Positions 1 through 64,000 of a DNA stretch of 64,000 nt are shown piece after piece. Each line of letters starts with the position of its first letter. Positions within the stretch are counted from its first letter, which is position 1. Location of the stretch: the NCBI RefSeq assembly GCF_000178115.2, contig NC_014828.1, positions 1,271,310 through 1,335,309 on the forward strand. The letters are read 5' to 3'. This stretch comes from Ethanoligenens harbinense YUAN-3 (GTDB lineage Bacteria > Bacillota > Clostridia > Oscillospirales > Ethanoligenentaceae). The notes below the pieces were generated by a model. It had not been told where the DNA came from. It was given only the letters and a program-made list of their open reading frames with translations, and searched no databases. Both the position numbers and the translations under genes were made by a program.

Positions 1-2
1 CG

Positions 3-1226
3 CCCGGCGTGACGCGCGACCGCATTTATGCGCCCTGCGAATGGTGCGGCCATACGTTTTTGCTGGCCGACACCGGCGGTATTGAAATGAAATCGGACGA
101 TGTGTTTCTGTCCGGCATCCGCGAACAGGCAAAGGCGGCTATCGACACCGCCGATGTCATCATTTTTATGACCGACCTGCGCAGCGGCGTGACCGCGCAG
201 GACAATGAGATTGCCGACATGCTGCGCCGCAGCCACCGGCCGGTGGTGCTCTGTGTGAACAAAGCCGACACGCTCGGCAACACGCCCTCCGAAGTTTATG
301 AATTCTATAACCTCGGCCTGGGTGATCCGTTCCCGGTCTCTTCCGTTCACGGGCATGGCACGGGCGATTTGCTGGATCATGTGGTGGAGCTGCTGCCCGG
401 CGAGGGTGACGGAGAAGAAGACGAAGCCGTGCGCGTGGCGGTGATCGGCAAGCCCAACGCGGGCAAATCGTCGCTGGTCAACCGGATCGCCGGAGAAGAG
501 CGCATGCTGGTCTCGGATATTCCCGGCACCACCCGCGATGCGGTCGATACCCGCATAGAAAATGAATACGGCACATTTGTTTTTGTAGACACCGCCGGTA
601 TTCGCCGCCACAGCAAAGTGCAGGAAGCCGTGGAGCGCTACAGCGTGATGCGTGCGTTTTCCGCGGTGGAGCGCGCTGATGTCTGCGTGATGATGATCGA
701 CGCCACCACCGGCTTTACGGAGCAGGATTCTAAAATTGCAGGATATGCTCACGAACAGGGCAAGGCCTCCATCATCGCGGTGAACAAATGGGATCTGGTC
801 GAAAAAACCGAAAAGACCATGGATGCGTTCCGCAAAAAGTTGGAGCAGGATTTCAGCTTCATGTCGTATGCGCCGATCCTGTTCCTTTCCGCCAAGACGG
901 GAAGAAATATTGACAAACTGTTCCAAATGGTGCAGCGTGTCCGCGTGGCATACGAGCGGCGTATTCCCACAGGGCAGCTCAACGATGTGCTGGCAGATGC
1001 GGTGGCCCGCGTGCAGCCGCCGACCGACAAGGGCAAACGGCTGAAGATCCTCTATATGACCCAGCCGACGGCCTGTCCGCCGACGTTTGTGGTATTTGTC
1101 AACCGCGCGGCGCTCTTTCATTTTTCGTATCAGCGTTATCTGGAAAACCGTATCCGTGAGACGTTTGGACTGGAGGGCACACCCATCCGGTTTATCATAC
1201 GTGAACGAGACAGAGAAAAAACATAA
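3..1226 (+). CDS. der: ribosome assembly GTPase Der (EngA), 5'-truncated by window edge
   Basis: Double-Era-like GTPase that acts in maturation of the 50S ribosomal subunit. The reading frame is open to the left edge and enters inside the first G domain: residues PGVTRDR (switch I region) are the first readable motif, so roughly the first 35 residues with the first P-loop are outside the window. The second G domain is complete, with GKPNAGKSS (P-loop), DIPGTTRD, DTAG and NKWD, followed by the C-terminal KH-like domain ending in a charged tail. It is followed about 65 bases later by plsY on the same strand, a common Clostridia arrangement. Identification is very secure; only the start is missing. 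Confidence 0.97.
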   Translation, partial: PGVTRDRIYAPCEWCGHTFLLADTGGIEMKSDDVFLSGIREQAKAAIDTADVIIFMTDLRSGVTAQDNEIADMLRRSHRPVVLCVNKADTLGNTPSEVYEFYNLGLGDPFPVSSVHGHGTGDLLDHVVELLPGEGDGEEDEAVRVAVIGKPNAGKSSLVNRIAGEERMLVSDIPGTTRDAVDTRIENEYGTFVFVDTAGIRRHSKVQEAVERYSVMRAFSAVERADVCVMMIDATTGFTEQDSKIAGYAHEQGKASIIAVNKWDLVEKTEKTMDAFRKKLEQDFSFMSYAPILFLSAKTGRNIDKLFQMVQRVRVAYERRIPTGQLNDVLADAVARVQPPTDKGKRLKILYMTQPTACPPTFVVFVNRAALFHFSYQRYLENRIRETFGLEGTPIRFIIRERDREKT

Positions 1227-1290
1227 ACGGGAGGACGTCCGCCGTCACCTGTGCGCCGGACGGTTTCTCCGATTTTGGGGAGGAATTTGC

Positions 1291-1944
1291 TTGACAACAC
1301 CGGAAATACTGCTTCCGCTTTTTCTGGTCGCCATTGCTGCCTATCTGATCGGCAGCGTTAGTTTCTCCATTATTTTTACAAAGCTGTTTACCGGAAAGGA
1401 CGTGCGCGACCAGGGTAGCGGCAACGCGGGCACGACCAACACGCTGCGTGCGGCCGGAAAATTGCCTGCCCTTTTGACGTTTGCCGGCGATTTTCTCAAA
1501 TGTGTGGCTGCGATCTTGTTGGCACGATTCATTTTGGTCCTGTTTGGCGGTGCAGTGCTGGATACGATGTTCATCGCGTTCGTAGCCGGAATTTTCTGCA
1601 TATTGGGACATATCTATCCGATCTTTTTTGGTTTCCGGGGCGGTAAGGCGGTCGCCTCCACCGGCGCGTTGGTGCTCATGGTGGACTGGCGGCTGTTCCT
1701 GGTCGCTTTTGTGGTGTTTGCCGTGGTGTTCGCCGTTACACACATCGTATCGATTTCGAGCATCATTGGCGTTTTATCGGTGCCGTTTACAACTTACGCG
1801 GTCGCCACTGCGCGGCACCAGTATTTTGTGTGGCTGGATACGCTTTTTGCCGTGATCGTGGCAGGTATCCTGATTTATAAGCACCGCGCCAACATCCAGC
1901 GGCTGCGCAACGGCACCGAGCCCAAAATCGGAGGAAAAAAATAA
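1291..1944 (+). CDS. plsY: acyl-phosphate:glycerol-3-phosphate acyltransferase PlsY
   Basis: Integral membrane enzyme that transfers the acyl group of acyl-phosphate to glycerol-3-phosphate, the first step of phospholipid synthesis. About 217 residues with five or more hydrophobic segments. The conserved loops GSGNAGTTNTLR, GHIYPIFFGFRGGKAVAS and the final IYKHRANIQRL block are family hallmarks. A TTG start at 1291 is chosen because GGGGAGGA lies just upstream and the protein then begins immediately before the first membrane helix; the frame stays open further upstream but that would overlap der. gpsA follows 25 bases later, so the enzyme making glycerol-3-phosphate and the one using it are adjacent. 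Confidence 0.95.
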   Translation: MTTPEILLPLFLVAIAAYLIGSVSFSIIFTKLFTGKDVRDQGSGNAGTTNTLRAAGKLPALLTFAGDFLKCVAAILLARFILVLFGGAVLDTMFIAFVAGIFCILGHIYPIFFGFRGGKAVASTGALVLMVDWRLFLVAFVVFAVVFAVTHIVSISSIIGVLSVPFTTYAVATARHQYFVWLDTLFAVIVAGILIYKHRANIQRLRNGTEPKIGGKK

Positions 1945-1969
1945 CGGTGCGAAGGGCGGGAAAAACATT

Positions 1970-2989
1970 ATGGCCAAAATAGCGGTTTACGGCGCGGGTG
2001 GCTGGGGTACGGCGCTGGCGATCATGCTCTGCAAAGCCGGCCATGCGGTCACGCTCTGGTCCGCGCATGCTTCCACACTTGAACGCCTGCAGCGTGACGG
2101 CCAGAACAGCCGATTGCTGCCGGGCGTTTCCCTTCCACCTGAACTTGCCTATTCTGATGCGAATGATATCGTATCCGGTGCGGATTTTGCCATCCTCGCG
2201 GTTCCGTCTGGGGCTGTGCGCGAAACGGCGCGCCGCCTTTCCGGTTTGGTACGGGAAAACACCATCGTCGTCAATGTCGCCAAAGGGTTTGAAGAACACA
2301 CGCTCAAACGTCCGTCCGAAGTGATCGGCGAGGAACTGCCGGGAATCAAGGTGGCTACTCTGTCCGGTCCTTCTCATGCCGAGGAGGTGTCCCGCGGCGT
2401 CCCCACAACGGTGGTAGCGGCCTCCCAATGGCAGGATGCAGCGCTTGCGGTGCAGGATGCCTTTATGAATCCCATGTTCCGCATCTATGTCAATCCTGAT
2501 ATCGTTGGGGTGGAGATCGGCGGCGCGACCAAAAACGTGATCGCGCTGGCGGCGGGCATCTGTGACGGACTGCGCTTGGGCGATAATCCCAAGGCGGCGC
2601 TGATGACACGCGGCATCACGGAGATGGCGCGGCTTGGCATGCGTCTGGGAGGCAGGGCCCCCACATTTGCCGGCTTGGCGGGTATCGGTGACTTGATCGT
2701 GACCTGTTCGAGCGAACACAGCCGGAATCGCCGCGCCGGTATCTATATCGGGCAGGGAATGGCGGCGACCGAGGCGGTTGCAAAAGTGGGCATGACGGTG
2801 GAGGGGTATACAGCGGCGCATACGGTCCACTTGCTGGCCGAACGCCATGGAGTGGATATGCCGATCGTGACGGAATGCTATCGGGTGCTCTATGAGCAGA
2901 AAGACCCCTATACAGCTATCTGCGACCTGATGCAGCGGCAAAAGAAACATGAATTTGAAGACGTATGGCTGCGAGGTTCCAACTGGTGA
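1970..2989 (+). CDS. gpsA: NAD(P)H-dependent glycerol-3-phosphate dehydrogenase GpsA
   Basis: Cytosolic enzyme that reduces dihydroxyacetone phosphate to sn-glycerol-3-phosphate for phospholipid synthesis. 339 residues, normal family length. The N-terminal Rossmann motif GAGGWGTALA (residues 8-17), the GPSHAEEV segment, the catalytic lysine region GGATKNVIALAAG and the GLAGIGDLIVTCSS segment are all present. It is the last gene of the der-plsY-gpsA group and is followed by a strong terminator. Confidence 0.97.
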   Translation: MAKIAVYGAGGWGTALAIMLCKAGHAVTLWSAHASTLERLQRDGQNSRLLPGVSLPPELAYSDANDIVSGADFAILAVPSGAVRETARRLSGLVRENTIVVNVAKGFEEHTLKRPSEVIGEELPGIKVATLSGPSHAEEVSRGVPTTVVAASQWQDAALAVQDAFMNPMFRIYVNPDIVGVEIGGATKNVIALAAGICDGLRLGDNPKAALMTRGITEMARLGMRLGGRAPTFAGLAGIGDLIVTCSSEHSRNRRAGIYIGQGMAATEAVAKVGMTVEGYTAAHTVHLLAERHGVDMPIVTECYRVLYEQKDPYTAICDLMQRQKKHEFEDVWLRGSNW

Positions 2990-3004
2990 CCGCGCGAGCT
3001 TGTG

Positions 3005-3046
3005 AAAAAGTCCATGCCGGGGATTGAACCCGGTATGGACTTTTTT
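3005..3046 (+). terminator. intrinsic terminator after gpsA
   Basis: AAAAAGTCCATGCCGGG pairs with CCCGGTATGGACTTTTTT around a short ATTGAA loop, with one mismatch step, and ends in a T run. It begins 16 bases after the gpsA stop and also faces the convergent gene at 3055. Confidence 0.9.
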
Positions 3047-3054
3047 GATGCGGG

Positions 3055-3612
3055 CTAAGAAGAGGCATTCCCTTTGCCGGAGGAAACGCTGGATATAGAA
3101 ACGGCCAACGGGTCTTTCTGTTTGTATAGGCTATATAATTCGGAGAAATCCACCAATTTAGCGTTGTATGCTTCCTCCAGCGTGTAGACCTGATTGTCCT
3201 TCACCAGATACAGCCCGGTGGGGGAAGGGCGGTAGAGACGGTCGCTTTCAAACAGGTAGCCGCCTAGGATCACATGTTGGCGAGCGGGGCCGGTCTCAAT
3301 CAGGTTGGCCTGCATGCGGTAGAAATGGTATCCGTCCACGGCGCCCTCATATACGAAAGAATCCGAATCCACCGACAGCGGCAGTTTACTGCCAAAGATG
3401 GTGGTGCAATAATCCAGAAACGCCTGCTTGTCGTCATTTAGAAAATTCAGGTTTTGCGGGATGTTGATGGGCGTGTCCGCATGGTTGGAGGGCGATAGCG
3501 CGTTTTTTTTCAGCGCGGGGAAGATGTGGCTGAAATTCAACAACACCACCACAAGGATCAGCGCGGAAAGGACAGCCGACCACATCAGTTTGTAAATGGG
3601 GGCGGATTTCAT
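3055..3612 (-). CDS. hypothetical membrane-anchored protein
   Basis: No family recognised. About 185 residues with one N-terminal hydrophobic segment (residues 9-28) after a short basic start, then an extracytoplasmic-type region without cysteines and a Ser/Gly-rich C-terminus. The topology suggests a type II membrane-anchored outer domain. The start at 3612 is the first ATG directly before the membrane segment. The frame is open far upstream to 4557, but that stretch overlaps the zinc-ribbon gene and does not look coding. It sits about 70 bases downstream of the zinc-ribbon gene on the same strand, so the two may be co-transcribed. Confidence 0.7.
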   Translation of the reverse strand: MKSAPIYKLMWSAVLSALILVVVLLNFSHIFPALKKNALSPSNHADTPINIPQNLNFLNDDKQAFLDYCTTIFGSKLPLSVDSDSFVYEGAVDGYHFYRMQANLIETGPARQHVILGGYLFESDRLYRPSPTGLYLVKDNQVYTLEEAYNAKLVDFSELYSLYKQKDPLAVSISSVSSGKGNASS

Positions 3613-3683
3613 CGTGTTAAAACCTGCTTTCCAACGGTTGGGAAAAATAGGGGCACAAAAGGCCGTGCAGGCAATGCGGTGCC

Positions 3684-4067
3684 TCAGGCGGCGCTTTGCG
3701 CAATCAGACCCGTAACCAGGATCACCAGCGTGCCGCCGGTGATGACGGTGGAGAGAATACAAAGCAAACGTGCAATATGCAGATCCTGCGTTTTGTGGGG
3801 AGCGGCGTGGGCACGCGCGGCAAAAAGCGATGCCACGATGGCCAACGGTGCACCAAGCGGATTCAGAAAGAAAAACAGCAGCAGGCTCCAGACAAAATAA
3901 GGAATGGCACGCTCCGTTGGGTCCGGCACGGGCGGATATGGCAAAGCGCCGCCGGGCATGGGGGCAGGCGGATGCGCCGCATTTTCCGTCTGCAGGCCCA
4001 GTCCGCAGGTCGTGCAGAAGTTCTGATAAGGTAATATGGGTGCGCCGCAGTGAGGACAACGGTTCAT
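3684..4067 (-). CDS. zinc-ribbon membrane protein
   Basis: Small protein of about 127 residues. The N-terminus is a treble-clef zinc ribbon, CPHCG at residues 4-8 and CTTCG about 13 residues later, followed by a proline-rich linker and two hydrophobic segments typical of DUF4190-type membrane anchors. The function is unknown. The second of two close ATGs (4067) is chosen because GGGAG lies seven bases upstream of it. Its neighbour at 3055-3612 is also membrane-anchored. Confidence 0.8.
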   Translation of the reverse strand: MNRCPHCGAPILPYQNFCTTCGLGLQTENAAHPPAPMPGGALPYPPVPDPTERAIPYFVWSLLLFFFLNPLGAPLAIVASLFAARAHAAPHKTQDLHIARLLCILSTVITGGTLVILVTGLIAQSAA

Positions 4068-4439
4068 GGACATTCTCCCAACGCAAAAGGGCCTGGTCGT
4101 TTTGAAACAATCGTGCAACAAAATCTTTATACAGTTTACAGCAACCGGCCCGTTCCGTCAAGAAATACGGGTTGCCATTTGTGTGAATCAAAAAAGCCTG
4201 TCGAAATCGAACGGAATCAGTGAAAGCGGATATTGCCGGAAAGCCCCCTGCCGCAGGATACCGGACTGCGATTGGAGGCTTTGGTATGAAACCATACGGG
4301 CAGATGCGGAGCCATGGAGGAGAAAATGCCAAAAACGCGGCAACCGCAGGCACATTCGAACTGAAAAAAGTATCAATCAAGCAGGGATCAGCCGATATAA
4401 CCATGAACAGGCACAGGAGCTCCGGTACACAACAGGCGG
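4068..4439. other. intergenic region, no gene recognised
   Basis: About 370 bases between the DUF421 gene and the zinc-ribbon gene, both on the minus strand. Short frames exist on both strands but none has a convincing ribosome binding site or a family-like product. I see no strong terminator or promoter. Confidence 0.5.
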
Positions 4440-5138
4440 TTACTTGGACGGCCCTGTTCGGGGAGAAATATAAAAACCATGGACCGGATTGATACAAGCA
4501 TAGAGAACATCCTTTTCGGAACGGATGTTCTGGCTTTTCAACTGGGCGGTGATCCATTCAATGTCATGCCCAGACTGCACCAGATTTTCGTAGATGATCT
4601 TCCCATCAATGATCAGATCAAGAGGGAGATTGATCGGGCTTATCGGGACATTCATATCCGCCGCTTTCAAGGCTTGCCTGTCCGGTTTCAAAAGAACGGA
4701 AAGCTCTCCGTCATTTTCAATGATTGCATAATAGACATCGTCCATATTGAACACATCTTTTTCTCTCAATAGCATGAGAAGTTTGTTCAGGCTGATCCGT
4801 ACTTTTTTTAAATTTTTTTCATGGATGATTCCGTTTTCTACCAGAATGATGGGTTTTCCTTCTTCCAGTTTCCGAAACAGATAACTTTTCAGATTACAGA
4901 CATCGATCAGCAGAACCATCAGGATGATGGTGATGCCTGCGACGATATTTCCCAAAAGGGAGTCATCCGCTCCCAAAGCGAGCCGCACCCCCAAAGAACC
5001 GAGGGTGACCCCGATGATAAAATCAAAAAATGTGATTCTGGAGATCATCTTTCTGCCAACGATTCTTCCCAGGGCAAGAAGAATAATAAAAGCAAAAATG
5101 CTTCGGAACACGATGATTGCAACTTTGGTATACAGCAT
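4440..5138 (-). CDS. DUF421 (YetF/YdfR-type) membrane protein
   Basis: About 232 residues. The N-terminal half has three hydrophobic segments (about residues 7-28, 37-58 and 62-80) containing the family pattern RxxGRKMIS and FDFIIGVTLGS. The cytoplasmic C-terminal half begins at GKPIILVENG. Members are common in spore-forming Firmicutes, some linked to spore membranes, but the molecular role is not established. The start at 5138 is used because GGGAG lies eight bases upstream. It lies about 50 bases after the stop of the O-antigen-ligase-like gene on the same strand, so co-transcription is likely. Confidence 0.88.
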   Translation of the reverse strand: MLYTKVAIIVFRSIFAFIILLALGRIVGRKMISRITFFDFIIGVTLGSLGVRLALGADDSLLGNIVAGITIILMVLLIDVCNLKSYLFRKLEEGKPIILVENGIIHEKNLKKVRISLNKLLMLLREKDVFNMDDVYYAIIENDGELSVLLKPDRQALKAADMNVPISPINLPLDLIIDGKIIYENLVQSGHDIEWITAQLKSQNIRSEKDVLYACINPVHGFYISPRTGPSK

Positions 5139-5188
5139 GGTCTTTACTCCCGGTTCTTTTGGTATCCGTTGCATGCAAACAGGGGGAA

Positions 5189-6310
5189 TCAAGGGGATTC
5201 ATTTTGGAAAGGCGGATGCACGGCAAGCGCCATCAACAGAAAAAAAACGGCGGCGGATTGAAATCCTATGATGGGGACGTCGATCAGTCCATGAACGAAT
5301 GTTGCCGCGCAAACGCCCAGACACATGGCGGAGGACGGATTTGTCCGTCTGTTTTGAATCAGCGCCCGGATCCAAAAGAACACAAAAACCGCGAGTAATG
5401 CCGTTCCGATGATTCCGTAGTTCAACAGCGTGTCCAGAATCAGGTTGTGCGCATGCGCGCGGAAAGAGCGATCCATTCCCTTACTGATAAAGAAAAAAGT
5501 GAGCATGCCGTTCCCAAAAAGAATGTGCCGGAGGAAATAATGCAGCGAGGTTTTCCATATATAGATACGGGCGGAGATATTGCGGGCCATGTCGTGAGTG
5601 GTGGGAACTGTTTTTGGAAAAAACCAGGCGATTCCCCCATATATACCGGCCGCAGACAGACAGAAAAAGGCCGAACGCTTTCTGCCCAGGCAGAAAAACA
5701 GCACAACGATGCCGACAAAGGCGGCCAGCCATGCGAAATAGCAGCCCGCCAAAAAAATGCCGGCCGCATTGACGGCAACGCCTGCGGCATGCAGTCGGCG
5801 CCATGGGCGGTCCTGCAGCCATGCATAGACCCCGGCTACGATGAGCAGTTCGCAGATATATCCATAATAGTTGGCGTTGAAAACGGTAGCGGATACCCGG
5901 CCGTGCAAGACGATTTTTTCCAAAACAGCAATGCCGGCCGCCATGATGCCGAGAAAGCTGAGCAGGCGCAAAACCGTTTTACAAAGTGCGTCCGTCATGA
6001 TGAGGTGGTAATATGCGGCGAACAGGATCAGTGAGCAGAAGAACAAAGAAAACAGCAGCCCCATGAAATTCTGCGAAACGGCCGCGGCTGCCACGGCAAC
6101 CGTTCCCCAGAGGATCAGCCACGCGCCGTGCGGAAATGTGGCGAGCCGTCTGCTCATGTCCCGGTGAAGCAAAATCGCGCATGCGGTTGTCCCGATTGTT
6201 GCAACACAAACAAAAAAAGGCAAAAACATGGCGCAGACATTGATAAACAGCCACTTCTCGGCTTTGCCCGCAAAGCGGAACCATTTTGTCCATCGTATGG
6301 TTTTTCTCAA
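5189..6310 (-). CDS. O-antigen ligase / polymerase-like (Wzy_C) membrane protein
   Basis: 373 residues with about ten hydrophobic segments. A periplasmic-type loop after residue 240 contains RAHAHNLILDTLLNYGIIG, the typical Wzy_C signature of WaaL/Wzy-type glycan ligases and polymerases. In a Gram-positive this would act on a cell-surface polysaccharide or on protein glycan transfer at the outer face of the membrane. No other polysaccharide gene lies directly beside it except the acyltransferase-glycosyltransferase fusion 700 bases away on the other strand. Substrate is unknown. Confidence 0.85.
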   Translation of the reverse strand: MRKTIRWTKWFRFAGKAEKWLFINVCAMFLPFFVCVATIGTTACAILLHRDMSRRLATFPHGAWLILWGTVAVAAAAVSQNFMGLLFSLFFCSLILFAAYYHLIMTDALCKTVLRLLSFLGIMAAGIAVLEKIVLHGRVSATVFNANYYGYICELLIVAGVYAWLQDRPWRRLHAAGVAVNAAGIFLAGCYFAWLAAFVGIVVLFFCLGRKRSAFFCLSAAGIYGGIAWFFPKTVPTTHDMARNISARIYIWKTSLHYFLRHILFGNGMLTFFFISKGMDRSFRAHAHNLILDTLLNYGIIGTALLAVFVFFWIRALIQNRRTNPSSAMCLGVCAATFVHGLIDVPIIGFQSAAVFFLLMALAVHPPFQNESP

Positions 6311-6636
6311 TTTCTGTACCTTTACAGGAGCTTTTTCGATCCGGAATTGATGAAACGGAGAACTCCGTTTGGTTTCTTGGATGTTTGACGGAGCGGACGG
6401 TGCGCTGTCCGATATGCAGTCGGGGGGTTCTCTTTATGTTTTATCCCGCGGGATGGTTTTTATGCGAATTGCCGGGGAGTGCAGAATGGTGTAAAATGAA
6501 AATCATCCGCGAACGCGCTTTCGGACGAAAAGCATAGCAGCGCAGCCCGGTGTCGTGGCGGATGCTTGCGCCGTTCACACCTTGTCCATGTTATGGGCAT
6601 ATACTGAAACGATACAAAAAAAGTGAGGGCGATGTT
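6311..6636. other. divergent intergenic region
   Basis: About 325 bases between the Wzy_C gene (minus) and the small beta-rich protein (plus). A possible plus-strand promoter is TTGCGC, 17 bases, TGTTAT (6568-6596), but the match is weak. No RNA or protein gene is convincing. Confidence 0.4.
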
Positions 6637-6927
6637 ATGGATGGTACGTTTCACGTTACGCTGGGAACACCCATCGGTCCCCAGCGCGGGACGATCACGT
6701 TTGTTGACAACAACGGTTCGTTGAGCGGCACAATCCGCGCGATGGGCGAAACGAACGATTTCACCGGAAGCTCAAACGGGAATACGTTCCGGATCTCCGG
6801 CGTTCTCAACGCGGGTTTTCTCCGGATTCGGTATACCGCACAGGGCACGGTAAGCGGCAATACACTCAGGGGAACGGCCACGACAAGCGCGGGTGTTTTT
6901 CAGATGAGCGGCACGAAAACAGGATGA
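6637..6927 (+). CDS. small beta-strand-rich hypothetical protein
   Basis: 96 residues, no signal peptide, no cysteine. It is made of alternating Gly/Thr/Ser-rich strands such as GTITFVDNNGSLSGTI and GTVSGNTLRGTA, suggesting a small beta-barrel or lipocalin-like fold. The function is unknown. The start at 6637 has GTGAGGGCG upstream. The fusion glycosyltransferase begins 72 bases downstream on the same strand. Confidence 0.7.
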   Translation: MDGTFHVTLGTPIGPQRGTITFVDNNGSLSGTIRAMGETNDFTGSSNGNTFRISGVLNAGFLRIRYTAQGTVSGNTLRGTATTSAGVFQMSGTKTG

Positions 6928-6999
6928 CGTTTTACCCGCATGTGTGGCGTGGGCGGGCTGATTGGACATGAATTGACCCGACAGGGGGAAGAAAAATCA

Positions 7000-8295
7000 A
7001 TGGATCAGAATCAAAACAACGGAAACCAGGCGTTTTTCGATCTTGGTAACAATGTGTTTATAGAGGCCGGGTTTGAAGTTTCGTACCCCAAAGCCGTTTC
7101 TATCGGGGAACTGACCTATATCCAAAAGGACTGCTTTTTCAATATCCCCAATGAACAGGATGCCGGCTTTCCCAAAATAGAGATTCAGGAAAATTGCAGC
7201 ATCGGAAAACGCTGCGTTATTTCTGCCGTAAACAGGGTCATTCTTGAAGACCGGGTGATTCTAGGGGCAAATGTCCATGTTTCGGATCATGACCACGAAT
7301 ACCGTGAGGTCGGCGTGCCGATCATGTTTCAGGGCGCTACGGTGCTGGATGCCACCGTCACAATCGGGCGGGGAAGCTGGATCGCAAACAATGGTGTGAT
7401 TATCGGGGATGTGCATATAGGCCGGGGGTGTGTGGTCGGCGCCAACAGCGTGGTCACAGGTGACATCCCCGATTACTGCGTGGCGGTGGGCAGCCCGGCG
7501 CGCGTGATAAAATGCTTCGACCCTGTGACCGGGACCTGGCTGCGCGTTCGGGATCAGGGGCATCTCACACAGGTTTTGAGGCAAAGGCAGCAGCAGAAGC
7601 CGGTCCTGTCCGTATGCGTTTTGACCGACGGAGATTTGGCCGCGTTTGAAACCTGCATGTCCGTGCTCTGCAAGGATGCCGGGAATGACCGTATGCTCGA
7701 TATCGTGGTATGTGACAACGGAGCGGATAAAGCCGTGACCGGGACGGCGCAGGCATTCTGTTCTGCTTTTGATAACGTCCGGCTGGTGCAGGACACCACG
7801 GCGGAGGAGTTTGACCGTCGGTATCTGCGCGCGCTGGCGCAGGCCAAGGGAGAATTTGTCACCGTGATCGAGGACAAAGACGGTTTTGCGCACAACGGTG
7901 TGTACCATATCCTGCACGCACTGTTCGGCAATCGCACGTGCTCGGTTCTGCTTTCTCAAAACGTGAACCAGATGTTTTCTTATCAGACAGGGTCCGGCTG
8001 GGGGAATTATGCAAACCATCTGTTCCCCCATACATACGAGCCGTTCCGGGTCACCTTCCAGACCCAACTGGTGAACGGGATAGCGGATAAAGCGCGAAAA
8101 GCCGGTACAGGATGCAGCCATCTTTTCCTGCAATACCGATGTTTGTCTGCCGGGCAAGCCTATTGCATCGCAACCGGGATCATCTTTATGGATCATGGGG
8201 CAGAGACTGCCGGAACAGACCGTGGGCGCAGTATGGAGCAGTGTCGTGCTTTTGTGGAGAGCCTATCTGCCGGAGAAACGGAAAAAGCGGAATGA
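7000..8295 (+). CDS. hexapeptide acyltransferase fused to GT2-like glycosyltransferase domain
   Basis: 431 residues in two parts. Residues about 15-180 form a left-handed beta-helix acyltransferase of the maa/wbbJ type, with repeated hexapeptides, the catalytic-type histidine in HVSDHDHEY and the closing ANSVVTGDIPDYCVAVGSPARVIK. From about residue 199 (LSVCVLTDGDLAAFETCMSVL) a family-2-like GT-A fold begins, with VVCDNGAD and an acidic EDKDG segment where the DxD motif would sit. The C-terminal third lacks the usual acceptor-site motifs, so it may be divergent. The start at 7000 is preceded by CAGGGGGAAG. It probably modifies and transfers sugars for a surface glycan; the acceptor is unknown. 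Confidence 0.8.
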   Translation: MDQNQNNGNQAFFDLGNNVFIEAGFEVSYPKAVSIGELTYIQKDCFFNIPNEQDAGFPKIEIQENCSIGKRCVISAVNRVILEDRVILGANVHVSDHDHEYREVGVPIMFQGATVLDATVTIGRGSWIANNGVIIGDVHIGRGCVVGANSVVTGDIPDYCVAVGSPARVIKCFDPVTGTWLRVRDQGHLTQVLRQRQQQKPVLSVCVLTDGDLAAFETCMSVLCKDAGNDRMLDIVVCDNGADKAVTGTAQAFCSAFDNVRLVQDTTAEEFDRRYLRALAQAKGEFVTVIEDKDGFAHNGVYHILHALFGNRTCSVLLSQNVNQMFSYQTGSGWGNYANHLFPHTYEPFRVTFQTQLVNGIADKARKAGTGCSHLFLQYRCLSAGQAYCIATGIIFMDHGAETAGTDRGRSMEQCRAFVESLSAGETEKAE

Positions 8296-8349
8296 GATTC
8301 CGGCAGCCGGCAAGCCGGGATGCATGAATCATACGTGCAGATGCCAGAC

Positions 8350-8393
8350 AAACAGAAATCCGGACCATTTTGAAATGGTCCGGATTTCTGTTT
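8350..8393. terminator. bidirectional intrinsic terminator
   Basis: An almost perfect hairpin, AAACAGAAATCCGGACCAT paired with ATGGTCCGGATTTCTGTTT around TTTGAA. It lies between the plus-strand fusion gene and the minus-strand alcohol dehydrogenase and can serve both. Confidence 0.88.
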
Positions 8394-8430
8394 AGGAGGT
8401 AATGGGTGCTGATCTACAGAAAAGTGTAGG

Positions 8431-9531
8431 TTATGAAAAACTTTCCACGTACATCTGGTACAGGTCTTCCTCTGTGGGGACCGTCAGACATCCGGGAATG
8501 TTTTTGGCTTTGATCGCGATTCCGGAGAATTTCCGGAATTCTTCATTGGTAATGGTTTCTTTTTCACCGAGCAGTCGGTTTATCACATCGCGGAATGCGG
8601 CCGTGCTCTTCAGTCCCATGATATCCACGATGTGGTGGACGGGCTCGGGATTCTGTTTTTCCAGAAATGCCAAAAAGGAGGGGAGGAGCAGACCGTTGGC
8701 CCGGCCGTGGTCAATATGGTGGAAATAGGTGAGGGAATAGCCCATCGCATGGACTGCGGTGGTGCCGGTTTGTGCAATGACCATGCCGCCCAGCATGGAA
8801 GCGTAAATCAGGTCGGCTCGGGTGCGGGCGTCTAGGCGGTCGTGGATGAGGTCCTCAAAATAGGTGGCGATGAGGCGAATGCTTTCTTCCGCAAGCAGAT
8901 CGACCAGCGCGTTGCTCCGCTTGGAAAGAGAACCCTCGATGGAATGGGAGAGCGCATCGATTGCTGTATGGATGGTGGTGCGCAGGGGGAGGTTCGGTGT
9001 GTATTTTGCGTCGATCATGGCGATCTTGGGGAAGATCAGCGGGTTGGCGATGCTGGTTTTGGATTGTGCTCTGTCATTGGTCAAAATGGAGTATTGCGTC
9101 ACTTCCGATCCGGTTCCGGCGGTGGTGGGCAGCAGTAAGAGCGGAAGGATATCCTGTGTATACGGCCCGGTGAAGAGCACCTCATCCGCGAGGTCCTGGC
9201 AGGCCAGCAGCGCAATGGCTTTGGACGCATCCATCGGCGAACCGCCGCCGATGCCGATCACGAAATCCACGTGATGTTCTTTGGCAAATGCGGCGCCCTC
9301 GCGTACATTTGCAATGGAAGGATTGGTTTCGACCCGGTCGAAGACGGTATAGTCGATGCCCTGCGCAGTGAGTGTGTCCGCCACGTCCTGCAGAGAACCG
9401 TTTGCTTTCGCGGAATGCTTACCGGTTACGATCAGGGCTTTTTTCCCTAATTCTTTGAATACGGCGGCATGTTTGCGGACACAACCGTCGTCCATCAAAA
9501 TGCGTGTGGGGAGAAAGAAATTTATAGGCAT
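8431..9531 (-). CDS. iron-containing alcohol dehydrogenase
   Basis: About 366 residues, normal for the family. The nucleotide-binding loop GGGSPMDASKAIA and the TTAGTGSEVT segment are present. The metal ligands appear as Asp and His in TAIDALSHSIEG, His in AVHAMGYSL and His in HIDHGRANG, so Fe(II) binding is intact. It reduces or oxidises an aldehyde/alcohol with NAD(P)(H). The start at 9531 is preferred because GGAG lies nine bases upstream; the ATG at 9552 has none. It is divergent from the pyrimidine transporter operon, and a role in reducing malonate semialdehyde to 3-hydroxypropionate is a plausible inference, not a demonstration. Confidence 0.93.
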   Translation of the reverse strand: MPINFFLPTRILMDDGCVRKHAAVFKELGKKALIVTGKHSAKANGSLQDVADTLTAQGIDYTVFDRVETNPSIANVREGAAFAKEHHVDFVIGIGGGSPMDASKAIALLACQDLADEVLFTGPYTQDILPLLLLPTTAGTGSEVTQYSILTNDRAQSKTSIANPLIFPKIAMIDAKYTPNLPLRTTIHTAIDALSHSIEGSLSKRSNALVDLLAEESIRLIATYFEDLIHDRLDARTRADLIYASMLGGMVIAQTGTTAVHAMGYSLTYFHHIDHGRANGLLLPSFLAFLEKQNPEPVHHIVDIMGLKSTAAFRDVINRLLGEKETITNEEFRKFSGIAIKAKNIPGCLTVPTEEDLYQMYVESFS

Positions 9532-9577
9532 TCTATTACACTCCAGTTTCATTGTTTATTGTTTGTTGATAGAAATG

Positions 9578-9639
9578 TTCGAAAAATCACATGATTCTAA
9601 AGTATACAAGGCCGTACGCTTTGTCAAGGATTTTTCGAA
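9578..9639 (-). promoter_or_regulatory. promoter of the alcohol dehydrogenase inside an inverted repeat
   Basis: On the minus strand TTGACA (9622-9627) is followed 15 bases later by TATACT (9601-9606), or 17 bases later by TACTTT. The whole promoter is framed by a perfect 11-bp inverted repeat, TTCGAAAAATC at 9578-9588 and its complement at 9629-9639. This is a candidate bipartite operator. Confidence 0.6.
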
Positions 9640-9808
9640 ATTGTTGTGAGATTGCATAACATCCGGCATCAGCGCTTGTGCGGCCGAAACATACGCTCGG
9701 GGAAATGTCCATTCGTATCGGATCTCGATAACTTTCGGCAGGTTCCGAGCTGTGTCGTTAGCCCCCGCCAAACAAAGGCTATGGTTTTCTTTTTGTGTAA
9801 ACAGCACA

Positions 9809-9837
9809 TAGACAAAGGAACGATAAATCCATATAAT
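9809..9837 (+). promoter_or_regulatory. promoter of the ABC transporter operon
   Basis: TAGACA (five of six consensus bases), a 17-base spacer and a perfect TATAAT. Transcription would start near 9844, giving a leader of about 245 bases before the ATPase gene. The -10 lies inside an inverted repeat (ATCCATAT at 9827-9834, ATATGGAT at 9847-9854), and a perfect 14-bp palindrome ACGTTCTGGAACGT lies at 9856-9869. Confidence 0.7.
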
Positions 9838-9920
9838 GAAGCTATCATATGGATAACGTTCTGGAACGTATCATAGTGGTGTACAATCGAATAGAAATCA
9901 AGCAGGAGCCTTAGGACGGC

Positions 9921-9991
9921 ACAGGTTGTGTCAGAATTCAAGAAACCTGTTTTCATGAGCAAAGACGCTGATGGTATTTCAGCGTCTTTTT
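9921..9991 (+). terminator. leader hairpins with terminator before the ABC transporter operon
   Basis: A first stem, ACAGGTT (9921-9927) with AACCTGT (9944-9950), is followed by an intrinsic terminator, AAAGACGCTGA (9961-9971) with TCAGCGTCTTT (9979-9989) and a T tract. It sits inside the leader, about 100 bases upstream of the first gene, so it looks like an attenuator. Its left arm shares AGCAAAGACGCT with the leader of the hydantoinase operon. No known riboswitch class was recognised. Confidence 0.65.
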
Positions 9992-10089
9992 GCATTTTTT
10001 GGATGTCTTAAGGCTGCTTGTACCGGCAAAATAGAGACAGAGGGAAAGCCGGGCGCGTGATTGCAATGATGAAGTCGGGGGGTAACTGC

Positions 10090-10860
10090 ATGAGTACAAC
10101 AGATATTCAAATCCGTGATGTCAGTATGACATATACCGGAAAAAACGGAGAACCGATCTCCGCGCTGCAAAACATCAATCTGGATATTCGCGAAGGGGAA
10201 TTCATTTCCTTATTAGGACCGTCCGGATGCGGGAAAACGACACTGCTTCGCCTGGTGGCGGATCTTCTCCAGCCCACCACAGGCAACATTTCCATCCGGG
10301 GGCAGTCGCCCCGGGAGATCCGCTTGCAGCAGAAATTCGGCATCGTGTTTCAGAACCCGGTTCTGTATGATTGGAGGACGGTGCGGCGGAACATTTGCCT
10401 GCCTATGGAGATTATGAAAATTCCGCGCAAGGAGCGGACGGCCCGTATCAACGATGTTCTGGAACTGGTGGGCCTGCAGAATTTCGGCTATAAATACCCG
10501 TTCGAACTCAGCGGCGGCATGCAGCAGCGGGTGGGCATCGCCCGTGCGCTGGCGCTTAAACCCGAAATTTTGCTGATGGACGAGCCGTTTTCCGCATTGG
10601 ACGAGTTCACTCGGGAAAAACTGAATGAGGACCTGCTGAACATTTGGAGCAAGAACAAAAAGACCATCATCTTTGTCACCCATAACATCGCGGAGTCGGT
10701 ATTCCTTTCCGACCGCGTGGTCGTTCTTTCACCCCATCCGGGCCGTCTTTCCGCCATCGTAGATATCGACTTGCCGCGGCCCCGCACAAGTGAACTGCGC
10801 GAGAAACCGGTGTTCTATGAATATGTGGCGAAGATTAGAAAATGCTTTGAGGGAGTGTAA
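10090..10860 (+). CDS. pyrimidine-type ABC transporter, ATPase subunit
   Basis: 256 residues, nitrate/sulfonate/taurine (SsuB/TauB) class. It carries GPSGCGKTT (Walker A), FQNPVLYDW (Q-loop), LSGGMQQR (signature), ILLMDEP (Walker B) and VTHNI (switch His). It drives import through the two permeases that follow. The start at 10090 is chosen because GGGGGGT lies upstream; the frame is open further up. The set ATPase, two permeases, NMT1/THI5-like lipoprotein next to reductive pyrimidine catabolism genes points to pyrimidine or dihydropyrimidine uptake. The substrate is inferred from context. Confidence 0.92.
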   Translation: MSTTDIQIRDVSMTYTGKNGEPISALQNINLDIREGEFISLLGPSGCGKTTLLRLVADLLQPTTGNISIRGQSPREIRLQQKFGIVFQNPVLYDWRTVRRNICLPMEIMKIPRKERTARINDVLELVGLQNFGYKYPFELSGGMQQRVGIARALALKPEILLMDEPFSALDEFTREKLNEDLLNIWSKNKKTIIFVTHNIAESVFLSDRVVVLSPHPGRLSAIVDIDLPRPRTSELREKPVFYEYVAKIRKCFEGV

Positions 10861-10863
10861 GCG

Positions 10864-11667
10864 TTGGGCATCACAAAAAAAGACCGGAGGATCGTGGCTG
10901 TTGTTTGGCTGATTGGCGTTATCCTGGTCTGGGAACTGGCCGCGTTTTTCCTGCAAAATGTTATACACGACCCCATGGCGGCCAAAAAGTTGCCGTATTT
11001 TCATACCGTGATTGCCGTGCTGGCTCAAAACGGACAGGATATGGCGGGAGATGCGGCGGTCACGTTTTCCAGAGCGGCAATCGGGTTTGCGCTGGGGGCC
11101 TTGGTCGGGATTATTCTAGCCATTTTGATGAGCCTGTCCAAAATCGTGGAAAAAATCGCGTTTCCGTATCTGATTATTTCGCAGATGATCCCGGTATTGG
11201 GTCTGGCCCCCATCATTTTCAATATCGTACGCGACATGGATGTGTCCCGCATTTTTATCGCGGCATATATCACCTTCTTTCCGGTCTCGGTCAATATGCT
11301 CAGCGGACTGCGGAGCGTGGAGCAGGATAAACGGGAGCTGCTGTATTCCATCGCGACCAACAAGTTTGAAGTGTACCGCAAGCTCATGATTCCCGCATCG
11401 CTGCCGCAACTGTTCACCGGTTTGAAGATCACGGCGCCGATGGCGGTCACGGCATCCATTCTGGTGGACATGCTGGGCTCGAGCAGCGGGATCGGCGTGC
11501 GGATCTTGTACGCGCTCTATTCCAGCATGATGGATACATTCTGGGCGGCTGTGGCAATCAGCGCGCTCATGGGAATCATCAGTTATTATGTCATCGTCGT
11601 TCTGGAGCGGTTCCTGATCCCCTGGAAGCAGGAATCAGTTGGAGAGAAAGCCGGTGATGCAGCATGA
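10864..11667 (+). CDS. ABC transporter permease (first)
   Basis: 267 residues, binding-protein-dependent transport inner membrane component of the SsuC type, with about six hydrophobic segments. The coupling EAA-type loop is seen near IATNKFEVYRKLMIPASLPQ. It starts with TTG three bases after the ATPase stop, with GGGAGTG overlapping the end of that gene, so translation is probably coupled. It overlaps the second permease by four bases. It forms the membrane channel with that second permease. Confidence 0.92.
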   Translation: MGITKKDRRIVAVVWLIGVILVWELAAFFLQNVIHDPMAAKKLPYFHTVIAVLAQNGQDMAGDAAVTFSRAAIGFALGALVGIILAILMSLSKIVEKIAFPYLIISQMIPVLGLAPIIFNIVRDMDVSRIFIAAYITFFPVSVNMLSGLRSVEQDKRELLYSIATNKFEVYRKLMIPASLPQLFTGLKITAPMAVTASILVDMLGSSSGIGVRILYALYSSMMDTFWAAVAISALMGIISYYVIVVLERFLIPWKQESVGEKAGDAA

Positions 11668-12440
11668 AGAAGAAACAAGCAACCTGGGCTAGTTATGTGC
11701 TCCCGATCGCGTTTGGGGTTCTGTTTATTGCCTTGTGGCAGCTTAAAGTATTCCATGCCCTTTTGAATCTTGAGACCTACCAGCTTCCGCTGCCCACCGA
11801 TATTATGGCTGCATTGGTGCGGAATTTTGGAAAAACGATGACGGACTGCGCAGACACCATAACCGGCGCGCTGATCGGGATGGCGCTCGGTTCGCTGATT
11901 GGGTTTATCGTTGCGGTCATCTCCGTCTGGTTCCCCAAATGGGGCTACGGCGGGATCCTGCTGGTTTCGGCCATCAACGCCATTCCCATCGTGGCGCTTT
12001 CACCTATTATGAACCTCTGGTTTAAAACCGGTATGGCACAGAAGATCGGCGTGGTCACAGTGGTGTGCATGGCGGCCATGGCGTTTAATGCCTACAGCGG
12101 ACTGCGCACGGTAAAGCCGTTTTCACTCGACCTTATGCAGATGGTGGCGGCCGATAAATGGACGGTTTTCCGGAAGCTGCGTCTGCCGAACTGCCTGCCT
12201 TATGTGTTCACTGCCTTTAAGATCAATGTGGCGGCGTCCATCATCGCGGCAATCATCAGTGAATATTTCGCCACGTCCACTTCCGGGCTGGGCTTTGGCA
12301 TTAAAGACAATCTGCGCAAGGCGGAAATGGCCACCGGCTGGTCTTATATTGTGGTGGCGTCCATCGCGGGAGTCGTTTTGTACAGCATCATCGTTTTGGT
12401 GGAAAAGAACGCCATTAAATGGCATTCTTCACAAAGATAA
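11664..12440 (+). CDS. ABC transporter permease (second)
   Basis: 258 residues, the same SsuC-type family as the preceding gene but clearly diverged, suggesting a heterodimeric channel rather than a recent duplicate. The coupling loop reads MVAADKWTVFRKLRLPNCLP. The start codon overlaps the previous stop (ATGA). About six membrane segments. Confidence 0.92.
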   Translation: MKKKQATWASYVLPIAFGVLFIALWQLKVFHALLNLETYQLPLPTDIMAALVRNFGKTMTDCADTITGALIGMALGSLIGFIVAVISVWFPKWGYGGILLVSAINAIPIVALSPIMNLWFKTGMAQKIGVVTVVCMAAMAFNAYSGLRTVKPFSLDLMQMVAADKWTVFRKLRLPNCLPYVFTAFKINVAASIIAAIISEYFATSTSGLGFGIKDNLRKAEMATGWSYIVVASIAGVVLYSIIVLVEKNAIKWHSSQR

Positions 12441-12474
12441 ATGGTACTCATATTAAACAACAGGAGTGATCAGA

Positions 12475-13500
12475 ATGTTGAAAAAGAAGAGAAAAAGTCT
12501 CGCAATTCTGGCGGCAGCTCTGGCGGCTGTCATGGTGGCCGGCCTGTTTTCAGGCTGTTCCTCGAGCGGTTCCGGTAAGCTGACGAAAGTTACGCTGCAG
12601 TTGAAATGGCTGCCGCAGTCCCAGTTCATGGGGTATTATGTGGCGCAGGAAAAAGGATATTATAAAGATCAGGGCCTGGATGTTACCATTCTTCCCGGCG
12701 GCAGCGACATCATCCCGGAGCAGCAGGTCAACAACGGTGTGGCCAACATCGGCGTAACCTGGACCTCCAGCCTGCTGAAATATCAGGAAAAAGGCTGGGC
12801 GCTGACCGAGATCGCGCAGGTCTTCCAGAAGAGCGCCATGCTGCTCGTTTCCAAAAAATCGAGCAATATCAACAGCGTTGCCGATCTGAAGGGCAAAAAG
12901 GTCGCATCCTGGTTTGGCGGCAACGAGTATGAACTGTATGCTCTGCTCGGCAAAAATGGCTTGAACAAAGACAAGGACGTCAGTCTGGTGCAGCAGGATT
13001 TCACCATGAACCAGCTGATCAGCGGCCAAGTGGACGCGGCTCAGGCTATGACCTACAACGAATACGGCCTGCTGTTGGAAAATGGTCTGAAAGCCTCCGA
13101 CCTGAATGTGATCGATATGAACGATGCGGGCGTGGCCATGCTGGAAGACAACCTGTTTGTCAATAAAACATGGGCATCCCAAAATAAAGATGCCATCGTC
13201 AAATTCCTGAAAGCCTCCATCAAAGGCTGGCAGACCGCCTGCGCCGATCCGGATGCCGCCGGCACCTATGTCTACCAGAAGAACAAGAGCGTTTCCCTGG
13301 AGCACCAGAAATTTATGGCCGAGCAGGTTGCCAAGCTGGTTATTCCGAGCGGTTTTGACAAATCCAATGTCGGTTCTATCGACATGACATCTCTCCAGCA
13401 GACGGCCGATCTGGGCTTGAAGTATGGCCTGCTGACCAAAGCGGCGGATGTTTCCAAAGCAATCGATACGTCTTACTGGAAAGAAGCGACCGGTAAATAA
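12475..13500 (+). CDS. NMT1/THI5-like substrate-binding lipoprotein
   Basis: 341 residues. The lipoprotein signal has a basic start, a hydrophobic core and lipobox LFSGC with Cys near residue 28. The mature part has the family entry motif LKWLPQSQFMGYYVAQEKGYYKDQGL, which is shared by hydroxymethylpyrimidine and pyrimidine binding proteins. It would capture the substrate outside the membrane and pass it to the two permeases. CAGGAG lies eight bases before the ATG at 12475. The ligand is inferred to be a pyrimidine from the neighbouring catabolic genes and the regulator. Confidence 0.9.
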   Translation: MLKKKRKSLAILAAALAAVMVAGLFSGCSSSGSGKLTKVTLQLKWLPQSQFMGYYVAQEKGYYKDQGLDVTILPGGSDIIPEQQVNNGVANIGVTWTSSLLKYQEKGWALTEIAQVFQKSAMLLVSKKSSNINSVADLKGKKVASWFGGNEYELYALLGKNGLNKDKDVSLVQQDFTMNQLISGQVDAAQAMTYNEYGLLLENGLKASDLNVIDMNDAGVAMLEDNLFVNKTWASQNKDAIVKFLKASIKGWQTACADPDAAGTYVYQKNKSVSLEHQKFMAEQVAKLVIPSGFDKSNVGSIDMTSLQQTADLGLKYGLLTKAADVSKAIDTSYWKEATGK

Positions 13501-13547
13501 ATCCTCATATAATCACAGTTCATCACAGTGCGAAAGGGGGTGCATCC

Positions 13548-14045
13548 ATGCGGAAAATTTTGGTGAGCGGTTGCCTGTATGGCTGGCTCTGCCGCTATGA
13601 CGGCGAGATGCTCAACTGTGACGATCCACGGTTTTTAAAATGGAAAGAGGAGGGGCGTCTGGTTCCGGTCTGCCCGGAAGTTTTCGGCGGTCTGCCGACA
13701 CCCCGGCCCGATTCCCAGCGTGTTGGCGAGAAAGTGCTCACCGGCGCAGGGAAAGACGTAACCGAACCTTACGAAACCGGCGCGCGTGAAGCCTTGCGTC
13801 TTGCCAAGGAGCACGATGTGCTGTTCGCCATCATGAAGGAAGACAGCCCTTCTTGTGGTATCCGTTTCATTTACGACGGCACGTTTACCGGCACAAAGAT
13901 CGCGGGCGCGGGCCGGGCCTCGCAGCTGCTGATGGAGGCGGGTTTCCGCGTGCTGAATGAAACCATGCTCGATGAGGCGGCGGCATTGCTGGAACAGGCG
14001 GAGGATTCGCGTACCGTTTTGCATGCACAGACAGAGACTTTTTGA
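13548..14045 (+). CDS. DUF523 protein, probable TudS-type thiouracil desulfidase
   Basis: 165 residues, matching the stand-alone DUF523 length. Three conserved cysteines are seen, C9 in SGCLYG, C42 in CPEVFGG and C103 in SPSCG, plus the family blocks GGLPTPR and IYDGTFTG. In the characterised family member TudS, three cysteines hold a [4Fe-4S] cluster with an open iron that accepts sulfur from thiouracil, releasing uracil. Glu44 and Ser102, next to cluster cysteines, are candidate catalytic residues here. Its place between a pyrimidine-type transporter and the uracil-degrading genes fits thiopyrimidine salvage. Family is sure; the thiouracil role is inference from homology and context. Confidence 0.88.
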   Translation: MRKILVSGCLYGWLCRYDGEMLNCDDPRFLKWKEEGRLVPVCPEVFGGLPTPRPDSQRVGEKVLTGAGKDVTEPYETGAREALRLAKEHDVLFAIMKEDSPSCGIRFIYDGTFTGTKIAGAGRASQLLMEAGFRVLNETMLDEAAALLEQAEDSRTVLHAQTETF

Positions 14046-14065
14046 ACAGTCCATTTTTTGCTTTT

Positions 14066-14105
14066 AAAAAGCTGCCGCAGTTTTTCACTGCTGCGGCGCT
14101 TTTTT
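14066..14105 (+). terminator. intrinsic terminator after the DUF523 gene
   Basis: AAAAAGCTGCCGCAG pairs with CTGCGGCGCTTTTTT around a T-rich loop with a small mismatch, 20 bases after the stop codon. It marks the end of the transporter-desulfidase operon. Confidence 0.88.
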
Positions 14106-14167
14106 GTAAGGTGGAAGGCCAAGAACCGAAAGGATCGTTTGTGCGGTGACAGAAAGGAAGTGTTGAA

Positions 14168-15403
14168 ATGTCCATCACATGCGGATCCGTGCTGAATATG
14201 CCGGAACTCAAAAAAGATATCATTTTGCTGGCCGGATCCAGGGGATTGTCTAATGCGATCCGGTGGACACATGTGCTGGAAAGCATGGAGGCAATCCAGT
14301 TTTTGGTGGGCAACGAATTGGCGTTTCTGACGGGCATTATGTTCGGAGACGATACGGATCAGCTGGTTCCGGTGATCGAACAGCTGGCAGGCAAGCACGT
14401 GGCGGGGTTGGTTGTCAATACGGGCAAATTTATAGATAAAGTGCCGCAAAAGGCGATTGAGCGAGCCAACCAGCTGGGATTCCCTTTGTTGGAATTGCCG
14501 TGGGCCGTGCGCCTTGTGGATGTGACCAAATGGATCTGCACGGCCATTGTGGAAAGCGGGATGGAGGAATCCTCGATCTCCTACCTGTTGGAAAAGATTC
14601 TGCTTTCGGATGAAAACCATTATGCAGACTATCTGTATTCGGCCGAGTTTTACGGCTATGATCTGAGCGGCCCGATGGGCATTGTCAACATCGAATTCCC
14701 TGATCTGCAGTCTTATGCGGACAAGACTGAGCGGGTGGGTTATATCAACTGCCAGCATAAGATCCGGTATCTGATCGGCAACATCTTGGCCCAGCGTTCC
14801 CAAAAAGCCCTCACCATGTGGAAAGGAAACCATTTTGTGCTGGCTGTGCCGATGGGTGCGGCGCACGAACTGGAACAGGCTGAGGCGATTGCCGTGGCTG
14901 TCTGTAAAGAGGTCCGGCAAAAAATGGAGGGCATGGATTTTTGTATCGGCCTGGGCAGTTGCTATGGGCAGATTGAGCAGCTAAAAAAAAGCTACAGCGA
15001 GGCCCAGCTCGCGCTCAAACTGGCAAAAGACAACCCCGAAAAGCCATATATGATCTACCGTAATGCAGGGATCTTCAAGTTTTTGAACAAGGTCACCGAC
15101 AAATCGGCTATGGCGGATTTTTATATGGAGACATTGGGGCCGCTTTTGCGCTATGACGAGGAGAACAACACAAAGTTTACCGAGACCCTGCAGGTGTTCC
15201 TGGAAGACGGTGAGAATACCGCAAGAACTATCCAGCGCCTGTTTATCCACCGAAACACGCTGCAATATCGGCTTCACCGCATAGAAGAGATCTTGCAGCA
15301 GAGCCTCAAGGACGCGGAAGTGAAAATCAGCCTCCAGATCGCTTTCAAAATCCAGCGGTTTTTCTCTTATGAAGGCATGCCCCTGGAGAAGAAGGACATA
15401 TGA
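14168..15403 (+). CDS. PucR/CdaR-family transcriptional regulator
   Basis: 411 residues in three parts. The N-terminal purine-catabolism regulator domain (about 1-125) has GSRGLSNAIRWTHVLES and the AGLVVNTGKFIDKVP block. The middle is a degenerate GGDEF-like domain. The C-terminal helix-turn-helix of the PucR type is at FIHRNTLQYRLHRIEEI. Such proteins commonly sense nucleobase catabolites and control their degradation operons. It lies between the transporter operon and the catabolic operon, so it is the likely regulator of both. Start at the ATG at 14168, with AAAGGAAGTG upstream. Confidence 0.92.
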   Translation: MSITCGSVLNMPELKKDIILLAGSRGLSNAIRWTHVLESMEAIQFLVGNELAFLTGIMFGDDTDQLVPVIEQLAGKHVAGLVVNTGKFIDKVPQKAIERANQLGFPLLELPWAVRLVDVTKWICTAIVESGMEESSISYLLEKILLSDENHYADYLYSAEFYGYDLSGPMGIVNIEFPDLQSYADKTERVGYINCQHKIRYLIGNILAQRSQKALTMWKGNHFVLAVPMGAAHELEQAEAIAVAVCKEVRQKMEGMDFCIGLGSCYGQIEQLKKSYSEAQLALKLAKDNPEKPYMIYRNAGIFKFLNKVTDKSAMADFYMETLGPLLRYDEENNTKFTETLQVFLEDGENTARTIQRLFIHRNTLQYRLHRIEEILQQSLKDAEVKISLQIAFKIQRFFSYEGMPLEKKDI

Positions 15404-15440
15404 CACAAAATAAACCGTGAGGAATTGGCTTCTTGGCACA

Positions 15441-15468
15441 TATACAGATGAGAAGAAAGGCTTATAAT
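15441..15468 (+). promoter_or_regulatory. promoter of the pyrimidine catabolic operon
   Basis: TATACA (15441-15446), 16-base spacer, perfect TATAAT (15463-15468). The transcript would start near 15475, leaving a leader of about 170 bases that carries a stem TTTATGC/GCATAAA (15481-15507) and a terminator-like hairpin. Confidence 0.6.
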
Positions 15469-15522
15469 ATAAGTATGATGTTTATGCATTTAGAACAATC
15501 GCATAAATCTATATGGCCAGGA

Positions 15523-15571
15523 AGCAAAGACGCTTGCAAATTCCGCAGGGAATCTGTAACGGCGTCTTTTT
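15523..15571 (+). terminator. leader terminator hairpin before the hydantoinase operon
   Basis: AAAGACGC (15526-15533) pairs with GCGTCTTT (15562-15569), followed by a T-rich tract. An inner stem ATTCC/GGAAT sits in the loop. The left arm AGCAAAGACGCT is identical to that in the ABC transporter leader, and the right arm and T tract also match. It is about 75 bases upstream of the first gene, so attenuation is likely. Confidence 0.65.
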
Positions 15572-15647
15572 GTTTTTTATCTCTCAGTTCCATGAATAAT
15601 CACCCTCAACGTCAGAGCATGAACAACAGATAAGGAGTGAACGTTGT

Positions 15648-17027
15648 ATGAAGATGCTGATTCAAAATGGGCTCATCGTGAATTCCGACAGTACCATCCG
15701 CGCGGATGTGCTGGTTGAGAACGGAAAGATCACGGCGGTCGGGAGCGGCCTGGATGCCGCGGGCGCGGAAATCGTGGATGCATCCGGCAAGTATGTTCTG
15801 CCGGGCGCCATCGACTCCCACACCCATCTGGAAATGCCGTTTAACGGCACGGTTTCCGCCGACAGCTATTTTGCCGGCACACGGGCGGCCGCCTGCGGGG
15901 GCGTGACCACAGTGTTCGATTTTGCCATCCAGCGCAAAGGCATGGGCATCCGGGAGATCGCGCAAGAGCGGGACGCGCTCTGCCGCCCACAGGCCTGCGT
16001 GGATTATGCTTTCCATGTGGCGCTGACCGATCTGACGGACGACGTGCTTACCGAATTCCAGGACGCGGTCGAATACGGGCTGATGAGCTACAAGCTCTTC
16101 ATGGTCTACAAAAAAGACGGCCTGATGATGAGTGACGCGGATATCTACAAAGCTCTGCTGCGCTCCAGGGAGACCGGCGCGCTTATCAGCGTGCATGCGG
16201 AAAACCCCGATATCATTGACCTGAACATCGAGAATTTTCTGAAAAACGGACAGACCTCCGCATGGTACCATTATCTGAGCCGGCCGGAATTCGTGGAGGC
16301 GGAGGCAGACAAACGTGCCATCCATTGGGCCAAGTCCACGGGCGCTCCGCTCTATATCGTCCACCTGGCCAACGCCGACGGGATGAAAGCGGTGGAAGAA
16401 GCCGTGACGGAAGGGTATACCATCTATGCGGAAACCTGCCCGCAGTATCTGCACTTTACCTGCGATGTTTACAAACGCGAAGATGGGCGGAATTTTGTCT
16501 GCTCGCCGCCCATGAAGGGGCAGGCCAGTCAGGATGCTCTGTGGGAAGGCATCAAAAAAGGCTTCATTACCACCGTCGCGACCGACCACTGCCCGTTCAC
16601 TACCAAGCAGAAAGACTGGGGCAAGGACGATTTCACCAAGATCCCGAACGGCTGCATGGGTATTGAGAATCTCTATCCTTACATGCTCAGCGAGGCAAAC
16701 AAAGGCCGTTTGACATTCAATCGGGCGGTGCAGCTCTGCTCCAAAAATCCGGCGGATATCTTCGGCTGCACGGAAAAAGGTGCGGTCTTGCCCGGCAAGG
16801 ATGCGGACATCGTCCTGTATGACCCGGCAATCGACTTTACCATTACCAATGAAAACATGCATTCCGACTGCGACTATACCATCTGGGAAGGCGTCCGGCT
16901 CAAAGGCTATGTGACCCGCACCTATTCCCGCGGGCGGCTGGTCTTCCAAGACGGCACATTCTGCGGGGAAGCAGGCTGGGGGAAATTTCTCAAACGCGCA
17001 GGCCGCAGCGCGGAAAGCAAGGCATGA
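15648..17027 (+). CDS. hydA: dihydropyrimidinase / D-hydantoinase
   Basis: 459 residues, cyclic amidohydrolase. It opens dihydrouracil or dihydrothymine to the N-carbamoyl-beta-amino acid. The binuclear metal site is readable: DSHTHLEMPF (two His), SYKLFMVYK (carboxylated Lys), SVHAEN and YIVHLAN (His), TDHCPF (Asp). The start at 15648 has AAGGAG ten bases upstream. It is the first gene of the operon with the PreT-like protein, PreA, an aminotransferase and an amidohydrolase, which fixes its role as dihydropyrimidinase rather than a general hydantoinase. Confidence 0.93.
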   Translation: MKMLIQNGLIVNSDSTIRADVLVENGKITAVGSGLDAAGAEIVDASGKYVLPGAIDSHTHLEMPFNGTVSADSYFAGTRAAACGGVTTVFDFAIQRKGMGIREIAQERDALCRPQACVDYAFHVALTDLTDDVLTEFQDAVEYGLMSYKLFMVYKKDGLMMSDADIYKALLRSRETGALISVHAENPDIIDLNIENFLKNGQTSAWYHYLSRPEFVEAEADKRAIHWAKSTGAPLYIVHLANADGMKAVEEAVTEGYTIYAETCPQYLHFTCDVYKREDGRNFVCSPPMKGQASQDALWEGIKKGFITTVATDHCPFTTKQKDWGKDDFTKIPNGCMGIENLYPYMLSEANKGRLTFNRAVQLCSKNPADIFGCTEKGAVLPGKDADIVLYDPAIDFTITNENMHSDCDYTIWEGVRLKGYVTRTYSRGRLVFQDGTFCGEAGWGKFLKRAGRSAESKA

Positions 17028-17068
17028 TATTCGCAACCCACACGGTACGATGAGAGGCAACGACGATT

Positions 17069-17839
17069 ATGAAACCGTATGAGATCACCATCCTGCAGGA
17101 GGCGGAGCGCTGTCTGCTCTGCTATGACGCGCCGTGTACCAAAATCTGCCCGGCAAAATCCGACCCCGCCGCGTTCATCCAGGCAATTCGTCTGGATAAT
17201 CGCCGGGCCGGCGCCAGACAGGCGCTGGAAAACAATCCGCTCGGCAGTGTGTGCGCCATGCTCTGCACGGCTGACCGCTATTGTGAAAAGGTCTGCATAC
17301 GCGGCAAAATCGACCGCCCGGTCAATATCTCCATGCTGCACACCTATATCGCGCATCAGGCCTGCGTGGAGGGAGCCTTTCCAAAGCCACGGCGGGAACC
17401 GACCGGTGTGAAGATTGCGGTGCTTGGAGCCAATATCGCGGCACTTTCCGCCGCCGCCGCGCTTGCGCTGGATGGCGTGCAGGTCACGATTTTTGCCAGC
17501 GGCTTTCTGTGGAGCGCGGACATTCTCCGGCAGTTGATGGAAAAGGGCGGCGACCGCGATGTGCTGGGCGACGGCATGAATATGCTGGTGGAACTGGGTA
17601 TCCATCTGTTGTCTGTGGAAGATGCCAGAGCACAGATCAAAGCCGGCGCATTGTCTAAATTCGGCGCCGTGGTCGTCGCCTCCAAAGAGGCGGCGCAGGA
17701 GTTTGGGGTGGCGCCGGATGCGCCCGGTGTGTTTCCGAGCGGTGATCTGGCGGACGGTCCGGACGACGCAGCGTTCAGCGTGCGGAAAGGGCGGATTGCC
17801 GCAGAACGAGCGCGGGCCTTTGCGGAGGGAAAAACATGA
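17069..17839 (+). CDS. shortened PreT-like Fe-S/flavin subunit of dihydropyrimidine dehydrogenase
   Basis: 256 residues against about 410 in E. coli PreT. Residues 1-105 form the DPD-type N-terminal Fe-S domain with all eight cysteines (C15, C18, C23, C27, C62, C66, C72, C76). A Rossmann segment follows, but the FAD motif is GANIAA at 120-125 instead of GxGxxG. The downstream dinucleotide pattern is absent, and the chain passes almost directly to the C-terminal piece [11 protein letters not shown]. The NAD(P)H-binding domain is therefore missing in-frame and FAD binding is doubtful. The stop overlaps the preA start (ATGA), so it is still translated as part of the operon. It may be an electron-transfer partner using ferredoxin; that is inference. 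Confidence 0.85.
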
Positions 17840-19041
17840 GACACGATTTATCCATTACCTTTTGCGGCGTGCCGTGTGAAAACCCGTTTTTCCTTTCGTC
17901 TTCCTGCGTGGCGGGCAACTATGAAATGTGCGCCCGTGCGCTGGAAGCGGGCTGGGGCGGCATCGTGTTCAAGACCATCGGCTTCTATCAGGCCAATGAA
18001 GTCTCCCCGCGCTTTGACACTTTGTCGCATGGGGGCGTTGCATTCGGCGGGTTTCGCAATCTGGAGCAGATTTCCGACCACCCGCTGGAAGAAAACATGG
18101 ATGTCCTGCGGCGGCTGAAACAGGCGTATCCTCAAAAAGTGCTGGTGGCCTCCATCATGGGTGAAACGGAGGAGGAGTGGACCAAGCTGGCGCGGCTGGC
18201 CGAGCAGGTCGGCGTGGACATGCTGGAGTGCAATTTTTCCTGCCCGCAGATGACCAAAAGCACCATGGGCAGCGACGTGGGCCAGAGTAAAGAATTGGTG
18301 GAAACCTATTGCCGCGCGGTGCGCAAGGGAACCAAACTGCCGGTGCTGGCAAAGATGACGCCCAACATCGGCAACATGGAGCCGGTGGCCATCGCCGCCA
18401 TGCGCGGCGGCGCCGACGGCATTGCCGCCATCAACACCATCAAGAGCATCACCCGGCTGGATGTAGAGCATTTCAGCGCTTATCCCGATGTTGACGGACA
18501 GTCGTCCGTTTCGGGATATTCCGGCGAAGCGGTTCGGCCGATTGCGCTGCGCTTCATCCACGATCTTGCCAAACACCCGCAGTTGCAGAACGTGCCGATC
18601 AGCGGCATCGGCGGCATCGAGACCTGGCGCGACGCGTTGGAATTTTTTCTGCTGGGCGCGCGCAATGTGCAGGTCACCACGGCGGTGATGGAATATGGCT
18701 ATCGCATCGTCGATGACATGCGGGACGGTTTGGCGGCCTATATGGAGAACAAGGGCATTCGTCATCTGGATGAACTGGTGGGACGCGCATTGCCGCATCT
18801 TGTACCAAGTAGCGCGCTCCGGCGTGACTACCGCGTGCTGCCCGTGATTGACCGGGACGCTTGCGTGGGCTGCGGAAGGTGCTTTATTTCCTGCCGGGAT
18901 GGCGCGCATCAGGCAATTTCCTGGGAAAAAACCACACGCAGGCCGGATGTTCTGACGGAAAAATGCGTGGGCTGTCATCTGTGTACGCTGGTTTGCCCCA
19001 CACAGGCCATCCACCCGGGAGAACGGGTCGCAAAAGCCTGA
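17836..19041 (+). CDS. preA: dihydropyrimidine dehydrogenase catalytic subunit PreA
   Basis: 401 residues. An FMN-binding TIM barrel of the dihydroorotate dehydrogenase type (about 1-310) carries the active-site cysteine in CNFSCPQ and the phosphate-binding [13 protein letters not shown]. Two [4Fe-4S] ferredoxin motifs follow, [11 protein letters not shown] and [11 protein letters not shown]. It reduces uracil and thymine to the 5,6-dihydro forms. It overlaps the shortened PreT gene by four bases. With a partner lacking an NAD(P)H domain, its C-terminal clusters may receive electrons from ferredoxin. Confidence 0.95.
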
Positions 19042-19114
19042 TTTGCCGGTTTTGGTCCGGCAGGCGGCTCCGGCCGTCTGTTGTGGCGATATAGAATAGA
19101 GGAGTATGGAAATT

Positions 19115-20458
19115 ATGGCGACAACAGCACAGAGCAAAGCGGAAATCATCAAACAGAAATCGGTCAAATACAACCTGCAGTCCTGGTCGAAGCAAGGGGG
19201 GCTCAACCCCATTGCGGTGGAAAAGGCGGAAGGCATCTACTATTGGGATTATGACGGCAACCGGTATTCGGATATGTCTGCCCAACTGGTCAACCTGAAT
19301 CTTGGGCACGGCAATAAGGAAATTGTCGAGGCTATCAAAGAGCAGGCGGATCAGTATTGTTACATGGGTCCGAGTTTTGCGGTGGAGAGCCGCGCAGATC
19401 TGGCGGAGATGGTCATAGGCCTGATGCCCGACAATTTCGGTAAGGTCTTCTTCACCAATGCCGGCGCGGATGCCAACGAAAACGCCATCAAAATGGCGCG
19501 GATGTTTACCGGGCGCAAAAAGGTGTTCAGCCGCTACCGAAGCTACCACGGCTCCACGTTCGGCGCCGGTAACCTGACAGGTGAGCCCCGGCGCTATCCG
19601 CTGGAACCCGGTATTCCCGGTTTTGTCAAATTCTTCGACCCGTATTTGTACCGCGAACAGATCCAGTTTGAGAGCGAGCAGGCAGCCGCGGCATACTATG
19701 TAGCCAAACTGCGCGAGCAGATTTGCTACGAAGGACCGGACAGCATCGCCGCTATCGTGCTGGAAACCATCACCGGCTCCAACGGCGTTATCATTCCGCC
19801 GGACGGCTATCTGCAGGGCGTGCGGAAGATCTGTGATGAATTCGGTATTATGATGATCTGCGACGAGGTCATGGCCGGCTTCGGCCGCACCGGCAAGATG
19901 TTTGCCTTTGAACATTGGGACATCAAACCTGATATCGTCACCTTCGCCAAAGGTGTCACCTGCGGCTATGTCCAATTGGGCGGTGTGGCCGTCAGCAAAG
20001 AGATCGCCGCCTATTTCGACGATCACTTCCTTTCCTGCGGCCTGACCTACAGCGGCCACCCGCTGGCCTGCGCCGCCGGCGTGGCCTGCGTGCGCTATTA
20101 CGGAGAGCACAACATCCTCGAAAACGTCAACAAAGTCGGCAAAGTGCTGGGCGAGGAACTGGAAGCCATGAAAGCCAAACACGCCTGCGTGGGCGATGTG
20201 CGTTACATTGGGCTGTTCGCCGCGATAGAGCTGGTCAAAGACAAAGCGAGCAGGGAACCGCTCGTTTCTTATGGCGGCGATCCCAAAGGCGTGATGGGCA
20301 AGATCGTGGGCATGCTCAAAGAAAAGCGGTTTATGACCTACTCGCATGAAAACATGGTGCTGGTCTGTCCGCCGCTTATTATCACAGAGGAGCAGATCAG
20401 AGAAGAACTGGCCAAGATGGACGAGGTGCTTGGCACCGTTGACAAGGAAATGCTGTAA
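19115..20458 (+). CDS. class III aminotransferase, probable beta-alanine:2-oxoacid aminotransferase
   Basis: 447 residues, PLP enzyme of the class III (omega-aminotransferase) family. Seen are SFAVESRADLAE, the FFTNAGADANENAIKMAR phosphate region, CDEVMAGFGRTGK and the PLP lysine in FAKGVTCGY. In this operon it should convert beta-alanine or 3-aminoisobutyrate to (methyl)malonate semialdehyde. The ATG at 19115 is taken because GGAG lies ten bases upstream; the ATG at 19106 is too close to it. Confidence 0.92.
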   Translation: MATTAQSKAEIIKQKSVKYNLQSWSKQGGLNPIAVEKAEGIYYWDYDGNRYSDMSAQLVNLNLGHGNKEIVEAIKEQADQYCYMGPSFAVESRADLAEMVIGLMPDNFGKVFFTNAGADANENAIKMARMFTGRKKVFSRYRSYHGSTFGAGNLTGEPRRYPLEPGIPGFVKFFDPYLYREQIQFESEQAAAAYYVAKLREQICYEGPDSIAAIVLETITGSNGVIIPPDGYLQGVRKICDEFGIMMICDEVMAGFGRTGKMFAFEHWDIKPDIVTFAKGVTCGYVQLGGVAVSKEIAAYFDDHFLSCGLTYSGHPLACAAGVACVRYYGEHNILENVNKVGKVLGEELEAMKAKHACVGDVRYIGLFAAIELVKDKASREPLVSYGGDPKGVMGKIVGMLKEKRFMTYSHENMVLVCPPLIITEEQIREELAKMDEVLGTVDKEML

Positions 20459-20482
20459 ACCATACTTTATGGAAAGAGGGTT

Positions 20483-21709
20483 ATGTCAATGGAATATTGT
20501 AGCAAAGAGCGTCTGCAGGATAAAATTACCACGTTCAGCAAGTTTGGCGCCACTGCGGGCGGTGGGATTACCCGCCTGTCCCTGAGTGCAGCGGCGCTGC
20601 AAGCCCGCGCGGAGTTTTGCAGCCGGTGCAAAAAGCTGGGTATGGACGTCAAGACCGACGACATGGGCAACATCTATGCCACACTGTCGGGAACCGAAGA
20701 CCTGCCGGCCATCTCCATGGGTTCCCATCTGGATTCGGTTGTCAAAGGCGGCAACTACGACGGCGTGCTGGGCGTTCTGACCGCCTTGGAAGCCGCCGAG
20801 ACTATTGCCACCAACAAGCTCAAGACCCGCCACCCCATCACCGTGATCGTCTGGACAAACGAGGAAGGTGCGCGTTTTGACCCGGCCATGATGTCTTCCG
20901 GTGTCATCACCGGCAAATTCGATCGTGATGCCATGCTGGCCGTCAAGGACAAAGAGGGCGTCACGTTCGGTGAGGCGCTTGAAGCAAGCGGTTATCTGGG
21001 TGACGTGAAAAACCGTCTGAGTCCGGAAAAACAGATGGCCTATTTGGAACTGCACATTGAGCAGGGCCCGGTGATGGAAGCCGAGCACCTGAAAATCGGC
21101 GTGCTGGAAGGTGTCGTGGGGATGGTCAACTATGAAATCCACACCACCGGCCAGGCTGACCATGCAGGCACTACGCCGATGAAAATGCGCCGGGACGCGC
21201 TGCATGCGGCAGCGGAACTGATCTGCATGCTGTATGACAGACTGTCCAAGATTGACGATGAACTGGTCTTTACCATGGGACGTATCGTGGCACAGCCGAA
21301 TGTGCATACCGTCATTCCCGACGATGTGCGTTTTACGCTTGATGCGCGGCATAAAGACCCTGCGATCGTGCAGCAGGTGGTAGAGGTCATCAAAGGCCTG
21401 CCTAAAGAACTGGAAAAATGTGCGGTTTCCTATAAGGAACTTTGGTCGCGCAAAACGGTTCACTTCCATAAACCGTTCGTGGACCTGGTGGAAAAGAACA
21501 TGCAAGAGTTGGGCTATCCGGGCAAACGGATGTACAGCGGCCCCGGCCATGACGCGCAGTATGTGGCGGACGTGCTGCCCACCACGATGATCTTTGTGCC
21601 GAGCATCGACGGCCACAGCCACTGCGAAGAAGAGTATACCCCGATCGACGATTGCGTGAAAGGCACCAATGTGCTGTTAAACACGGTTTTGGATATCGAT
21701 AAGATCTAA
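20483..21709 (+). CDS. M20-family amidohydrolase, probable beta-ureidopropionase
   Basis: 408 residues, N-carbamoyl amino acid / allantoate amidohydrolase family. The binuclear metal residues are seen in GSHLDSV (His), GGNYDGVLGV (Asp), WTNEEGARF (Glu-Glu), LELHIEQGP (His) and the C-terminal SGPGHDAQY and DGHSHCEEE. The dimerisation insert with GQADHAGTTPM is complete. It hydrolyses N-carbamoyl-beta-alanine to beta-alanine, CO2 and ammonia. Last gene of the operon, followed by a terminator. Confidence 0.92.
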   Translation: MSMEYCSKERLQDKITTFSKFGATAGGGITRLSLSAAALQARAEFCSRCKKLGMDVKTDDMGNIYATLSGTEDLPAISMGSHLDSVVKGGNYDGVLGVLTALEAAETIATNKLKTRHPITVIVWTNEEGARFDPAMMSSGVITGKFDRDAMLAVKDKEGVTFGEALEASGYLGDVKNRLSPEKQMAYLELHIEQGPVMEAEHLKIGVLEGVVGMVNYEIHTTGQADHAGTTPMKMRRDALHAAAELICMLYDRLSKIDDELVFTMGRIVAQPNVHTVIPDDVRFTLDARHKDPAIVQQVVEVIKGLPKELEKCAVSYKELWSRKTVHFHKPFVDLVEKNMQELGYPGKRMYSGPGHDAQYVADVLPTTMIFVPSIDGHSHCEEEYTPIDDCVKGTNVLLNTVLDIDKI

Positions 21710-21755
21710 GCAGGCACACAGCAAAAAACAGGATGCTCTAAAACAGATGCAAATG

Positions 21756-21793
21756 AACGCCCGCGGTTTTCATTACGGAACCGCGGGCGTTTT
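21756..21793 (+). terminator. intrinsic terminator of the catabolic operon
   Basis: AACGCCCGCGGTT pairs perfectly with AACCGCGGGCGTT, followed by TTTTG, 46 bases after the last stop. Confidence 0.9.
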
Positions 21794-21806
21794 GTCTAGA
21801 CACAGT

Positions 21807-21838
21807 GAAGTCCCTGGCAGTTAACAGCCAGGGACTTC
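21807..21838 (-). terminator. hairpin downstream of the adhesin gene
   Basis: GAAGTCCCTGGC and GCCAGGGACTTC form a perfect 12-bp stem with an eight-base loop, 80 bases past the adhesin stop. There is no U tract on the minus strand, so it may be a weak terminator or an mRNA-end stabiliser. Confidence 0.5.
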
Positions 21839-21917
21839 GTTCATCCATTTTTTCGGGTTTTGTTCATCGCTCTATTGTCGCGCAGGTGTTTTCGTTATGG
21901 CAGACATTCCGCAGGTT

Positions 21918-24900
21918 TCAATCACGCTTGTCATTCGAATGGTCGCGGTGTTTTTTGCGGAGAGCGGCGGTCACCAGACCGGCCAAACCCAACATAGCGA
22001 ATACAGATGCGAGCGGCGGATACGCGGTGTTTCCGGTATATGGATTTTCGATGATCGTGGAGGATTCTCCGGCGACTGCTGTTGGAGTAGGCGTTTCCGG
22101 GGTGACGGGGACAGCCATATAGTTGTTGGTAAAGCTGGGCAGGTCGTTTATGGCTGCACCGCCGCTTGTCTGATAGCTGACGCTGCCGTCTGCGCCTATG
22201 ATGACGTTGTAGGTGGCGTTGCTGTATGTCCAGCCGGTGGGAACGGTGCCGGGCTGCACCTCGCTCATGACGAGGGTGGTGGTCCCGCTGGCAGGCAACT
22301 GGAAATTGCTGTTCATCGAGAACGTGACGGTTCCGGCTTTGTCGGTTTGCGCGGTGCCGACCGTGGTCGAGCCGTCTTTCAGTACGAAGCTGAAACCGCC
22401 GTCCGGAATCGTCGTTGGGTTACCGGTAATGATTTTGGTAGCCTGGATCGCACTGAGGACAGGGGCGGTGTAGCTGTTGGTAAAGGTGGGCAGACCGTCC
22501 AAGGGTATGCCGTCGTTTGTCTGATAGCTGATGCTACCGTCTGTGCCTACGATGACGTTATAGGTGGCACCGCTGTATGTCCAGCCGGCGGGAAGGGTGT
22601 CGGGCTGTACTTCACGCATGACGAGGGTGGTGGTCCCGCTGGCGGGCAACTGGAAATTGCTGTCCATCGAGAACGAGACGGTGCCGGCTTTGTCGGTCTG
22701 CGCGGTGCCGACCGTGGTCGAGCCATCTTTCAGTACGAAGCTGAAACCGCCGTCCGGGATCGTCGTCGGGCTGCCGGTAATGATTTTGGTGGCCTGGATA
22801 TCACCCAGATTGGGGGTGGCGAAATAGCTGTTAATGAATATGGGCAGCACCGGAAGCGCTATACTGTCGCTTGTCTGATAGCTGACGCTGCCGTCTGCGC
22901 CTACAATGACATTATAGGTGGCGTTGCTGTATGTCCAGCCGGTGGGAACGGTGCCGGGTTGTACCTCGCTCATGACGAGGGTGGTGGTCCCGCTGGCAGG
23001 CAGTTGGAAATTGCTGTCCATGGAGAATGTGACGGTACCGGATTTGTCGGTCTGCGCGGTGCCGACCGTGGTCGAGCCGTCTTTCAGTACGAAGCTGAAA
23101 CCGCCGTCCGGGATCGTCGTCGGATTGCCGGCGATGATTTTAGTAGCCTGGATCGCACTGAGGACAGGGGCAGTGTAGCTGTTGGTAAAGGTGGGCAGAC
23201 CGTCCAGAGGGATGCCGTCGCTTGTCTGATAGCTGACGCTGCCGTCTGCTCCTACGATGACATTGTAGGTGGCGCCGCTGTACGTCCAGCCGGTGGGAAT
23301 GGTGCCGGGCTGTACTTCACTCATGACGAGGGTGGTGGTCCCGCTGGCGGGCAACTGGAAATTGCTGCCCATGGAGAATGTAACGGTGCCGGCTTTGTCT
23401 GTCTGCGCGGTGCCGACTGTGTTTGCACCGTCTTTCAGCACGAAGCTGAAACCGCCGTCCGGAATCGTCGTTGGGCTGCCGGTAATGATTTTGGTAGCCT
23501 GGATATCACTCAAAGTGGGGGTGGCGAGATAGCTGTTAATGAATACGGGCAGGCCGTCCAGCGGGATGCCGTCGTTTGTCTGATAGCTGACGCTGCCGTC
23601 TGCACCCACGATGACATTATAGGTGGCACCGCTGTATGTCCAGCCGGTGGGGATGGTGCCGGGCTGCACCTCGCTCATGACGAGGGTGGTGGTCCCGTTG
23701 GCGGGCAGCTGAAAATTGCTGCTCATGGAGAACGTAACGGTGCCGGCTTTGTCTGTCTGCGCGGTGCCGACCGTGGTCGTGCCGTCTTTCAACACGAAGC
23801 TGAAACCGCCGTCCGGGATCGCCGTCGGGCTGCCGGCGATGATTTTGGTAGCATGGATCGTACTGAGGACAGGGGTGGTGTAGCTGTTGGTAAAGGTGGG
23901 CAGACCGTCCAGAGGAATGCCGGCGCTTGTCTGATAGCTGACGCTGCCGTCTGCGCCTACGATGACATTATAGGTGGCACCGCTGTATGTCCAGCCGGTG
24001 GGGATGGTGCCGGGCTGCACCTCGCTCATGGTGAGAGTTTTGGAGCCGCTTGCCGGAACCGGAATGTTTGCGAATGTGAAGTTGCCGGCTCCACTGACCT
24101 GTGCGGTGCCGACCGTAGTGGTACCGTCTTTCAGTACGAAGCTGAAACCGCCGTTCGGGATCGTCGTTGGGTTGCCGGTGACTGCTTTGGTGCCGTGGAT
24201 ATCAACGGTGGCAGGAGGAGGGGTGATGTAACTGTTGGTGAACGTGGGCTGCCGACCGTCGCTGGTATTATATACGACGCTGCCGTTGGACTGGATGGTG
24301 ACCGTGTAGGAGGCGGTGCTGTATGTCCAGCCGGTGGGAACGGGGGTGGGCGTCTGTTCGCTCATGGTGAGGGTTTTGGAGCCGCTTGCCGGAACCGGGA
24401 TATTTGTGAATGTGAAGTCGCCGGCCCCTGTGACTTGTGCAGTGCCGACCGTCGTGGTGCCGTCTTTCAGTACAAAACTGAAAGTCGGGGTGGTCGTCGG
24501 GGTGCCGGTGACTGCTTTGGTGCCGTGGATATCAACGGTGGCAGGTGGGGGGGTGGTGTAATTGTTGGTAAAAGTGAAAATGGTAGGAGTTGTGGTGGAA
24601 GGCGGGCATTGTAGCAAAGATGAGTCGTTCTCTACATAGGTAAGGTTGAGATTTTGATCAATGGTTACTGTATAGGAGATGGCGCTGTATGTCCAGCCGG
24701 TAGGAACGGGGCTGGGCTGCACCTCGTTCATGGTGAAGGTGATCGGCATATGGAAATTGGAGTTCAGATTAAACGAAAATGGGGTGTCGGCCTTGTCGGC
24801 GTGTGCGGTGCCGACCGTAGTGGAACCCTCTTTCAGCACAAAATCGAAACCACTATCCGGAAACGTGGAGGTGCCGGTAATTTCTTTTTTAACCTTGAAA

Positions 24901-25346
24901 GAGGGAAACACATTATTTCCCACAACATAATGGCTGATTTTGGTTGCATGGAGATAGAGATGACCGTCTGTACCGTATTGCACGTAATATTGGCCGAAAT
25001 TGCTGTCGGCCCAAGCCGGTGCGGGGCAGGTAATGGTTTGCCCGGGGGCGGGCACCCCGCTGAAATAGACCGCGTTTGTTGTGGACTGTGAACCGGGAAC
25101 GTTTTGCAGGCTTTGCGTGATGAGGCTCTGGATGTCTTGGGATACGGGATACCTTGTCCAAACGACAAGGAAGGTAGCCTGTTTGACGGCTGCCACATCA
25201 TAGCCGTCAATGTTTAATGGACTGGTTTGGTCAATTGAGGAATAAGTTCCTGGCGCAGTCGCGGGTGTAACCGCGTTTGCAGTCGTAGGAAGAAAGGAGG
25301 AAAAGCCAAGCAGCAATGACACGAGCACGCTTAAAAACTTCCTCAT
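21918..25346 (-). CDS. wall-anchored adhesin with eight Spy0128/FctA-type isopeptide repeats
   Basis: 1142 residues. A signal peptide (about 1-25) is followed by an N-terminal domain of about 150 residues, then eight repeats of about 110-120 residues, a short linker and a sorting region: NPYTG, a hydrophobic segment and a basic tail. Each repeat has a lysine in ATKIITG or HGTKAVTG, a glutamate in MSEVQP and an asparagine in FTNSY, the positions that form an intramolecular Lys-Asn bond in streptococcal pilin domains. NPYTG is not LPxTG and resembles NPxTG-type sortase signals. AAAGGAGG lies just upstream of the start. The repeats are nearly identical in sequence. Probably a rigid stalk adhesin or pilus-like protein; no sortase gene lies in the window. 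Confidence 0.87.
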   Translation of the reverse strand: MRKFLSVLVSLLLGFSSFLPTTANAVTPATAPGTYSSIDQTSPLNIDGYDVAAVKQATFLVVWTRYPVSQDIQSLITQSLQNVPGSQSTTNAVYFSGVPAPGQTITCPAPAWADSNFGQYYVQYGTDGHLYLHATKISHYVVGNNVFPSFKVKKEITGTSTFPDSGFDFVLKEGSTTVGTAHADKADTPFSFNLNSNFHMPITFTMNEVQPSPVPTGWTYSAISYTVTIDQNLNLTYVENDSSLLQCPPSTTTPTIFTFTNNYTTPPPATVDIHGTKAVTGTPTTTPTFSFVLKDGTTTVGTAQVTGAGDFTFTNIPVPASGSKTLTMSEQTPTPVPTGWTYSTASYTVTIQSNGSVVYNTSDGRQPTFTNSYITPPPATVDIHGTKAVTGNPTTIPNGGFSFVLKDGTTTVGTAQVSGAGNFTFANIPVPASGSKTLTMSEVQPGTIPTGWTYSGATYNVIVGADGSVSYQTSAGIPLDGLPTFTNSYTTPVLSTIHATKIIAGSPTAIPDGGFSFVLKDGTTTVGTAQTDKAGTVTFSMSSNFQLPANGTTTLVMSEVQPGTIPTGWTYSGATYNVIVGADGSVSYQTNDGIPLDGLPVFINSYLATPTLSDIQATKIITGSPTTIPDGGFSFVLKDGANTVGTAQTDKAGTVTFSMGSNFQLPASGTTTLVMSEVQPGTIPTGWTYSGATYNVIVGADGSVSYQTSDGIPLDGLPTFTNSYTAPVLSAIQATKIIAGNPTTIPDGGFSFVLKDGSTTVGTAQTDKSGTVTFSMDSNFQLPASGTTTLVMSEVQPGTVPTGWTYSNATYNVIVGADGSVSYQTSDSIALPVLPIFINSYFATPNLGDIQATKIITGSPTTIPDGGFSFVLKDGSTTVGTAQTDKAGTVSFSMDSNFQLPASGTTTLVMREVQPDTLPAGWTYSGATYNVIVGTDGSISYQTNDGIPLDGLPTFTNSYTAPVLSAIQATKIITGNPTTIPDGGFSFVLKDGSTTVGTAQTDKAGTVTFSMNSNFQLPASGTTTLVMSEVQPGTVPTGWTYSNATYNVIIGADGSVSYQTSGGAAINDLPSFTNNYMAVPVTPETPTPTAVAGESSTIIENPYTGNTAYPPLASVFAMLGLAGLVTAALRKKHRDHSNDKRD
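21990..24240 (-). repeat. tandem repeat array inside the adhesin gene (about 350 bp units)
   Basis: Units of about 117 codons repeat with very high nucleotide identity. The unit ends alternate between FTNSYTAPV and FINSY(L/F)ATP types, so the last copies also form a higher-order period of about 700 bp. This points to recent two-domain duplication, and copy number may vary between strains. Confidence 0.8.
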
Positions 25347-25457
25347 GGTATAGCCCTCCTTTAACGTAGTTTTTGGGTCGCAATTCCATTTTTGAGATAG
25401 AGTCGTTCGTATATACATATATACATATGGAAAGAGAAGGATATTCTCCACATCTAC

Positions 25458-25488
25458 ATTTTACCGCTCGCCGGTCACGTTCCGGTCA
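25458..25488 (-). promoter_or_regulatory. adhesin promoter with SARP-like direct repeats
   Basis: On the minus strand two identical heptamers TGACCGG (25482-25488 and 25471-25477) are separated by four bases, an 11-bp period. They end seven bases before a -10 like TAAAAT (25458-25463). There is no consensus -35; the heptamers occupy its place. This is the arrangement used by SARP activators, and a BTAD regulator is encoded directly upstream. The remaining bases of the 382-base intergenic region show nothing else except the terminator at 25629. Confidence 0.65.
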
Positions 25489-25628
25489 TAACTGATGGGG
25501 AAATCATCCAATTGTAAAGAATTTATGTACTTTTTTTAAATTTTTATACCATATGCTCATCCTTGCTCTTACAGTGCCTGTGAACATGAAAGGGTATTTC
25601 CAGGAAATAAAAAATTACAGAATTTACC

Positions 25629-25682
25629 AAAACAGAAAGACCTGAAAACCAACGTCTGTCGATTTTCAGGTCTTCCTGTTTT
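25629..25682 (-). terminator. terminator after the SARP-like regulator gene
   Basis: AAAACAG-AAGACCTGAAAA pairs with TTTTCAGGTCTT-CTGTTTT with one bulged base per arm and an 11-base loop. It lies 46 bases beyond the regulator stop and has an A/T-rich tail on the minus strand. Confidence 0.8.
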
Positions 25683-25728
25683 GCAACTGTTTGCAGAGTG
25701 CGGGTGAACGGCCATGTTCTGCAAGCGG

Positions 25729-26940
25729 CTATGTAGTGGGGGCGAGGGGATTAAGCGTCATGTTCAGGGAGATGTCTCTATGCCGGTAGATTTTTTTGAA
25801 TTTCTCCATGAGCCGTTTTAGCACCACCGGTCCGTTTTCAAAAGTCAACGCCGGTAGCATCACCAGATATTGTGAATTGCTGAACCGGGAAACCACGTCA
25901 CCTTTGCGCAGACTGTGCAGGATGACGTCCTTGAGCACTGACATGGCCTCGGTGATTCGCTTTGGATCCGATTGTGCGGCGGAAGAACGAAGCGTGAACA
26001 GCGCAATTAGAATCGAATGGTTTTGCCGCTCGGCAAATCTTGCTTCAATACGGTAGAGATTTCGGAAAATCTCATAATCGCAGTAATATGCGCTGGGAGG
26101 TGTTTGGCTTTCTTTTAAATCTTTGCTGATCATGGAGAGATCGTTTTCAGTGCTGTCCATTGTTTCAAAAACTTCCTGCATGTGGCTGCGGAACCGATCG
26201 GACAGACGTACGCCAAGTTTCTCGTTGAAAAGGTTGGAGATGTATTCATAATGATCCATCGCCTTTTGCCGGTAGCCTGCCGCCAGATACGCGTGGATTA
26301 GTATTTCGTGCACCGGTTCTTCAAAAGGATCGAAACCGATTGCGTGTTCACACAGCGCCACCGTTTCTTCATGCTGCCCATTTTTGAGAAGCAGGGCCGA
26401 CAGGTTCTGTACGCACTCCATGTAAATGCGGGCATAGTGCGTGTTCCGAAAAACCACCCACTCTTCCGATGCGGATTTCGGAAGAAACTCGCCCTTGTAG
26501 CATACGGTTGCCAGACGATAGGCGCGCATGCGCTCTTCTTCCGGAATATCGGGCACGCGGGCCTCCAGAAAATGCTTTTCAAATTCTTCTGTATCGACAA
26601 CGCATGGAATCTCGTTGTTCCAGGCATAATTGTTGCGCGTAAAGATGATGAAATCGCACGCACCGGCATCACGGATGCCTTCAAGCAGGCCGCGTATGCG
26701 ATAGATCAGGTTTTTTAAGGCATTGGCAGGTTTTTCACAATTTCCTTCCGGCCACAGCAATTCAAACAGTTTCTCCTGCGAAATCGTCGTATGCCTGTTG
26801 GCAATCAGATATTCCAGCAGGAGCCAAGGCTGCTTGGTACGCCGCAGGTCATCGGTCAGAACCATATCCCCCCGTTGAATAGAAAAGCCGCCGAACATGG
26901 TGATCTCCACAGTTTTTTCTGCCGCGCGTTTTGTCATCAT
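25729..26940 (-). CDS. SARP-like regulator with BTAD and degenerate GGDEF-like domain
   Basis: 403 residues. Residues about 10-105 are an OmpR-type winged helix (FGGFSIQRGD, LLLEYLIANRHTTISQEKLFELLWPE, NLIYRIRGLL). Residues 115-265 are a bacterial transcriptional activation domain of TPR type (CVDTEEFE-like entry, CYKGEFLPKS, YARIYMECVQNLS, CEHAIGFDPFEEPVHEIL). The C-terminal 120 residues resemble a GGDEF fold with RKGDVVSRFSNSQYLVMLP, but the GGDEF signature is lost, so catalysis is unlikely. GTAAGGAG lies six bases before the ATG. It is immediately upstream of the adhesin gene in the same direction and is its likely activator. Confidence 0.88.
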   Translation of the reverse strand: MMTKRAAEKTVEITMFGGFSIQRGDMVLTDDLRRTKQPWLLLEYLIANRHTTISQEKLFELLWPEGNCEKPANALKNLIYRIRGLLEGIRDAGACDFIIFTRNNYAWNNEIPCVVDTEEFEKHFLEARVPDIPEEERMRAYRLATVCYKGEFLPKSASEEWVVFRNTHYARIYMECVQNLSALLLKNGQHEETVALCEHAIGFDPFEEPVHEILIHAYLAAGYRQKAMDHYEYISNLFNEKLGVRLSDRFRSHMQEVFETMDSTENDLSMISKDLKESQTPPSAYYCDYEIFRNLYRIEARFAERQNHSILIALFTLRSSAAQSDPKRITEAMSVLKDVILHSLRKGDVVSRFSNSQYLVMLPALTFENGPVVLKRLMEKFKKIYRHRDISLNMTLNPLAPTT

Positions 26941-26984
26941 GATTCTCCTTACAGGTTTTCCTTGTATGGATGGTGGGTATATGT

Positions 26985-27013
26985 ATTATAGCATAGGCTG
27001 TGTGAAAACAAAA
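26985..27013 (-). promoter_or_regulatory. promoter of the SARP-like regulator
   Basis: Minus strand TTTTGT (weak -35), 17-base spacer, perfect TATAAT at 26985-26990, about 45 bases before the start codon. Confidence 0.5.
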
Positions 27014-27215
27014 ATCACATGTTCAGAATCATCACGTTGATACAGATTCTACTGTACATGCAATATCTCATTATCAATACTAGGTTTGATGTTTTTGATT
27101 TTGCGTTTTCCTGAATGATTAATTTAAGAAACAGCAATCTTCCGTGCGAGCTTTTTGCAGAACAGATTGCCGTTTTTGAGCGGCGAAAAGTTTGTGCCAA
27201 GAATAAAAATAAATA
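27014..27215. other. A/T-rich intergenic region
   Basis: About 200 bases between the regulator promoter and the tRNA terminator, part of a 331-base stretch without a protein gene. No gene or clear signal is seen. Confidence 0.4.
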
Positions 27216-27267
27216 AAACCCGCTTTCAATCACTGGCTTAAATAAGCCAAAAATCGAAAGCGGGTTT
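27216..27267 (-). terminator. terminator of tRNA-Gln
   Basis: AAACCCGCTTTC and GAAAGCGGGTTT pair perfectly around a loop that itself forms GGCTTA/TAAGCC. On the minus strand it lies four bases downstream of the tRNA and is followed by a U-rich tail. Confidence 0.85.
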
Positions 27268-27271
27268 GAGC

Positions 27272-27345
27272 TGGTTGCGGGAGAAGGATTCGAACCCTCA
27301 CAAACAGAGTCAGAGTCTGTCGTGCTACCCTTACACAATCCCGCA
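27272..27345 (-). tRNA. tRNA-Gln (anticodon CUG), CCA encoded
   Basis: Acceptor TGCGGGA pairs fully with TCCCGCA, followed by A and the encoded CCA. The D arm has GGGTAGC. The anticodon stem ACAGA/TCTGT encloses loop CTCTGAC with anticodon CTG, and the T arm has GGTTCGAATCC. The length is 74 bases. It stands alone with its own terminator. Confidence 0.95.
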
Positions 27346-27436
27346 GCAAAAAGCGCAAGTTCTATTATACCAATATTTTTATCGATGTCAACCCTTAATA
27401 TGCAATTTTTATTGATTTCCGATTTTGTTTTTAAAT

Positions 27437-27500
27437 AGAGGCACCCGAAACAAAAAATGCGCAGCGAAAAACAGCCGCGTTTTTTGTTTCGGGTGCCTCT
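27437..27500 (-). terminator. long-stem terminator after the DUF4097 gene
   Basis: AGAGGCACCCGAAACAAAAAA pairs perfectly with TTTTTTGTTTCGGGTGCCTCT, and the stem extends through a few GC pairs around an A-rich loop. It ends eight bases before the DUF4097 stop and separates this operon from tRNA-Gln. Confidence 0.85.
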
Positions 27501-27507
27501 AAGGTTG

Positions 27508-28446
27508 TCAGGACTTGGTCAGATCGATGTTCCCGGATGTGGTCTGGGCGGAAAGCGTATAGGAAGGTGCGCTGCCGATGGCGCCGGACGCGTTGTGCGC
27601 GTCGTTGAATGACAGCGGATAGTCTGAGTGGATGTTCCCGGAAACGCAACCGAAGCGCACATTGGCGGACTGGCCGGCCGGCAGGGAAAAACGGGTGTTT
27701 CCGGAAATGCTGGAAGACGAGATGTTGCCGCTCATGGAAACGATATCGGCTTCCAGGTCGCCGGAAACGCGGTTGAACGTTCCAGCCCCGGATAGACGGT
27801 TCACGGTTGTGTTGCCGGATGTCTGGTGAATGGTAAAACGGGGACTGTCCAGTGCCTGTAAGTGGATCTCACCGGAAGTGCTTTGGATGTCGGCGGAAGC
27901 GGCCGTAATCGCGCCGCCCTCCAGATCGCCGCTTGTGTGGCGGATGGACAGAGCGCCGAGGTGCAGACTGTCCGGCAGAGAAATGTCGCCCGAAGTGGTC
28001 TGAATTGAAAAATCGCCTTCATAGGCCGCAGGCAGTGCGAGCGTCACGCTGGATGGGTACCAGTTCCACGGGAACCAGAAAAAGTGGTTTTCCGTGTCGG
28101 CCGAGATGGAGAGGGTGCCGTCAGAGATGGTGACAGCGTTCGCGGCGGAAGTTTTGTCGTCGGTGGGGAGTTTGAGGTCCACATGGATCTGATCGTCGTT
28201 GGAAGAGGTGACGCGCACATCAGCCGCACTGCCGGAAATCGAGACGGCGTGGACACCATCCAGCGCCACATCTTTTTTGATTTCCTGCGAGGTATAGCTG
28301 CCTTTCCAGAAAACGACGGGCCGGATGGGATTGATGGCCGTATGCGTGAGCCCGGCAACCAGGAAGCATAAGAGCAGGGCGGCAATGATGATCCAGATGA
28401 CAAGCGCCGGCAGTGATGCGCCGTGCCGTTTGTATGGATTACTCAT
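27508..28446 (-). CDS. DUF4097 putative adhesin-like membrane protein
   Basis: 312 residues. One membrane segment near residues 14-34 is followed by a long beta-strand-rich outer region with repeated SGDIS, SGDLE, SGEIH, SGNTT and SGNIS motifs, typical of the DUF4097 beta-helix. GGAGGG lies six bases before the ATG. The start overlaps the DUF1700 gene by eight bases. It belongs to the common PadR-DUF1700-DUF4097 set, thought to respond to envelope conditions; the exact role is unknown. Confidence 0.88.
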   Translation of the reverse strand: MSNPYKRHGASLPALVIWIIIAALLLCFLVAGLTHTAINPIRPVVFWKGSYTSQEIKKDVALDGVHAVSISGSAADVRVTSSNDDQIHVDLKLPTDDKTSAANAVTISDGTLSISADTENHFFWFPWNWYPSSVTLALPAAYEGDFSIQTTSGDISLPDSLHLGALSIRHTSGDLEGGAITAASADIQSTSGEIHLQALDSPRFTIHQTSGNTTVNRLSGAGTFNRVSGDLEADIVSMSGNISSSSISGNTRFSLPAGQSANVRFGCVSGNIHSDYPLSFNDAHNASGAIGSAPSYTLSAQTTSGNIDLTKS

Positions 28447-29083
28447 GTCGATCCCTCCGCAGTTGCAGCGCCAGCCGGATGATATTTTGCAGCGCGACAC
28501 CAAGCAGGAAGATGATCCACGAATAGGCCCACGCGCTGAAGAAGAAACTGATGAAGAAATAGAGTACGACGATCAACGGCCAAAGTGCGGCGGTAATGGA
28601 ACGGTAAAGGCTGCGGGTATCATCATGGCCGCTTTTCCATTCCTTGAATTCTTCCACAACCGTGTCGTCTGCTCGATAATAACGCGGTTTCGACGCGTGA
28701 TTGTAGACCAGAATGACGGTGGCGGCCGCGATGAAAAGGAACATTAGAATCGCGCCGAACGTGTTCCGAAAGAGCATCACCGGCACCAGAGAAAGGATGT
28801 ACAGACCCACCGCGGCGGAAATGATACCGGCGGATTTTTTGCGGCGGGCTTCCTCGTCGGCGTCATAAGGGTCATACCGCAGGCTGCGCAGCAGTTCGTC
28901 CACATCGCCGATGCTGGCGATAACGATTTGGTATGCATCTTCTTCGCTTTTTCCCTGTGTGACGAGGTCGGCATATTTGGCGCTCAGGTCGGCATACAGT
29001 TCTTCTTTCAGTTCCTGGGCTTTTCGGGTGTGCGGCGCGTTGGCAAACAGCGCTTCGATATGCGCGCGCAGCTTTTGATACAT
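28439..29083 (-). CDS. DUF1700 (HAAS domain) membrane protein
   Basis: 214 residues. The N-terminal helical HAAS domain (about 1-75) contains KAQELKEELYADL and the EEDAYQIVIASIGDVDELL segment. It is followed by four hydrophobic segments. Members are usually encoded between a PadR regulator and a DUF4097 protein, as here, and are thought to pass a membrane signal to the regulator. AAGGAGAGG precedes the ATG. Confidence 0.9.
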   Translation of the reverse strand: MYQKLRAHIEALFANAPHTRKAQELKEELYADLSAKYADLVTQGKSEEDAYQIVIASIGDVDELLRSLRYDPYDADEEARRKKSAGIISAAVGLYILSLVPVMLFRNTFGAILMFLFIAAATVILVYNHASKPRYYRADDTVVEEFKEWKSGHDDTRSLYRSITAALWPLIVVLYFFISFFFSAWAYSWIIFLLGVALQNIIRLALQLRRDRHE

Positions 29084-29116
29084 GATGCAGCCTCTCCTTT
29101 TGAATGTTGATCGGTT

Positions 29117-29452
29117 TTAACGGGTGGATGCGGTGAGCAGCCGGTCGATCAGGTCTTTGGCTTCCGCCCAGTCGGCCAGATGCTGTTCCAGAACTTGCCG
29201 GCCCAGCGCGGTGATGCTGTAATACCGCCGCCTGGCGCCGGTGTCTTTATCGCCCCAGTAGGAGCGGATCAACCCGGCGCCTTCCATGCGGCGGAACGCG
29301 CTGTAGAGCGTTGCCTCTTTCAGCTCGTACCGGCCGCCGGTTTTTTCCTGGATGGATTTGTTGATTTCGTATCCGTAGCTGTCACCCCGGTGCAGATGCG
29401 ATAAAATGATGCCCTCGGTGTGGCCGCGGATCAGATCGGAAGTAATAGACAC
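29117..29452 (-). CDS. PadR-family transcriptional regulator
   Basis: 111 residues, a one-domain PadR winged helix with SDLIRGHTEGIILSHL, GDSYGYEINKSI, ELKEATLYSAFRRMEGAGLI and RRRYYSITALGRQVL. It starts at a GTG at 29452, because this gives the usual family length and N-terminus, GAGG lies eight bases upstream and the promoter would start the RNA about 28 bases earlier; the in-frame ATG at 29491 would overlap the -10. It probably represses its own operon (padR, DUF1700, DUF4097). Confidence 0.9.
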   Translation of the reverse strand: MSITSDLIRGHTEGIILSHLHRGDSYGYEINKSIQEKTGGRYELKEATLYSAFRRMEGAGLIRSYWGDKDTGARRRYYSITALGRQVLEQHLADWAEAKDLIDRLLTASTR

Positions 29453-29486
29453 ACCTTTTGCCTCGCAATCTTGTTTCGATAGATAT

Positions 29487-29520
29487 AACATACCACAATA
29501 TACATCGCCTGTCAATGTAT
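29487..29520 (-). promoter_or_regulatory. padR promoter with overlapping palindromic operator
   Basis: Minus-strand TTGACA (29510-29515), 17-base spacer, TATGTT (29487-29492). ATACAT and ATGTAT (29500-29520) form an inverted repeat with nine bases between, across the -35. This is like known PadR sites and suggests autorepression. Confidence 0.65.
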
Positions 29521-29615
29521 ATTTTTTAAAAAGGTATAATGAATTGTGCAATATTGTGCCTGTGCATACAAAGGTGAAAAAAAAGGACAAATCGTTTTCT
29601 TTTTTAATCGGAAAC

Positions 29616-29624
29616 TGCTATAAT
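29616..29624 (+). promoter_or_regulatory. extended -10 promoter of the D-Ala-D-Ala carboxypeptidase gene
   Basis: TGCTATAAT is a perfect extended -10; the -35 is poor. It lies about 120 bases before the ATG at 29745. Confidence 0.5.
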
Positions 29625-29744
29625 AGATACGTGTTGGCTCATGGCGGGGAGAATGAGCGACACGGATTTGCGGCGCGGCAGGAGGTTGCCCGGCTTTCTG
29701 CCGTAAGAGATCGGGTATATCTGCACAATCATCGGAGGTTGATC

Positions 29745-31076
29745 ATGCGCAAGACCATCATGACCGTCGTGCTGTTTTTGGCTGTAGCTGTGGGGATTTC
29801 CAGCCTGCCTGTGCTCGCGTGGGATCCGCCCGCTTCTGTTTCATCCAGTACGGTCTATCTGGTGAACGCCGACACGGGCGCCGTCATATACGAAAAAAAT
29901 GCCGATGCAAAGGTGTATCCCGCATCCATCACCAAACTGATGACGGCGTTGCTGACGATGCAGAAATACAGTAATGCCATGGATACCGTCCTGACGGTCA
30001 CCAAAGACGACATTGCGCCGCTCTCCGGCACCGACAGTTCCGTGCTGGGGCTTAAACCGGGAGAGCAGATCACGGTGCGGCAGCTGCTTTATGGATTGCT
30101 GGTGAAGTCGGGCAACGACTGCGCAATGGTGCTGGCACGTAATGTGGGCGGTTCGGTTTCCGCGTTTGTGGATATGATGAACGCGGAAGCTAAAAAGATC
30201 GGGGCCGACCACACCCACTACGCCAATCCGGAAGGTCTGCAGGACCCCAATCACTATACGACGGCAAAGGATGTGTATCTGATCGCCCGTCAGGTGATGG
30301 CAAACGATTTTCTGGCCGGCGTAGTAGACACCCAGTCATACACCATCCCCGCCACGAACATGACCACGGCGGTAAAGATCACGAATACCAATCTGCTGCT
30401 TTCCAGCGGCTCGAAATACTATCTGAGCAGTGTCAAAGGCATCAAGACCGGAACCACCACCGATGCGGGCGCCTGCCTGGTTTCCATGGCGCAGAGCAAG
30501 GGGATGACCTATTACGCGGTCGTGATGGGCGGGAAAGAAACCACCACCAACGGGGTGGTGGACAACACTGCGTTTGCAGATACCAAAGCGCTGTATCAAT
30601 GGGTGCTGGGCAGTTTCCAGATGCGGGAATTGCTGGACACCGGAACACCGCAGGCACAGGTGCCCTTGCTGTTTGCATGGAAACAGCAAAATCTCCGTCT
30701 TGTGCCCAAAGAACAGTTCAATGCGCTGATTCCGACCGCGCAAAGCAAGGCAACCGTGACCGTCGTGCCGCATAACCTGCCGAAATCGGTGCCGGCGCCG
30801 GTGGCGAAGGGGCAGCTTATCTGCACGGCCGATGTGCTGCTTGGCGGGCAGAAAATAGGCACCGTGCAGCTGGTGGCTTCACAAAAAGTGGAGCGTTCCA
30901 TGCCGCTGTATGTCTTTTATCTGATCAGCCAGTTTTTCCACTCGCCGTGGTTCAAATTCATCTGCGCGGGGCTTGTGATCTTGCTGGCGCTCTATTTCAT
31001 CTTGGCCTACCGGCACAACCGCCGCAAAAAAGCGGGTGTCAAGCGGCGCAGGCCCCGCAATCGCTATCGCCTTTGA
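29745..31076 (+). CDS. D-alanyl-D-alanine carboxypeptidase (DacF/PBP5-type)
   Basis: 443 residues. A signal peptide ends near ALA/W (about residue 26). The serine peptidase S11 motifs are intact: SITK (SxxK), SGND (SxN) and KTGTT (KTG). A C-terminal beta domain is followed by a hydrophobic segment and a very basic tail, a transmembrane anchor instead of the usual amphipathic helix. It trims the terminal D-Ala of peptidoglycan stem peptides outside the membrane. The start at 29745 is fixed by CGGAGG. It is divergent from the PadR operon. Confidence 0.93.
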   Translation: MRKTIMTVVLFLAVAVGISSLPVLAWDPPASVSSSTVYLVNADTGAVIYEKNADAKVYPASITKLMTALLTMQKYSNAMDTVLTVTKDDIAPLSGTDSSVLGLKPGEQITVRQLLYGLLVKSGNDCAMVLARNVGGSVSAFVDMMNAEAKKIGADHTHYANPEGLQDPNHYTTAKDVYLIARQVMANDFLAGVVDTQSYTIPATNMTTAVKITNTNLLLSSGSKYYLSSVKGIKTGTTTDAGACLVSMAQSKGMTYYAVVMGGKETTTNGVVDNTAFADTKALYQWVLGSFQMRELLDTGTPQAQVPLLFAWKQQNLRLVPKEQFNALIPTAQSKATVTVVPHNLPKSVPAPVAKGQLICTADVLLGGQKIGTVQLVASQKVERSMPLYVFYLISQFFHSPWFKFICAGLVILLALYFILAYRHNRRKKAGVKRRRPRNRYRL

Positions 31077-31087
31077 TGTATGCTGTT

Positions 31088-31132
31088 CGGTAAATGAAAA
31101 CCACCGGTTCGACCGGTGGTTTTCATTTACCG
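31088..31132 (+). terminator. terminator after the carboxypeptidase gene
   Basis: CGGTAAATGAAAACCACCGGT is perfectly complementary to the following arm around a three-base loop. It starts 12 bases after the stop and has no long T run outside the stem. Confidence 0.8.
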
Positions 31133-31330
31133 AAATATGCCTGTTGTTGTAAAAATTGATGTGCGCGCTGATTCCGTCGCTCAGACGGGCCGTGAAGCAT
31201 TGCGGATATTCAGTCTGGCATACAGAGTGTGGCCAACGGCCTGTGATCCCGCAGCGCCTCGTGTTTACGGCGCCCGCATAGCAGGCGATGATTGACCAAG
31301 ACAAAAAAGAGAAAGGAAACAGCCTTTGAG

Positions 31331-32212
31331 ATGACGATACGACATTTGCGGATATTCATTGCGGTGCACGACAGCCGGAGCATGACCGCAGCGGCAAATC
31401 AATTATTCATGACGCAGCCATCCGTAAGCCAGGCGATAAAAGAGATGGAAACCTATTACAGCGTTGTCCTTTTTGAACGGCTTTCGCATAAACTTTTCAT
31501 CACCGAAGCAGGCAAAAGGCTGTATCAATACGCCATACACATCACCAAACTTTTTAATGAAATGGAGGAGAGCCTGAAAGAAAGTGTCGCGCACAAAAAG
31601 CTGGCCATAGGGGCAAATTATACGGTGGGATCCGCCCTGATCGACCGGTATATACAACGATTCAACGAATTATATCCCGATGCGGAAATCCGGGTGTACA
31701 TAAACAAAGCTTCCGTTCTCACAGAGATGCTCCGAAGCAACGAATTGGATCTCGCACTCATGGAAGAAAACAATCAACCCGATCTAAAAAAAGAAGTTTT
31801 TTGTGATGACCGGATCGTCATCGTCGCAGACCCGCAGCACCCGCTGTCCGCCAAAGTACCGATCACTGCGGCCGATCTCGCGAACGAACGCCTGCTCCTG
31901 CGGGAAAAGGGAGCCGGTGTGCGAAACCTGTTTGATTCCAGGATGCATCATATCGGCCTGTCTGTCCAGCCGTATTGGGAAGGCACGAGCACGACAGCGC
32001 TTATCAATGCGGCCAAAAACCGGTTGGGTATTGCGGTGCTGCCTTTTCAGCTTGTCCGGGATCAGATCGCATCGGGTTTCTTAAAAGAGCTGAGAATCGA
32101 AGACATGGATCTCAGCAGAAAACTGGCAATTTTTTATCATAAAAACAAATTCCTGACAGATGCCATCAAGGAGTTCATCGCTATCTGCCGTGCATTTTCG
32201 GGACCATCGTAA
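31331..32212 (+). CDS. LysR-family transcriptional regulator
   Basis: 293 residues. The N-terminal winged helix has TIRHLRIFIAV, SMTAAANQLFMTQPSVSQAIKEME and LFERLSHKLFITEAG, followed by a periplasmic-binding-like effector domain (from about residue 90). The ATG at 31331 gives the standard LysR N-terminus. An upstream TTG at 31292 is possible, since AAAGGAAA lies between them. There is no divergent partner gene, which is unusual, so its target cannot be named. Confidence 0.92.
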   Translation: MTIRHLRIFIAVHDSRSMTAAANQLFMTQPSVSQAIKEMETYYSVVLFERLSHKLFITEAGKRLYQYAIHITKLFNEMEESLKESVAHKKLAIGANYTVGSALIDRYIQRFNELYPDAEIRVYINKASVLTEMLRSNELDLALMEENNQPDLKKEVFCDDRIVIVADPQHPLSAKVPITAADLANERLLLREKGAGVRNLFDSRMHHIGLSVQPYWEGTSTTALINAAKNRLGIAVLPFQLVRDQIASGFLKELRIEDMDLSRKLAIFYHKNKFLTDAIKEFIAICRAFSGPS

Positions 32213-32348
32213 TTCCCCGGCCCGGGTTCTTCATAAAAAAGCATCGCTCTGTGATGCCCGCTACGTGCGACATCGCGTTGCAACGATTCGCCGGTGGGCA
32301 TGAACAGAAAGGGCCTCCTGTTGCAGGGGATAACAAGCGCATTGTTTT

Positions 32349-32864
32349 TTATTCGCCCGGTTTTTTTTCGAGCCGGTTGAGCCGTTCTGCAATGCGCTGC
32401 TGGTTTGCCAGCAGGGTGTCCAGTTTTTCATGCAGGTCGGCGATGATGATCTCAGATTTCAAATTGATGAGATAGTCGTTTTCAGAGCGCTCCCGGTCTT
32501 TGCTTTCCTGCCGGTTCTGGCTCATCATAATGATCGGCGCCTGGATGGCCGCAATGCAGGAAAGCACCAGATTGAGCAGGATGAACGGGTATGCGTCGAA
32601 TGGGTGGGCAAGCGCAAGTGCATTGAGAATGATCCAGACGATCATGCAGGCTACGAATGTACCAATGAATCTCCAACTGCCCGCAAATTGGGCGATGTTG
32701 TCCGCCATATGGTCGCCAAGGGAGAGCTTTCCGTTTTTGGATTTGTAGATATCTTTGGCCAGACGTTTTTCGATGAGCAGGTGCAGGGCTTCTTCTTCCT
32801 CTTTATCGGTGGAATGATCGTTCAGAATCAGATCAGCCAGTTCTTTTACGCTTTTCTCCTTCAT
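32349..32864 (-). CDS. DUF1003 membrane protein
   Basis: 171 residues. The family core is GDHMADNIAQFAGSWRFIG, then two hydrophobic segments with FDAYPFILLNLVLSCIAAIQAPIIMMSQNRQ, then a coiled-coil-like C-terminus (LHEKLDTLLANQQRIAERLNRLE). The function is unknown. AAAGGAG lies six bases before the ATG. The small Cys-rich gene lies 23 bases upstream on the same strand, so they may be one transcript. Confidence 0.9.
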   Translation of the reverse strand: MKEKSVKELADLILNDHSTDKEEEEALHLLIEKRLAKDIYKSKNGKLSLGDHMADNIAQFAGSWRFIGTFVACMIVWIILNALALAHPFDAYPFILLNLVLSCIAAIQAPIIMMSQNRQESKDRERSENDYLINLKSEIIIADLHEKLDTLLANQQRIAERLNRLEKKPGE

Positions 32865-32887
32865 AGTCCGCTCCTTTGCAGCACAGA

Positions 32888-33097
32888 TCATAGTTTGAAG
32901 TCTTCGGGCGAAAAGGCGGGCAGGACCGGGCGACGGCCCGGTACCCGTTTGAGCGGGTCGTAGCAATATTTTCGGCAGCAAAAATCCGGTTCTACGATGC
33001 CTTTGCGCGTGCACAGGACTTTTTCTCCGCCGCTGGTTTTTCGCCCATACCGGCAATGTTTGCAGGCGGGATATGCTTTTTTCGGAAACAGACGCAT
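32888..33097 (-). CDS. small cysteine-rich hypothetical protein
   Basis: 69 residues, basic, with six cysteines: C12 and C15 (CKHC), C29, then C40, C41 and C45 in FCCRKYCYDP. The spacing suggests a small metal-binding fold. GGGAG lies nine bases before the ATG, supporting that it is real. No family is recognised. Confidence 0.7.
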   Translation of the reverse strand: MRLFPKKAYPACKHCRYGRKTSGGEKVLCTRKGIVEPDFCCRKYCYDPLKRVPGRRPVLPAFSPEDFKL

Positions 33098-33205
33098 GTC
33101 CGTTATCTCCCTTATTATATGGAATACATGCGGAGGTGCCGGCGCAAGCCGCCCCCATCTCTTAGCATAGCAGATTTTGATGAAAATGAAAAGCCGGATG
33201 CACGG

Positions 33206-34336
33206 CTAAACGGTTGCCCGTGCCAGCAGAAGCAGCGCGCATGCAAACAGCAGCGCCGCGCTGGCAGGCGCGTTATGCATGGACAACGCGACCCGTGAGG
33301 TTGCGGCCAGAGTGGGGATGGCCACCGGAAAGAGGGAGAACAGTATCACGGTGAACAAAATGGAAAAGAGCATATGCAGCGGGCGGCTGGCCACATAGCC
33401 GCGTGCGGAAAGGCCGGTGCCCCGTACGGCAAAAAGCACCTGAAAGACAACCGACAGTCCCGACCAGCTCAAAAACGCGGAAAGGGCCTCCAGTACAAAT
33501 TGCCCGTTGTGCACCGCAGCGTCGCATCCGCCGGACACTTCCAGAAATCCCTTGAGCAGAGTTTGCGCCGTGCCCGCGTCGAACCAGTGCAGGCCCGGCA
33601 GAAAGGCGGCCAGTCGTGCCATCCATCCGACCAGACCGGTGGAGAACAGCAGGGAAGACAGCGACGAGAAAAAGACGACAAAACCGCTGATGCCCAGCAT
33701 GCTGGTTGCCGCGCCGGTTACAGAGGTGACCAGCGCGCCGGATGCGGGCATGCGCGTGACCGGTCGGCGCGCCAGCGCGCCGGCGGACGGTTTGGGGCTG
33801 TGCATGCCGAGCAGAGTCCCCACCAGCAGGGAAGACAGGATATGCGCCGCGTAGAGCAACGCGCCGGCCTGGGCGCTGTGCAGCAAACCCGCGCCTGCCG
33901 CGCCGATGATATAGGCCGGGCTTGAATTGATGCAGAAGGTGAGCAGGCGGTTTCCCTCCGCGCGTGTGAGCGCGCCGGTGTCTACCAGTTCGGCGCACGC
34001 CCTCGCTCCCACCGGATAACCGCCGAGTATCCCCAGCACCAGCACGGGGGCCGATGCGCCGGGCAGCTTGAAAAGCGCCGCCGTTAACCGGGTGAACAGC
34101 CGTCCGAAGCGTTCGGCCAGCCCAAGATGGATCACAAAAGAGGAAAGCACAAGAAATGGAAATAGTGTGGGGATGACGACTTCGGCACAGAGCAGCAGCC
34201 CGGTGCGTGCGCCGTCCAGCCCCGCCTGGGGGGAAAAAAGGAGCAGCAGAAGCAAAAAGCTGGCGCCGGAGGTGAGCAGAAAGGCATGCAGCCGCTCTTT
34301 GATGCGTGGCGGTTGGTTTCGGGGTGTTTTGATCAT
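33206..34336 (-). CDS. ylbJ: sporulation integral membrane protein YlbJ
   Basis: 376 residues with about nine hydrophobic segments and two gate-type (nucleoside recognition) regions. The family blocks VIPTLFPFLVLSSFVI, GILGGYPVGARACAEL and FCINSSPAYIIGAAG are clear. In Bacillus the homologue is made in the mother cell and is needed for spore cortex formation. AGAGGA precedes the ATG at 34336. It is divergent from yqfC, another mother-cell gene. Confidence 0.88.
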   Translation of the reverse strand: MIKTPRNQPPRIKERLHAFLLTSGASFLLLLLLFSPQAGLDGARTGLLLCAEVVIPTLFPFLVLSSFVIHLGLAERFGRLFTRLTAALFKLPGASAPVLVLGILGGYPVGARACAELVDTGALTRAEGNRLLTFCINSSPAYIIGAAGAGLLHSAQAGALLYAAHILSSLLVGTLLGMHSPKPSAGALARRPVTRMPASGALVTSVTGAATSMLGISGFVVFFSSLSSLLFSTGLVGWMARLAAFLPGLHWFDAGTAQTLLKGFLEVSGGCDAAVHNGQFVLEALSAFLSWSGLSVVFQVLFAVRGTGLSARGYVASRPLHMLFSILFTVILFSLFPVAIPTLAATSRVALSMHNAPASAALLFACALLLLARATV

Positions 34337-34640
34337 AGCTGTCCTCTTGCTTTCGGAAATATTTGTGTGAAAAGTAAAAATGATTGACAGGCGCGCCGGT
34401 GATACGCCGTTTTTCATGCAGAACGGTTTGCGGCGAAATTCTGCCGCGTTGCTTTCGCGGCTATGTACAAAGCGCCGGAACCGGCGGACCGACATCCCAT
34501 ATATATGCACGGATGTATTTTTATAGCCGGGTGCTCATAGAATTTTCAGAGACCGGGGACCGCCGACCGGATCGATATGGTGGAACCGCCGGCGGTTGCA
34601 CGCATACTTTGCCGCCGGGCGGCGGGCAGGAGGAACGGCC
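34337..34640. promoter_or_regulatory. divergent intergenic region with possible sigma-E promoters
   Basis: About 300 bases between ylbJ and yqfC. Toward yqfC: GTATTTT (34515-34521), 14 bases, CATAGAAT (34536-34543). Toward ylbJ on the minus strand: GTCAATC (34382-34388), 12 bases, CACACAAAT (34361-34369). Both resemble mother-cell sigma-E promoters but the match is partial. No gene seen. Confidence 0.35.
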
Positions 34641-34952
34641 ATGGCCCGAAAACATCCCAAAACACGCCATGCGAAACTGCGCAGACTGCCGGCCGCCGTG
34701 CTGGAAAAGACCGCGCAGGCGCTGGAGATACCGCCTGACTTTACGGGCGGCATGCTGCATGTGGAGCTTTCCGGAAACCGCGAAGCGGTGGTGGAAGGCA
34801 ACTGCTCCATCTTGGAATATGACGATACCATCATCCGGCTGCACGCCGGAAAATACACGCTACGCTTCACCGGCCGCGGGCTTTCCATGCGCAACCTGCG
34901 CAAAAACTACGCGATTATAGAGGGCTACATCCTGTCGGTGGAATATCTGTGA
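34641..34952 (+). CDS. yqfC: sporulation protein YqfC
   Basis: 103 residues with LEIPPDFTGGMLHVELSGNREAVVEG, CSILEYDDTIIRL and GRGLSMRNLRKNYAIIEGYI, all typical of YqfC. It is a mother-cell sporulation protein of unknown mechanism. AGGAGG lies eight bases before the ATG at 34641. It is followed 39 bases later by yqfD, the conserved partner. Confidence 0.93.
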   Translation: MARKHPKTRHAKLRRLPAAVLEKTAQALEIPPDFTGGMLHVELSGNREAVVEGNCSILEYDDTIIRLHAGKYTLRFTGRGLSMRNLRKNYAIIEGYILSVEYL

Positions 34953-34991
34953 ACAGTCTGGCCGGACAGAGTGGGCGGCGGGAGGACAGCT

Positions 34992-36167
34992 ATGTTTCTG
35001 CTGCGTATCATTCAATATATGCTGGGATATGTCCGTTTCCGGGCGGAAGGAGGCTCGCCCGAACGGTTCCTGAACCTTGTGGCTCGCAACGGCATCATGC
35101 TCTGGCACATCCGCAGCAAAGACGGAGTGCTGTATGCCGCCACGCTGGCCCGTCATTTTCCCCGGCTGCATCCGCTCGCACTCGAAGCGGGCGTGACGCT
35201 TACGCGGGAGGCACAGAAGGGCGCACCGTTCCAGGCCAGACGGTTCTCCAGACATCTGGGAATCCTGGTTGGTCTGGCGGTATTTCTGGCGCTGGTGTGG
35301 TTCTTTTCCAGCTTTGTCTGGGAAGTGGATGTGGCGGGCAACCAGAGCGTTTCCAGCGCGCAGGTGGAGCATGTGTTGGCCGATCTGGGCCTTCGTCCGG
35401 GCGCGTTTTCCATGTTTCTGCAGGTGCGCTATATCCAGAACGGCCTGCTGCTGCGCATCCCGGAGCTTTCGGGGGTGACCATCAACCTGCACGGCAGCAC
35501 GGCCTATGTGCGGGTGCGGGAACGGCGTTACCCGCCGGATATCGTGCCCCAGGCAGTGCCCTGCAATGTGAAGGCCGCCTGGGACGGGCAGATCGTGCGG
35601 ATGGAAGTCCAGGCGGGCAAGCCCATGGTGCAGGCCGGCGAGGCTGTGACGGCGGGGCAGATGCTCATCAGCGGCATGATCCAGGATAAGGACGGCGCTC
35701 TGCGCATCGTCCACGCGCAGGGCACGGTGGTCGCACGCACCATGCGCGACATTTCGGTCACGGTCCCGTTTCATACCACCGTGCGCAGTGAGACCGGTCA
35801 GGAGGTGCGGCGGTATACGCTGAATGTGTTTGATTACGGTATCCCGCTGTATTTCGGCGCGCTTCAGGGCGACTTCAACCGGTATGCTTATACCGACAAT
35901 GCGGAGTTTTTCGGCATTCGCCTGCCGGTATCCATCACCACGCGCGTTTACCGGGTGTGCAGGCCGCTTGCGGTGACATATTCCCAAGAGCAGGTTGCCG
36001 CAGCGGCTGCGCGGGCGCTGGCTCAAAAAGAACAGACGGAGCTGTCCGGTGTCAAAATTCTTTCCCGCGCAACGGAGAGTAAAACCGATGCAAACGGGTA
36101 TACGCTCATTGCGCACGATGTCTGCGAGGAGGACATTGCGTTGGGGGAACCTATCCAGATTTCCTGA
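34992..36167 (+). CDS. yqfD: sporulation protein YqfD
   Basis: 391 residues. The N-terminal soluble part starts with LGYVRFRAEGGSPERFLNL, a single membrane segment is near residues 90-110, and the long outer C-terminal region has VRYIQNGLLLRIPELSGVTIN and a PVSITTRVYR segment. It is the standard partner of YqfC in Firmicutes and is upstream of phoH as usual. The start at 34992 has GGAGGACAGC before it. Confidence 0.93.
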   Translation: MFLLRIIQYMLGYVRFRAEGGSPERFLNLVARNGIMLWHIRSKDGVLYAATLARHFPRLHPLALEAGVTLTREAQKGAPFQARRFSRHLGILVGLAVFLALVWFFSSFVWEVDVAGNQSVSSAQVEHVLADLGLRPGAFSMFLQVRYIQNGLLLRIPELSGVTINLHGSTAYVRVRERRYPPDIVPQAVPCNVKAAWDGQIVRMEVQAGKPMVQAGEAVTAGQMLISGMIQDKDGALRIVHAQGTVVARTMRDISVTVPFHTTVRSETGQEVRRYTLNVFDYGIPLYFGALQGDFNRYAYTDNAEFFGIRLPVSITTRVYRVCRPLAVTYSQEQVAAAAARALAQKEQTELSGVKILSRATESKTDANGYTLIAHDVCEEDIALGEPIQIS

Positions 36168-36395
36168 AATTTAGTAATAATGATGCTAGGATTGTGATAG
36201 TAAATATGATATGATATGAAACAATAGGGTTAATAGACAAAATTTTTATACAGAATACGCCGGATGATCATCCGTTTCCTTGTTTGCGGAATCCCTGCGT
36301 GGAGCACCGCGCATCCTGCCAAACGGATATCCATATATTTCAGGGCCTGCCGCGGTCTTTTATGCGTGCGGTTGGGCCTTTATAAAGGTGAGAGA

Positions 36396-37364
36396 ATGGC
36401 GGAACAATCGATCACGATAGACACGCCGGATAAGATCGCGGGGCTTTTTGGAAATTTTGATGAAAACATTCTGACGGTAGAACGCGAATTCAACGTGCAG
36501 ATTTCCAACCGAGGCGGCGACCTGCGTGTGACGGGGGAGCCGGAAAATGTGGGCAAAGCCGTGCATGCCGTGGAAGGCCTGATGAAATTGCTGGAGCGCG
36601 GTGAACAGCTCAATGAGCAGAGCGTGCGCTATGTGCTCACGCTGGTCAACGACGGCGACGAGAGCAAGGTTGACGAGTTGGGGCGCGACTGCATCTGCAT
36701 CACCGCGCGCGGCAGGCCGGTGAAACCCAAAACACTGGGCCAGAAGCAGTATGTCAAGGCAATCGAGAGCAACACCATCGTTATCGGGGTCGGCCCGGCC
36801 GGTACGGGCAAAACGTATCTGGCCGTCGCCATGGCGGTCGCCGCCTATAAGGCCAAGTCGATCAGCCGCATCATCCTCACGCGCCCGGCCGTGGAGGCGG
36901 GGGAGAAACTGGGCTTCCTGCCCGGCGATCTCCAGAACAAGGTGGACCCGTATCTGCGCCCGCTTTATGACGCGCTGTTCGATATGCTGGGTGCGGAGAA
37001 TTACCAGCGCCTGATGGAACGCCAGCTCATTGAGGTGGCGCCGCTGGCCTATATGCGCGGGCGCACGCTGGACGATGCGTTCATCATCCTTGACGAAGCG
37101 CAGAACACCACGCCCGAACAGATGAAAATGTTCTTGACTCGTCTGGGGTTCAATTCTCAGGCTGTCATCACCGGGGATGTGACGCAGGTCGACCTGCCGG
37201 ACGGCAAGCGCAGCGGCCTGGTGGACGCAGTGCATGTCCTGAAAAATGTGGAGGACATTTCCATCCAGTACTTCGATGAGCGGGATGTGGTGCGGCATCG
37301 GCTGGTGCAGAAGATCATCAAAGCGTATGAGAAGTATGAGAAGGAAGGCAGGCGTGCAAAATAG
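36396..37364 (+). CDS. PhoH-like ATPase
   Basis: 322 residues. An N-terminal KH-like region is followed by the PhoH ATPase with GPAGTGKTYLA (Walker A), RPAVEAGEKLGFLPGD, FIILDEAQNTTPEQMK (Walker B) and ITGDVTQVDLP. It is a cytosolic nucleotide-binding protein linked to RNA metabolism, next to ybeY as in most Firmicutes. AAAGGTG precedes the ATG at 36396; the longer frame upstream looks non-coding. Confidence 0.94.
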   Translation: MAEQSITIDTPDKIAGLFGNFDENILTVEREFNVQISNRGGDLRVTGEPENVGKAVHAVEGLMKLLERGEQLNEQSVRYVLTLVNDGDESKVDELGRDCICITARGRPVKPKTLGQKQYVKAIESNTIVIGVGPAGTGKTYLAVAMAVAAYKAKSISRIILTRPAVEAGEKLGFLPGDLQNKVDPYLRPLYDALFDMLGAENYQRLMERQLIEVAPLAYMRGRTLDDAFIILDEAQNTTPEQMKMFLTRLGFNSQAVITGDVTQVDLPDGKRSGLVDAVHVLKNVEDISIQYFDERDVVRHRLVQKIIKAYEKYEKEGRRAK

Positions 37365-37366
37365 CC

Positions 37367-37861
37367 ATGGATAAGTTGAAAGTATATATAGATAACCGGC
37401 AGAAATCGGTAAAAATCCCGTCCGGGCTACGGCTTTTGGTGCGCCGTTGCTGCAACGCGACGCTTGCAAACGAGGGATTTGAGGGCAGCGCGGAAGTGAA
37501 CGTGACCTTTGTAGACGATGCGCAGATTAAGGAACTGAATGCGCAGTATCGGCATAAGGATACGGCGACCGACGTTTTGTCTTTCCCGATGGGGGAAAAC
37601 GGAAAATTCGATCTCAACCCGGATACGGGTGCTTATGTGCTGGGGGATGTGGTGATCTCACTGGAGACCGCCACGGCGCAGGCGGAAAAATACGGTCATT
37701 CCCTCCAGCATGAGGTGGCGTTCCTCACGGTGCATTCCATGCTGCACATTTTGGGGTACGACCATGAGCAGGGCGGTATTGAAGCGGTGCGCATGCATGA
37801 ACACGAGGATGTCATCATGAACGCGCTCGGCTTCCCCCGTGATGTGTACGAAGAAGGATGA
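37367..37861 (+). CDS. ybeY: endoribonuclease YbeY
   Basis: 164 residues. Zinc-site motif HSMLHILGYDHE with three histidines, and the TDVLSFPM and LGDVVIS blocks. It takes part in 16S rRNA 3'-end maturation and ribosome quality control. It starts two bases after phoH and overlaps the next gene by four bases (ATGA), so translation is coupled. Confidence 0.96.
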   Translation: MDKLKVYIDNRQKSVKIPSGLRLLVRRCCNATLANEGFEGSAEVNVTFVDDAQIKELNAQYRHKDTATDVLSFPMGENGKFDLNPDTGAYVLGDVVISLETATAQAEKYGHSLQHEVAFLTVHSMLHILGYDHEQGGIEAVRMHEHEDVIMNALGFPRDVYEEG

Positions 37862-38346
37862 GGGCGCAAATGCCGCAACGGATCCGTTCTTTGCACAAAA
37901 GTTTTCGGGATGCGTTTCGAGGGGTGGCGTTTTGCGTCAAAAATGAGCGCAACATGCGCATCCACATGGTTGTGGGGGCATACATGCTGTGCTTTTCGCC
38001 GTTTTTCCATCTTTCCGCGGCGGAATATGCCGTGCTGCTGCTCACCATTGCGCTGGTGCTCTTTGCGGAAACAGTGAATACCGCTATTGAAGCGGTGATT
38101 AACCTCCAGGCGCAGTGGTATGACAACCTGGCCCGCATTGGCAAGGATGTCGCCGCCGGCGCGGTGCTCATTTGTGCTTTTTTGGCGGCAGTGGTGGGGT
38201 TCGTCTTGTTTTTCCACCCGGCCACGCTGCTGTTCATCATCGAATATCTGTTCAGCCATTTATTTTTCGGATTTTTGTTTCTGGTTTCCCTGCCGCTGTC
38301 GGGGGTTTTTATTTTCTTTTTTCCGTTCAATGTCCGCAAACACTGA
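37858..38346 (+). CDS. dgkA: diacylglycerol/undecaprenol kinase (DgkA family) with C-terminal extension
   Basis: 162 residues. The first 115 match the family, with RNMRIHMVVG, AETVNTAIEAVIN and KDVAAGAVLI (the kinase residues Glu and Asn present). In Gram-positives it phosphorylates undecaprenol. About 40 hydrophobic residues follow that are not part of the usual domain and probably add one or two membrane segments. It overlaps ybeY by four bases and precedes era. Confidence 0.9.
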   Translation: MRAQMPQRIRSLHKSFRDAFRGVAFCVKNERNMRIHMVVGAYMLCFSPFFHLSAAEYAVLLLTIALVLFAETVNTAIEAVINLQAQWYDNLARIGKDVAAGAVLICAFLAAVVGFVLFFHPATLLFIIEYLFSHLFFGFLFLVSLPLSGVFIFFFPFNVRKH

Positions 38347-38394
38347 GGGAAATATTGCTTTCCATCGTTTCATACGGTGGGCGGGAGGTTTTTT

Positions 38395-39285
38395 GTGACC
38401 ATTCAGCATTCCGGATTCGTCGCCATCATCGGGCGGCCCAATGTGGGAAAATCCACACTGCTCAACGCGATTTTGGGGGAAAAAATCGCCATCGTTTCCC
38501 CAAAACCGCAGACGACGCGCAATAAGATCACCGGTGTGTATACCAAAGACGATACCCAGTTGATTTTTTTAGACACGCCCGGCTGGCACCAGCCCAAAAC
38601 CAAGCTCGGCAATTACATGGCCAAATCGGTTGACAATACCCTGACGGATGTGGATGCCGTGCTGTTTGTGATTGAGCCGCGGGAAGCGCCTCGCCCGGCC
38701 GAAACCGAACTGCTTGGCAAGTTGGGTAAACAGGTGCCGGTTCTGCTGGTCATCAACAAGATCGACATATTGGCGGATAAAAGCGCGTTGATGGGTGTGA
38801 TCGCCCACTGGAGCAAACTGCGCGATTTCACCGCTGTTGTGCCCATTTCGGCTGAAAAAAACGACGGCGTGGACGCGTTGCTGGCGGAACTCATTTCATT
38901 GATGCCGGAGGGCCCGCAGTATTATCCGGATGATATGGTGACGGCCGAACCGGAGCGGCTGGTGGTGGCGGAAATCATCCGCGAAAAGCTGCTTACATTG
39001 CTCAGCGCGGAGATCCCGCACGGGATTGCCGTATCCATCGAGCGCATGCATGAACGGGAAACGGGCAGTCTCATCGACATTGACGCGGTGATCTACTGCG
39101 AGCGGGAAAGTCACACCGGCATCATCGTGGGCAAGGGCGGTGCCATGCTCAAAAAAGTGGGCATCAAAGCACGGGCGGATATCGAAAGCCTGCTCGGCTG
39201 CCATGTGAGCCTGCACCTTTGGGTGAAAGTCAAGGAAAACTGGCGCAACCGCGAGGGTATCCTCCGCACGCTGGGGTATGATTAA
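38395..39285 (+). CDS. era: GTPase Era
   Basis: 296 residues. G domain with GRPNVGKST, PQTTRNKITGV, DTPGWHQP and NKID, then the KH domain with HTGIIVGKGGAMLKKVG. It binds the 3' end of 16S rRNA in 30S assembly. The GTG at 38395 is chosen because GGGAGG lies seven bases upstream and it gives the usual short N-terminus. Confidence 0.96.
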   Translation: MTIQHSGFVAIIGRPNVGKSTLLNAILGEKIAIVSPKPQTTRNKITGVYTKDDTQLIFLDTPGWHQPKTKLGNYMAKSVDNTLTDVDAVLFVIEPREAPRPAETELLGKLGKQVPVLLVINKIDILADKSALMGVIAHWSKLRDFTAVVPISAEKNDGVDALLAELISLMPEGPQYYPDDMVTAEPERLVVAEIIREKLLTLLSAEIPHGIAVSIERMHERETGSLIDIDAVIYCERESHTGIIVGKGGAMLKKVGIKARADIESLLGCHVSLHLWVKVKENWRNREGILRTLGYD

Positions 39286-39406
39286 CAAAACGGCAAACAA
39301 TAATTACCGCGCATAGCACCCTCCTCTTTGTGATAGGCTAAAAACGGGCCGCGTACCGATCGCATGGGAAAAAAACGGCCATCGACATTGGCCGGGAGGG
39401 ACAGTT

Positions 39407-39610
39407 ATGGATGAAAAAACCGCTTGGTATCTATTTGAAACAACGGGAAACATCGAGGCTTACATGCTGTATCAGGATCTTGCGACAGGATGGCAGGCGG
39501 GGCGGAGTGGCCCACGGTCGCCTTCAAAGGTACGCCGTAACACCGATCGAAAACCAGCGGGGACCGGAGGCGCGGGTGAAGCGCCGCCTCCGTTTTCCGT
39601 GCGGATGTGA
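39407..39610 (+). CDS. yqzL: YqzL-like small protein with extended C-terminus
   Basis: 67 residues. The first 25 (WYLFETTGNIEAYMLYQDL region) resemble YqzL, a small protein encoded between era and recO in Bacillus, and the location is the same here. The remaining 40 residues are basic, Gly/Pro-rich and look disordered; they are longer than usual. GGGAGGG lies six bases before the ATG. The function is unknown. Confidence 0.75.
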   Translation: MDEKTAWYLFETTGNIEAYMLYQDLATGWQAGRSGPRSPSKVRRNTDRKPAGTGGAGEAPPPFSVRM

Positions 39611-39750
39611 TTTTTTCCGGCGGGGTACCGTCGGTTTTACATAGCGGGCAGGGATTGGACATGCCGTTTCTGTTTTCGTTGCCGGGATAAAAGAATCGTG
39701 CAGTGCGGAGCACCGCGCTTTTGAGCTGCGTGGAAAGGGTAGCGGACAAA

Positions 39751-40518
39751 ATGGGAACACAGGCGGTAACGGACGGGCTGGTGATACGTGATTACAATGT
39801 GGGCGAGGCCGACCGTTTTCTCACATTGCTCACGCGGAAATATGGTGCCATTCGCGCAAGTGCGCGGGGCGCCAGGCGTATAAAAAGCGGTGTTTCCACA
39901 GGCACGCAGTTGCTGTGTCATGCAGATTTTACGCTGTTCAAAGGGCGTGAAAAATACATCATCGACGAGGCCACGCCGCTGACGTTGTTTATGGGCATTC
40001 GGGCTGAGCTGGAAAAACTGGCGCTGGCGCAGTATTTCTGCGAACTGGAAGATTTTCTGGCACCAAAAGAGGAAGAAGCGGAGTTGTTCCTGCGCCTGAT
40101 CCTCAACGCGCTGGCCCTGTTGGAAGCAGGAAAGCACCCCTCCATGCAGATCAAGGCGGCGTTTGAGATGCGGCTGCTTGCCATTTCGGGGTATATGCCG
40201 GATCTGGTCGCCTGCGCGGGCTGCGGTACATATGAAGCGGACGGGATGGTGTTGCTGCCGCGGTCGGGCGTTTTTCTGTGTGCATCCTGCGCCGCGCGGG
40301 AGCAGGTTTCTCCTGGGGAATGCACCGCGCTTTCGCGCGGTGCATTGGCCGCTTTGCGGCACACGGCCTATGCGGACTTTGCCCGTCTGTTTTCGTTTTC
40401 GCTGCCGGAGCAGACACTGAAAAGTTTTGCCGCTGCTTCTGAACAATATCTGCTCGCTACGCTGGAACGCAGTTTTCAAACCCTGGAGTTTTACCATTCT
40501 CTCTTTGTGGATCGTTGA
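39751..40518 (+). CDS. recO: DNA repair protein RecO
   Basis: 255 residues. The N-terminal OB fold has DGLVIRDYNVGEADRFLTLLTRKYG and ARGARRIKSG. A zinc finger is formed by CAGCG and CASC, and the C-terminal helical part follows. It loads RecA with RecR in gap repair. The start at 39751 fits the family; an upstream GTG exists. It ends before a shared terminator facing the glycosyltransferase gene. Confidence 0.94.
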   Translation: MGTQAVTDGLVIRDYNVGEADRFLTLLTRKYGAIRASARGARRIKSGVSTGTQLLCHADFTLFKGREKYIIDEATPLTLFMGIRAELEKLALAQYFCELEDFLAPKEEEAELFLRLILNALALLEAGKHPSMQIKAAFEMRLLAISGYMPDLVACAGCGTYEADGMVLLPRSGVFLCASCAAREQVSPGECTALSRGALAALRHTAYADFARLFSFSLPEQTLKSFAAASEQYLLATLERSFQTLEFYHSLFVDR

Positions 40519-40537
40519 CGGCAGTTGCACATAAAAT

Positions 40538-40569
40538 ATCCGCCTGCTCCTTTAGGTCTGCAGGCGGAT
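40538..40569. terminator. bidirectional terminator between recO and the glycosyltransferase
   Basis: ATCCGCCTGC and GCAGGCGGAT form a perfect 10-bp stem with a 12-base loop and A/T-rich flanks, between two convergent stops. Confidence 0.75.
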
Positions 40570-40572
40570 GAT

Positions 40573-41649
40573 TTATATACGGTGCTTTTGTGCGCCACGT
40601 TGCAGCCCGGTAAAAAAGTCTTCGTTATATCGCACGGCTGCGTCGCCGGGCTTGTATTCGCCGGCTATGTGGTTGCATGCGGATGCCTTGGCGGTGTCGC
40701 CCAGCGCGTAGTAGCAGCGGCACAGTTCCAAAGCGGGGATATAGCCCCAATAATCGCTGTAGATCGTCCGGCGGGTGACCGGCAGCTTTTGCGAAAGTGC
40801 CAGTTCATACCAGAAAATCGCGCCATAAAATGCGTGGTTCTCCCACAGATATGTACCGATCAAACAACAGATGTCTGCCTGTGGAGGGCCGAAACGAAAA
40901 CTGTGAAGCAGGATATCCAGCCTTTTTTCGGCATCTGTCTGACAGACAGCCAGTTCCAGGCAAGCGGCGATTCGCAGTTGATTGGGCGCGTCCTGTTGAA
41001 TCAGCGTTTCATATTGACCGATCGTCTGTGTACTGCCAGTGTCCCGCAGGGCGCGGGCATAATACAGACGTTCCCGCGGTGTCAGGGTTCCGTTTTGTTC
41101 CAGTCTGGCCCGGTAATACGACAAAACGTGCGCATGGTTTTCCGGTTTTTCCTGCCGGTGCGTAATGGTAAGTTCGTATGTGACGACATTCCCGTTTATC
41201 AGAAGCGTGGGATTCGCATCATCCACCATGGCATAGGATGCCTGCCGGGCCAACAGACGGGTTTCATACCGATAATGCTCCACGGTGTCTGGCGAATCGG
41301 CGGTGAACGCACACTTTACACGCGCCGCATCCACATCCGGATGGAGCGCTTGCCGGAGGGTGCGTAGCTTGGACAAATCGGCGGGCGTAAAGAAATCGCC
41401 CTCGTCCAGCCAAAGCAGAAAGTCGCTCCCTGCGCAGGAGAATGTATTCTGCAGTGTGGCGCAGCGGCTTTTTCCAAGTGTGTATGGGACGATCTGTGCG
41501 GAAAAGGTTTGGGCGGTTTCTATGGCGGACGGATTGTTTTCCGGCACGGCGACGATGATTTCCTGCACATGGCGGGCAATCGACTGTAATGTTTCTTTGA
41601 GCGGCAGGCCGCCTTTGCGCGCGTAAATGCAAGCGCTGAATGTGGGCAA
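40573..41649 (-). CDS. glycosyltransferase family 2 protein with TPR-like C-terminus
   Basis: 358 residues. A GT-A domain opens with FSACIYARKGGLPLKETLQSI and an acidic LWLDEGDFF segment in the DxD position. The C-terminal half is helical, TPR-like (RERLYYARALRDTG, AIFWYELALSQK, ALELCRCYYALGD). The TTG at 41649 is taken because GGAG is nine bases upstream. It lies directly downstream of the collagen-like spore protein on the same strand and may glycosylate it, as glycosyltransferases near bclA do in Bacillus. That link is inferred. Confidence 0.83.
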   Translation of the reverse strand: MPTFSACIYARKGGLPLKETLQSIARHVQEIIVAVPENNPSAIETAQTFSAQIVPYTLGKSRCATLQNTFSCAGSDFLLWLDEGDFFTPADLSKLRTLRQALHPDVDAARVKCAFTADSPDTVEHYRYETRLLARQASYAMVDDANPTLLINGNVVTYELTITHRQEKPENHAHVLSYYRARLEQNGTLTPRERLYYARALRDTGSTQTIGQYETLIQQDAPNQLRIAACLELAVCQTDAEKRLDILLHSFRFGPPQADICCLIGTYLWENHAFYGAIFWYELALSQKLPVTRRTIYSDYWGYIPALELCRCYYALGDTAKASACNHIAGEYKPGDAAVRYNEDFFTGLQRGAQKHRI

Positions 41650-41687
41650 TGTCAACCTCTCCTTGTTTCATAGTTTCATATTATGTA

Positions 41688-41718
41688 GACCGGACGGGTG
41701 CATTCCATCCGTCCGGTC
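41688..41718 (-). other. hairpin between the collagen-like gene and the glycosyltransferase
   Basis: GACCGGACGG and CCGTCCGGTC form a perfect 10-bp stem with an 11-base loop. There is no U tract, so partial termination or RNA-end protection are both possible. Confidence 0.5.
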
Positions 41719-41791
41719 CGGGCGCGGTTTTGTCTGAAAAAACATGGTAAATTTCATGATGATCGGCGGATCGCGTTTTTGCGATTGCCCG

Positions 41792-43384
<1,593 letters not shown>

Positions 43385-43625
43385 GCTATTCATACCATCC
43401 GTTTTATCAGTAAAAATTACACAGGAGAACATGGGGCATATGTCAAAAGGGGACGGGGATATTGCCCTCCTGTACACTCTCAATTTATGAACACGCAGGC
43501 AGAAACGTGAAAAATTGCACGGACAAGAGCGTGGGAGATTGAAAAGAGAAGATTTTTCGGGTATCATGTTAAGGAGTGTGCAGATGCGCACATAGACGCC
43601 GATTGCCTGTGCATGGAGGGCCGAC

Positions 43626-45470
43626 TTGGATAAAAAACTGGAAAAAACGCTGCGCAGTGTACAGAAACCCGCCCGATATACCGGCGGTGAGTTGGGCAGC
43701 GTTTGTAAAAATAAAGAGGAGATCGACATCCGCTTTGCATTCTGTTTCCCCGATTTGTATGAAGTGGGCATGTCCCATCTGGGCATGAAGATATTGTATG
43801 GTGTTCTAAATGCAATGGAGGGCGTATGGTGCGAACGCGTCTTCGCTCCTTGGACAGATTTTGAAGCGCAGATGCGCGCGGAGCAGATTTCCCTGTACGC
43901 GCTTGAAAGCGGAGATGCGCTGCGCGATTTCGATTTTATCGGCTTTACCCTGATGTATGAAATGAGCTACACGACCGTGCTGGATATGCTGGAACTGGCC
44001 GGACTGCCGTTGCGTGCAGAAAACCGCACCGAAACCGACCCGGTGGTGATCTGCGGCGGACCTTGTACCTGCAACCCCGAACCGATGGCGGCGTTTGCCG
44101 ACCTGTTCGTACTGGGCGAAGGAGAAAAGGTTATCTGTGAAGTGGTTGAACTTTATAGAAAATGCAAACGGGAAAAGCGTGGGAAATCTGCCTTTTTACG
44201 CGCTGCGGCGCAGATCGGAGGCGTATATGTGCCCCGGTTTTACGAATCGGTGTATCATGACGACGGAACATTGGCGGAGACGCGCCCGCTAGCGCCCGAA
44301 ATTCCCGCACGGGTGCGCAAACGGGTGATGCCTGATCTGGACGGCAGCTTTTTCCCAAAACAATTTGTACTTCCGTATGTGGACATTGTGCACGACCGCG
44401 CGGTGCTGGAAGTGTTTCGCGGCTGTATCCGCGGCTGCCGGTTCTGCCAGGCGGGATTTATCTATCGCCCCGTGCGGGAAAAGTCGCCGCAGACGCTTTC
44501 CACACAGGCGCATGACCTGTGCAGCACCACGGGGTACGATGAGATTTCGGTTGCGTCTTTGTCCACCAGCGATTACACGGGATTGGAACCGCTGCTCGAA
44601 GACTTGACGTCCTGGACGGAGCGGGAAAAAATCAACCTTTCTCTACCTTCGTTGCGGGTTGATAATTTTTCGCGGGAGCTGATGGAAAAAGTAAGCGGCG
44701 TGCGAAAAAGCGGACTAACGTTTGCGCCCGAGGCCGGCACACAGCGCCTGCGTGACGCCATCAACAAGAACGTGACGGAAGAGGAAATCCTGCGCACCTG
44801 TCGGTTGGCGTTTGAGGGCGGGTGGACCAGTGTCAAGCTGTATTTCATGCTGGGCTTGCCCACCGAAACCATGGAGGATGTGGAGGGCATCGCCTGCCTG
44901 GCGCAAAAGGTGGTGGATACGTTTTACCACATGCCGGAAAAACCCAAGGGCAAGGCTGTGCACGTCAGCGTGAGCGTGTCCACTTTTGTGCCGAAACCGT
45001 TCACACCGTTCCAATGGGAGCCGCAGGATACGCGCGAGACTATCACGGAAAAGCAGCGGCATCTGCGGGCCTGCATCAAGAGCAGGAAAATTTCACTCAG
45101 CTGCCATGAACCGCGCATCAGTTTTCTGGAAGCCGTGCTGGCGCGAGGTGACCGCAGGCTGGCCGATGTGCTTGAGCAGGCGTATCGTCTGGGTTGCCGG
45201 CTCGACAGTTGGAACGAATGCTTTGATTTTGATAAATGGATGGAAGCGTTTGCACGTACGGGCGTTGACCCCGCGTTTTATGCCAACAGGAAACGAGCTG
45301 AAGCAGAAACCATGCCGTGGGACCATCTGGACTACGGGGTGGATAAAGCGTTTTTATGGCGGGAGCATGAAAAGGCTTTCCGCAGCGTGACTTCCCCCAA
45401 CTGCCGGGAAGCCTGCAGCGCCTGCGGTTCCACACGTCTGGAAGGAGGGTGCCCACTGTGCAGCCGTTGA
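43626..45470 (+). CDS. radical SAM protein of the TIGR03960 family
   Basis: 614 residues. An N-terminal B12-binding-like domain ([27 protein letters not shown]) is followed by a radical SAM core with cluster motif CIRGCRFCQ and [14 protein letters not shown], and a C-terminal Cys cluster ([13 protein letters not shown]). It starts at TTG with GGAGGG upstream. It overlaps the DUF2344 gene by 13 bases; this pair is conserved in Firmicutes and the two domains are fused in some relatives. Proposed to modify RNA, but the reaction is not established. Confidence 0.9.
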
Positions 45471-46117
45471 GGATCCGGTTTGAAAAAAGGGGGCGCGCCC
45501 GCTTTATCTCCCATCTGGACATGATTCGCTGTATGTCCCGCGCGTTGCGTCGGGCGGGTATCCCGGTGTGGTATACCCAGGGATTTAATCCGCACCCCTA
45601 CATTACGTTTGCACTGCCGCTTTCTCTGTTCTATGAGAGTGACTGCGAGGTGATGGACATGCGGCTGGATGGCGAGATGCCGTTTGACGAGGTGCGTGCT
45701 CGCATGGATGCGGAGATGCCGGAAGGCATCCGCATCACCGGCGCCGCTCCGCCGCAGATGAAAACGACTGAAATTGAGCAGGCTTCCTATACGATGCAAC
45801 TGGAGTATCCGGGACGTACCGCCGGCCAGCTCGAGAAGAAATGGCAGGACTTGCTGGCCCTGCCCACCGTACCCGTCGAGAAGAAATCCAAACGCGGTCT
45901 GCACGAGATCAATATGCGGCCGTATCTGGCACAGGCGGAAATAACAGCGCAGGATGGAATGCTTTCCATCCGGTCGTTGCTTCCCGCGGGGCAGCAGGAA
46001 ACGATCAATCCGGGCTGCATTGCCGCTGCGCTTGTGCGGCATACAGGGCTGGAGCCCTATCTTGACCACATCTGCCGCACCGGCATTTTCGATGCGCAGA
46101 TGCGCTCTTTCCACTGA
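45458..46117 (+). CDS. TIGR03936 / DUF2344 family protein
   Basis: 219 residues, beginning [44 protein letters not shown], the family signature. It works with the upstream radical SAM protein, probably as an RNA-binding partner, and normally lies next to RNase G and L21 genes, which are not here. The GTG at 45458 is preferred over 45449 because GGAGG is nine bases before it. Confidence 0.9.
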   Translation: MQPLRIRFEKRGRARFISHLDMIRCMSRALRRAGIPVWYTQGFNPHPYITFALPLSLFYESDCEVMDMRLDGEMPFDEVRARMDAEMPEGIRITGAAPPQMKTTEIEQASYTMQLEYPGRTAGQLEKKWQDLLALPTVPVEKKSKRGLHEINMRPYLAQAEITAQDGMLSIRSLLPAGQQETINPGCIAAALVRHTGLEPYLDHICRTGIFDAQMRSFH

Positions 46118-46176
46118 AACATACCTGCCGGAGAGCGGTTCTCGGGCAGTGGAATATACTGGAAGACCGCGCGCGG

Positions 46177-46202
46177 ACGGCAGGGGAGACCCTGCCGTTT
46201 TT
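46177..46202 (+). terminator. intrinsic terminator after the DUF2344 gene
   Basis: ACGGCAGGG pairs perfectly with CCCTGCCGT around a GAGA loop (GNRA), followed by five T. Confidence 0.9.
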
Positions 46203-46441
46203 CTGCGCCTGCTCGTGACGTTCGTTCTCTTTTCCACATACCATAAGAATGGTTTGATACAAATCGCTGATGAACCCAGCGTGCCAAAGCGGTGCTTTCT
46301 TCGTCCTGCGGCGTCATAATGCCCGAGATGCATCCAGTATTTCTGTGCGTTGTTTCTTGCAGGCCCCAAAACGCTCGCTCTGTTATCATCGCCTTTATCG
46401 AATATTCGTATGATTTTTGGTTTGTGCAAAGGAGAAAAAGA

Positions 46442-47608
46442 ATGCGTCGCAAGCTGTTTTGGATACAGGCGGCCATGCTTGCATTGTGGCTGTCTGTCTG
46501 TACCCAAGTCTATGCGGCCACGCCTCCCGCTGGGAACGCCAATTTTTCCGTCGTGGACCTGTACCACGGTGATACGGTCAACGACTGGACGGCGCTGCGC
46601 GGGCAGGTGCAGGCGTTATATATCAAAGCAACGGAAGGGACAAGTTTCACCGATCCCAAAGCGGGTGCTTTTGCTCAAAGCGCCCAAACGACAGGACTGC
46701 CGTTTGGGCTTTATCACTACCTGTGGCCGCGCGCCGATGTATCTTACGGCACCGCACAGGCGGATTATTTCTATAGCAGGATCAAGAATTATCCCTATGC
46801 CTGTGTGCCGGCGGTGGATGTGGAGGAAAGTGCGGGACTGTCCGGCACCGTAATCAGCGCCAATGTGCGTGCCTTCGCGGAAGAATTCCTCCGCCTTTCC
46901 GGGCAGGCGGTCATGATCTATGCCGGCCGGAATTTTATCAACAACTATCTGAACAGTCCTTTGGGCGCCTACCGTCTGTGGATCGCGCAATACGGCGTGT
47001 CGGCGCCGGGCAGCAACAATGTTTTTTCGTCCTACACCATGTGGCAATATACGAATTCCATGCGGGTGGCGGGGATATCCCAACCGGTTGACGGCAATCT
47101 GGCCACCAGCGGGATTTTTTTATCCAATTCCTCCGGGAGCGGCGTCGGCTCCGCAAGCGGGTGGGACCGGGATGTCTACCGTGTAAACGCGATGCCATAT
47201 GCTTGGAACGCAGTCGCGGGAGCGGATATGGATGTTTTGGACCGCTACGGCAACCGGGTATCCGGGCATCTGGTGGACACCGGAGATCACGTCTGCATTC
47301 TTAGCGTGGACTATGCAAGGCAGCTTGCCGAGGTCGTCTATCCGCTGAACAGCGGCGGTTATGCACACGGCTACGTTTCCAACCGGCAGAATCTGTTCCA
47401 CAACCGCTATTACATGCGCTGGCGGAACGGTAGCACCAACGAGCCTGTCTATGAGGCATCGGGCGCGCGTATTGGAACGATCTTTCCCTATGAACATGCT
47501 ACGCCGCTCTATGCGGTAAAAGGCGGCATGATGGTAGTATATAACACTGCAAAGGGCAGCGAAACCAAATCCGGTATCGTGCATTACAAAGATGGATTCT
47601 CATTCTGA
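46442..47608 (+). CDS. secreted GH25 lysozyme (muramidase)
   Basis: 388 residues. A signal peptide (about 1-24, ending VYA) precedes a GH25 domain with VVDLYHGDTVNDWTALR (Asp), YIKATEG (Glu), GLYHYLWP and CVPAVDVEE (Asp-Glu), and LWIAQYG and MWQYTNS later. The C-terminal 150 residues look like SH3-type strands. It cleaves peptidoglycan glycan strands outside the cell. AAAGGAG precedes the ATG. It stands alone between two terminators, just upstream of spoIIIA. Confidence 0.9.
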   Translation: MRRKLFWIQAAMLALWLSVCTQVYAATPPAGNANFSVVDLYHGDTVNDWTALRGQVQALYIKATEGTSFTDPKAGAFAQSAQTTGLPFGLYHYLWPRADVSYGTAQADYFYSRIKNYPYACVPAVDVEESAGLSGTVISANVRAFAEEFLRLSGQAVMIYAGRNFINNYLNSPLGAYRLWIAQYGVSAPGSNNVFSSYTMWQYTNSMRVAGISQPVDGNLATSGIFLSNSSGSGVGSASGWDRDVYRVNAMPYAWNAVAGADMDVLDRYGNRVSGHLVDTGDHVCILSVDYARQLAEVVYPLNSGGYAHGYVSNRQNLFHNRYYMRWRNGSTNEPVYEASGARIGTIFPYEHATPLYAVKGGMMVVYNTAKGSETKSGIVHYKDGFSF

Positions 47609-47656
47609 ATCACCGGGCCTTGTTTTATCTGACGAAAAAACGCATTGGATCCCTTT

Positions 47657-47687
47657 ACGGAGCTGTTTTTCAACAGCTCCGTTTTTT
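47657..47687 (+). terminator. intrinsic terminator before spoIIIAA
   Basis: ACGGAGCTGTT and AACAGCTCCGT are perfectly paired around TTTC, followed by six T. Confidence 0.92.
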
Positions 47688-47801
47688 CAAACAAAGCAAA
47701 ACAACTGGAAAACGGGGGCGGGGAAAAGAGAAAGCCTGTCCCCTTTTTGGTTCTAAAGTGGGACAACACTCCATATGTTGGTGGGGAGAGGGGATGGTTG
47801 C

Positions 47802-48812
47802 ATGATGGAGCGCGAAATGGCCATACGATTCGACGAAGCTACCGCAAGCCTCGGGGCAATCGGCACGGCGCTGCGCAAGCTGCCTGAGCGGGTACGCGCA
47901 CGGGTGCAGGAGGTACGCCTGCGTGCCGGGCGACCGGTGGTGCTCGCACTGGCCGGGCAGGATCTTTACCTCACATGCGCGGGCACGGTGTCGGAGCGTC
48001 CGGGTGAGCATGTGCTCACAGCCATGCGCCCGCAGCTGGAAGAAGCTTTCCGCTTGATTTGCGATAGCTCGGTCTATGCGCACCAGCATGAGATCCGCTG
48101 CGGATTCGTCACGCTGAGGGGCGGGCATCGGGCGGGTCTGTGTGGCACCGCCGTTTTACAGGGCGGCACGGTGTCCAACCTGCGCGATATATCCGGCATT
48201 AACCTGCGCATCGCCAGGGAGTTCCGTGGTGCGGCGGACGGACTGCTCGCTGCCATTGGGACGAGCGGGCGCGTTCGTGGGACCATTCTGGCCGGCCCGC
48301 CTGGCTGCGGAAAAACCACAGTGCTGCGAGACCTGGCGCGCCAGCTTTCCAACGGTGTATCGGGGCGGTGCCGGGTTTCCGTTGTGGATGAGCGCGGGGA
48401 GATCGCCGCCACCTTCAAAGGCGTGCCGCAGAATGACATTGGCCAGTGCGATGTGCTCGATGGATATCCAAAGGGTGAGGGCATTTTGCAGGCGGTGCGC
48501 TGCCTCTCTCCGGACGTGGTGATCTGCGATGAAATAGGAGGCGAGACCGACGCCCGCGCGGTGGCGGCCAGCCTGAACGCGGGCGTGGCGGTCATCGCCA
48601 GCGCGCACGCTGCCAAAATGGAGGAACTGTTCGCGCGCCCGCCGATGCGCGCGGTGCTGGAGACCGGGGCGTTTGTGCAGGCGGCGCTGCTTTGCGGGCG
48701 TGACCGGCCGGGACAGGTCAAAGCGTTTTATCGGGAAGGTGAACTGCATGATTTTCAAATTTCTGGGTCTGGTAGTGCTCTTTGGCGTCTGCACGACGGC
48801 CGGGCTTCTTAA
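47802..48812 (+). CDS. spoIIIAA: stage III sporulation protein AA (ATPase)
   Basis: 336 residues, secretion-type ATPase with GPPGCGKTTVLRD (Walker A), VVICDEIGGETDARAV (Walker B) and VDERGEIA. It powers the mother cell to forespore channel (SpoIIIA-SpoIIQ). AGAGGGG precedes the ATG at 47802. It overlaps spoIIIAB by 65 bases. Confidence 0.96.
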   Translation: MMEREMAIRFDEATASLGAIGTALRKLPERVRARVQEVRLRAGRPVVLALAGQDLYLTCAGTVSERPGEHVLTAMRPQLEEAFRLICDSSVYAHQHEIRCGFVTLRGGHRAGLCGTAVLQGGTVSNLRDISGINLRIAREFRGAADGLLAAIGTSGRVRGTILAGPPGCGKTTVLRDLARQLSNGVSGRCRVSVVDERGEIAATFKGVPQNDIGQCDVLDGYPKGEGILQAVRCLSPDVVICDEIGGETDARAVAASLNAGVAVIASAHAAKMEELFARPPMRAVLETGAFVQAALLCGRDRPGQVKAFYREGELHDFQISGSGSALWRLHDGRAS

Positions 48813-49263
48813 ATCGGCGTCGTTTTCCAAACGGGTGCGGCAACTGGAGGGCTTTACCGGCGCGCTTGATTCCATTGCCACCGAGATTCGTTATTTTGCC
48901 GCGCCGCTCGAGGATATCATGGCCAAATGCGACGCCCTGCCGGAATACGGTGAACTACGCGTATTCGGTCTGTGCCGGAAGATATTCATGGAAGAGCGGG
49001 ACTTTCCCGCCGCGTGGGAAAAGGCGCTCGGGCAGGCAAAGCCGTCCCTCGCGCTGGATGCGGGCGATCACGAGGCGCTGTCGTGGTTCGGGCGGGTGCT
49101 CGGCACCACCGATGTGGACGGGCAGACCGCCAACTGCGCGCGATACGGTGAGCTGCTTCGGCAGCGTCTGGAGCGCGCGAGGGAAGACCGGGCCAGGCGC
49201 GGCAAAATGTATACCTCTTTGGGCGTGCTGGCGGGAATCTTTTTGGTGGTTATTTTATTTTGA
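48748..49263 (+). CDS. spoIIIAB: stage III sporulation protein AB
   Basis: 171 residues with an N-terminal membrane segment, RVRQLEGFTGALDSIATEIRYF and a C-terminal membrane segment, resembling GspF-type secretion platform proteins. It starts inside the end of spoIIIAA in another frame, with AAGGTG upstream. Confidence 0.94.
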   Translation: MIFKFLGLVVLFGVCTTAGLLKSASFSKRVRQLEGFTGALDSIATEIRYFAAPLEDIMAKCDALPEYGELRVFGLCRKIFMEERDFPAAWEKALGQAKPSLALDAGDHEALSWFGRVLGTTDVDGQTANCARYGELLRQRLERAREDRARRGKMYTSLGVLAGIFLVVILF

Positions 49264-49361
49264 CGGCAGGCCCGCCCGTGTTTGGCGCGGCTGAACCTTT
49301 TGCGGAACCGTAAATTTCCATAATGCCCGCGGCCGGAGGCGGCGGGGATGGAGGATTGTCA

Positions 49362-49556
49362 ATGGACATCAATCTTGTTTTTCGGATCGCCGCCATCGGC
49401 ATCATTGTTTCGGTGCTCAACCAGGTGCTCATCCGCTCGGGCAGGGAAGAGCAGGCCACCATGACCACGCTTGCCGGGCTGATCGTTGTGCTGTTCATGA
49501 TTATCCAGCAGATCAGCCACCTGTTCGACACGGTGAAATCCCTGTTCGGGCTGTGA
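49362..49556 (+). CDS. spoIIIAC: stage III sporulation protein AC
   Basis: 64 residues, two membrane segments, with NQVLIRSGREEQATMTTLAGLIVVLFM between them. Normal length for SpoIIIAC. GGAGGATTGTCA lies before the ATG. Confidence 0.95.
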   Translation: MDINLVFRIAAIGIIVSVLNQVLIRSGREEQATMTTLAGLIVVLFMIIQQISHLFDTVKSLFGL

Positions 49557-49577
49557 CGCATGCGGCGGAGGTCAAAG

Positions 49578-49967
49578 ATGGACATGTTACATATCGCCGG
49601 CATTGCCGTGACGGTGGCCGCCTTCGCGGTACTGCTGCGGCAATATCGTAAGGAATACGCGCTTATGCTGGGGCTGACAGCCGGTGTGCTGCTCTTTGGA
49701 TTCATCCTTTCCAAAGCGACGCCGGTGTTTGCGGAACTGAACCACCTGACTGAGCAGGCGCGCATCAACAAGACGTATGTTTCGGTACTTATCAAATCGC
49801 TGGGCATCTGTTTTGTCACCCAACTGGCGGCAGACACCTGCAGGGACGCCGGGGAGACGGCGGTGGCGGGCAAGGTGGAGATGGCGGGTAAATTCGCCGT
49901 GCTGCTGGTGGCGCTGCCGTTGTTCGGGCAGATTGCGGAATTGGCGATCGGCTTGCTGGCCGGCTGA
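49578..49967 (+). CDS. spoIIIAD: stage III sporulation protein AD
   Basis: 129 residues, three to four membrane segments, with YVSVLIKSLGICFVTQLAADTCRDAGE as the family signature. GGAGG precedes the ATG at 49578. Membrane component of the SpoIIIA channel. Confidence 0.95.
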   Translation: MDMLHIAGIAVTVAAFAVLLRQYRKEYALMLGLTAGVLLFGFILSKATPVFAELNHLTEQARINKTYVSVLIKSLGICFVTQLAADTCRDAGETAVAGKVEMAGKFAVLLVALPLFGQIAELAIGLLAG

Positions 49968-50098
49968 CGTCTTTTTTGAAAGGGGCATGCACATTTCCGG
50001 TGCTGCCGCATACTAAAGGCTGCGGTCGCGTCATATATATGGGATGCACGGATCCTTTCCGTGTAAGGCGGCCATGTCGAAACGCCGCGGAGGTTGAA

Positions 50099-51226
50099 AT
50101 GAAACGGTTGTTGATTTTGCTGCTGCTGCTTCCTCTGCTTTCCATGCCGGTCTCGGCGGATACCGGGCAGATTCTGAGCGAGCAGGTGCAGAAAAGCGGT
50201 GCGTCCGACCTGAACGGAAACGTGCCGTCGTCCGTACGGGGGGCTTTGGGCAAGATGGGGGTGAACGGCGCCGACCCGCAAAATGTGCGCGGATTTTCAC
50301 TCGGGAATGTGTTCGGCTTTCTCTGGCAGAAGCTGGGGGACGCCGCTTCCGCACCATTCAAGGCCATTGCGGCGGTGTTCGGCATCCTGCTGCTGTGTGC
50401 GCTGGCGGAAGCAATGAAGAACACGTTTGCCGAAAAGTCGATGAAGACAGTCTTCGAGATCGTCTGCACCTTGTCCATCGCCGGAGTGTTGGCGGTGCCG
50501 ATCACCCAGTGCATCTCCGCGGCGGCAGCTACCGTGCGTGATTCTTCCACATTCATGACGGCGTTCCTGCCGGTTTACGGCGGTCTGGCGGTTGCGTCGG
50601 GGCATCCCACATCCGGCGTGATATCGCAGGGCATCGTGCTGGTGATGGCGCAGGTCATCACGCAGATTGCATCCACCACGTTTGTGCCGATGGTCAGCAT
50701 ATTTCTGGCGTTCTGCATCATCGGTTCCATTGCGCCGGGGGTCAATATCGGCGGGCTGGCAGGCTTCGCGCGCAAGATCGTCAATGTGGGACTTGTCCTC
50801 TCACTCACCATTTTCACCGCCGTACTCACCATCCAGGGGTTTATCGCGCAGGCGGCCGATACTGTGACCATGAAAACGGCCAAATTTGTGGTGAGCAGCG
50901 CGGTGCCTGTGGTCGGCGGTGCCATCAGCGACGCACTCAACACGGTGGTCAGTTGCGCGGGGCTTTTGAAAAACGCCGTGGGAGCCTATGCGATCATCGT
51001 TTTTTTGGCCGCCTACCTGCCGGTGCTGCTTGAATGCGTCCTCTGGATGCTGGCGGTGGAATTTTCGGTGGCGCTGGCCGAAATCGTTAATGTGGGCAAT
51101 GTGTCCACCCTCCTCAAAGGGGTACTGGACGCGCTGAAGATGCTGGTGGCGCTGGTGGTGGCCTGTGCGCTGGCTATGATCGTCTCTGTCTGCATCCTGT
51201 TGCTGGTGAGCGGGCAGACGACATAA
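50099..51226 (+). CDS. spoIIIAE: stage III sporulation protein AE
   Basis: 375 residues. A signal-like N-terminus is followed by a short soluble part and seven or more membrane segments, with FLPVYGGLAVASGHPTSG and VGGAISDALNTVVSCAGLLKNAVG. It is the large membrane subunit of the channel. GGAGGTTGAA precedes the ATG. Confidence 0.95.
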   Translation: MKRLLILLLLLPLLSMPVSADTGQILSEQVQKSGASDLNGNVPSSVRGALGKMGVNGADPQNVRGFSLGNVFGFLWQKLGDAASAPFKAIAAVFGILLLCALAEAMKNTFAEKSMKTVFEIVCTLSIAGVLAVPITQCISAAAATVRDSSTFMTAFLPVYGGLAVASGHPTSGVISQGIVLVMAQVITQIASTTFVPMVSIFLAFCIIGSIAPGVNIGGLAGFARKIVNVGLVLSLTIFTAVLTIQGFIAQAADTVTMKTAKFVVSSAVPVVGGAISDALNTVVSCAGLLKNAVGAYAIIVFLAAYLPVLLECVLWMLAVEFSVALAEIVNVGNVSTLLKGVLDALKMLVALVVACALAMIVSVCILLLVSGQTT

Positions 51227-51269
51227 GCATGCGGATGTTTCGGTGCGCGTGACGCGCGGAGGTCAAAAG

Positions 51270-51740
51270 ATGGATGCGATCCGGTCGTGGGCTATGTCGG
51301 TCTGCCTGGCGGCGCTGGCCGCAGGCATCGCCGGGATGCTGGCCCCAAAAGGGGATCTAGAAAAAATTTACAGATTTGCCATCACACTGTTTTTCCTGTG
51401 CAGCGTACTGGTGCCGCTGATTAGCCTGCGGCATGTCCGTCTGCCCACGTTTGCGGTCTCGTCCGCAGACCCGCAGGCGGCGGAGCTTTCCCAGACGGTG
51501 GCCGACCAGACCCTGCAGCAGGTACGGGAAAATGTGGCGGATGTGGCGCGTTCCGTCTGCCAGAAGCAGGGTGTTACCCCCATTTCCGTGGATGTGGTGG
51601 TGCAGAAAGACGCCAATGGAGCCTACGACCCGCAGAGCGTTTCCATTTCCATCCATGCGGCGGATGCGGGCAGGCAGTCGGCGGTTGTTTCCGCAGTGCA
51701 AAGCACGCTGGGGATTCCTGCGAAGACAAGCGTGCAATGA
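51270..51740 (+). CDS. spoIIIAF: stage III sporulation protein AF
   Basis: 156 residues with two N-terminal membrane segments and a soluble ring-building-type C-terminal domain (VSVDVVVQKD-like strand pattern). The ATG at 51270 has GGAGGTCAAAAG upstream. Confidence 0.92.
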   Translation: MDAIRSWAMSVCLAALAAGIAGMLAPKGDLEKIYRFAITLFFLCSVLVPLISLRHVRLPTFAVSSADPQAAELSQTVADQTLQQVRENVADVARSVCQKQGVTPISVDVVVQKDANGAYDPQSVSISIHAADAGRQSAVVSAVQSTLGIPAKTSVQ

Positions 51741-51784
51741 ATCCGGCGGCCGCCCGGCCGCGCGTAAAAACGGAGGAGGTCAAA

Positions 51785-52366
51785 ATGTTTGATTTCAAGA
51801 AAACCAAAGGTGCGCTTTTGGGCTCCAAAGGCAGTTCCATCCTCCTGATCGCGGGGATGGCGGGCGTGCTGCTCATTTTTCTCTCCCAATTCTGGCCCAG
51901 CTCGTCATCCAAACCGGCGTCAAGCGCCGCATCCGCCAAAACGTCCACGTCCGATTATGCGAAACAACTGGAAAGCAGCCTTGGCGGCATCATCAGCAAC
52001 ATCCAGGGCGTGGGGCGCGTGCAGGTGATGGTTACGCTGGAAAGTGGCGTGCAGTATGTGTATGAGCAGAACCAGAAAACCACCAGCAACCGGACGACAA
52101 CCTCCGGCGACGCGGGCCAGACACAGGAAAACACCGACAACGAGCAGGATACCGTGCTGGCCGATAACGGCAGTGGCGCCCAGCAGCCGCTCATCAAAAC
52201 CGAAATGCAGCCGCCGGTGAGGGGCGTGGTGGTCGTCTGCGACGGCGGAAATGATCCTACGGTGCAGGACGAGGTGCTTCAGACCGTAATGACCGCGCTC
52301 AACCTGCCGGCTACCAGTATCAGCATCAGCCCGATGGCCCCCAGGGCACAAACGGCTTCCAGATAG
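51785..52366 (+). CDS. spoIIIAG: stage III sporulation protein AG
   Basis: 193 residues with one membrane segment (about 19-36), a Ser/Ala-rich linker and the RBM domain with LGGIISNIQGVGRVQVMVTLESG and PVRGVVVVCDGG. It forms the large ring of the channel in the intermembrane space. GGAGGTCAAA precedes the ATG. Confidence 0.95.
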   Translation: MFDFKKTKGALLGSKGSSILLIAGMAGVLLIFLSQFWPSSSSKPASSAASAKTSTSDYAKQLESSLGGIISNIQGVGRVQVMVTLESGVQYVYEQNQKTTSNRTTTSGDAGQTQENTDNEQDTVLADNGSGAQQPLIKTEMQPPVRGVVVVCDGGNDPTVQDEVLQTVMTALNLPATSISISPMAPRAQTASR

Positions 52367-52428
52367 ATGGACTACATCCCGTCCCCTTTTGCAAAACAAT
52401 GTAAAAACACCAACAGGAGGAGAAATCG

Positions 52429-53040
52429 ATGAGTATGATTATTGGCAAACGACAGATCATCCTTGCGGCGCTGGTCGTGGCGCTGGGCACCGCCATTTTT
52501 CTGAACTGGAAATTCACCGGTGCAAGCGGCGGTTCCAATGTGACGGGTGTGTTCAACACCTCCAGCGCGCTGGGAACGTCCACTTATGTGTCCGCTTCCG
52601 GCTCGACGTCCGGTGCCGGTTCCGCTGTGTCCGGCAAAAGCTCCGCGGCCTCCGGGCAGAACTCCGCCGCCACTGCGTCCGGCAGCAGTCTCTTCGCCCA
52701 GGAGCGCCTGACCCGTACCAAGACCCGCGCGGAAGCGGAGCAGGCGCTCCAGATCACGCTGAACAGTTCCACCGCCACCGACGCCCAGAAACAGGCCGCC
52801 CAAACGCAGATCAGCAGCATTGCGAACAATATCACCGCCGAGGGGAATGTGGAAAGTCTCATCGTTTCCAAAGGCTTCAAAGACTGTGTCTGTTTTATCA
52901 ACAACGACACCGTCAGTGTGGTGGTCGCGCCCAAAAGCAATCAGCCGCTTTCTGCCAGCGACAGCGCCCAGATCGCCGATATCGTCATCCAGCAAACCAA
53001 AGTTTCCGCGGATAATATCCATATTATCCAGTCAAAGTAG
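52429..53040 (+). CDS. spoIIIAH: stage III sporulation protein AH
   Basis: 203 residues with an N-terminal membrane segment (about 9-26), a long Ser/Gly/Ala-rich linker of about 55 residues and the YscJ-like C-terminal domain. It pairs with SpoIIQ across the septum. AGGAGGAGAAATCG precedes the ATG. Last gene of the spoIIIA operon; no clear terminator follows. Confidence 0.94.
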   Translation: MSMIIGKRQIILAALVVALGTAIFLNWKFTGASGGSNVTGVFNTSSALGTSTYVSASGSTSGAGSAVSGKSSAASGQNSAATASGSSLFAQERLTRTKTRAEAEQALQITLNSSTATDAQKQAAQTQISSIANNITAEGNVESLIVSKGFKDCVCFINNDTVSVVVAPKSNQPLSASDSAQIADIVIQQTKVSADNIHIIQSK

Positions 53041-53187
53041 TTGTGCATCCGGCGGTTTATGGTATAATACATACAAGGCGGCTTAAACTGTGGGCAGCTC
53101 CGCCAATTTTGTGAACCGCGAAAACACAGGATAATTTCATGGATGCACATCCGTGGAAATGACGATAGAAAAAGGAGGGCGTATTTC

Positions 53188-53559
53188 ATGGGGTATAATA
53201 CCTATGCGGAAGACGGCAGCCTGAAAATTTCCGAGGACGTCATCGCCACCATTGCCGGCACCGCCGCGGCAGATGTCAAAGGGATCGCGGGGCTGTCCCT
53301 GCGCCCCTTTTCCGATATCAAAGGTATCATGCGGCACAAGCCGGCAGGCCACGCCATCCGGATGGAAATGCACGATGGGGAAGCTGTGCTCGACATTTCG
53401 GTCAATCTGTATCTGGGAGCGCATATCCCGGAGGTGGCCACCGAACTGCAGACGCGGGTGAAAGATGCCGTGCAGACCATGACCGGCATTTCCGTATCCA
53501 AAGTCCATGTGCATGTGGCCGGTGTCGTGCTGACTGATGAAGCACCCGCAGTCGAATGA
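53188..53559 (+). CDS. Asp23/Gls24 family envelope stress protein
   Basis: 123 residues with GSLKISEDVIATIAGTAAADVKGIAGL and the VNLYLGAHIPEVATELQTRVKDAVQTMTGI core. It is a small cytosolic protein found beside nusB in many Firmicutes (YqhY-type). AAAGGAGGG precedes the ATG. A hairpin follows immediately. Confidence 0.93.
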   Translation: MGYNTYAEDGSLKISEDVIATIAGTAAADVKGIAGLSLRPFSDIKGIMRHKPAGHAIRMEMHDGEAVLDISVNLYLGAHIPEVATELQTRVKDAVQTMTGISVSKVHVHVAGVVLTDEAPAVE

Positions 53560-53598
53560 CAAAACTTGACCCCTTCTTGACGGAGGGGTCAAGTTTTG
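53560..53598 (+). terminator. hairpin between the Asp23 gene and nusB
   Basis: CAAAACTTGACCCCT and AGGGGTCAAGTTTTG are perfectly paired, beginning one base after the Asp23 stop and ending 33 bases before nusB. The T run is inside the stem, so readthrough into nusB is possible. Confidence 0.75.
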
Positions 53599-53631
53599 CT
53601 GTGTAGTAATAAAAAAGGAACCGAGGGAAAC

Positions 53632-54042
53632 ATGACCAGACGTGAGGCGCGCGAACAGGCGCTCTGCCTTGTTTTTGAAGGCCTGTTCAAAGAAGAAAAC
53701 GTATCCGAGATCCTCGATCTGGCGGTGCAGGCCAGGGAGGAATTCCTGGTGGACACGTTTGCGGAAATGCTGGCCACCGGGGTGTACGACCACCGGGATG
53801 ACATCGACCGGAAGATCGAGCAATATGCCATCGGATGGACCAAAAGCCGTTTGTCCCGTGTGGTGCTCACGGTGCTGCGCATCGCGTTCTTTGAACTGCT
53901 GTATGAGCAGGATACGCCGGACAGCGTTGCCATCAACGAGGCGGTGGAACTGGCCAAAAAGTATGGCGGGGATGGGGACAGCGCTTTTGTCAACGGGGTG
54001 CTGGGTGCGTTTGTGCGCGCGGAGAAGGCCGACGCCACATGA
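53632..54042 (+). CDS. nusB: transcription antitermination factor NusB
   Basis: 136 residues with TRREAREQALCLVFEGLF, RVVLTVLRIAFFELLY and AINEAVELAKKYGGDGDSAFVNGVL. It acts with NusE in rRNA antitermination. GAGGGAAAC precedes the ATG. It overlaps the next gene by four bases. Confidence 0.97.
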   Translation: MTRREAREQALCLVFEGLFKEENVSEILDLAVQAREEFLVDTFAEMLATGVYDHRDDIDRKIEQYAIGWTKSRLSRVVLTVLRIAFFELLYEQDTPDSVAINEAVELAKKYGGDGDSAFVNGVLGAFVRAEKADAT

Positions 54043-54974
54043 GCCTGTTCCTTGGTATCGACACCAGCAACTATACCACGTCCACCGCGCTGTACGATAC
54101 CGCGACCGGTGTGATGACCCAGCAGAAACGTTTGCTGCCCGTGAAATCCGGGCAGAAGGGACTGCGCCAGAGCGACGCCGTCTATCTGCATCTCAAGCAG
54201 CTGCCCGAATTACTGGAAGCGCTGCTTGCGGACATTTCCGAACCGGTGGCGGCTGTGGGCGTGTCGGTGCGCCCGCGCGACGCGGAGGGTTCGTATATGC
54301 CGTGCTTCGAGGCGGGGCATGCCGTCGCCCGCGCTGTCGCCGCGGCGCTGCGTGTGCCGGTGTATTTCTTTTCCCATCAGGCGGGGCATATTGCCGCCGC
54401 GCTGTTCTCGGCGGACAGGCTGGATTTACTGGAGCGGCCGTTCGTGGCGTTCCACCTTTCGGGCGGCACGACCGAGGCGGTGCTCTGCCGGCCGGGTGCG
54501 GGCTCGCCGGAGATTGAATTGCTCCACACCTCTCTTGACCTCAAAGCGGGACAGGCTGTGGATCGCGTGGGCCTGCTGCTGGGGCTGCCGTTTCCGGCCG
54601 GCCCCGCGCTCGAAGCACTTTCGCACCAAAGCAAACGTACTTTTACCGTGCGCCCGAGCATGAAAGACGGCGATTGCAGTCTTTCGGGTATTGAGAACCA
54701 GTGCGCAGCCATGCGTGCGCGCGGCGAACCGGACGCGGATACCGCGCGATATTGCATCTGCGCCATTGCCGCTGCGCTTCATGGCATGACACGTGCGGTG
54801 CGGGAACGGTTTCCGGACCTGCCGCTTTTGTATGCGGGCGGCGTAATGTCCAACAGCGACATCCGCGCGGAGTTCACGGAACAGTATGGCGCGTTGTTTG
54901 CCCGCCCCGGCTTTTCTTCCGACAACGCGGCGGGCATCGCCGTACTGGCCATGCGGAAGGTGGAACAGGCATGA
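54039..54974 (+). CDS. TsaD/Kae1-like paralogue
   Basis: 311 residues with the ASKHA fold of TsaD: LGIDTSNYTTS at the N-terminus, SHQAGHIAAA (metal His pair), HLSGGTTEAVL, AGQAVDRVGLLLGLPFPAGP, SLSGIENQ, GGVMSNSDIR and SSDNAAGIA. Several positions differ from true TsaD (for example SGGHT is SGGTT), so it is probably a diverged paralogue and not the main tRNA t6A enzyme. It overlaps nusB and xseA by four bases each. The function is not known. Confidence 0.82.
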   Translation: MSLFLGIDTSNYTTSTALYDTATGVMTQQKRLLPVKSGQKGLRQSDAVYLHLKQLPELLEALLADISEPVAAVGVSVRPRDAEGSYMPCFEAGHAVARAVAAALRVPVYFFSHQAGHIAAALFSADRLDLLERPFVAFHLSGGTTEAVLCRPGAGSPEIELLHTSLDLKAGQAVDRVGLLLGLPFPAGPALEALSHQSKRTFTVRPSMKDGDCSLSGIENQCAAMRARGEPDADTARYCICAIAAALHGMTRAVRERFPDLPLLYAGGVMSNSDIRAEFTEQYGALFARPGFSSDNAAGIAVLAMRKVEQA

Positions 54975-56230
54975 AAACGGGTTTTTCCGTGCTGACGGTT
55001 TCTCAACTGAATTTTTATGTACACACACTGCTTGAATCCGACGAACGGTTGAGCGGTGTGTTTCTGCGCGGGGAGATTTCCAATTTCAAGAACCATTACC
55101 GGTCCGGGCATTACTACCTGTCATTGAAGGATGAAGATGCGGTTATCCACGCGGTGATGTTCAAGGGAAACGCGCAGCGCCTGCGCTTTTTGCCGCAGGA
55201 CGGCATGAAGGTGATCGTTTCGGGGCGCGCATCGCTCTATGAGCGGGATGGGCAATACCAGTTCTATATCGACGATATGCAGCCGGACGGCATAGGTGCG
55301 CTGCATGTGGCGTTTGAGCAGCTCAAAGAAAAACTGCGGAAGGAAGGCTTGTTTGATGCGTCGCGCAAGCGCCCGCTTCCGCTGTACCCGGAGCGGATCG
55401 GCGTGGTGACCTCCGCAACCGGCGCGGCGCTGCAGGACATCCTGCATGTGCTTGGCCGGCGCTGGCCCGTGGCGGAAGTGGTGCTGGCGCCCGTGCTGGT
55501 GCAGGGGGTGGAGGCCCCGGGGCAGATCTGCGCAGCTATCCGCGCCATGAACGCGGCCCGTGCGGCGGATGTGCTCATCGTGGGGCGGGGCGGCGGCTCC
55601 ATCGAGGACTTATGGGCGTTTAACGAGGAGGGCGTGGCGCGGTGCATCGCGGCATCGGATATCCCGGTGGTATCCGCTGTGGGGCACGAAACGGATTTCA
55701 CCATTGCGGATTTCGTGGCGGATGCCCGTGCGCCCACGCCGTCCGCGGCGGCGGAACTGGTATCGCCCGAGCGGGCGGCCGTGACAGCCGGTCTGTATGC
55801 CATGCAGGCGCGGATGCGCAGTTTGCTCGCGCAGAAGCTGGCTGACCAGCGCGCACGGATGCAGGCGGCCGCGCAGAGACTGTATGTGCCTGCCCGGCTG
55901 TTGAATATGCACCGCATGAAAACGGATATGCTGGACGCGCGCCTGACGACTGCCGCCAAAGCCCGGACGGAGCAAGCGCGCGCAGCACTTTCCGCGCTTG
56001 CAGGCGAACTGGATGCGCTCAACCCGCTCAAGGTGCTGTCGCGCGGCTATACCGTGGTGGAAAATGCGCAGGGGTGCGCTGTCACCCGCGCGGCGGCGCT
56101 TGCGCCGGGAGAGTCGGTCACGCTGCGTTTTTTGGATGGGCGTGCGTATTGCGTGGTGCAAAGCGTGGGAACGATAGATAGGGACGGTGAGCAAGATGAA
56201 AAAAGAGATGGAGAAAGAACCGACGTTTGA
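54971..56230 (+). CDS. xseA: exodeoxyribonuclease VII large subunit
   Basis: 419 residues. An N-terminal OB fold has LSGVFLRGEISNFKNHYRSGHYYLSLKD. The catalytic region has ERIGVVTSATGAALQDILHVL, VGRGGGSIEDLWAFNEE and VSAVGHETDFTIADFVAD. It overlaps the TsaD-like gene by four bases and xseB by 35 bases. Confidence 0.96.
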   Translation: MKTGFSVLTVSQLNFYVHTLLESDERLSGVFLRGEISNFKNHYRSGHYYLSLKDEDAVIHAVMFKGNAQRLRFLPQDGMKVIVSGRASLYERDGQYQFYIDDMQPDGIGALHVAFEQLKEKLRKEGLFDASRKRPLPLYPERIGVVTSATGAALQDILHVLGRRWPVAEVVLAPVLVQGVEAPGQICAAIRAMNAARAADVLIVGRGGGSIEDLWAFNEEGVARCIAASDIPVVSAVGHETDFTIADFVADARAPTPSAAAELVSPERAAVTAGLYAMQARMRSLLAQKLADQRARMQAAAQRLYVPARLLNMHRMKTDMLDARLTTAAKARTEQARAALSALAGELDALNPLKVLSRGYTVVENAQGCAVTRAAALAPGESVTLRFLDGRAYCVVQSVGTIDRDGEQDEKRDGERTDV

Positions 56231-56435
56231 GGAAGCCATGGCGCAGCTCGAGCAGATCGTAGACAGGCTGGAAAGCGGTGAAGAAACGCTGGATGGATCG
56301 ATCAGGCTGTTTGAAACGGGTGCGCGCCTGTCGGCTCTGCTCGACCGCAAGCTGTCGAAGGCGGAACAGAAGATCGCCAGCCTGAGCGTGCCGGGCGGGC
56401 AGCCGACGATGCAGGAATCGCCCAAAGACGAATAA
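56196..56435 (+). CDS. xseB: exodeoxyribonuclease VII small subunit
   Basis: 79 residues with TFEEAMAQLEQIVDRLESGEETLDGSIRLFE, the whole family core. The ATG at 56196 is preferred over the GTG at 56187 because GGTGAG is correctly spaced. It starts inside xseA in another frame. Confidence 0.95.
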   Translation: MKKEMEKEPTFEEAMAQLEQIVDRLESGEETLDGSIRLFETGARLSALLDRKLSKAEQKIASLSVPGGQPTMQESPKDE

Positions 56436-56467
56436 ACACAGACGCGCGCCGGCGCAATGGAGCCAAA

Positions 56468-57358
56468 ATGAAATACAGCGAACGGATTGAGGATATTGCA
56501 AAACGGGTGAACGAAGCGTTGAACCGTTTCCTCCCCACGGCGGAAGGACCGCAGAAACGCCTGTTTGAGGCGATGCGTTATAGTGCCATGGCCGGGGGAA
56601 AACGTGTTCGCCCGATGCTTGTGCTGGAATTCTGCCGTATGTGCGGAGGAAAGGAAGAACAGGCGCTGCCGTTTGCCTGTGCGGTGGAGATGATCCACAC
56701 CTATTCGCTGATCCACGATGATCTGCCCTGCATGGACGACGATGATTTCCGTCGGGGGCGGCCGTCCTGCCATGTGCAGTATGATGAAGCAACGGCTCTC
56801 CTGGCGGGAGATGCGCTGCTTAGTCTTGCTTTTGAAACGGGTTTGTGTAATAATATGCAGAGTGGCGTTTTGGCGCAAAACGCGCTTCGCGCCATGGGTC
56901 TGTTGGCAAAAGCGTCCGGCGGGCAAGGTATGGTCGGCGGACAGATGATCGATCTGCTTTCGGAAGGGCAGCACATCCCGTTGGAATTGCTGGAAACCAT
57001 GCACCGTGGCAAAACCGGCGCCATGATCCGCGCCGCGGCTGCGGGAGGCTGCATTCTGGCGGGCGCGGACGAGACGCGTGTGCAGGCGGCGGATGCCTAT
57101 GCGGCAAAACTTGGTCTGGCGTTTCAGATTGTGGACGATATCCTGGATGTGACCGGAAATTCCCAGACACTGGGTAAGCCGGCGGGCAGCGATGTGGGCA
57201 ATCGCAAGTCCACTTATGTGACCCATCTTGGGCTTGAGGAAGCCCGACGGCTTGCCGGCAGACTGTCGCAGGAAGCGGTGGACTGCCTGCGTGTCTTCGG
57301 TGAGGAGCGGGCGTTTTTGTCCGATTTTACCCTGCGTTTGCTGAACCGGGACCACTGA
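56468..57358 (+). CDS. ispA: farnesyl/geranylgeranyl diphosphate synthase
   Basis: 296 residues with LIHDDLPCMDDDDFRRG (first Asp-rich motif), GGQMIDL, GKTGAMI and QIVDDILD (second Asp-rich motif). It condenses IPP with DMAPP and GPP. It stands with dxs two genes away, so early and middle isoprenoid steps are clustered. Confidence 0.95.
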   Translation: MKYSERIEDIAKRVNEALNRFLPTAEGPQKRLFEAMRYSAMAGGKRVRPMLVLEFCRMCGGKEEQALPFACAVEMIHTYSLIHDDLPCMDDDDFRRGRPSCHVQYDEATALLAGDALLSLAFETGLCNNMQSGVLAQNALRAMGLLAKASGGQGMVGGQMIDLLSEGQHIPLELLETMHRGKTGAMIRAAAAGGCILAGADETRVQAADAYAAKLGLAFQIVDDILDVTGNSQTLGKPAGSDVGNRKSTYVTHLGLEEARRLAGRLSQEAVDCLRVFGEERAFLSDFTLRLLNRDH

Positions 57359-57513
57359 TTCAAACTTCAATAAGAATATATTCGGTTTTCCGGCGTGCGT
57401 TGTAAGCTGCGCGCATTTTGGATAACCAGTGCTTCTATGCACTGGGAGACCTTGCCGGCGGATGGGGACCGGTGATCTCATATTGCGCGGCAAGCGCGTG
57501 GAGGGTTGGGTGC

Positions 57514-57960
57514 ATGTTGGTGCTATCGCATTTTTTTCATAATTATATCTTGATGGCGGCGGTTTTGAGCTGGATCTTTGCGCAGATCATCAAAACGGTG
57601 ATTACCCTGATCATTACCAAGCGGTTTGACCCCGAGCGCATTTTGGGCGCGGGCGGAATGCCCAGCGCTCACTCTGCAATGGTGTGCGCGCTGTTTGTGG
57701 GCGTGTTGCGCAGGTGCGGCGCCGCGTCGCCGGAATTTGCATTGGCGTTTGTGCTTGCCGGCGTGGTCATATACGATGCAATGGGTGTGCGTCGAGCGGC
57801 GGGCGAACAGGCGAGAGTGCTCAATAAACTGGTGGAAATCACCGAGAAAAACGGCTCCGAAGTCACGCGGAAGGGTCTCAAAGAATCTTTGGGCCACACG
57901 CCGATGGAAGTGCTGGCCGGCATCATGCTCGGTATTCTGGTGGCGCTGGCCATGGGCTGA
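57514..57960 (+). CDS. DUF212 / YuiD-like membrane phosphatase-type protein
   Basis: 148 residues with three to four membrane segments, AQIIKTVITLIITKRFDPERILGAGGMPSAHSAMVCAL and GHTPMEVLAGIMLGI, a minimal acid-phosphatase/haloperoxidase-like motif set (SAH and GHTP). The ATG at 57514 has GGAGGG eight bases upstream; a longer frame from 57418 is not favoured. It may act on a lipid phosphate, which fits its place between ispA and dxs. Confidence 0.88.
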   Translation: MLVLSHFFHNYILMAAVLSWIFAQIIKTVITLIITKRFDPERILGAGGMPSAHSAMVCALFVGVLRRCGAASPEFALAFVLAGVVIYDAMGVRRAAGEQARVLNKLVEITEKNGSEVTRKGLKESLGHTPMEVLAGIMLGILVALAMG

Positions 57961-58031
57961 CAGCCGCTCGATGGATAGATTTTGAATGTGCAGGCCGGTG
58001 CGCGTTTCGGACCCGATGGAGGGAATCGTTC

Positions 58032-59939
58032 TTGGAATATCCGTTGCTTGATCAGATAAAAGGGCCGGAAGATGTGAAAAATCTTGAGCAAGGGCAGCTT
58101 CCCGCCCTTTGTGCGGAACTGCGGCAAAAACTGATTGAAACGGTTTCCGCAAATGGCGGACATCTGGCGTCCAATCTGGGCGTGGTGGAGTTGACGGTGG
58201 CTCTCCACCGCGCCTTTGCATCACCCAAAGACCAGATCGTCTGGGATGTGGGCCATCAGAGTTATGTGCACAAACTGCTCACCGGCCGGGCGGACCGGTT
58301 CGATACCATCCGGCAGTTCGGAGGGCTTTCCGGTTTTCCGCGCGCCGATGAGAGCGTGCATGATCCGTTTGGGGCGGGGCACAGCAGCACTGCCATTTCG
58401 GCGGCGGGAGGACTGGCCGCAGCCAAGCGCGTAAAGGGTGAAGACGGGTACGCTGTGGCGGTTGTGGGCGACGGCGCGCTGACCGGCGGCCTTGCGTTTG
58501 AAGGCATGAACAACGCCGGGCGCACACAAGATAAGCTGATAATCGTACTCAACGACAACAAGATGTCCATTTCTCACAATGTGGGCGCCATCGCCCGGCA
58601 CCTCATGGTCATCCGCGCCAGGCCGTTTTATTTTAAGATCAAGGATATCGCCGAGGCGGTGCTTGCTCATCTGCCCTATATCGGGCCTAAGATCCGCAAG
58701 GCGCTCGTTCTGTCCAAAAACGCGATCAAGAACTATCTCTACCACAGCACCATTTTTGAGGAAATGGGCCTGATTTATCTGGGCCCGGTGGATGGGCACG
58801 ATATCGAAGCGGTGGAACGGTTGCTCCGCCGGGCCAAGACGGCCGGTCGCCCGGCGCTGGTGCATGTGCTTACTGTTAAGGGCAAAGGATATTCGTTTGC
58901 CGAACAGGATCCGCGCGCATTCCACGGTGTGTCGCGCTTTGACGTGGAAACGGGGGACGCCATCGCCCCGGCCAGCCGCGAAACGTTTTCCGCCGTGTTC
59001 GGGCGCACGCTCTGCATGGCGGCGTCCAGCAATCCACGTCTTTGCGCGCTGACAGCCGCCATGGCTGCGGGCACAGGGCTGACGGAGTTTGCCGCGCAGT
59101 ACCGCGATCGCTTTTTCGACGTTGGCATCGCCGAGGAACATGCCGTGGTGTTTGCGGCGGGGCTGGCCGCCAACGGTATGCTGCCGGTGTTTGCCGTATA
59201 TTCCACGTTTCTGCAGCGCGCCTATGACCAGATCATTCATGACGTTGCCCTGCAAAAGCACAAGGTCGTTTTTGCCGTTGACCGGGCCGGACTGGTGGGG
59301 CAGGACGGTGAGACCCATCAGGGCGTTTTCGATGTGGCGTTTTTCAACACCGTTCCCCACATGACCGTGTTTAGCCCCACCACGTCGGACGAACTGCGCA
59401 ATCTGCTTTTTGCCGCTTTCTATGAATGTGACGGACCGGTTGCCGTGCGCTATCCGCGGGGATGTTCTCCCGTGCTGCCTGCGGATTTCCATCCGGCCTA
59501 CGGCACCTATGATCTGTATGGCGCAGGGCAGGCGGATATTCTGATCGTAACCTACGGCAGGTTGTTTGCCGAAGCGGCCAGTGCCGCGCAGATGCTGCGC
59601 AGGGAAGGGCGGTCCGTGTCGGTCCTCAAACTCAACCGCATCAAGCCGGTGGACAAGGTTTGCTATGAAACCGCCATGTTTTTTTCCCGGCTCTATTTTG
59701 TGGAAGAAGGCATCCGTTCCGGCGGCGTGGGCGAACTATTCTGTGCACAGATGATGGAGCGGGGATATCAGGGTGCCTGCCATATCAGTGCGATCGACGA
59801 TACGTTCGTTCAGCAGGGGCCCGTGGATGTGCTGTTGCATCTGCTCGGACTGGATGCGGAGGGCATTGCCGACAGAATCCGCCGGGATACGGTCACGCCG
59901 CCCGGCCTGAAACACTTTGACGGAAGGCTGGTTCTATGA
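58032..59939 (+). CDS. dxs: 1-deoxy-D-xylulose-5-phosphate synthase
   Basis: 635 residues. Thiamine diphosphate enzyme with GHQSYVHKLLTGR, GDGALTGGLAFEGMNNAG (ThDP/Mg motif), FDVGIAEEHAVVFAAGLA (catalytic Glu) and DRAGLVGQDGETHQGVFD. It makes DXP from pyruvate and glyceraldehyde 3-phosphate. Starts at TTG with GGAGGG nine bases upstream. It overlaps the next gene by four bases. Confidence 0.97.
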   Translation: MEYPLLDQIKGPEDVKNLEQGQLPALCAELRQKLIETVSANGGHLASNLGVVELTVALHRAFASPKDQIVWDVGHQSYVHKLLTGRADRFDTIRQFGGLSGFPRADESVHDPFGAGHSSTAISAAGGLAAAKRVKGEDGYAVAVVGDGALTGGLAFEGMNNAGRTQDKLIIVLNDNKMSISHNVGAIARHLMVIRARPFYFKIKDIAEAVLAHLPYIGPKIRKALVLSKNAIKNYLYHSTIFEEMGLIYLGPVDGHDIEAVERLLRRAKTAGRPALVHVLTVKGKGYSFAEQDPRAFHGVSRFDVETGDAIAPASRETFSAVFGRTLCMAASSNPRLCALTAAMAAGTGLTEFAAQYRDRFFDVGIAEEHAVVFAAGLAANGMLPVFAVYSTFLQRAYDQIIHDVALQKHKVVFAVDRAGLVGQDGETHQGVFDVAFFNTVPHMTVFSPTTSDELRNLLFAAFYECDGPVAVRYPRGCSPVLPADFHPAYGTYDLYGAGQADILIVTYGRLFAEAASAAQMLRREGRSVSVLKLNRIKPVDKVCYETAMFFSRLYFVEEGIRSGGVGELFCAQMMERGYQGACHISAIDDTFVQQGPVDVLLHLLGLDAEGIADRIRRDTVTPPGLKHFDGRLVL

Positions 59940-60748
59940 GCGCAAAGAAACGGATCGACCTGCTGCTGGTGGAAAAAGGGCTGGAAAAAAGCAGGGAGCG
60001 TGCCAAAGCGCTGGTGATGGCAGGTATTGTCTATGCTGATGGTGTAAAAGTGGACAAACCGGGGGACGAGATCAAAATCGAAGCGCGGCTGGAAGTACGC
60101 GGCCATACGCTGCCATATGTCAGCCGCGGTGGGTTGAAGCTGGAAAAGGCCATGCAGGTCTTCCCGGTTCGGCTGGATGGAGCCATCTGTATGGATGTTG
60201 GGGCATCCACCGGAGGATTCACGGATTGTATGCTGCAAAACGGCGCAAAGAGAGTGTATGCCATTGACGTGGGTTATGGGCAGTTGGCATGGAACCTGCG
60301 CAACGACCCGCGCGTGGTCAATCTGGAGCGCACCAATATCCGGCATCTCACGGCGGAGCAGGTGCCCGAACCGGTCGATTTTTTCTCGATTGATATCTCA
60401 TTCATTTCGCTCACGCTCGCGCTGCCGGTGGTGCGCCGGCATCTGCGCGAAGAAGCGGAAGGTGTCTGTCTTATCAAACCGCAATTTGAGGCCGGACGTG
60501 AAAAAGTGGGCAAGCATGGCGTGGTACGGGATGCGGCTGTCCACAAGGAGGTCATCCGTAAGATCACGGCATTTGCCCCGACGGCTGGTTTCGTACCGGC
60601 AGGGCTGGATTTTTCACCCGTTAAAGGACCGGAAGGAAACATTGAATACCTGTTGTATTTGAAAACAGCTTGCAATGCCGGGCCGGAATTGTTTACAATA
60701 GAAACGGTTGTGCAGAATGCGCACCGGACATTGAACGGCACTGTCTAA
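59936..60748 (+). CDS. tlyA: TlyA-family S4/FtsJ rRNA methyltransferase
   Basis: 270 residues. An S4 RNA-binding domain (KKRIDLLLVEKGLEKSRERAKALVMAGIVY) is followed by an FtsJ-type SAM domain with VGASTGGFTDCMLQNGA, DVGYGQLAW and LIKPQFEAG. It probably 2'-O-methylates rRNA ribose. It lies between dxs and nadK, the usual Firmicute order (yqxC). Confidence 0.94.
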   Translation: MSAKKRIDLLLVEKGLEKSRERAKALVMAGIVYADGVKVDKPGDEIKIEARLEVRGHTLPYVSRGGLKLEKAMQVFPVRLDGAICMDVGASTGGFTDCMLQNGAKRVYAIDVGYGQLAWNLRNDPRVVNLERTNIRHLTAEQVPEPVDFFSIDISFISLTLALPVVRRHLREEAEGVCLIKPQFEAGREKVGKHGVVRDAAVHKEVIRKITAFAPTAGFVPAGLDFSPVKGPEGNIEYLLYLKTACNAGPELFTIETVVQNAHRTLNGTV

Positions 60749-60780
60749 AAAAGCGCGCATGGCGGCAAAGGGGGAAGACG

Positions 60781-61626
60781 ATGAAGTTTGGCGTGGTTCC
60801 AAGTGCCGAGAAAGACAAAGGCTTTGTCTACACCACCGAAGTTTGCCGCCGACTGTTGCAGCTCCGGGTGACGGTGCTGATGCCGACGTTCACCGCAGCG
60901 CAGATGCGGCTGGACGGCCTGGTGTTTCTCGAAATAGACGAGATCTACAACAGCGCCGATCTGATTATTGTCCTTGGGGGAGACGGAACCATCCTGCACG
61001 CCGCAAAGCTGGCAGCTGTTCGGCAGCTGCCGGTTTTGGGCATCAACGTCGGGCGGCTTGGTTTTATGGCGGGGCTGGAGTTGAACGAACTGGACAGGTT
61101 GTCCAGACTGGTGCAGGGCGATTATGAACTGGACAGCCGCATGATGCTCGCGGTGCATGTGAGCGGCGTGCCCGTTTCCTATGCGCTCAATGATGTCGTT
61201 ATCACCAAGGGAGCGGTTTCCCGTCTGATTGATATTCGTCTCAACTGTAATCGGCGGCTGGTGGGAAATTACCGCGCGGACGGGCTGATCGTGTTTACCC
61301 CAACGGGTTCCACGGCGTATTCGCTCTCGGCGGGCGGCCCGGTAATCGATCCGGAGTTTGAGAGCATTGGTGTTACCCCCATTTGCCCGCATTCGCTGAT
61401 TTCGCGTACCATCCTCTTTTCGCCGGACGCGGAGATCTGTATGTTCCCGGAGCAACTGGAGGAACGCGAGGCCTATCTGCTGCTCGACGGCAAGCAGGTC
61501 ATGCGGCTGGAGAGCGGCATGCAGGTGCGGGTGGTGCGATCCAGCCGCAAAACCCATCTGGTGCGTCTGAAAGATATCTCGTTTTACGAGGTGCTGAACA
61601 ACAAAATGAACGAAAGGAGCATTTGA
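60781..61626 (+). CDS. nadK: NAD kinase
   Basis: 281 residues with IVLGGDGTILHAAK (GGDGT), GINVGRLGFMA, ALNDVVITKG (NE/D-type) and DGLIVFTPTGSTAYSLSAGGPVI. It phosphorylates NAD to NADP. GGGGGAAGACG precedes the ATG. Confidence 0.96.
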   Translation: MKFGVVPSAEKDKGFVYTTEVCRRLLQLRVTVLMPTFTAAQMRLDGLVFLEIDEIYNSADLIIVLGGDGTILHAAKLAAVRQLPVLGINVGRLGFMAGLELNELDRLSRLVQGDYELDSRMMLAVHVSGVPVSYALNDVVITKGAVSRLIDIRLNCNRRLVGNYRADGLIVFTPTGSTAYSLSAGGPVIDPEFESIGVTPICPHSLISRTILFSPDAEICMFPEQLEEREAYLLLDGKQVMRLESGMQVRVVRSSRKTHLVRLKDISFYEVLNNKMNERSI

Positions 61627-61629
61627 GCC

Positions 61630-62082
61630 ATGAAACAGGGGCGGCACGAAAAGATCCTGGAGTTCATTGCGGCACACGAGATATCCACACAAGAAGAATT
61701 GCTCAGTTTGCTGCGGGAAAATGGCTACCCTGTCACACAGGCGACCGTTTCGAGGGACATCAAGCAGCTCCGGCTGCTGAAAACCCTTTCCGGCAGCGGA
61801 AAATATATCTATAAAGCGCCCAAATCGGAAACGGAGGGACTTTCCTCGAAGTTTGATGTTTTGCTTGAAGAATCCGTCGTGAAGATGGAGGCAGTATTCA
61901 ATCAGATCGTCATCAAATGCTATTCCGGGCTAGCCAATGCGGTCTGCGCCGCGATGGACACTATGCATTTTCAGGGCCTGGTGGGCACGCTCGCGGGAGA
62001 TGACACCATTCTCGTCATCATGCGTACAGAAGAAGATGCTCAAAACCTCTGCGCGCTTCTGGAAAAAAAGATCCGCGCGTAA
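61630..62082 (+). CDS. argR: arginine repressor ArgR
   Basis: 150 residues. An N-terminal winged helix (RHEKILEFIAAHEISTQEELLSLL, PVTQATVSRDIKQL) and a C-terminal oligomerisation domain with GTLAGDDTILVIMR, which holds the arginine-binding GTxxGDDT. It follows nadK with a three-base gap and precedes recN, as in Bacillus (ahrC-recN). Confidence 0.96.
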   Translation: MKQGRHEKILEFIAAHEISTQEELLSLLRENGYPVTQATVSRDIKQLRLLKTLSGSGKYIYKAPKSETEGLSSKFDVLLEESVVKMEAVFNQIVIKCYSGLANAVCAAMDTMHFQGLVGTLAGDDTILVIMRTEEDAQNLCALLEKKIRA

Positions 62083-62133
62083 AGATTGCCCGCGCACGGA
62101 TCGGTTTTTATGACATAAAGGCAGGTGGACGCT

Positions 62134-63825
62134 ATGCTGGCACAACTGCATATCGAAAACGTCGCGGTCATCGAAAATGCCGATCTGGTGCTGGCGGACG
62201 GTCTGAATGTGCTCACAGGGGAAACCGGCGCGGGTAAATCGATCCTTATTGGTTCCATCAATCTGGCGCTTGGCGAGCGTGTTTCCAGAGAGATTGTGCG
62301 CGCAGGCGCCCATGCGGCGCATGTGACAGCGCTGTTTGCGCAGGTGCCGGAACGTATTCGCACACGCGTGGAGGGATTGGGATTCCCTTGCGAGGAGGAC
62401 GGCAGCCTGCTTCTTTCCCGCGAAATCACGGCGGACGGGCGCGGCAGCTGCCGTATCTCCGGTCGGCCTGCCACCGTTTCTGTTCTGCGGGAAGTCGGGC
62501 GGCTGCTGGTGAATATTCACGGGCAGCACGACAATCAGGCACTGCTTGCGCCCGAGAACCATATCCGGTATCTGGACCTTTACGCGGGCAATACAGAGAG
62601 TTTGCAGGCCTATCATGAGGTCTATCAGCAACTGCGTCGGTTGCGCGCGCAGTTGAAAAAGCTAGCGATGGACGATGCGGAAAAGGCCCGGCGTGTCGAT
62701 CTGCTCCGATACCAGATCGACGAGATCCGTACGGCCGGTCTGCGGCCAGGCGAGGAAGAAGAACTGGAAGAACGTCGCTCGAATATCCTCCACGCTGAAA
62801 AAATCACGGGTTCCTTGCAGGAAGCGTTGGGTGCTTTGCAGGGTGCGGAAACTGCAGCGGGTGCCGACACATTGGCAGGTGCGGCGGCAAGCGCCGTGCA
62901 GGCGGCATCCGATCTGCTGCCGCAGCTCGTGCCGCTGGCCGAGCGCCTGCAGAACCTGCGCTATGAACTGGAAGACTGCGCGGCCGAGCTGCAGAACCGG
63001 CTGGACGGTGTGGATGCCGACCCACGCGGGCTGGAAGCCGTGGAGGAACGCCTGGACACGATCTTCCGTCTGCGGGGAAAATACGGCGAAACAATCGGGG
63101 ATATCCTGACGTTTGCCGAGCGGTCCGAACAGGAACTGGAAAGCATCACGTCGTCGGGGGAGCGGGCGGACGCATTGCGCCAGAAAGGAAAGGCGTTGGC
63201 TGCGCAGGCCAAACAGATGGCGGGCCGCCTAACGGAAAACAGGCGGCGGGCCGCACGCACGATGGAAGAAAAGATACGGACGGAGCTGGCGTTTCTGGAA
63301 ATGCCCAATGTCCGTTTTCACGTGAAGCTGACGCCGCTGTCCCGGTTGGAAGCGGACGGCGCGGACGGCGTGGAATTCCTGTTTGCGGCCAACCCCGGCG
63401 CGCCGCTGCGGCCGTTGGTCAGAATCGCGTCCGGCGGCGAAATCTCCCGCGTTATGCTGGCCATCAAAAACGCGCTGGCGGATGTGGATGACATTGACAC
63501 ACTCATTTTCGATGAGATCGACACCGGCGTCAGCGGCCGTGCTGCCTATAAGATCGGTGTCAAGCTCAAACAAGTGGCCGGGGCGCGGCAAATCGTCTGC
63601 ATCACGCATCTGGCGCAGATCGCGGCACAAGCCGACCGGCACGTTTTGATTGAAAAGACCGTGGAGGATGGCAGAACGTTCACCCGCCTGCATGTGTTGG
63701 ATTTTGAAGGGCGCAAACGCGAGCTGGCGCGCATTATTGGCGGCGCCGCCATCACGCCGCTCACGTTGCAAAACGCGGCGGAGATGCTGGGCGCGGCCGG
63801 GACGTTCCCGTCGTCGGACGGATGA
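62134..63825 (+). CDS. recN: DNA repair protein RecN
   Basis: 563 residues, SMC-like ATPase. [14 protein letters not shown] (Walker A), a long coiled-coil middle, [16 protein letters not shown] (signature) and [15 protein letters not shown] (Walker B). It organises broken DNA ends. The ATG at 62134 is preferred over the GTG at 62125, with AGGTGG upstream. No SOS box is obvious in the short gap. Confidence 0.96.
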
Positions 63826-63844
63826 ATATTGGAGGGTTAAACAC

Positions 63845-64000
63845 ATGGGCGTATATGAGGAATTGACGGCACGCGGGCTGATCGCACAGACGACCGACGA
63901 GGAAAAAGTCAGGGAATTGGTTAACGGCGGGCCCGTTACCTTTTATATCGGCTTCGACCCCACGGCGGACAGCCTGCATGTCGGCCATTTTCTGCAGATG
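63845..64000 (+). CDS. tyrS: tyrosyl-tRNA synthetase, N-terminal fragment (window edge)
   Basis: The first 52 residues are visible: an N-terminal helix [12 protein letters not shown], then [19 protein letters not shown] with the HVGH form of the class I HIGH motif. GGAGGG lies eight bases before the ATG. The gene continues past the right edge. Confidence 0.95.

Follow-up and report, generated by a model that had tools for sequence, protein, structure and literature searches.

How transcription of a large surface adhesin gene is started in Ethanoligenens harbinense YUAN-3 is the question raised by the locus described here. It lies within a 64,000-nucleotide stretch of contig NC_014828.1 (positions 1,271,310 to 1,335,309), referred to as the window, in which coordinates are numbered from the first letter. 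The original prediction held that a heptamer repeat in front of the adhesin gene is a SARP-type site, read by a BTAD/winged-helix regulator encoded directly upstream. SARP sites are direct repeats at 11 or 22 bp of which the 3' repeat lies 8 bp from the -10 element (PMC10936776). AfsR binds such repeats as a side-by-side dimer that contacts bp 1-8 of every 11-bp repeat, with R92 touching the T at repeat position 3, and engages sigma region 4 in replacement of the -35 contact (PMC10936776).

The adhesin gene and the regulator gene

The adhesin gene (21918-25346, minus strand) encodes a protein of 1,142 aa with a signal peptide, eight FctA (Spy0128-like) domains and a C-terminus composed of an NPYTG-like sorting signal, a membrane anchor and a basic tail; signal peptides and the sorting signal were assessed by eye. 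No other FctA protein is encoded in the genome. The GTG at 25451, which gives the longest open reading frame, was dropped as start codon, and the ATG at 25346, located behind AGGAGG (25360-25355), was retained. A 905-aa open frame (21897-24614, plus strand) runs opposite the repetitive adhesin gene and is most likely a by-product of codon composition rather than a gene.

The regulator gene (25729-26940, minus strand) encodes 403 aa, and the predicted domain content was borne out by Pfam: both PF00486 and PF03704 score over the cut-off, with an N-terminal OmpR-type DNA-binding domain (Trans_reg_C, aa 32-88) followed by the BTAD (aa 115-257). A degenerate GGDEF domain occupies about aa 304-394. 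When a profile of 12 regulator members was compared with the PDB, AfsR was the best regulator match (1.8e-12, positions 10-261), EmbR matched at 1.1e-7 and the C-terminal third matched diguanylate cyclases. AfsR, EmbR and GGDEF structures were also returned by a fold search with a modest model of the regulator (AlphaFold, mean pLDDT 62, DNA-binding domain too poor for docking). The DNA-contact residues R92, R94, W74 and Q48 of AfsR correspond to R81, R83, W63 and Q37 in the regulator. Aligned with a Thermotoga GGDEF domain (6e-8), its C-terminal third reads RKGDVVSRFSNSQY against RRSDVVARYGGDEF in Thermotoga. The GG(D/E)EF active-site motif is gone, with SNSQY and variants instead, and the protein does not classify as a diguanylate cyclase. 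The RxxD motif of the I-site is kept (RKGD, aa 345-348), its R and D being invariant in an alignment of 10 diverse members. Just one other BTAD protein is encoded in the genome (C1:2954803-2955156, locus L013), too distant to count as a homologue. Just upstream of the regulator gene lies a tRNA gene (27275-27345, minus strand), the sole Rfam match in the window.

Between the two genes, a strong intrinsic terminator (25678-25633, minus strand) parts the adhesin from the regulator, and the adhesin therefore probably needs its own promoter.

The repeats and the probable promoter in the window

Around the repeats, the minus strand reads TTATGACCGGAACGTGACCGGCGAGCGGTAAAATGTAG. The predicted elements were confirmed in letters, strand, spacing and position: TGACCGG (25488-25482), AACG, a second TGACCGG (25477-25471), the seven nucleotides CGAGCGG and the -10-like hexamer TAAAAT (25463-25458), with no -35 hexamer at the usual distance from TAAAAT in the window. 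The hexamer follows 8 nt past the conserved core TGACCG of the second unit. The whole box (25469-25490, minus strand) consists of the 11-bp direct units TATGACCGGAA and CGTGACCGGCG. With a start near 25451 assumed, the predicted 5' leader of the adhesin mRNA covers 25347-25451 (minus strand; about 105 nt), and no riboswitch or other Rfam family was detected in it at Rfam thresholds.

The exact repeat sequence is a single copy in the 3.01-Mb genome (3,008,576 bp). A chance match without function would be in keeping with the number of exact heptamer pairs with a 4-nt gap in the window, which is seven versus 4.9 expected; pairs that are followed by TAnnnT at 6-8 nt number one versus 0.2 expected. 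On the window alone, the repeats are not beyond chance, and the comparison across genomes is decisive.

The box in relatives of the regulator

The same intergenic DNA was sought in 40 relatives and found in none. Homologues of the regulator with 40-51% identity occur in other genera. At these loci, literal TGACCGG repeats were rejected as the conserved element, since the letters are not conserved and only a degenerate form recurs at L057 and L056. Behind the regulator gene of genome G238 (L057) stands TGACTGG-TGTG-TGACTGT-CATAAGG-TATGAT, and behind that of G328 (L056) TTACCAG-TATG-TGACCAA-TATATGG-AATAAT, both shortly ahead of the gene that comes next. In G328, the unit behind the regulator runs on into a VWA/List-Bact surface protein of 1,413 aa. 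A second box of this genome stands before the gene of a secreted protein of 394 aa, whose N-terminus is related to the N-terminus of the adhesin in the window (26% identity, 3.6e-7). A first search pattern with GG before the -10 element was too narrow and was abandoned, GG not being part of the box.

The generalised box TGACYN5GTGACYN9TAnnnT (TGACYNNNNNGTGACYNNNNNNNNNTANNNT) was searched for in 394 genomes of the order, of which 74 carry a homologue of the regulator (E ≤ 1e-15) and 320 do not; co-occurrence was computed for homologues of the BTAD regulator alone. Of 29 matches, 24 come from 11 of the 74 homologue-bearing genomes and five from five of the 320 others; the reversed pattern, used as control, gave seven sites in the 394 genomes. 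Counted by genome, this corresponds to a Fisher p of 1.0e-5, the genomes being sampled from a single order and sharing descent; counted by site, it corresponds to a binomial p of 1.6e-13, with sites within one genome not being independent. G000, G238 and G077 supplied part of the pattern, so that their sites are not independent of it; those of G291, G146, G031, G167, G352 and G002 are. The five matches in homologue-less genomes lie mostly inside other coding sequence, and the G091 site, within a tnpB-like gene, was taken as chance.

Box and regulator are also physically linked. The regulator gene adjoins a box-bearing target in G000, G238, G328 and G167 and lies about 4 kb off in G352, a linkage in five genomes with a rough binomial probability of 5e-7. 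In G167, the box is followed by the gene of a 2,669-aa surface protein and directly after it by the regulator gene. That the window repeats arose by chance is accordingly the least probable of the alternatives considered: the site fits, without a mismatch, a pattern that marks surface genes in other families, it stands between the regulator gene and a surface gene, and no second site of this kind turns up in the 3 Mb even when one mismatch is allowed.

Alternatively, the box might be bound by another protein that recognizes 11-bp repeats, with the BTAD gene merely a frequent neighbour. The DNA-binding fold is common to OmpR-family response regulators, which likewise recognize direct repeats of 11 bp, and a two-component response regulator of the OmpR/PhoB type would also agree with the many genomes that encode a BTAD homologue without a box: 63 of the 74 lack an exact match, including four with homologues of 40-43% identity (L022-L025). 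However, boxes are concentrated in genomes with the BTAD gene (74 of the 394 genomes, holding 24 of the 29 sites), the two are linked in five genomes, and the repeats end 8 bp before the -10 element, as SARP sites do, whereas sites of class II activators are usually centred at -42. We consider such a binder unlikely.

Geometry and consensus of the box

When the gaps were left free (42 combinations, 78 genomes), 15 of 20 sites had gaps of 5 and 9, the spacing of the window. Three further sites with gaps of 6 and 9 (G140, G181 and G201), corresponding to a 12-bp period, keep the same distance to the -10 element and all precede genes of secreted proteins, namely two thioester-domain proteins (one also with SpaA) and one secreted protein without assignment. 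The remaining two look like chance.

Columns left free in the pattern were conserved as well: the first TGAC is preceded by T (25/25) and G (23/25) and the second GTGAC by T (23/24), a purine follows each TGACY (23/24), and the -10 element reads TATA(A/C)T. The unit is thus TGTGACYR plus three free bases, an 11-bp repeat that ends 8 bp from the -10 element, and the full consensus is TGTGACYR-N3-TGTGACYR-N8-TATA(A/C)T. With direct repeats at 11 bp and the 3' repeat 8 bp from the -10 element, at the -35 position, this is the arrangement of a SARP site. The predicted heptamer was therefore right in that the TGACCGG pair is present, but the conserved unit is TGTGACYR every 11 bp and not the whole heptamer. 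Fitted to this unit, the window carries TATGACCG and CGTGACCG. It deviates from the consensus in its -10 element (TAAAAT) and in a C instead of T before the second GTGAC; the G before the first TGAC is replaced by A both in the window and in G002, which belong to the same family.

The same geometry bears on whether the regulator could instead act as a repressor, with transcription starting from an upstream TACAAT (25516-25511) and the repeats serving as a downstream operator. A weak sigma-70-like promoter does lie upstream of the box (25511-25540, minus strand; TTTAAA or TTAAAA with TACAAT), yet such promoters occur at about chance level (two found, 1.2 expected), and relatives show a good -10 element at a fixed distance after the box without a -35, as in activator-dependent SARP promoters. 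Repression is thus improbable to a high degree.

Targets and neighbouring genes

The degenerate box recurs upstream of surface genes: 17 of the 24 sites precede genes of secreted or surface proteins; three precede the gene of a conserved protein of about 160 aa and four are unassigned. Targets combining VWA with a GBS104-like tip-pilin Ig domain occur in G077, G002 and G238, VWA targets in G291 and G146, a thioester-domain target in G146, List-Bact repeats in G167, PMP repeats and LRR in G291 and FctA in the window, next to further secreted proteins without an assigned family. One gene of G146 is preceded by two boxes, 104 bp apart. A simple regulator-target pair, as originally proposed, fits the genome of E. 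harbinense with its one box, but relatives possess a regulon with up to six exact sites per genome.

The protein of about 160 aa has no Pfam family and ends in FRSxLEMLRLMDxAL (L057:8321-8800, L056:7584-8075, L087:998-1477). It is box-controlled, or adjoins the regulator or a target, in many relatives and stands behind the regulator in L022, L024 and L025; it is likely a third component. Some relatives have sortase genes shortly after the regulator (L057:9068-9823, L067:7902-8768), in agreement with the sortase-type anchoring of the targets. Neither a sortase nor the protein of about 160 aa was convincingly found in the window. A perfect box in G031 faces a stretch without a clear reading frame, followed by a hairpin and T run (L118:1501-1760), which is possibly a small RNA under the same control.

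At L055, L061, L066 and L073, regulator homologues lie beside T2SS-F-like or pilus-ATPase-like genes, together with a secreted transglutaminase-like protein whose conserved tail reads YIGDxxNYxxxYxY. These homologues may form a second branch of the family that lacks the box and controls a type II/IV-pilus-like machinery. The position of AfsR R92 is lost in the homologues of G167 and G352, although both genomes have boxes, and many box-less homologues are found near type II/IV-pilus-like or transglutaminase-like genes; recognition has therefore probably diverged within the family.

Proposed mechanism and comparison with known systems

Based on co-occurrence, linkage, spacing to the -10 element and surface-protein targets, all of which were computed from sequence, the repeats very probably serve as operator for the BTAD regulator of the gene just upstream, a SARP-type activator that would recruit RNA polymerase to the adhesin promoter. 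Each of the two 11-bp units, which together span about -39 to -18, would be occupied by one of two adjacent regulator molecules. These would stand in for the absent -35 element and keep RNA polymerase at the TAAAAT -10 element, as a result of which the adhesin gene would be transcribed. The box has the 8+3 structure, the T at position 3 and the spacing of the AfsR site, and four of the five AfsR contact residues have their counterparts in the regulator; we infer that the regulator binds the box and activates by the AfsR route.

AfsR of Streptomyces coelicolor likewise joins an OmpR-type DNA-binding domain to a BTAD (PMC10936776). The afs box at the afsS promoter has two 11-bp direct repeats of 8 conserved and 3 free bp, located 8 bp from the -10 element at the place of the -35, with a T at repeat position 3 that is read by an arginine. 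In contrast, AfsR serves antibiotic genes of an actinomycete, whereas surface adhesins of a Clostridia-type Firmicute are concerned here; the afs box reads CGTTYATCG instead of TGTGACYR; T88 of AfsR is N77 in the regulator; and the C-terminus of AfsR carries NOD and TPR domains in place of a degenerate GGDEF. EmbR of Mycobacterium tuberculosis (PDB 2fez) is similar in having the DNA-binding and BTAD module with a small C-terminal sensory domain, but this is an FHA domain reading phosphothreonine rather than a GGDEF-like domain.

Degenerate GGDEF receptors such as PelD bind c-di-GMP at the I-site. The regulator resembles them in its GGDEF fold, lost active-site motif and retained RxxD; it differs in that the domain is joined to a SARP-type DNA-binding module and that its ligand site is a predicted one. 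The degenerate GGDEF domain of the regulator probably senses a signal, possibly c-di-GMP. In Clostridia, c-di-GMP riboswitches control adhesins and pili, the same class of target genes; control would here be exerted at the promoter, with no riboswitch in the leader. It is conceivable, though we hold it only tentatively, that a family of SARP-type activators with a degenerate GGDEF senses c-di-GMP at the I-site and, in several families of anaerobic Firmicutes, turns on genes of sortase-type pilins and adhesins through TGTGACYR-N3-TGTGACYR boxes. If true, this would be a direct route from second messenger to adhesin promoter, distinct from the clostridial riboswitch route.

A literature search that covered few subscription papers returned no description of the regulator, of the box or of transcription factors that combine BTAD with GGDEF. 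The recurrence of the box ahead of pilus and adhesin genes in many related bacteria suggests a control system for bacterial surface proteins that has not been described before. SARP promoter logic, known for the activation of actinomycete antibiotic genes, appears to control adhesins and pilins in Firmicutes. The defined box can be searched in any genome, which yields a target list for poorly understood surface proteins along with their likely regulator, and makes the link to c-di-GMP directly testable.
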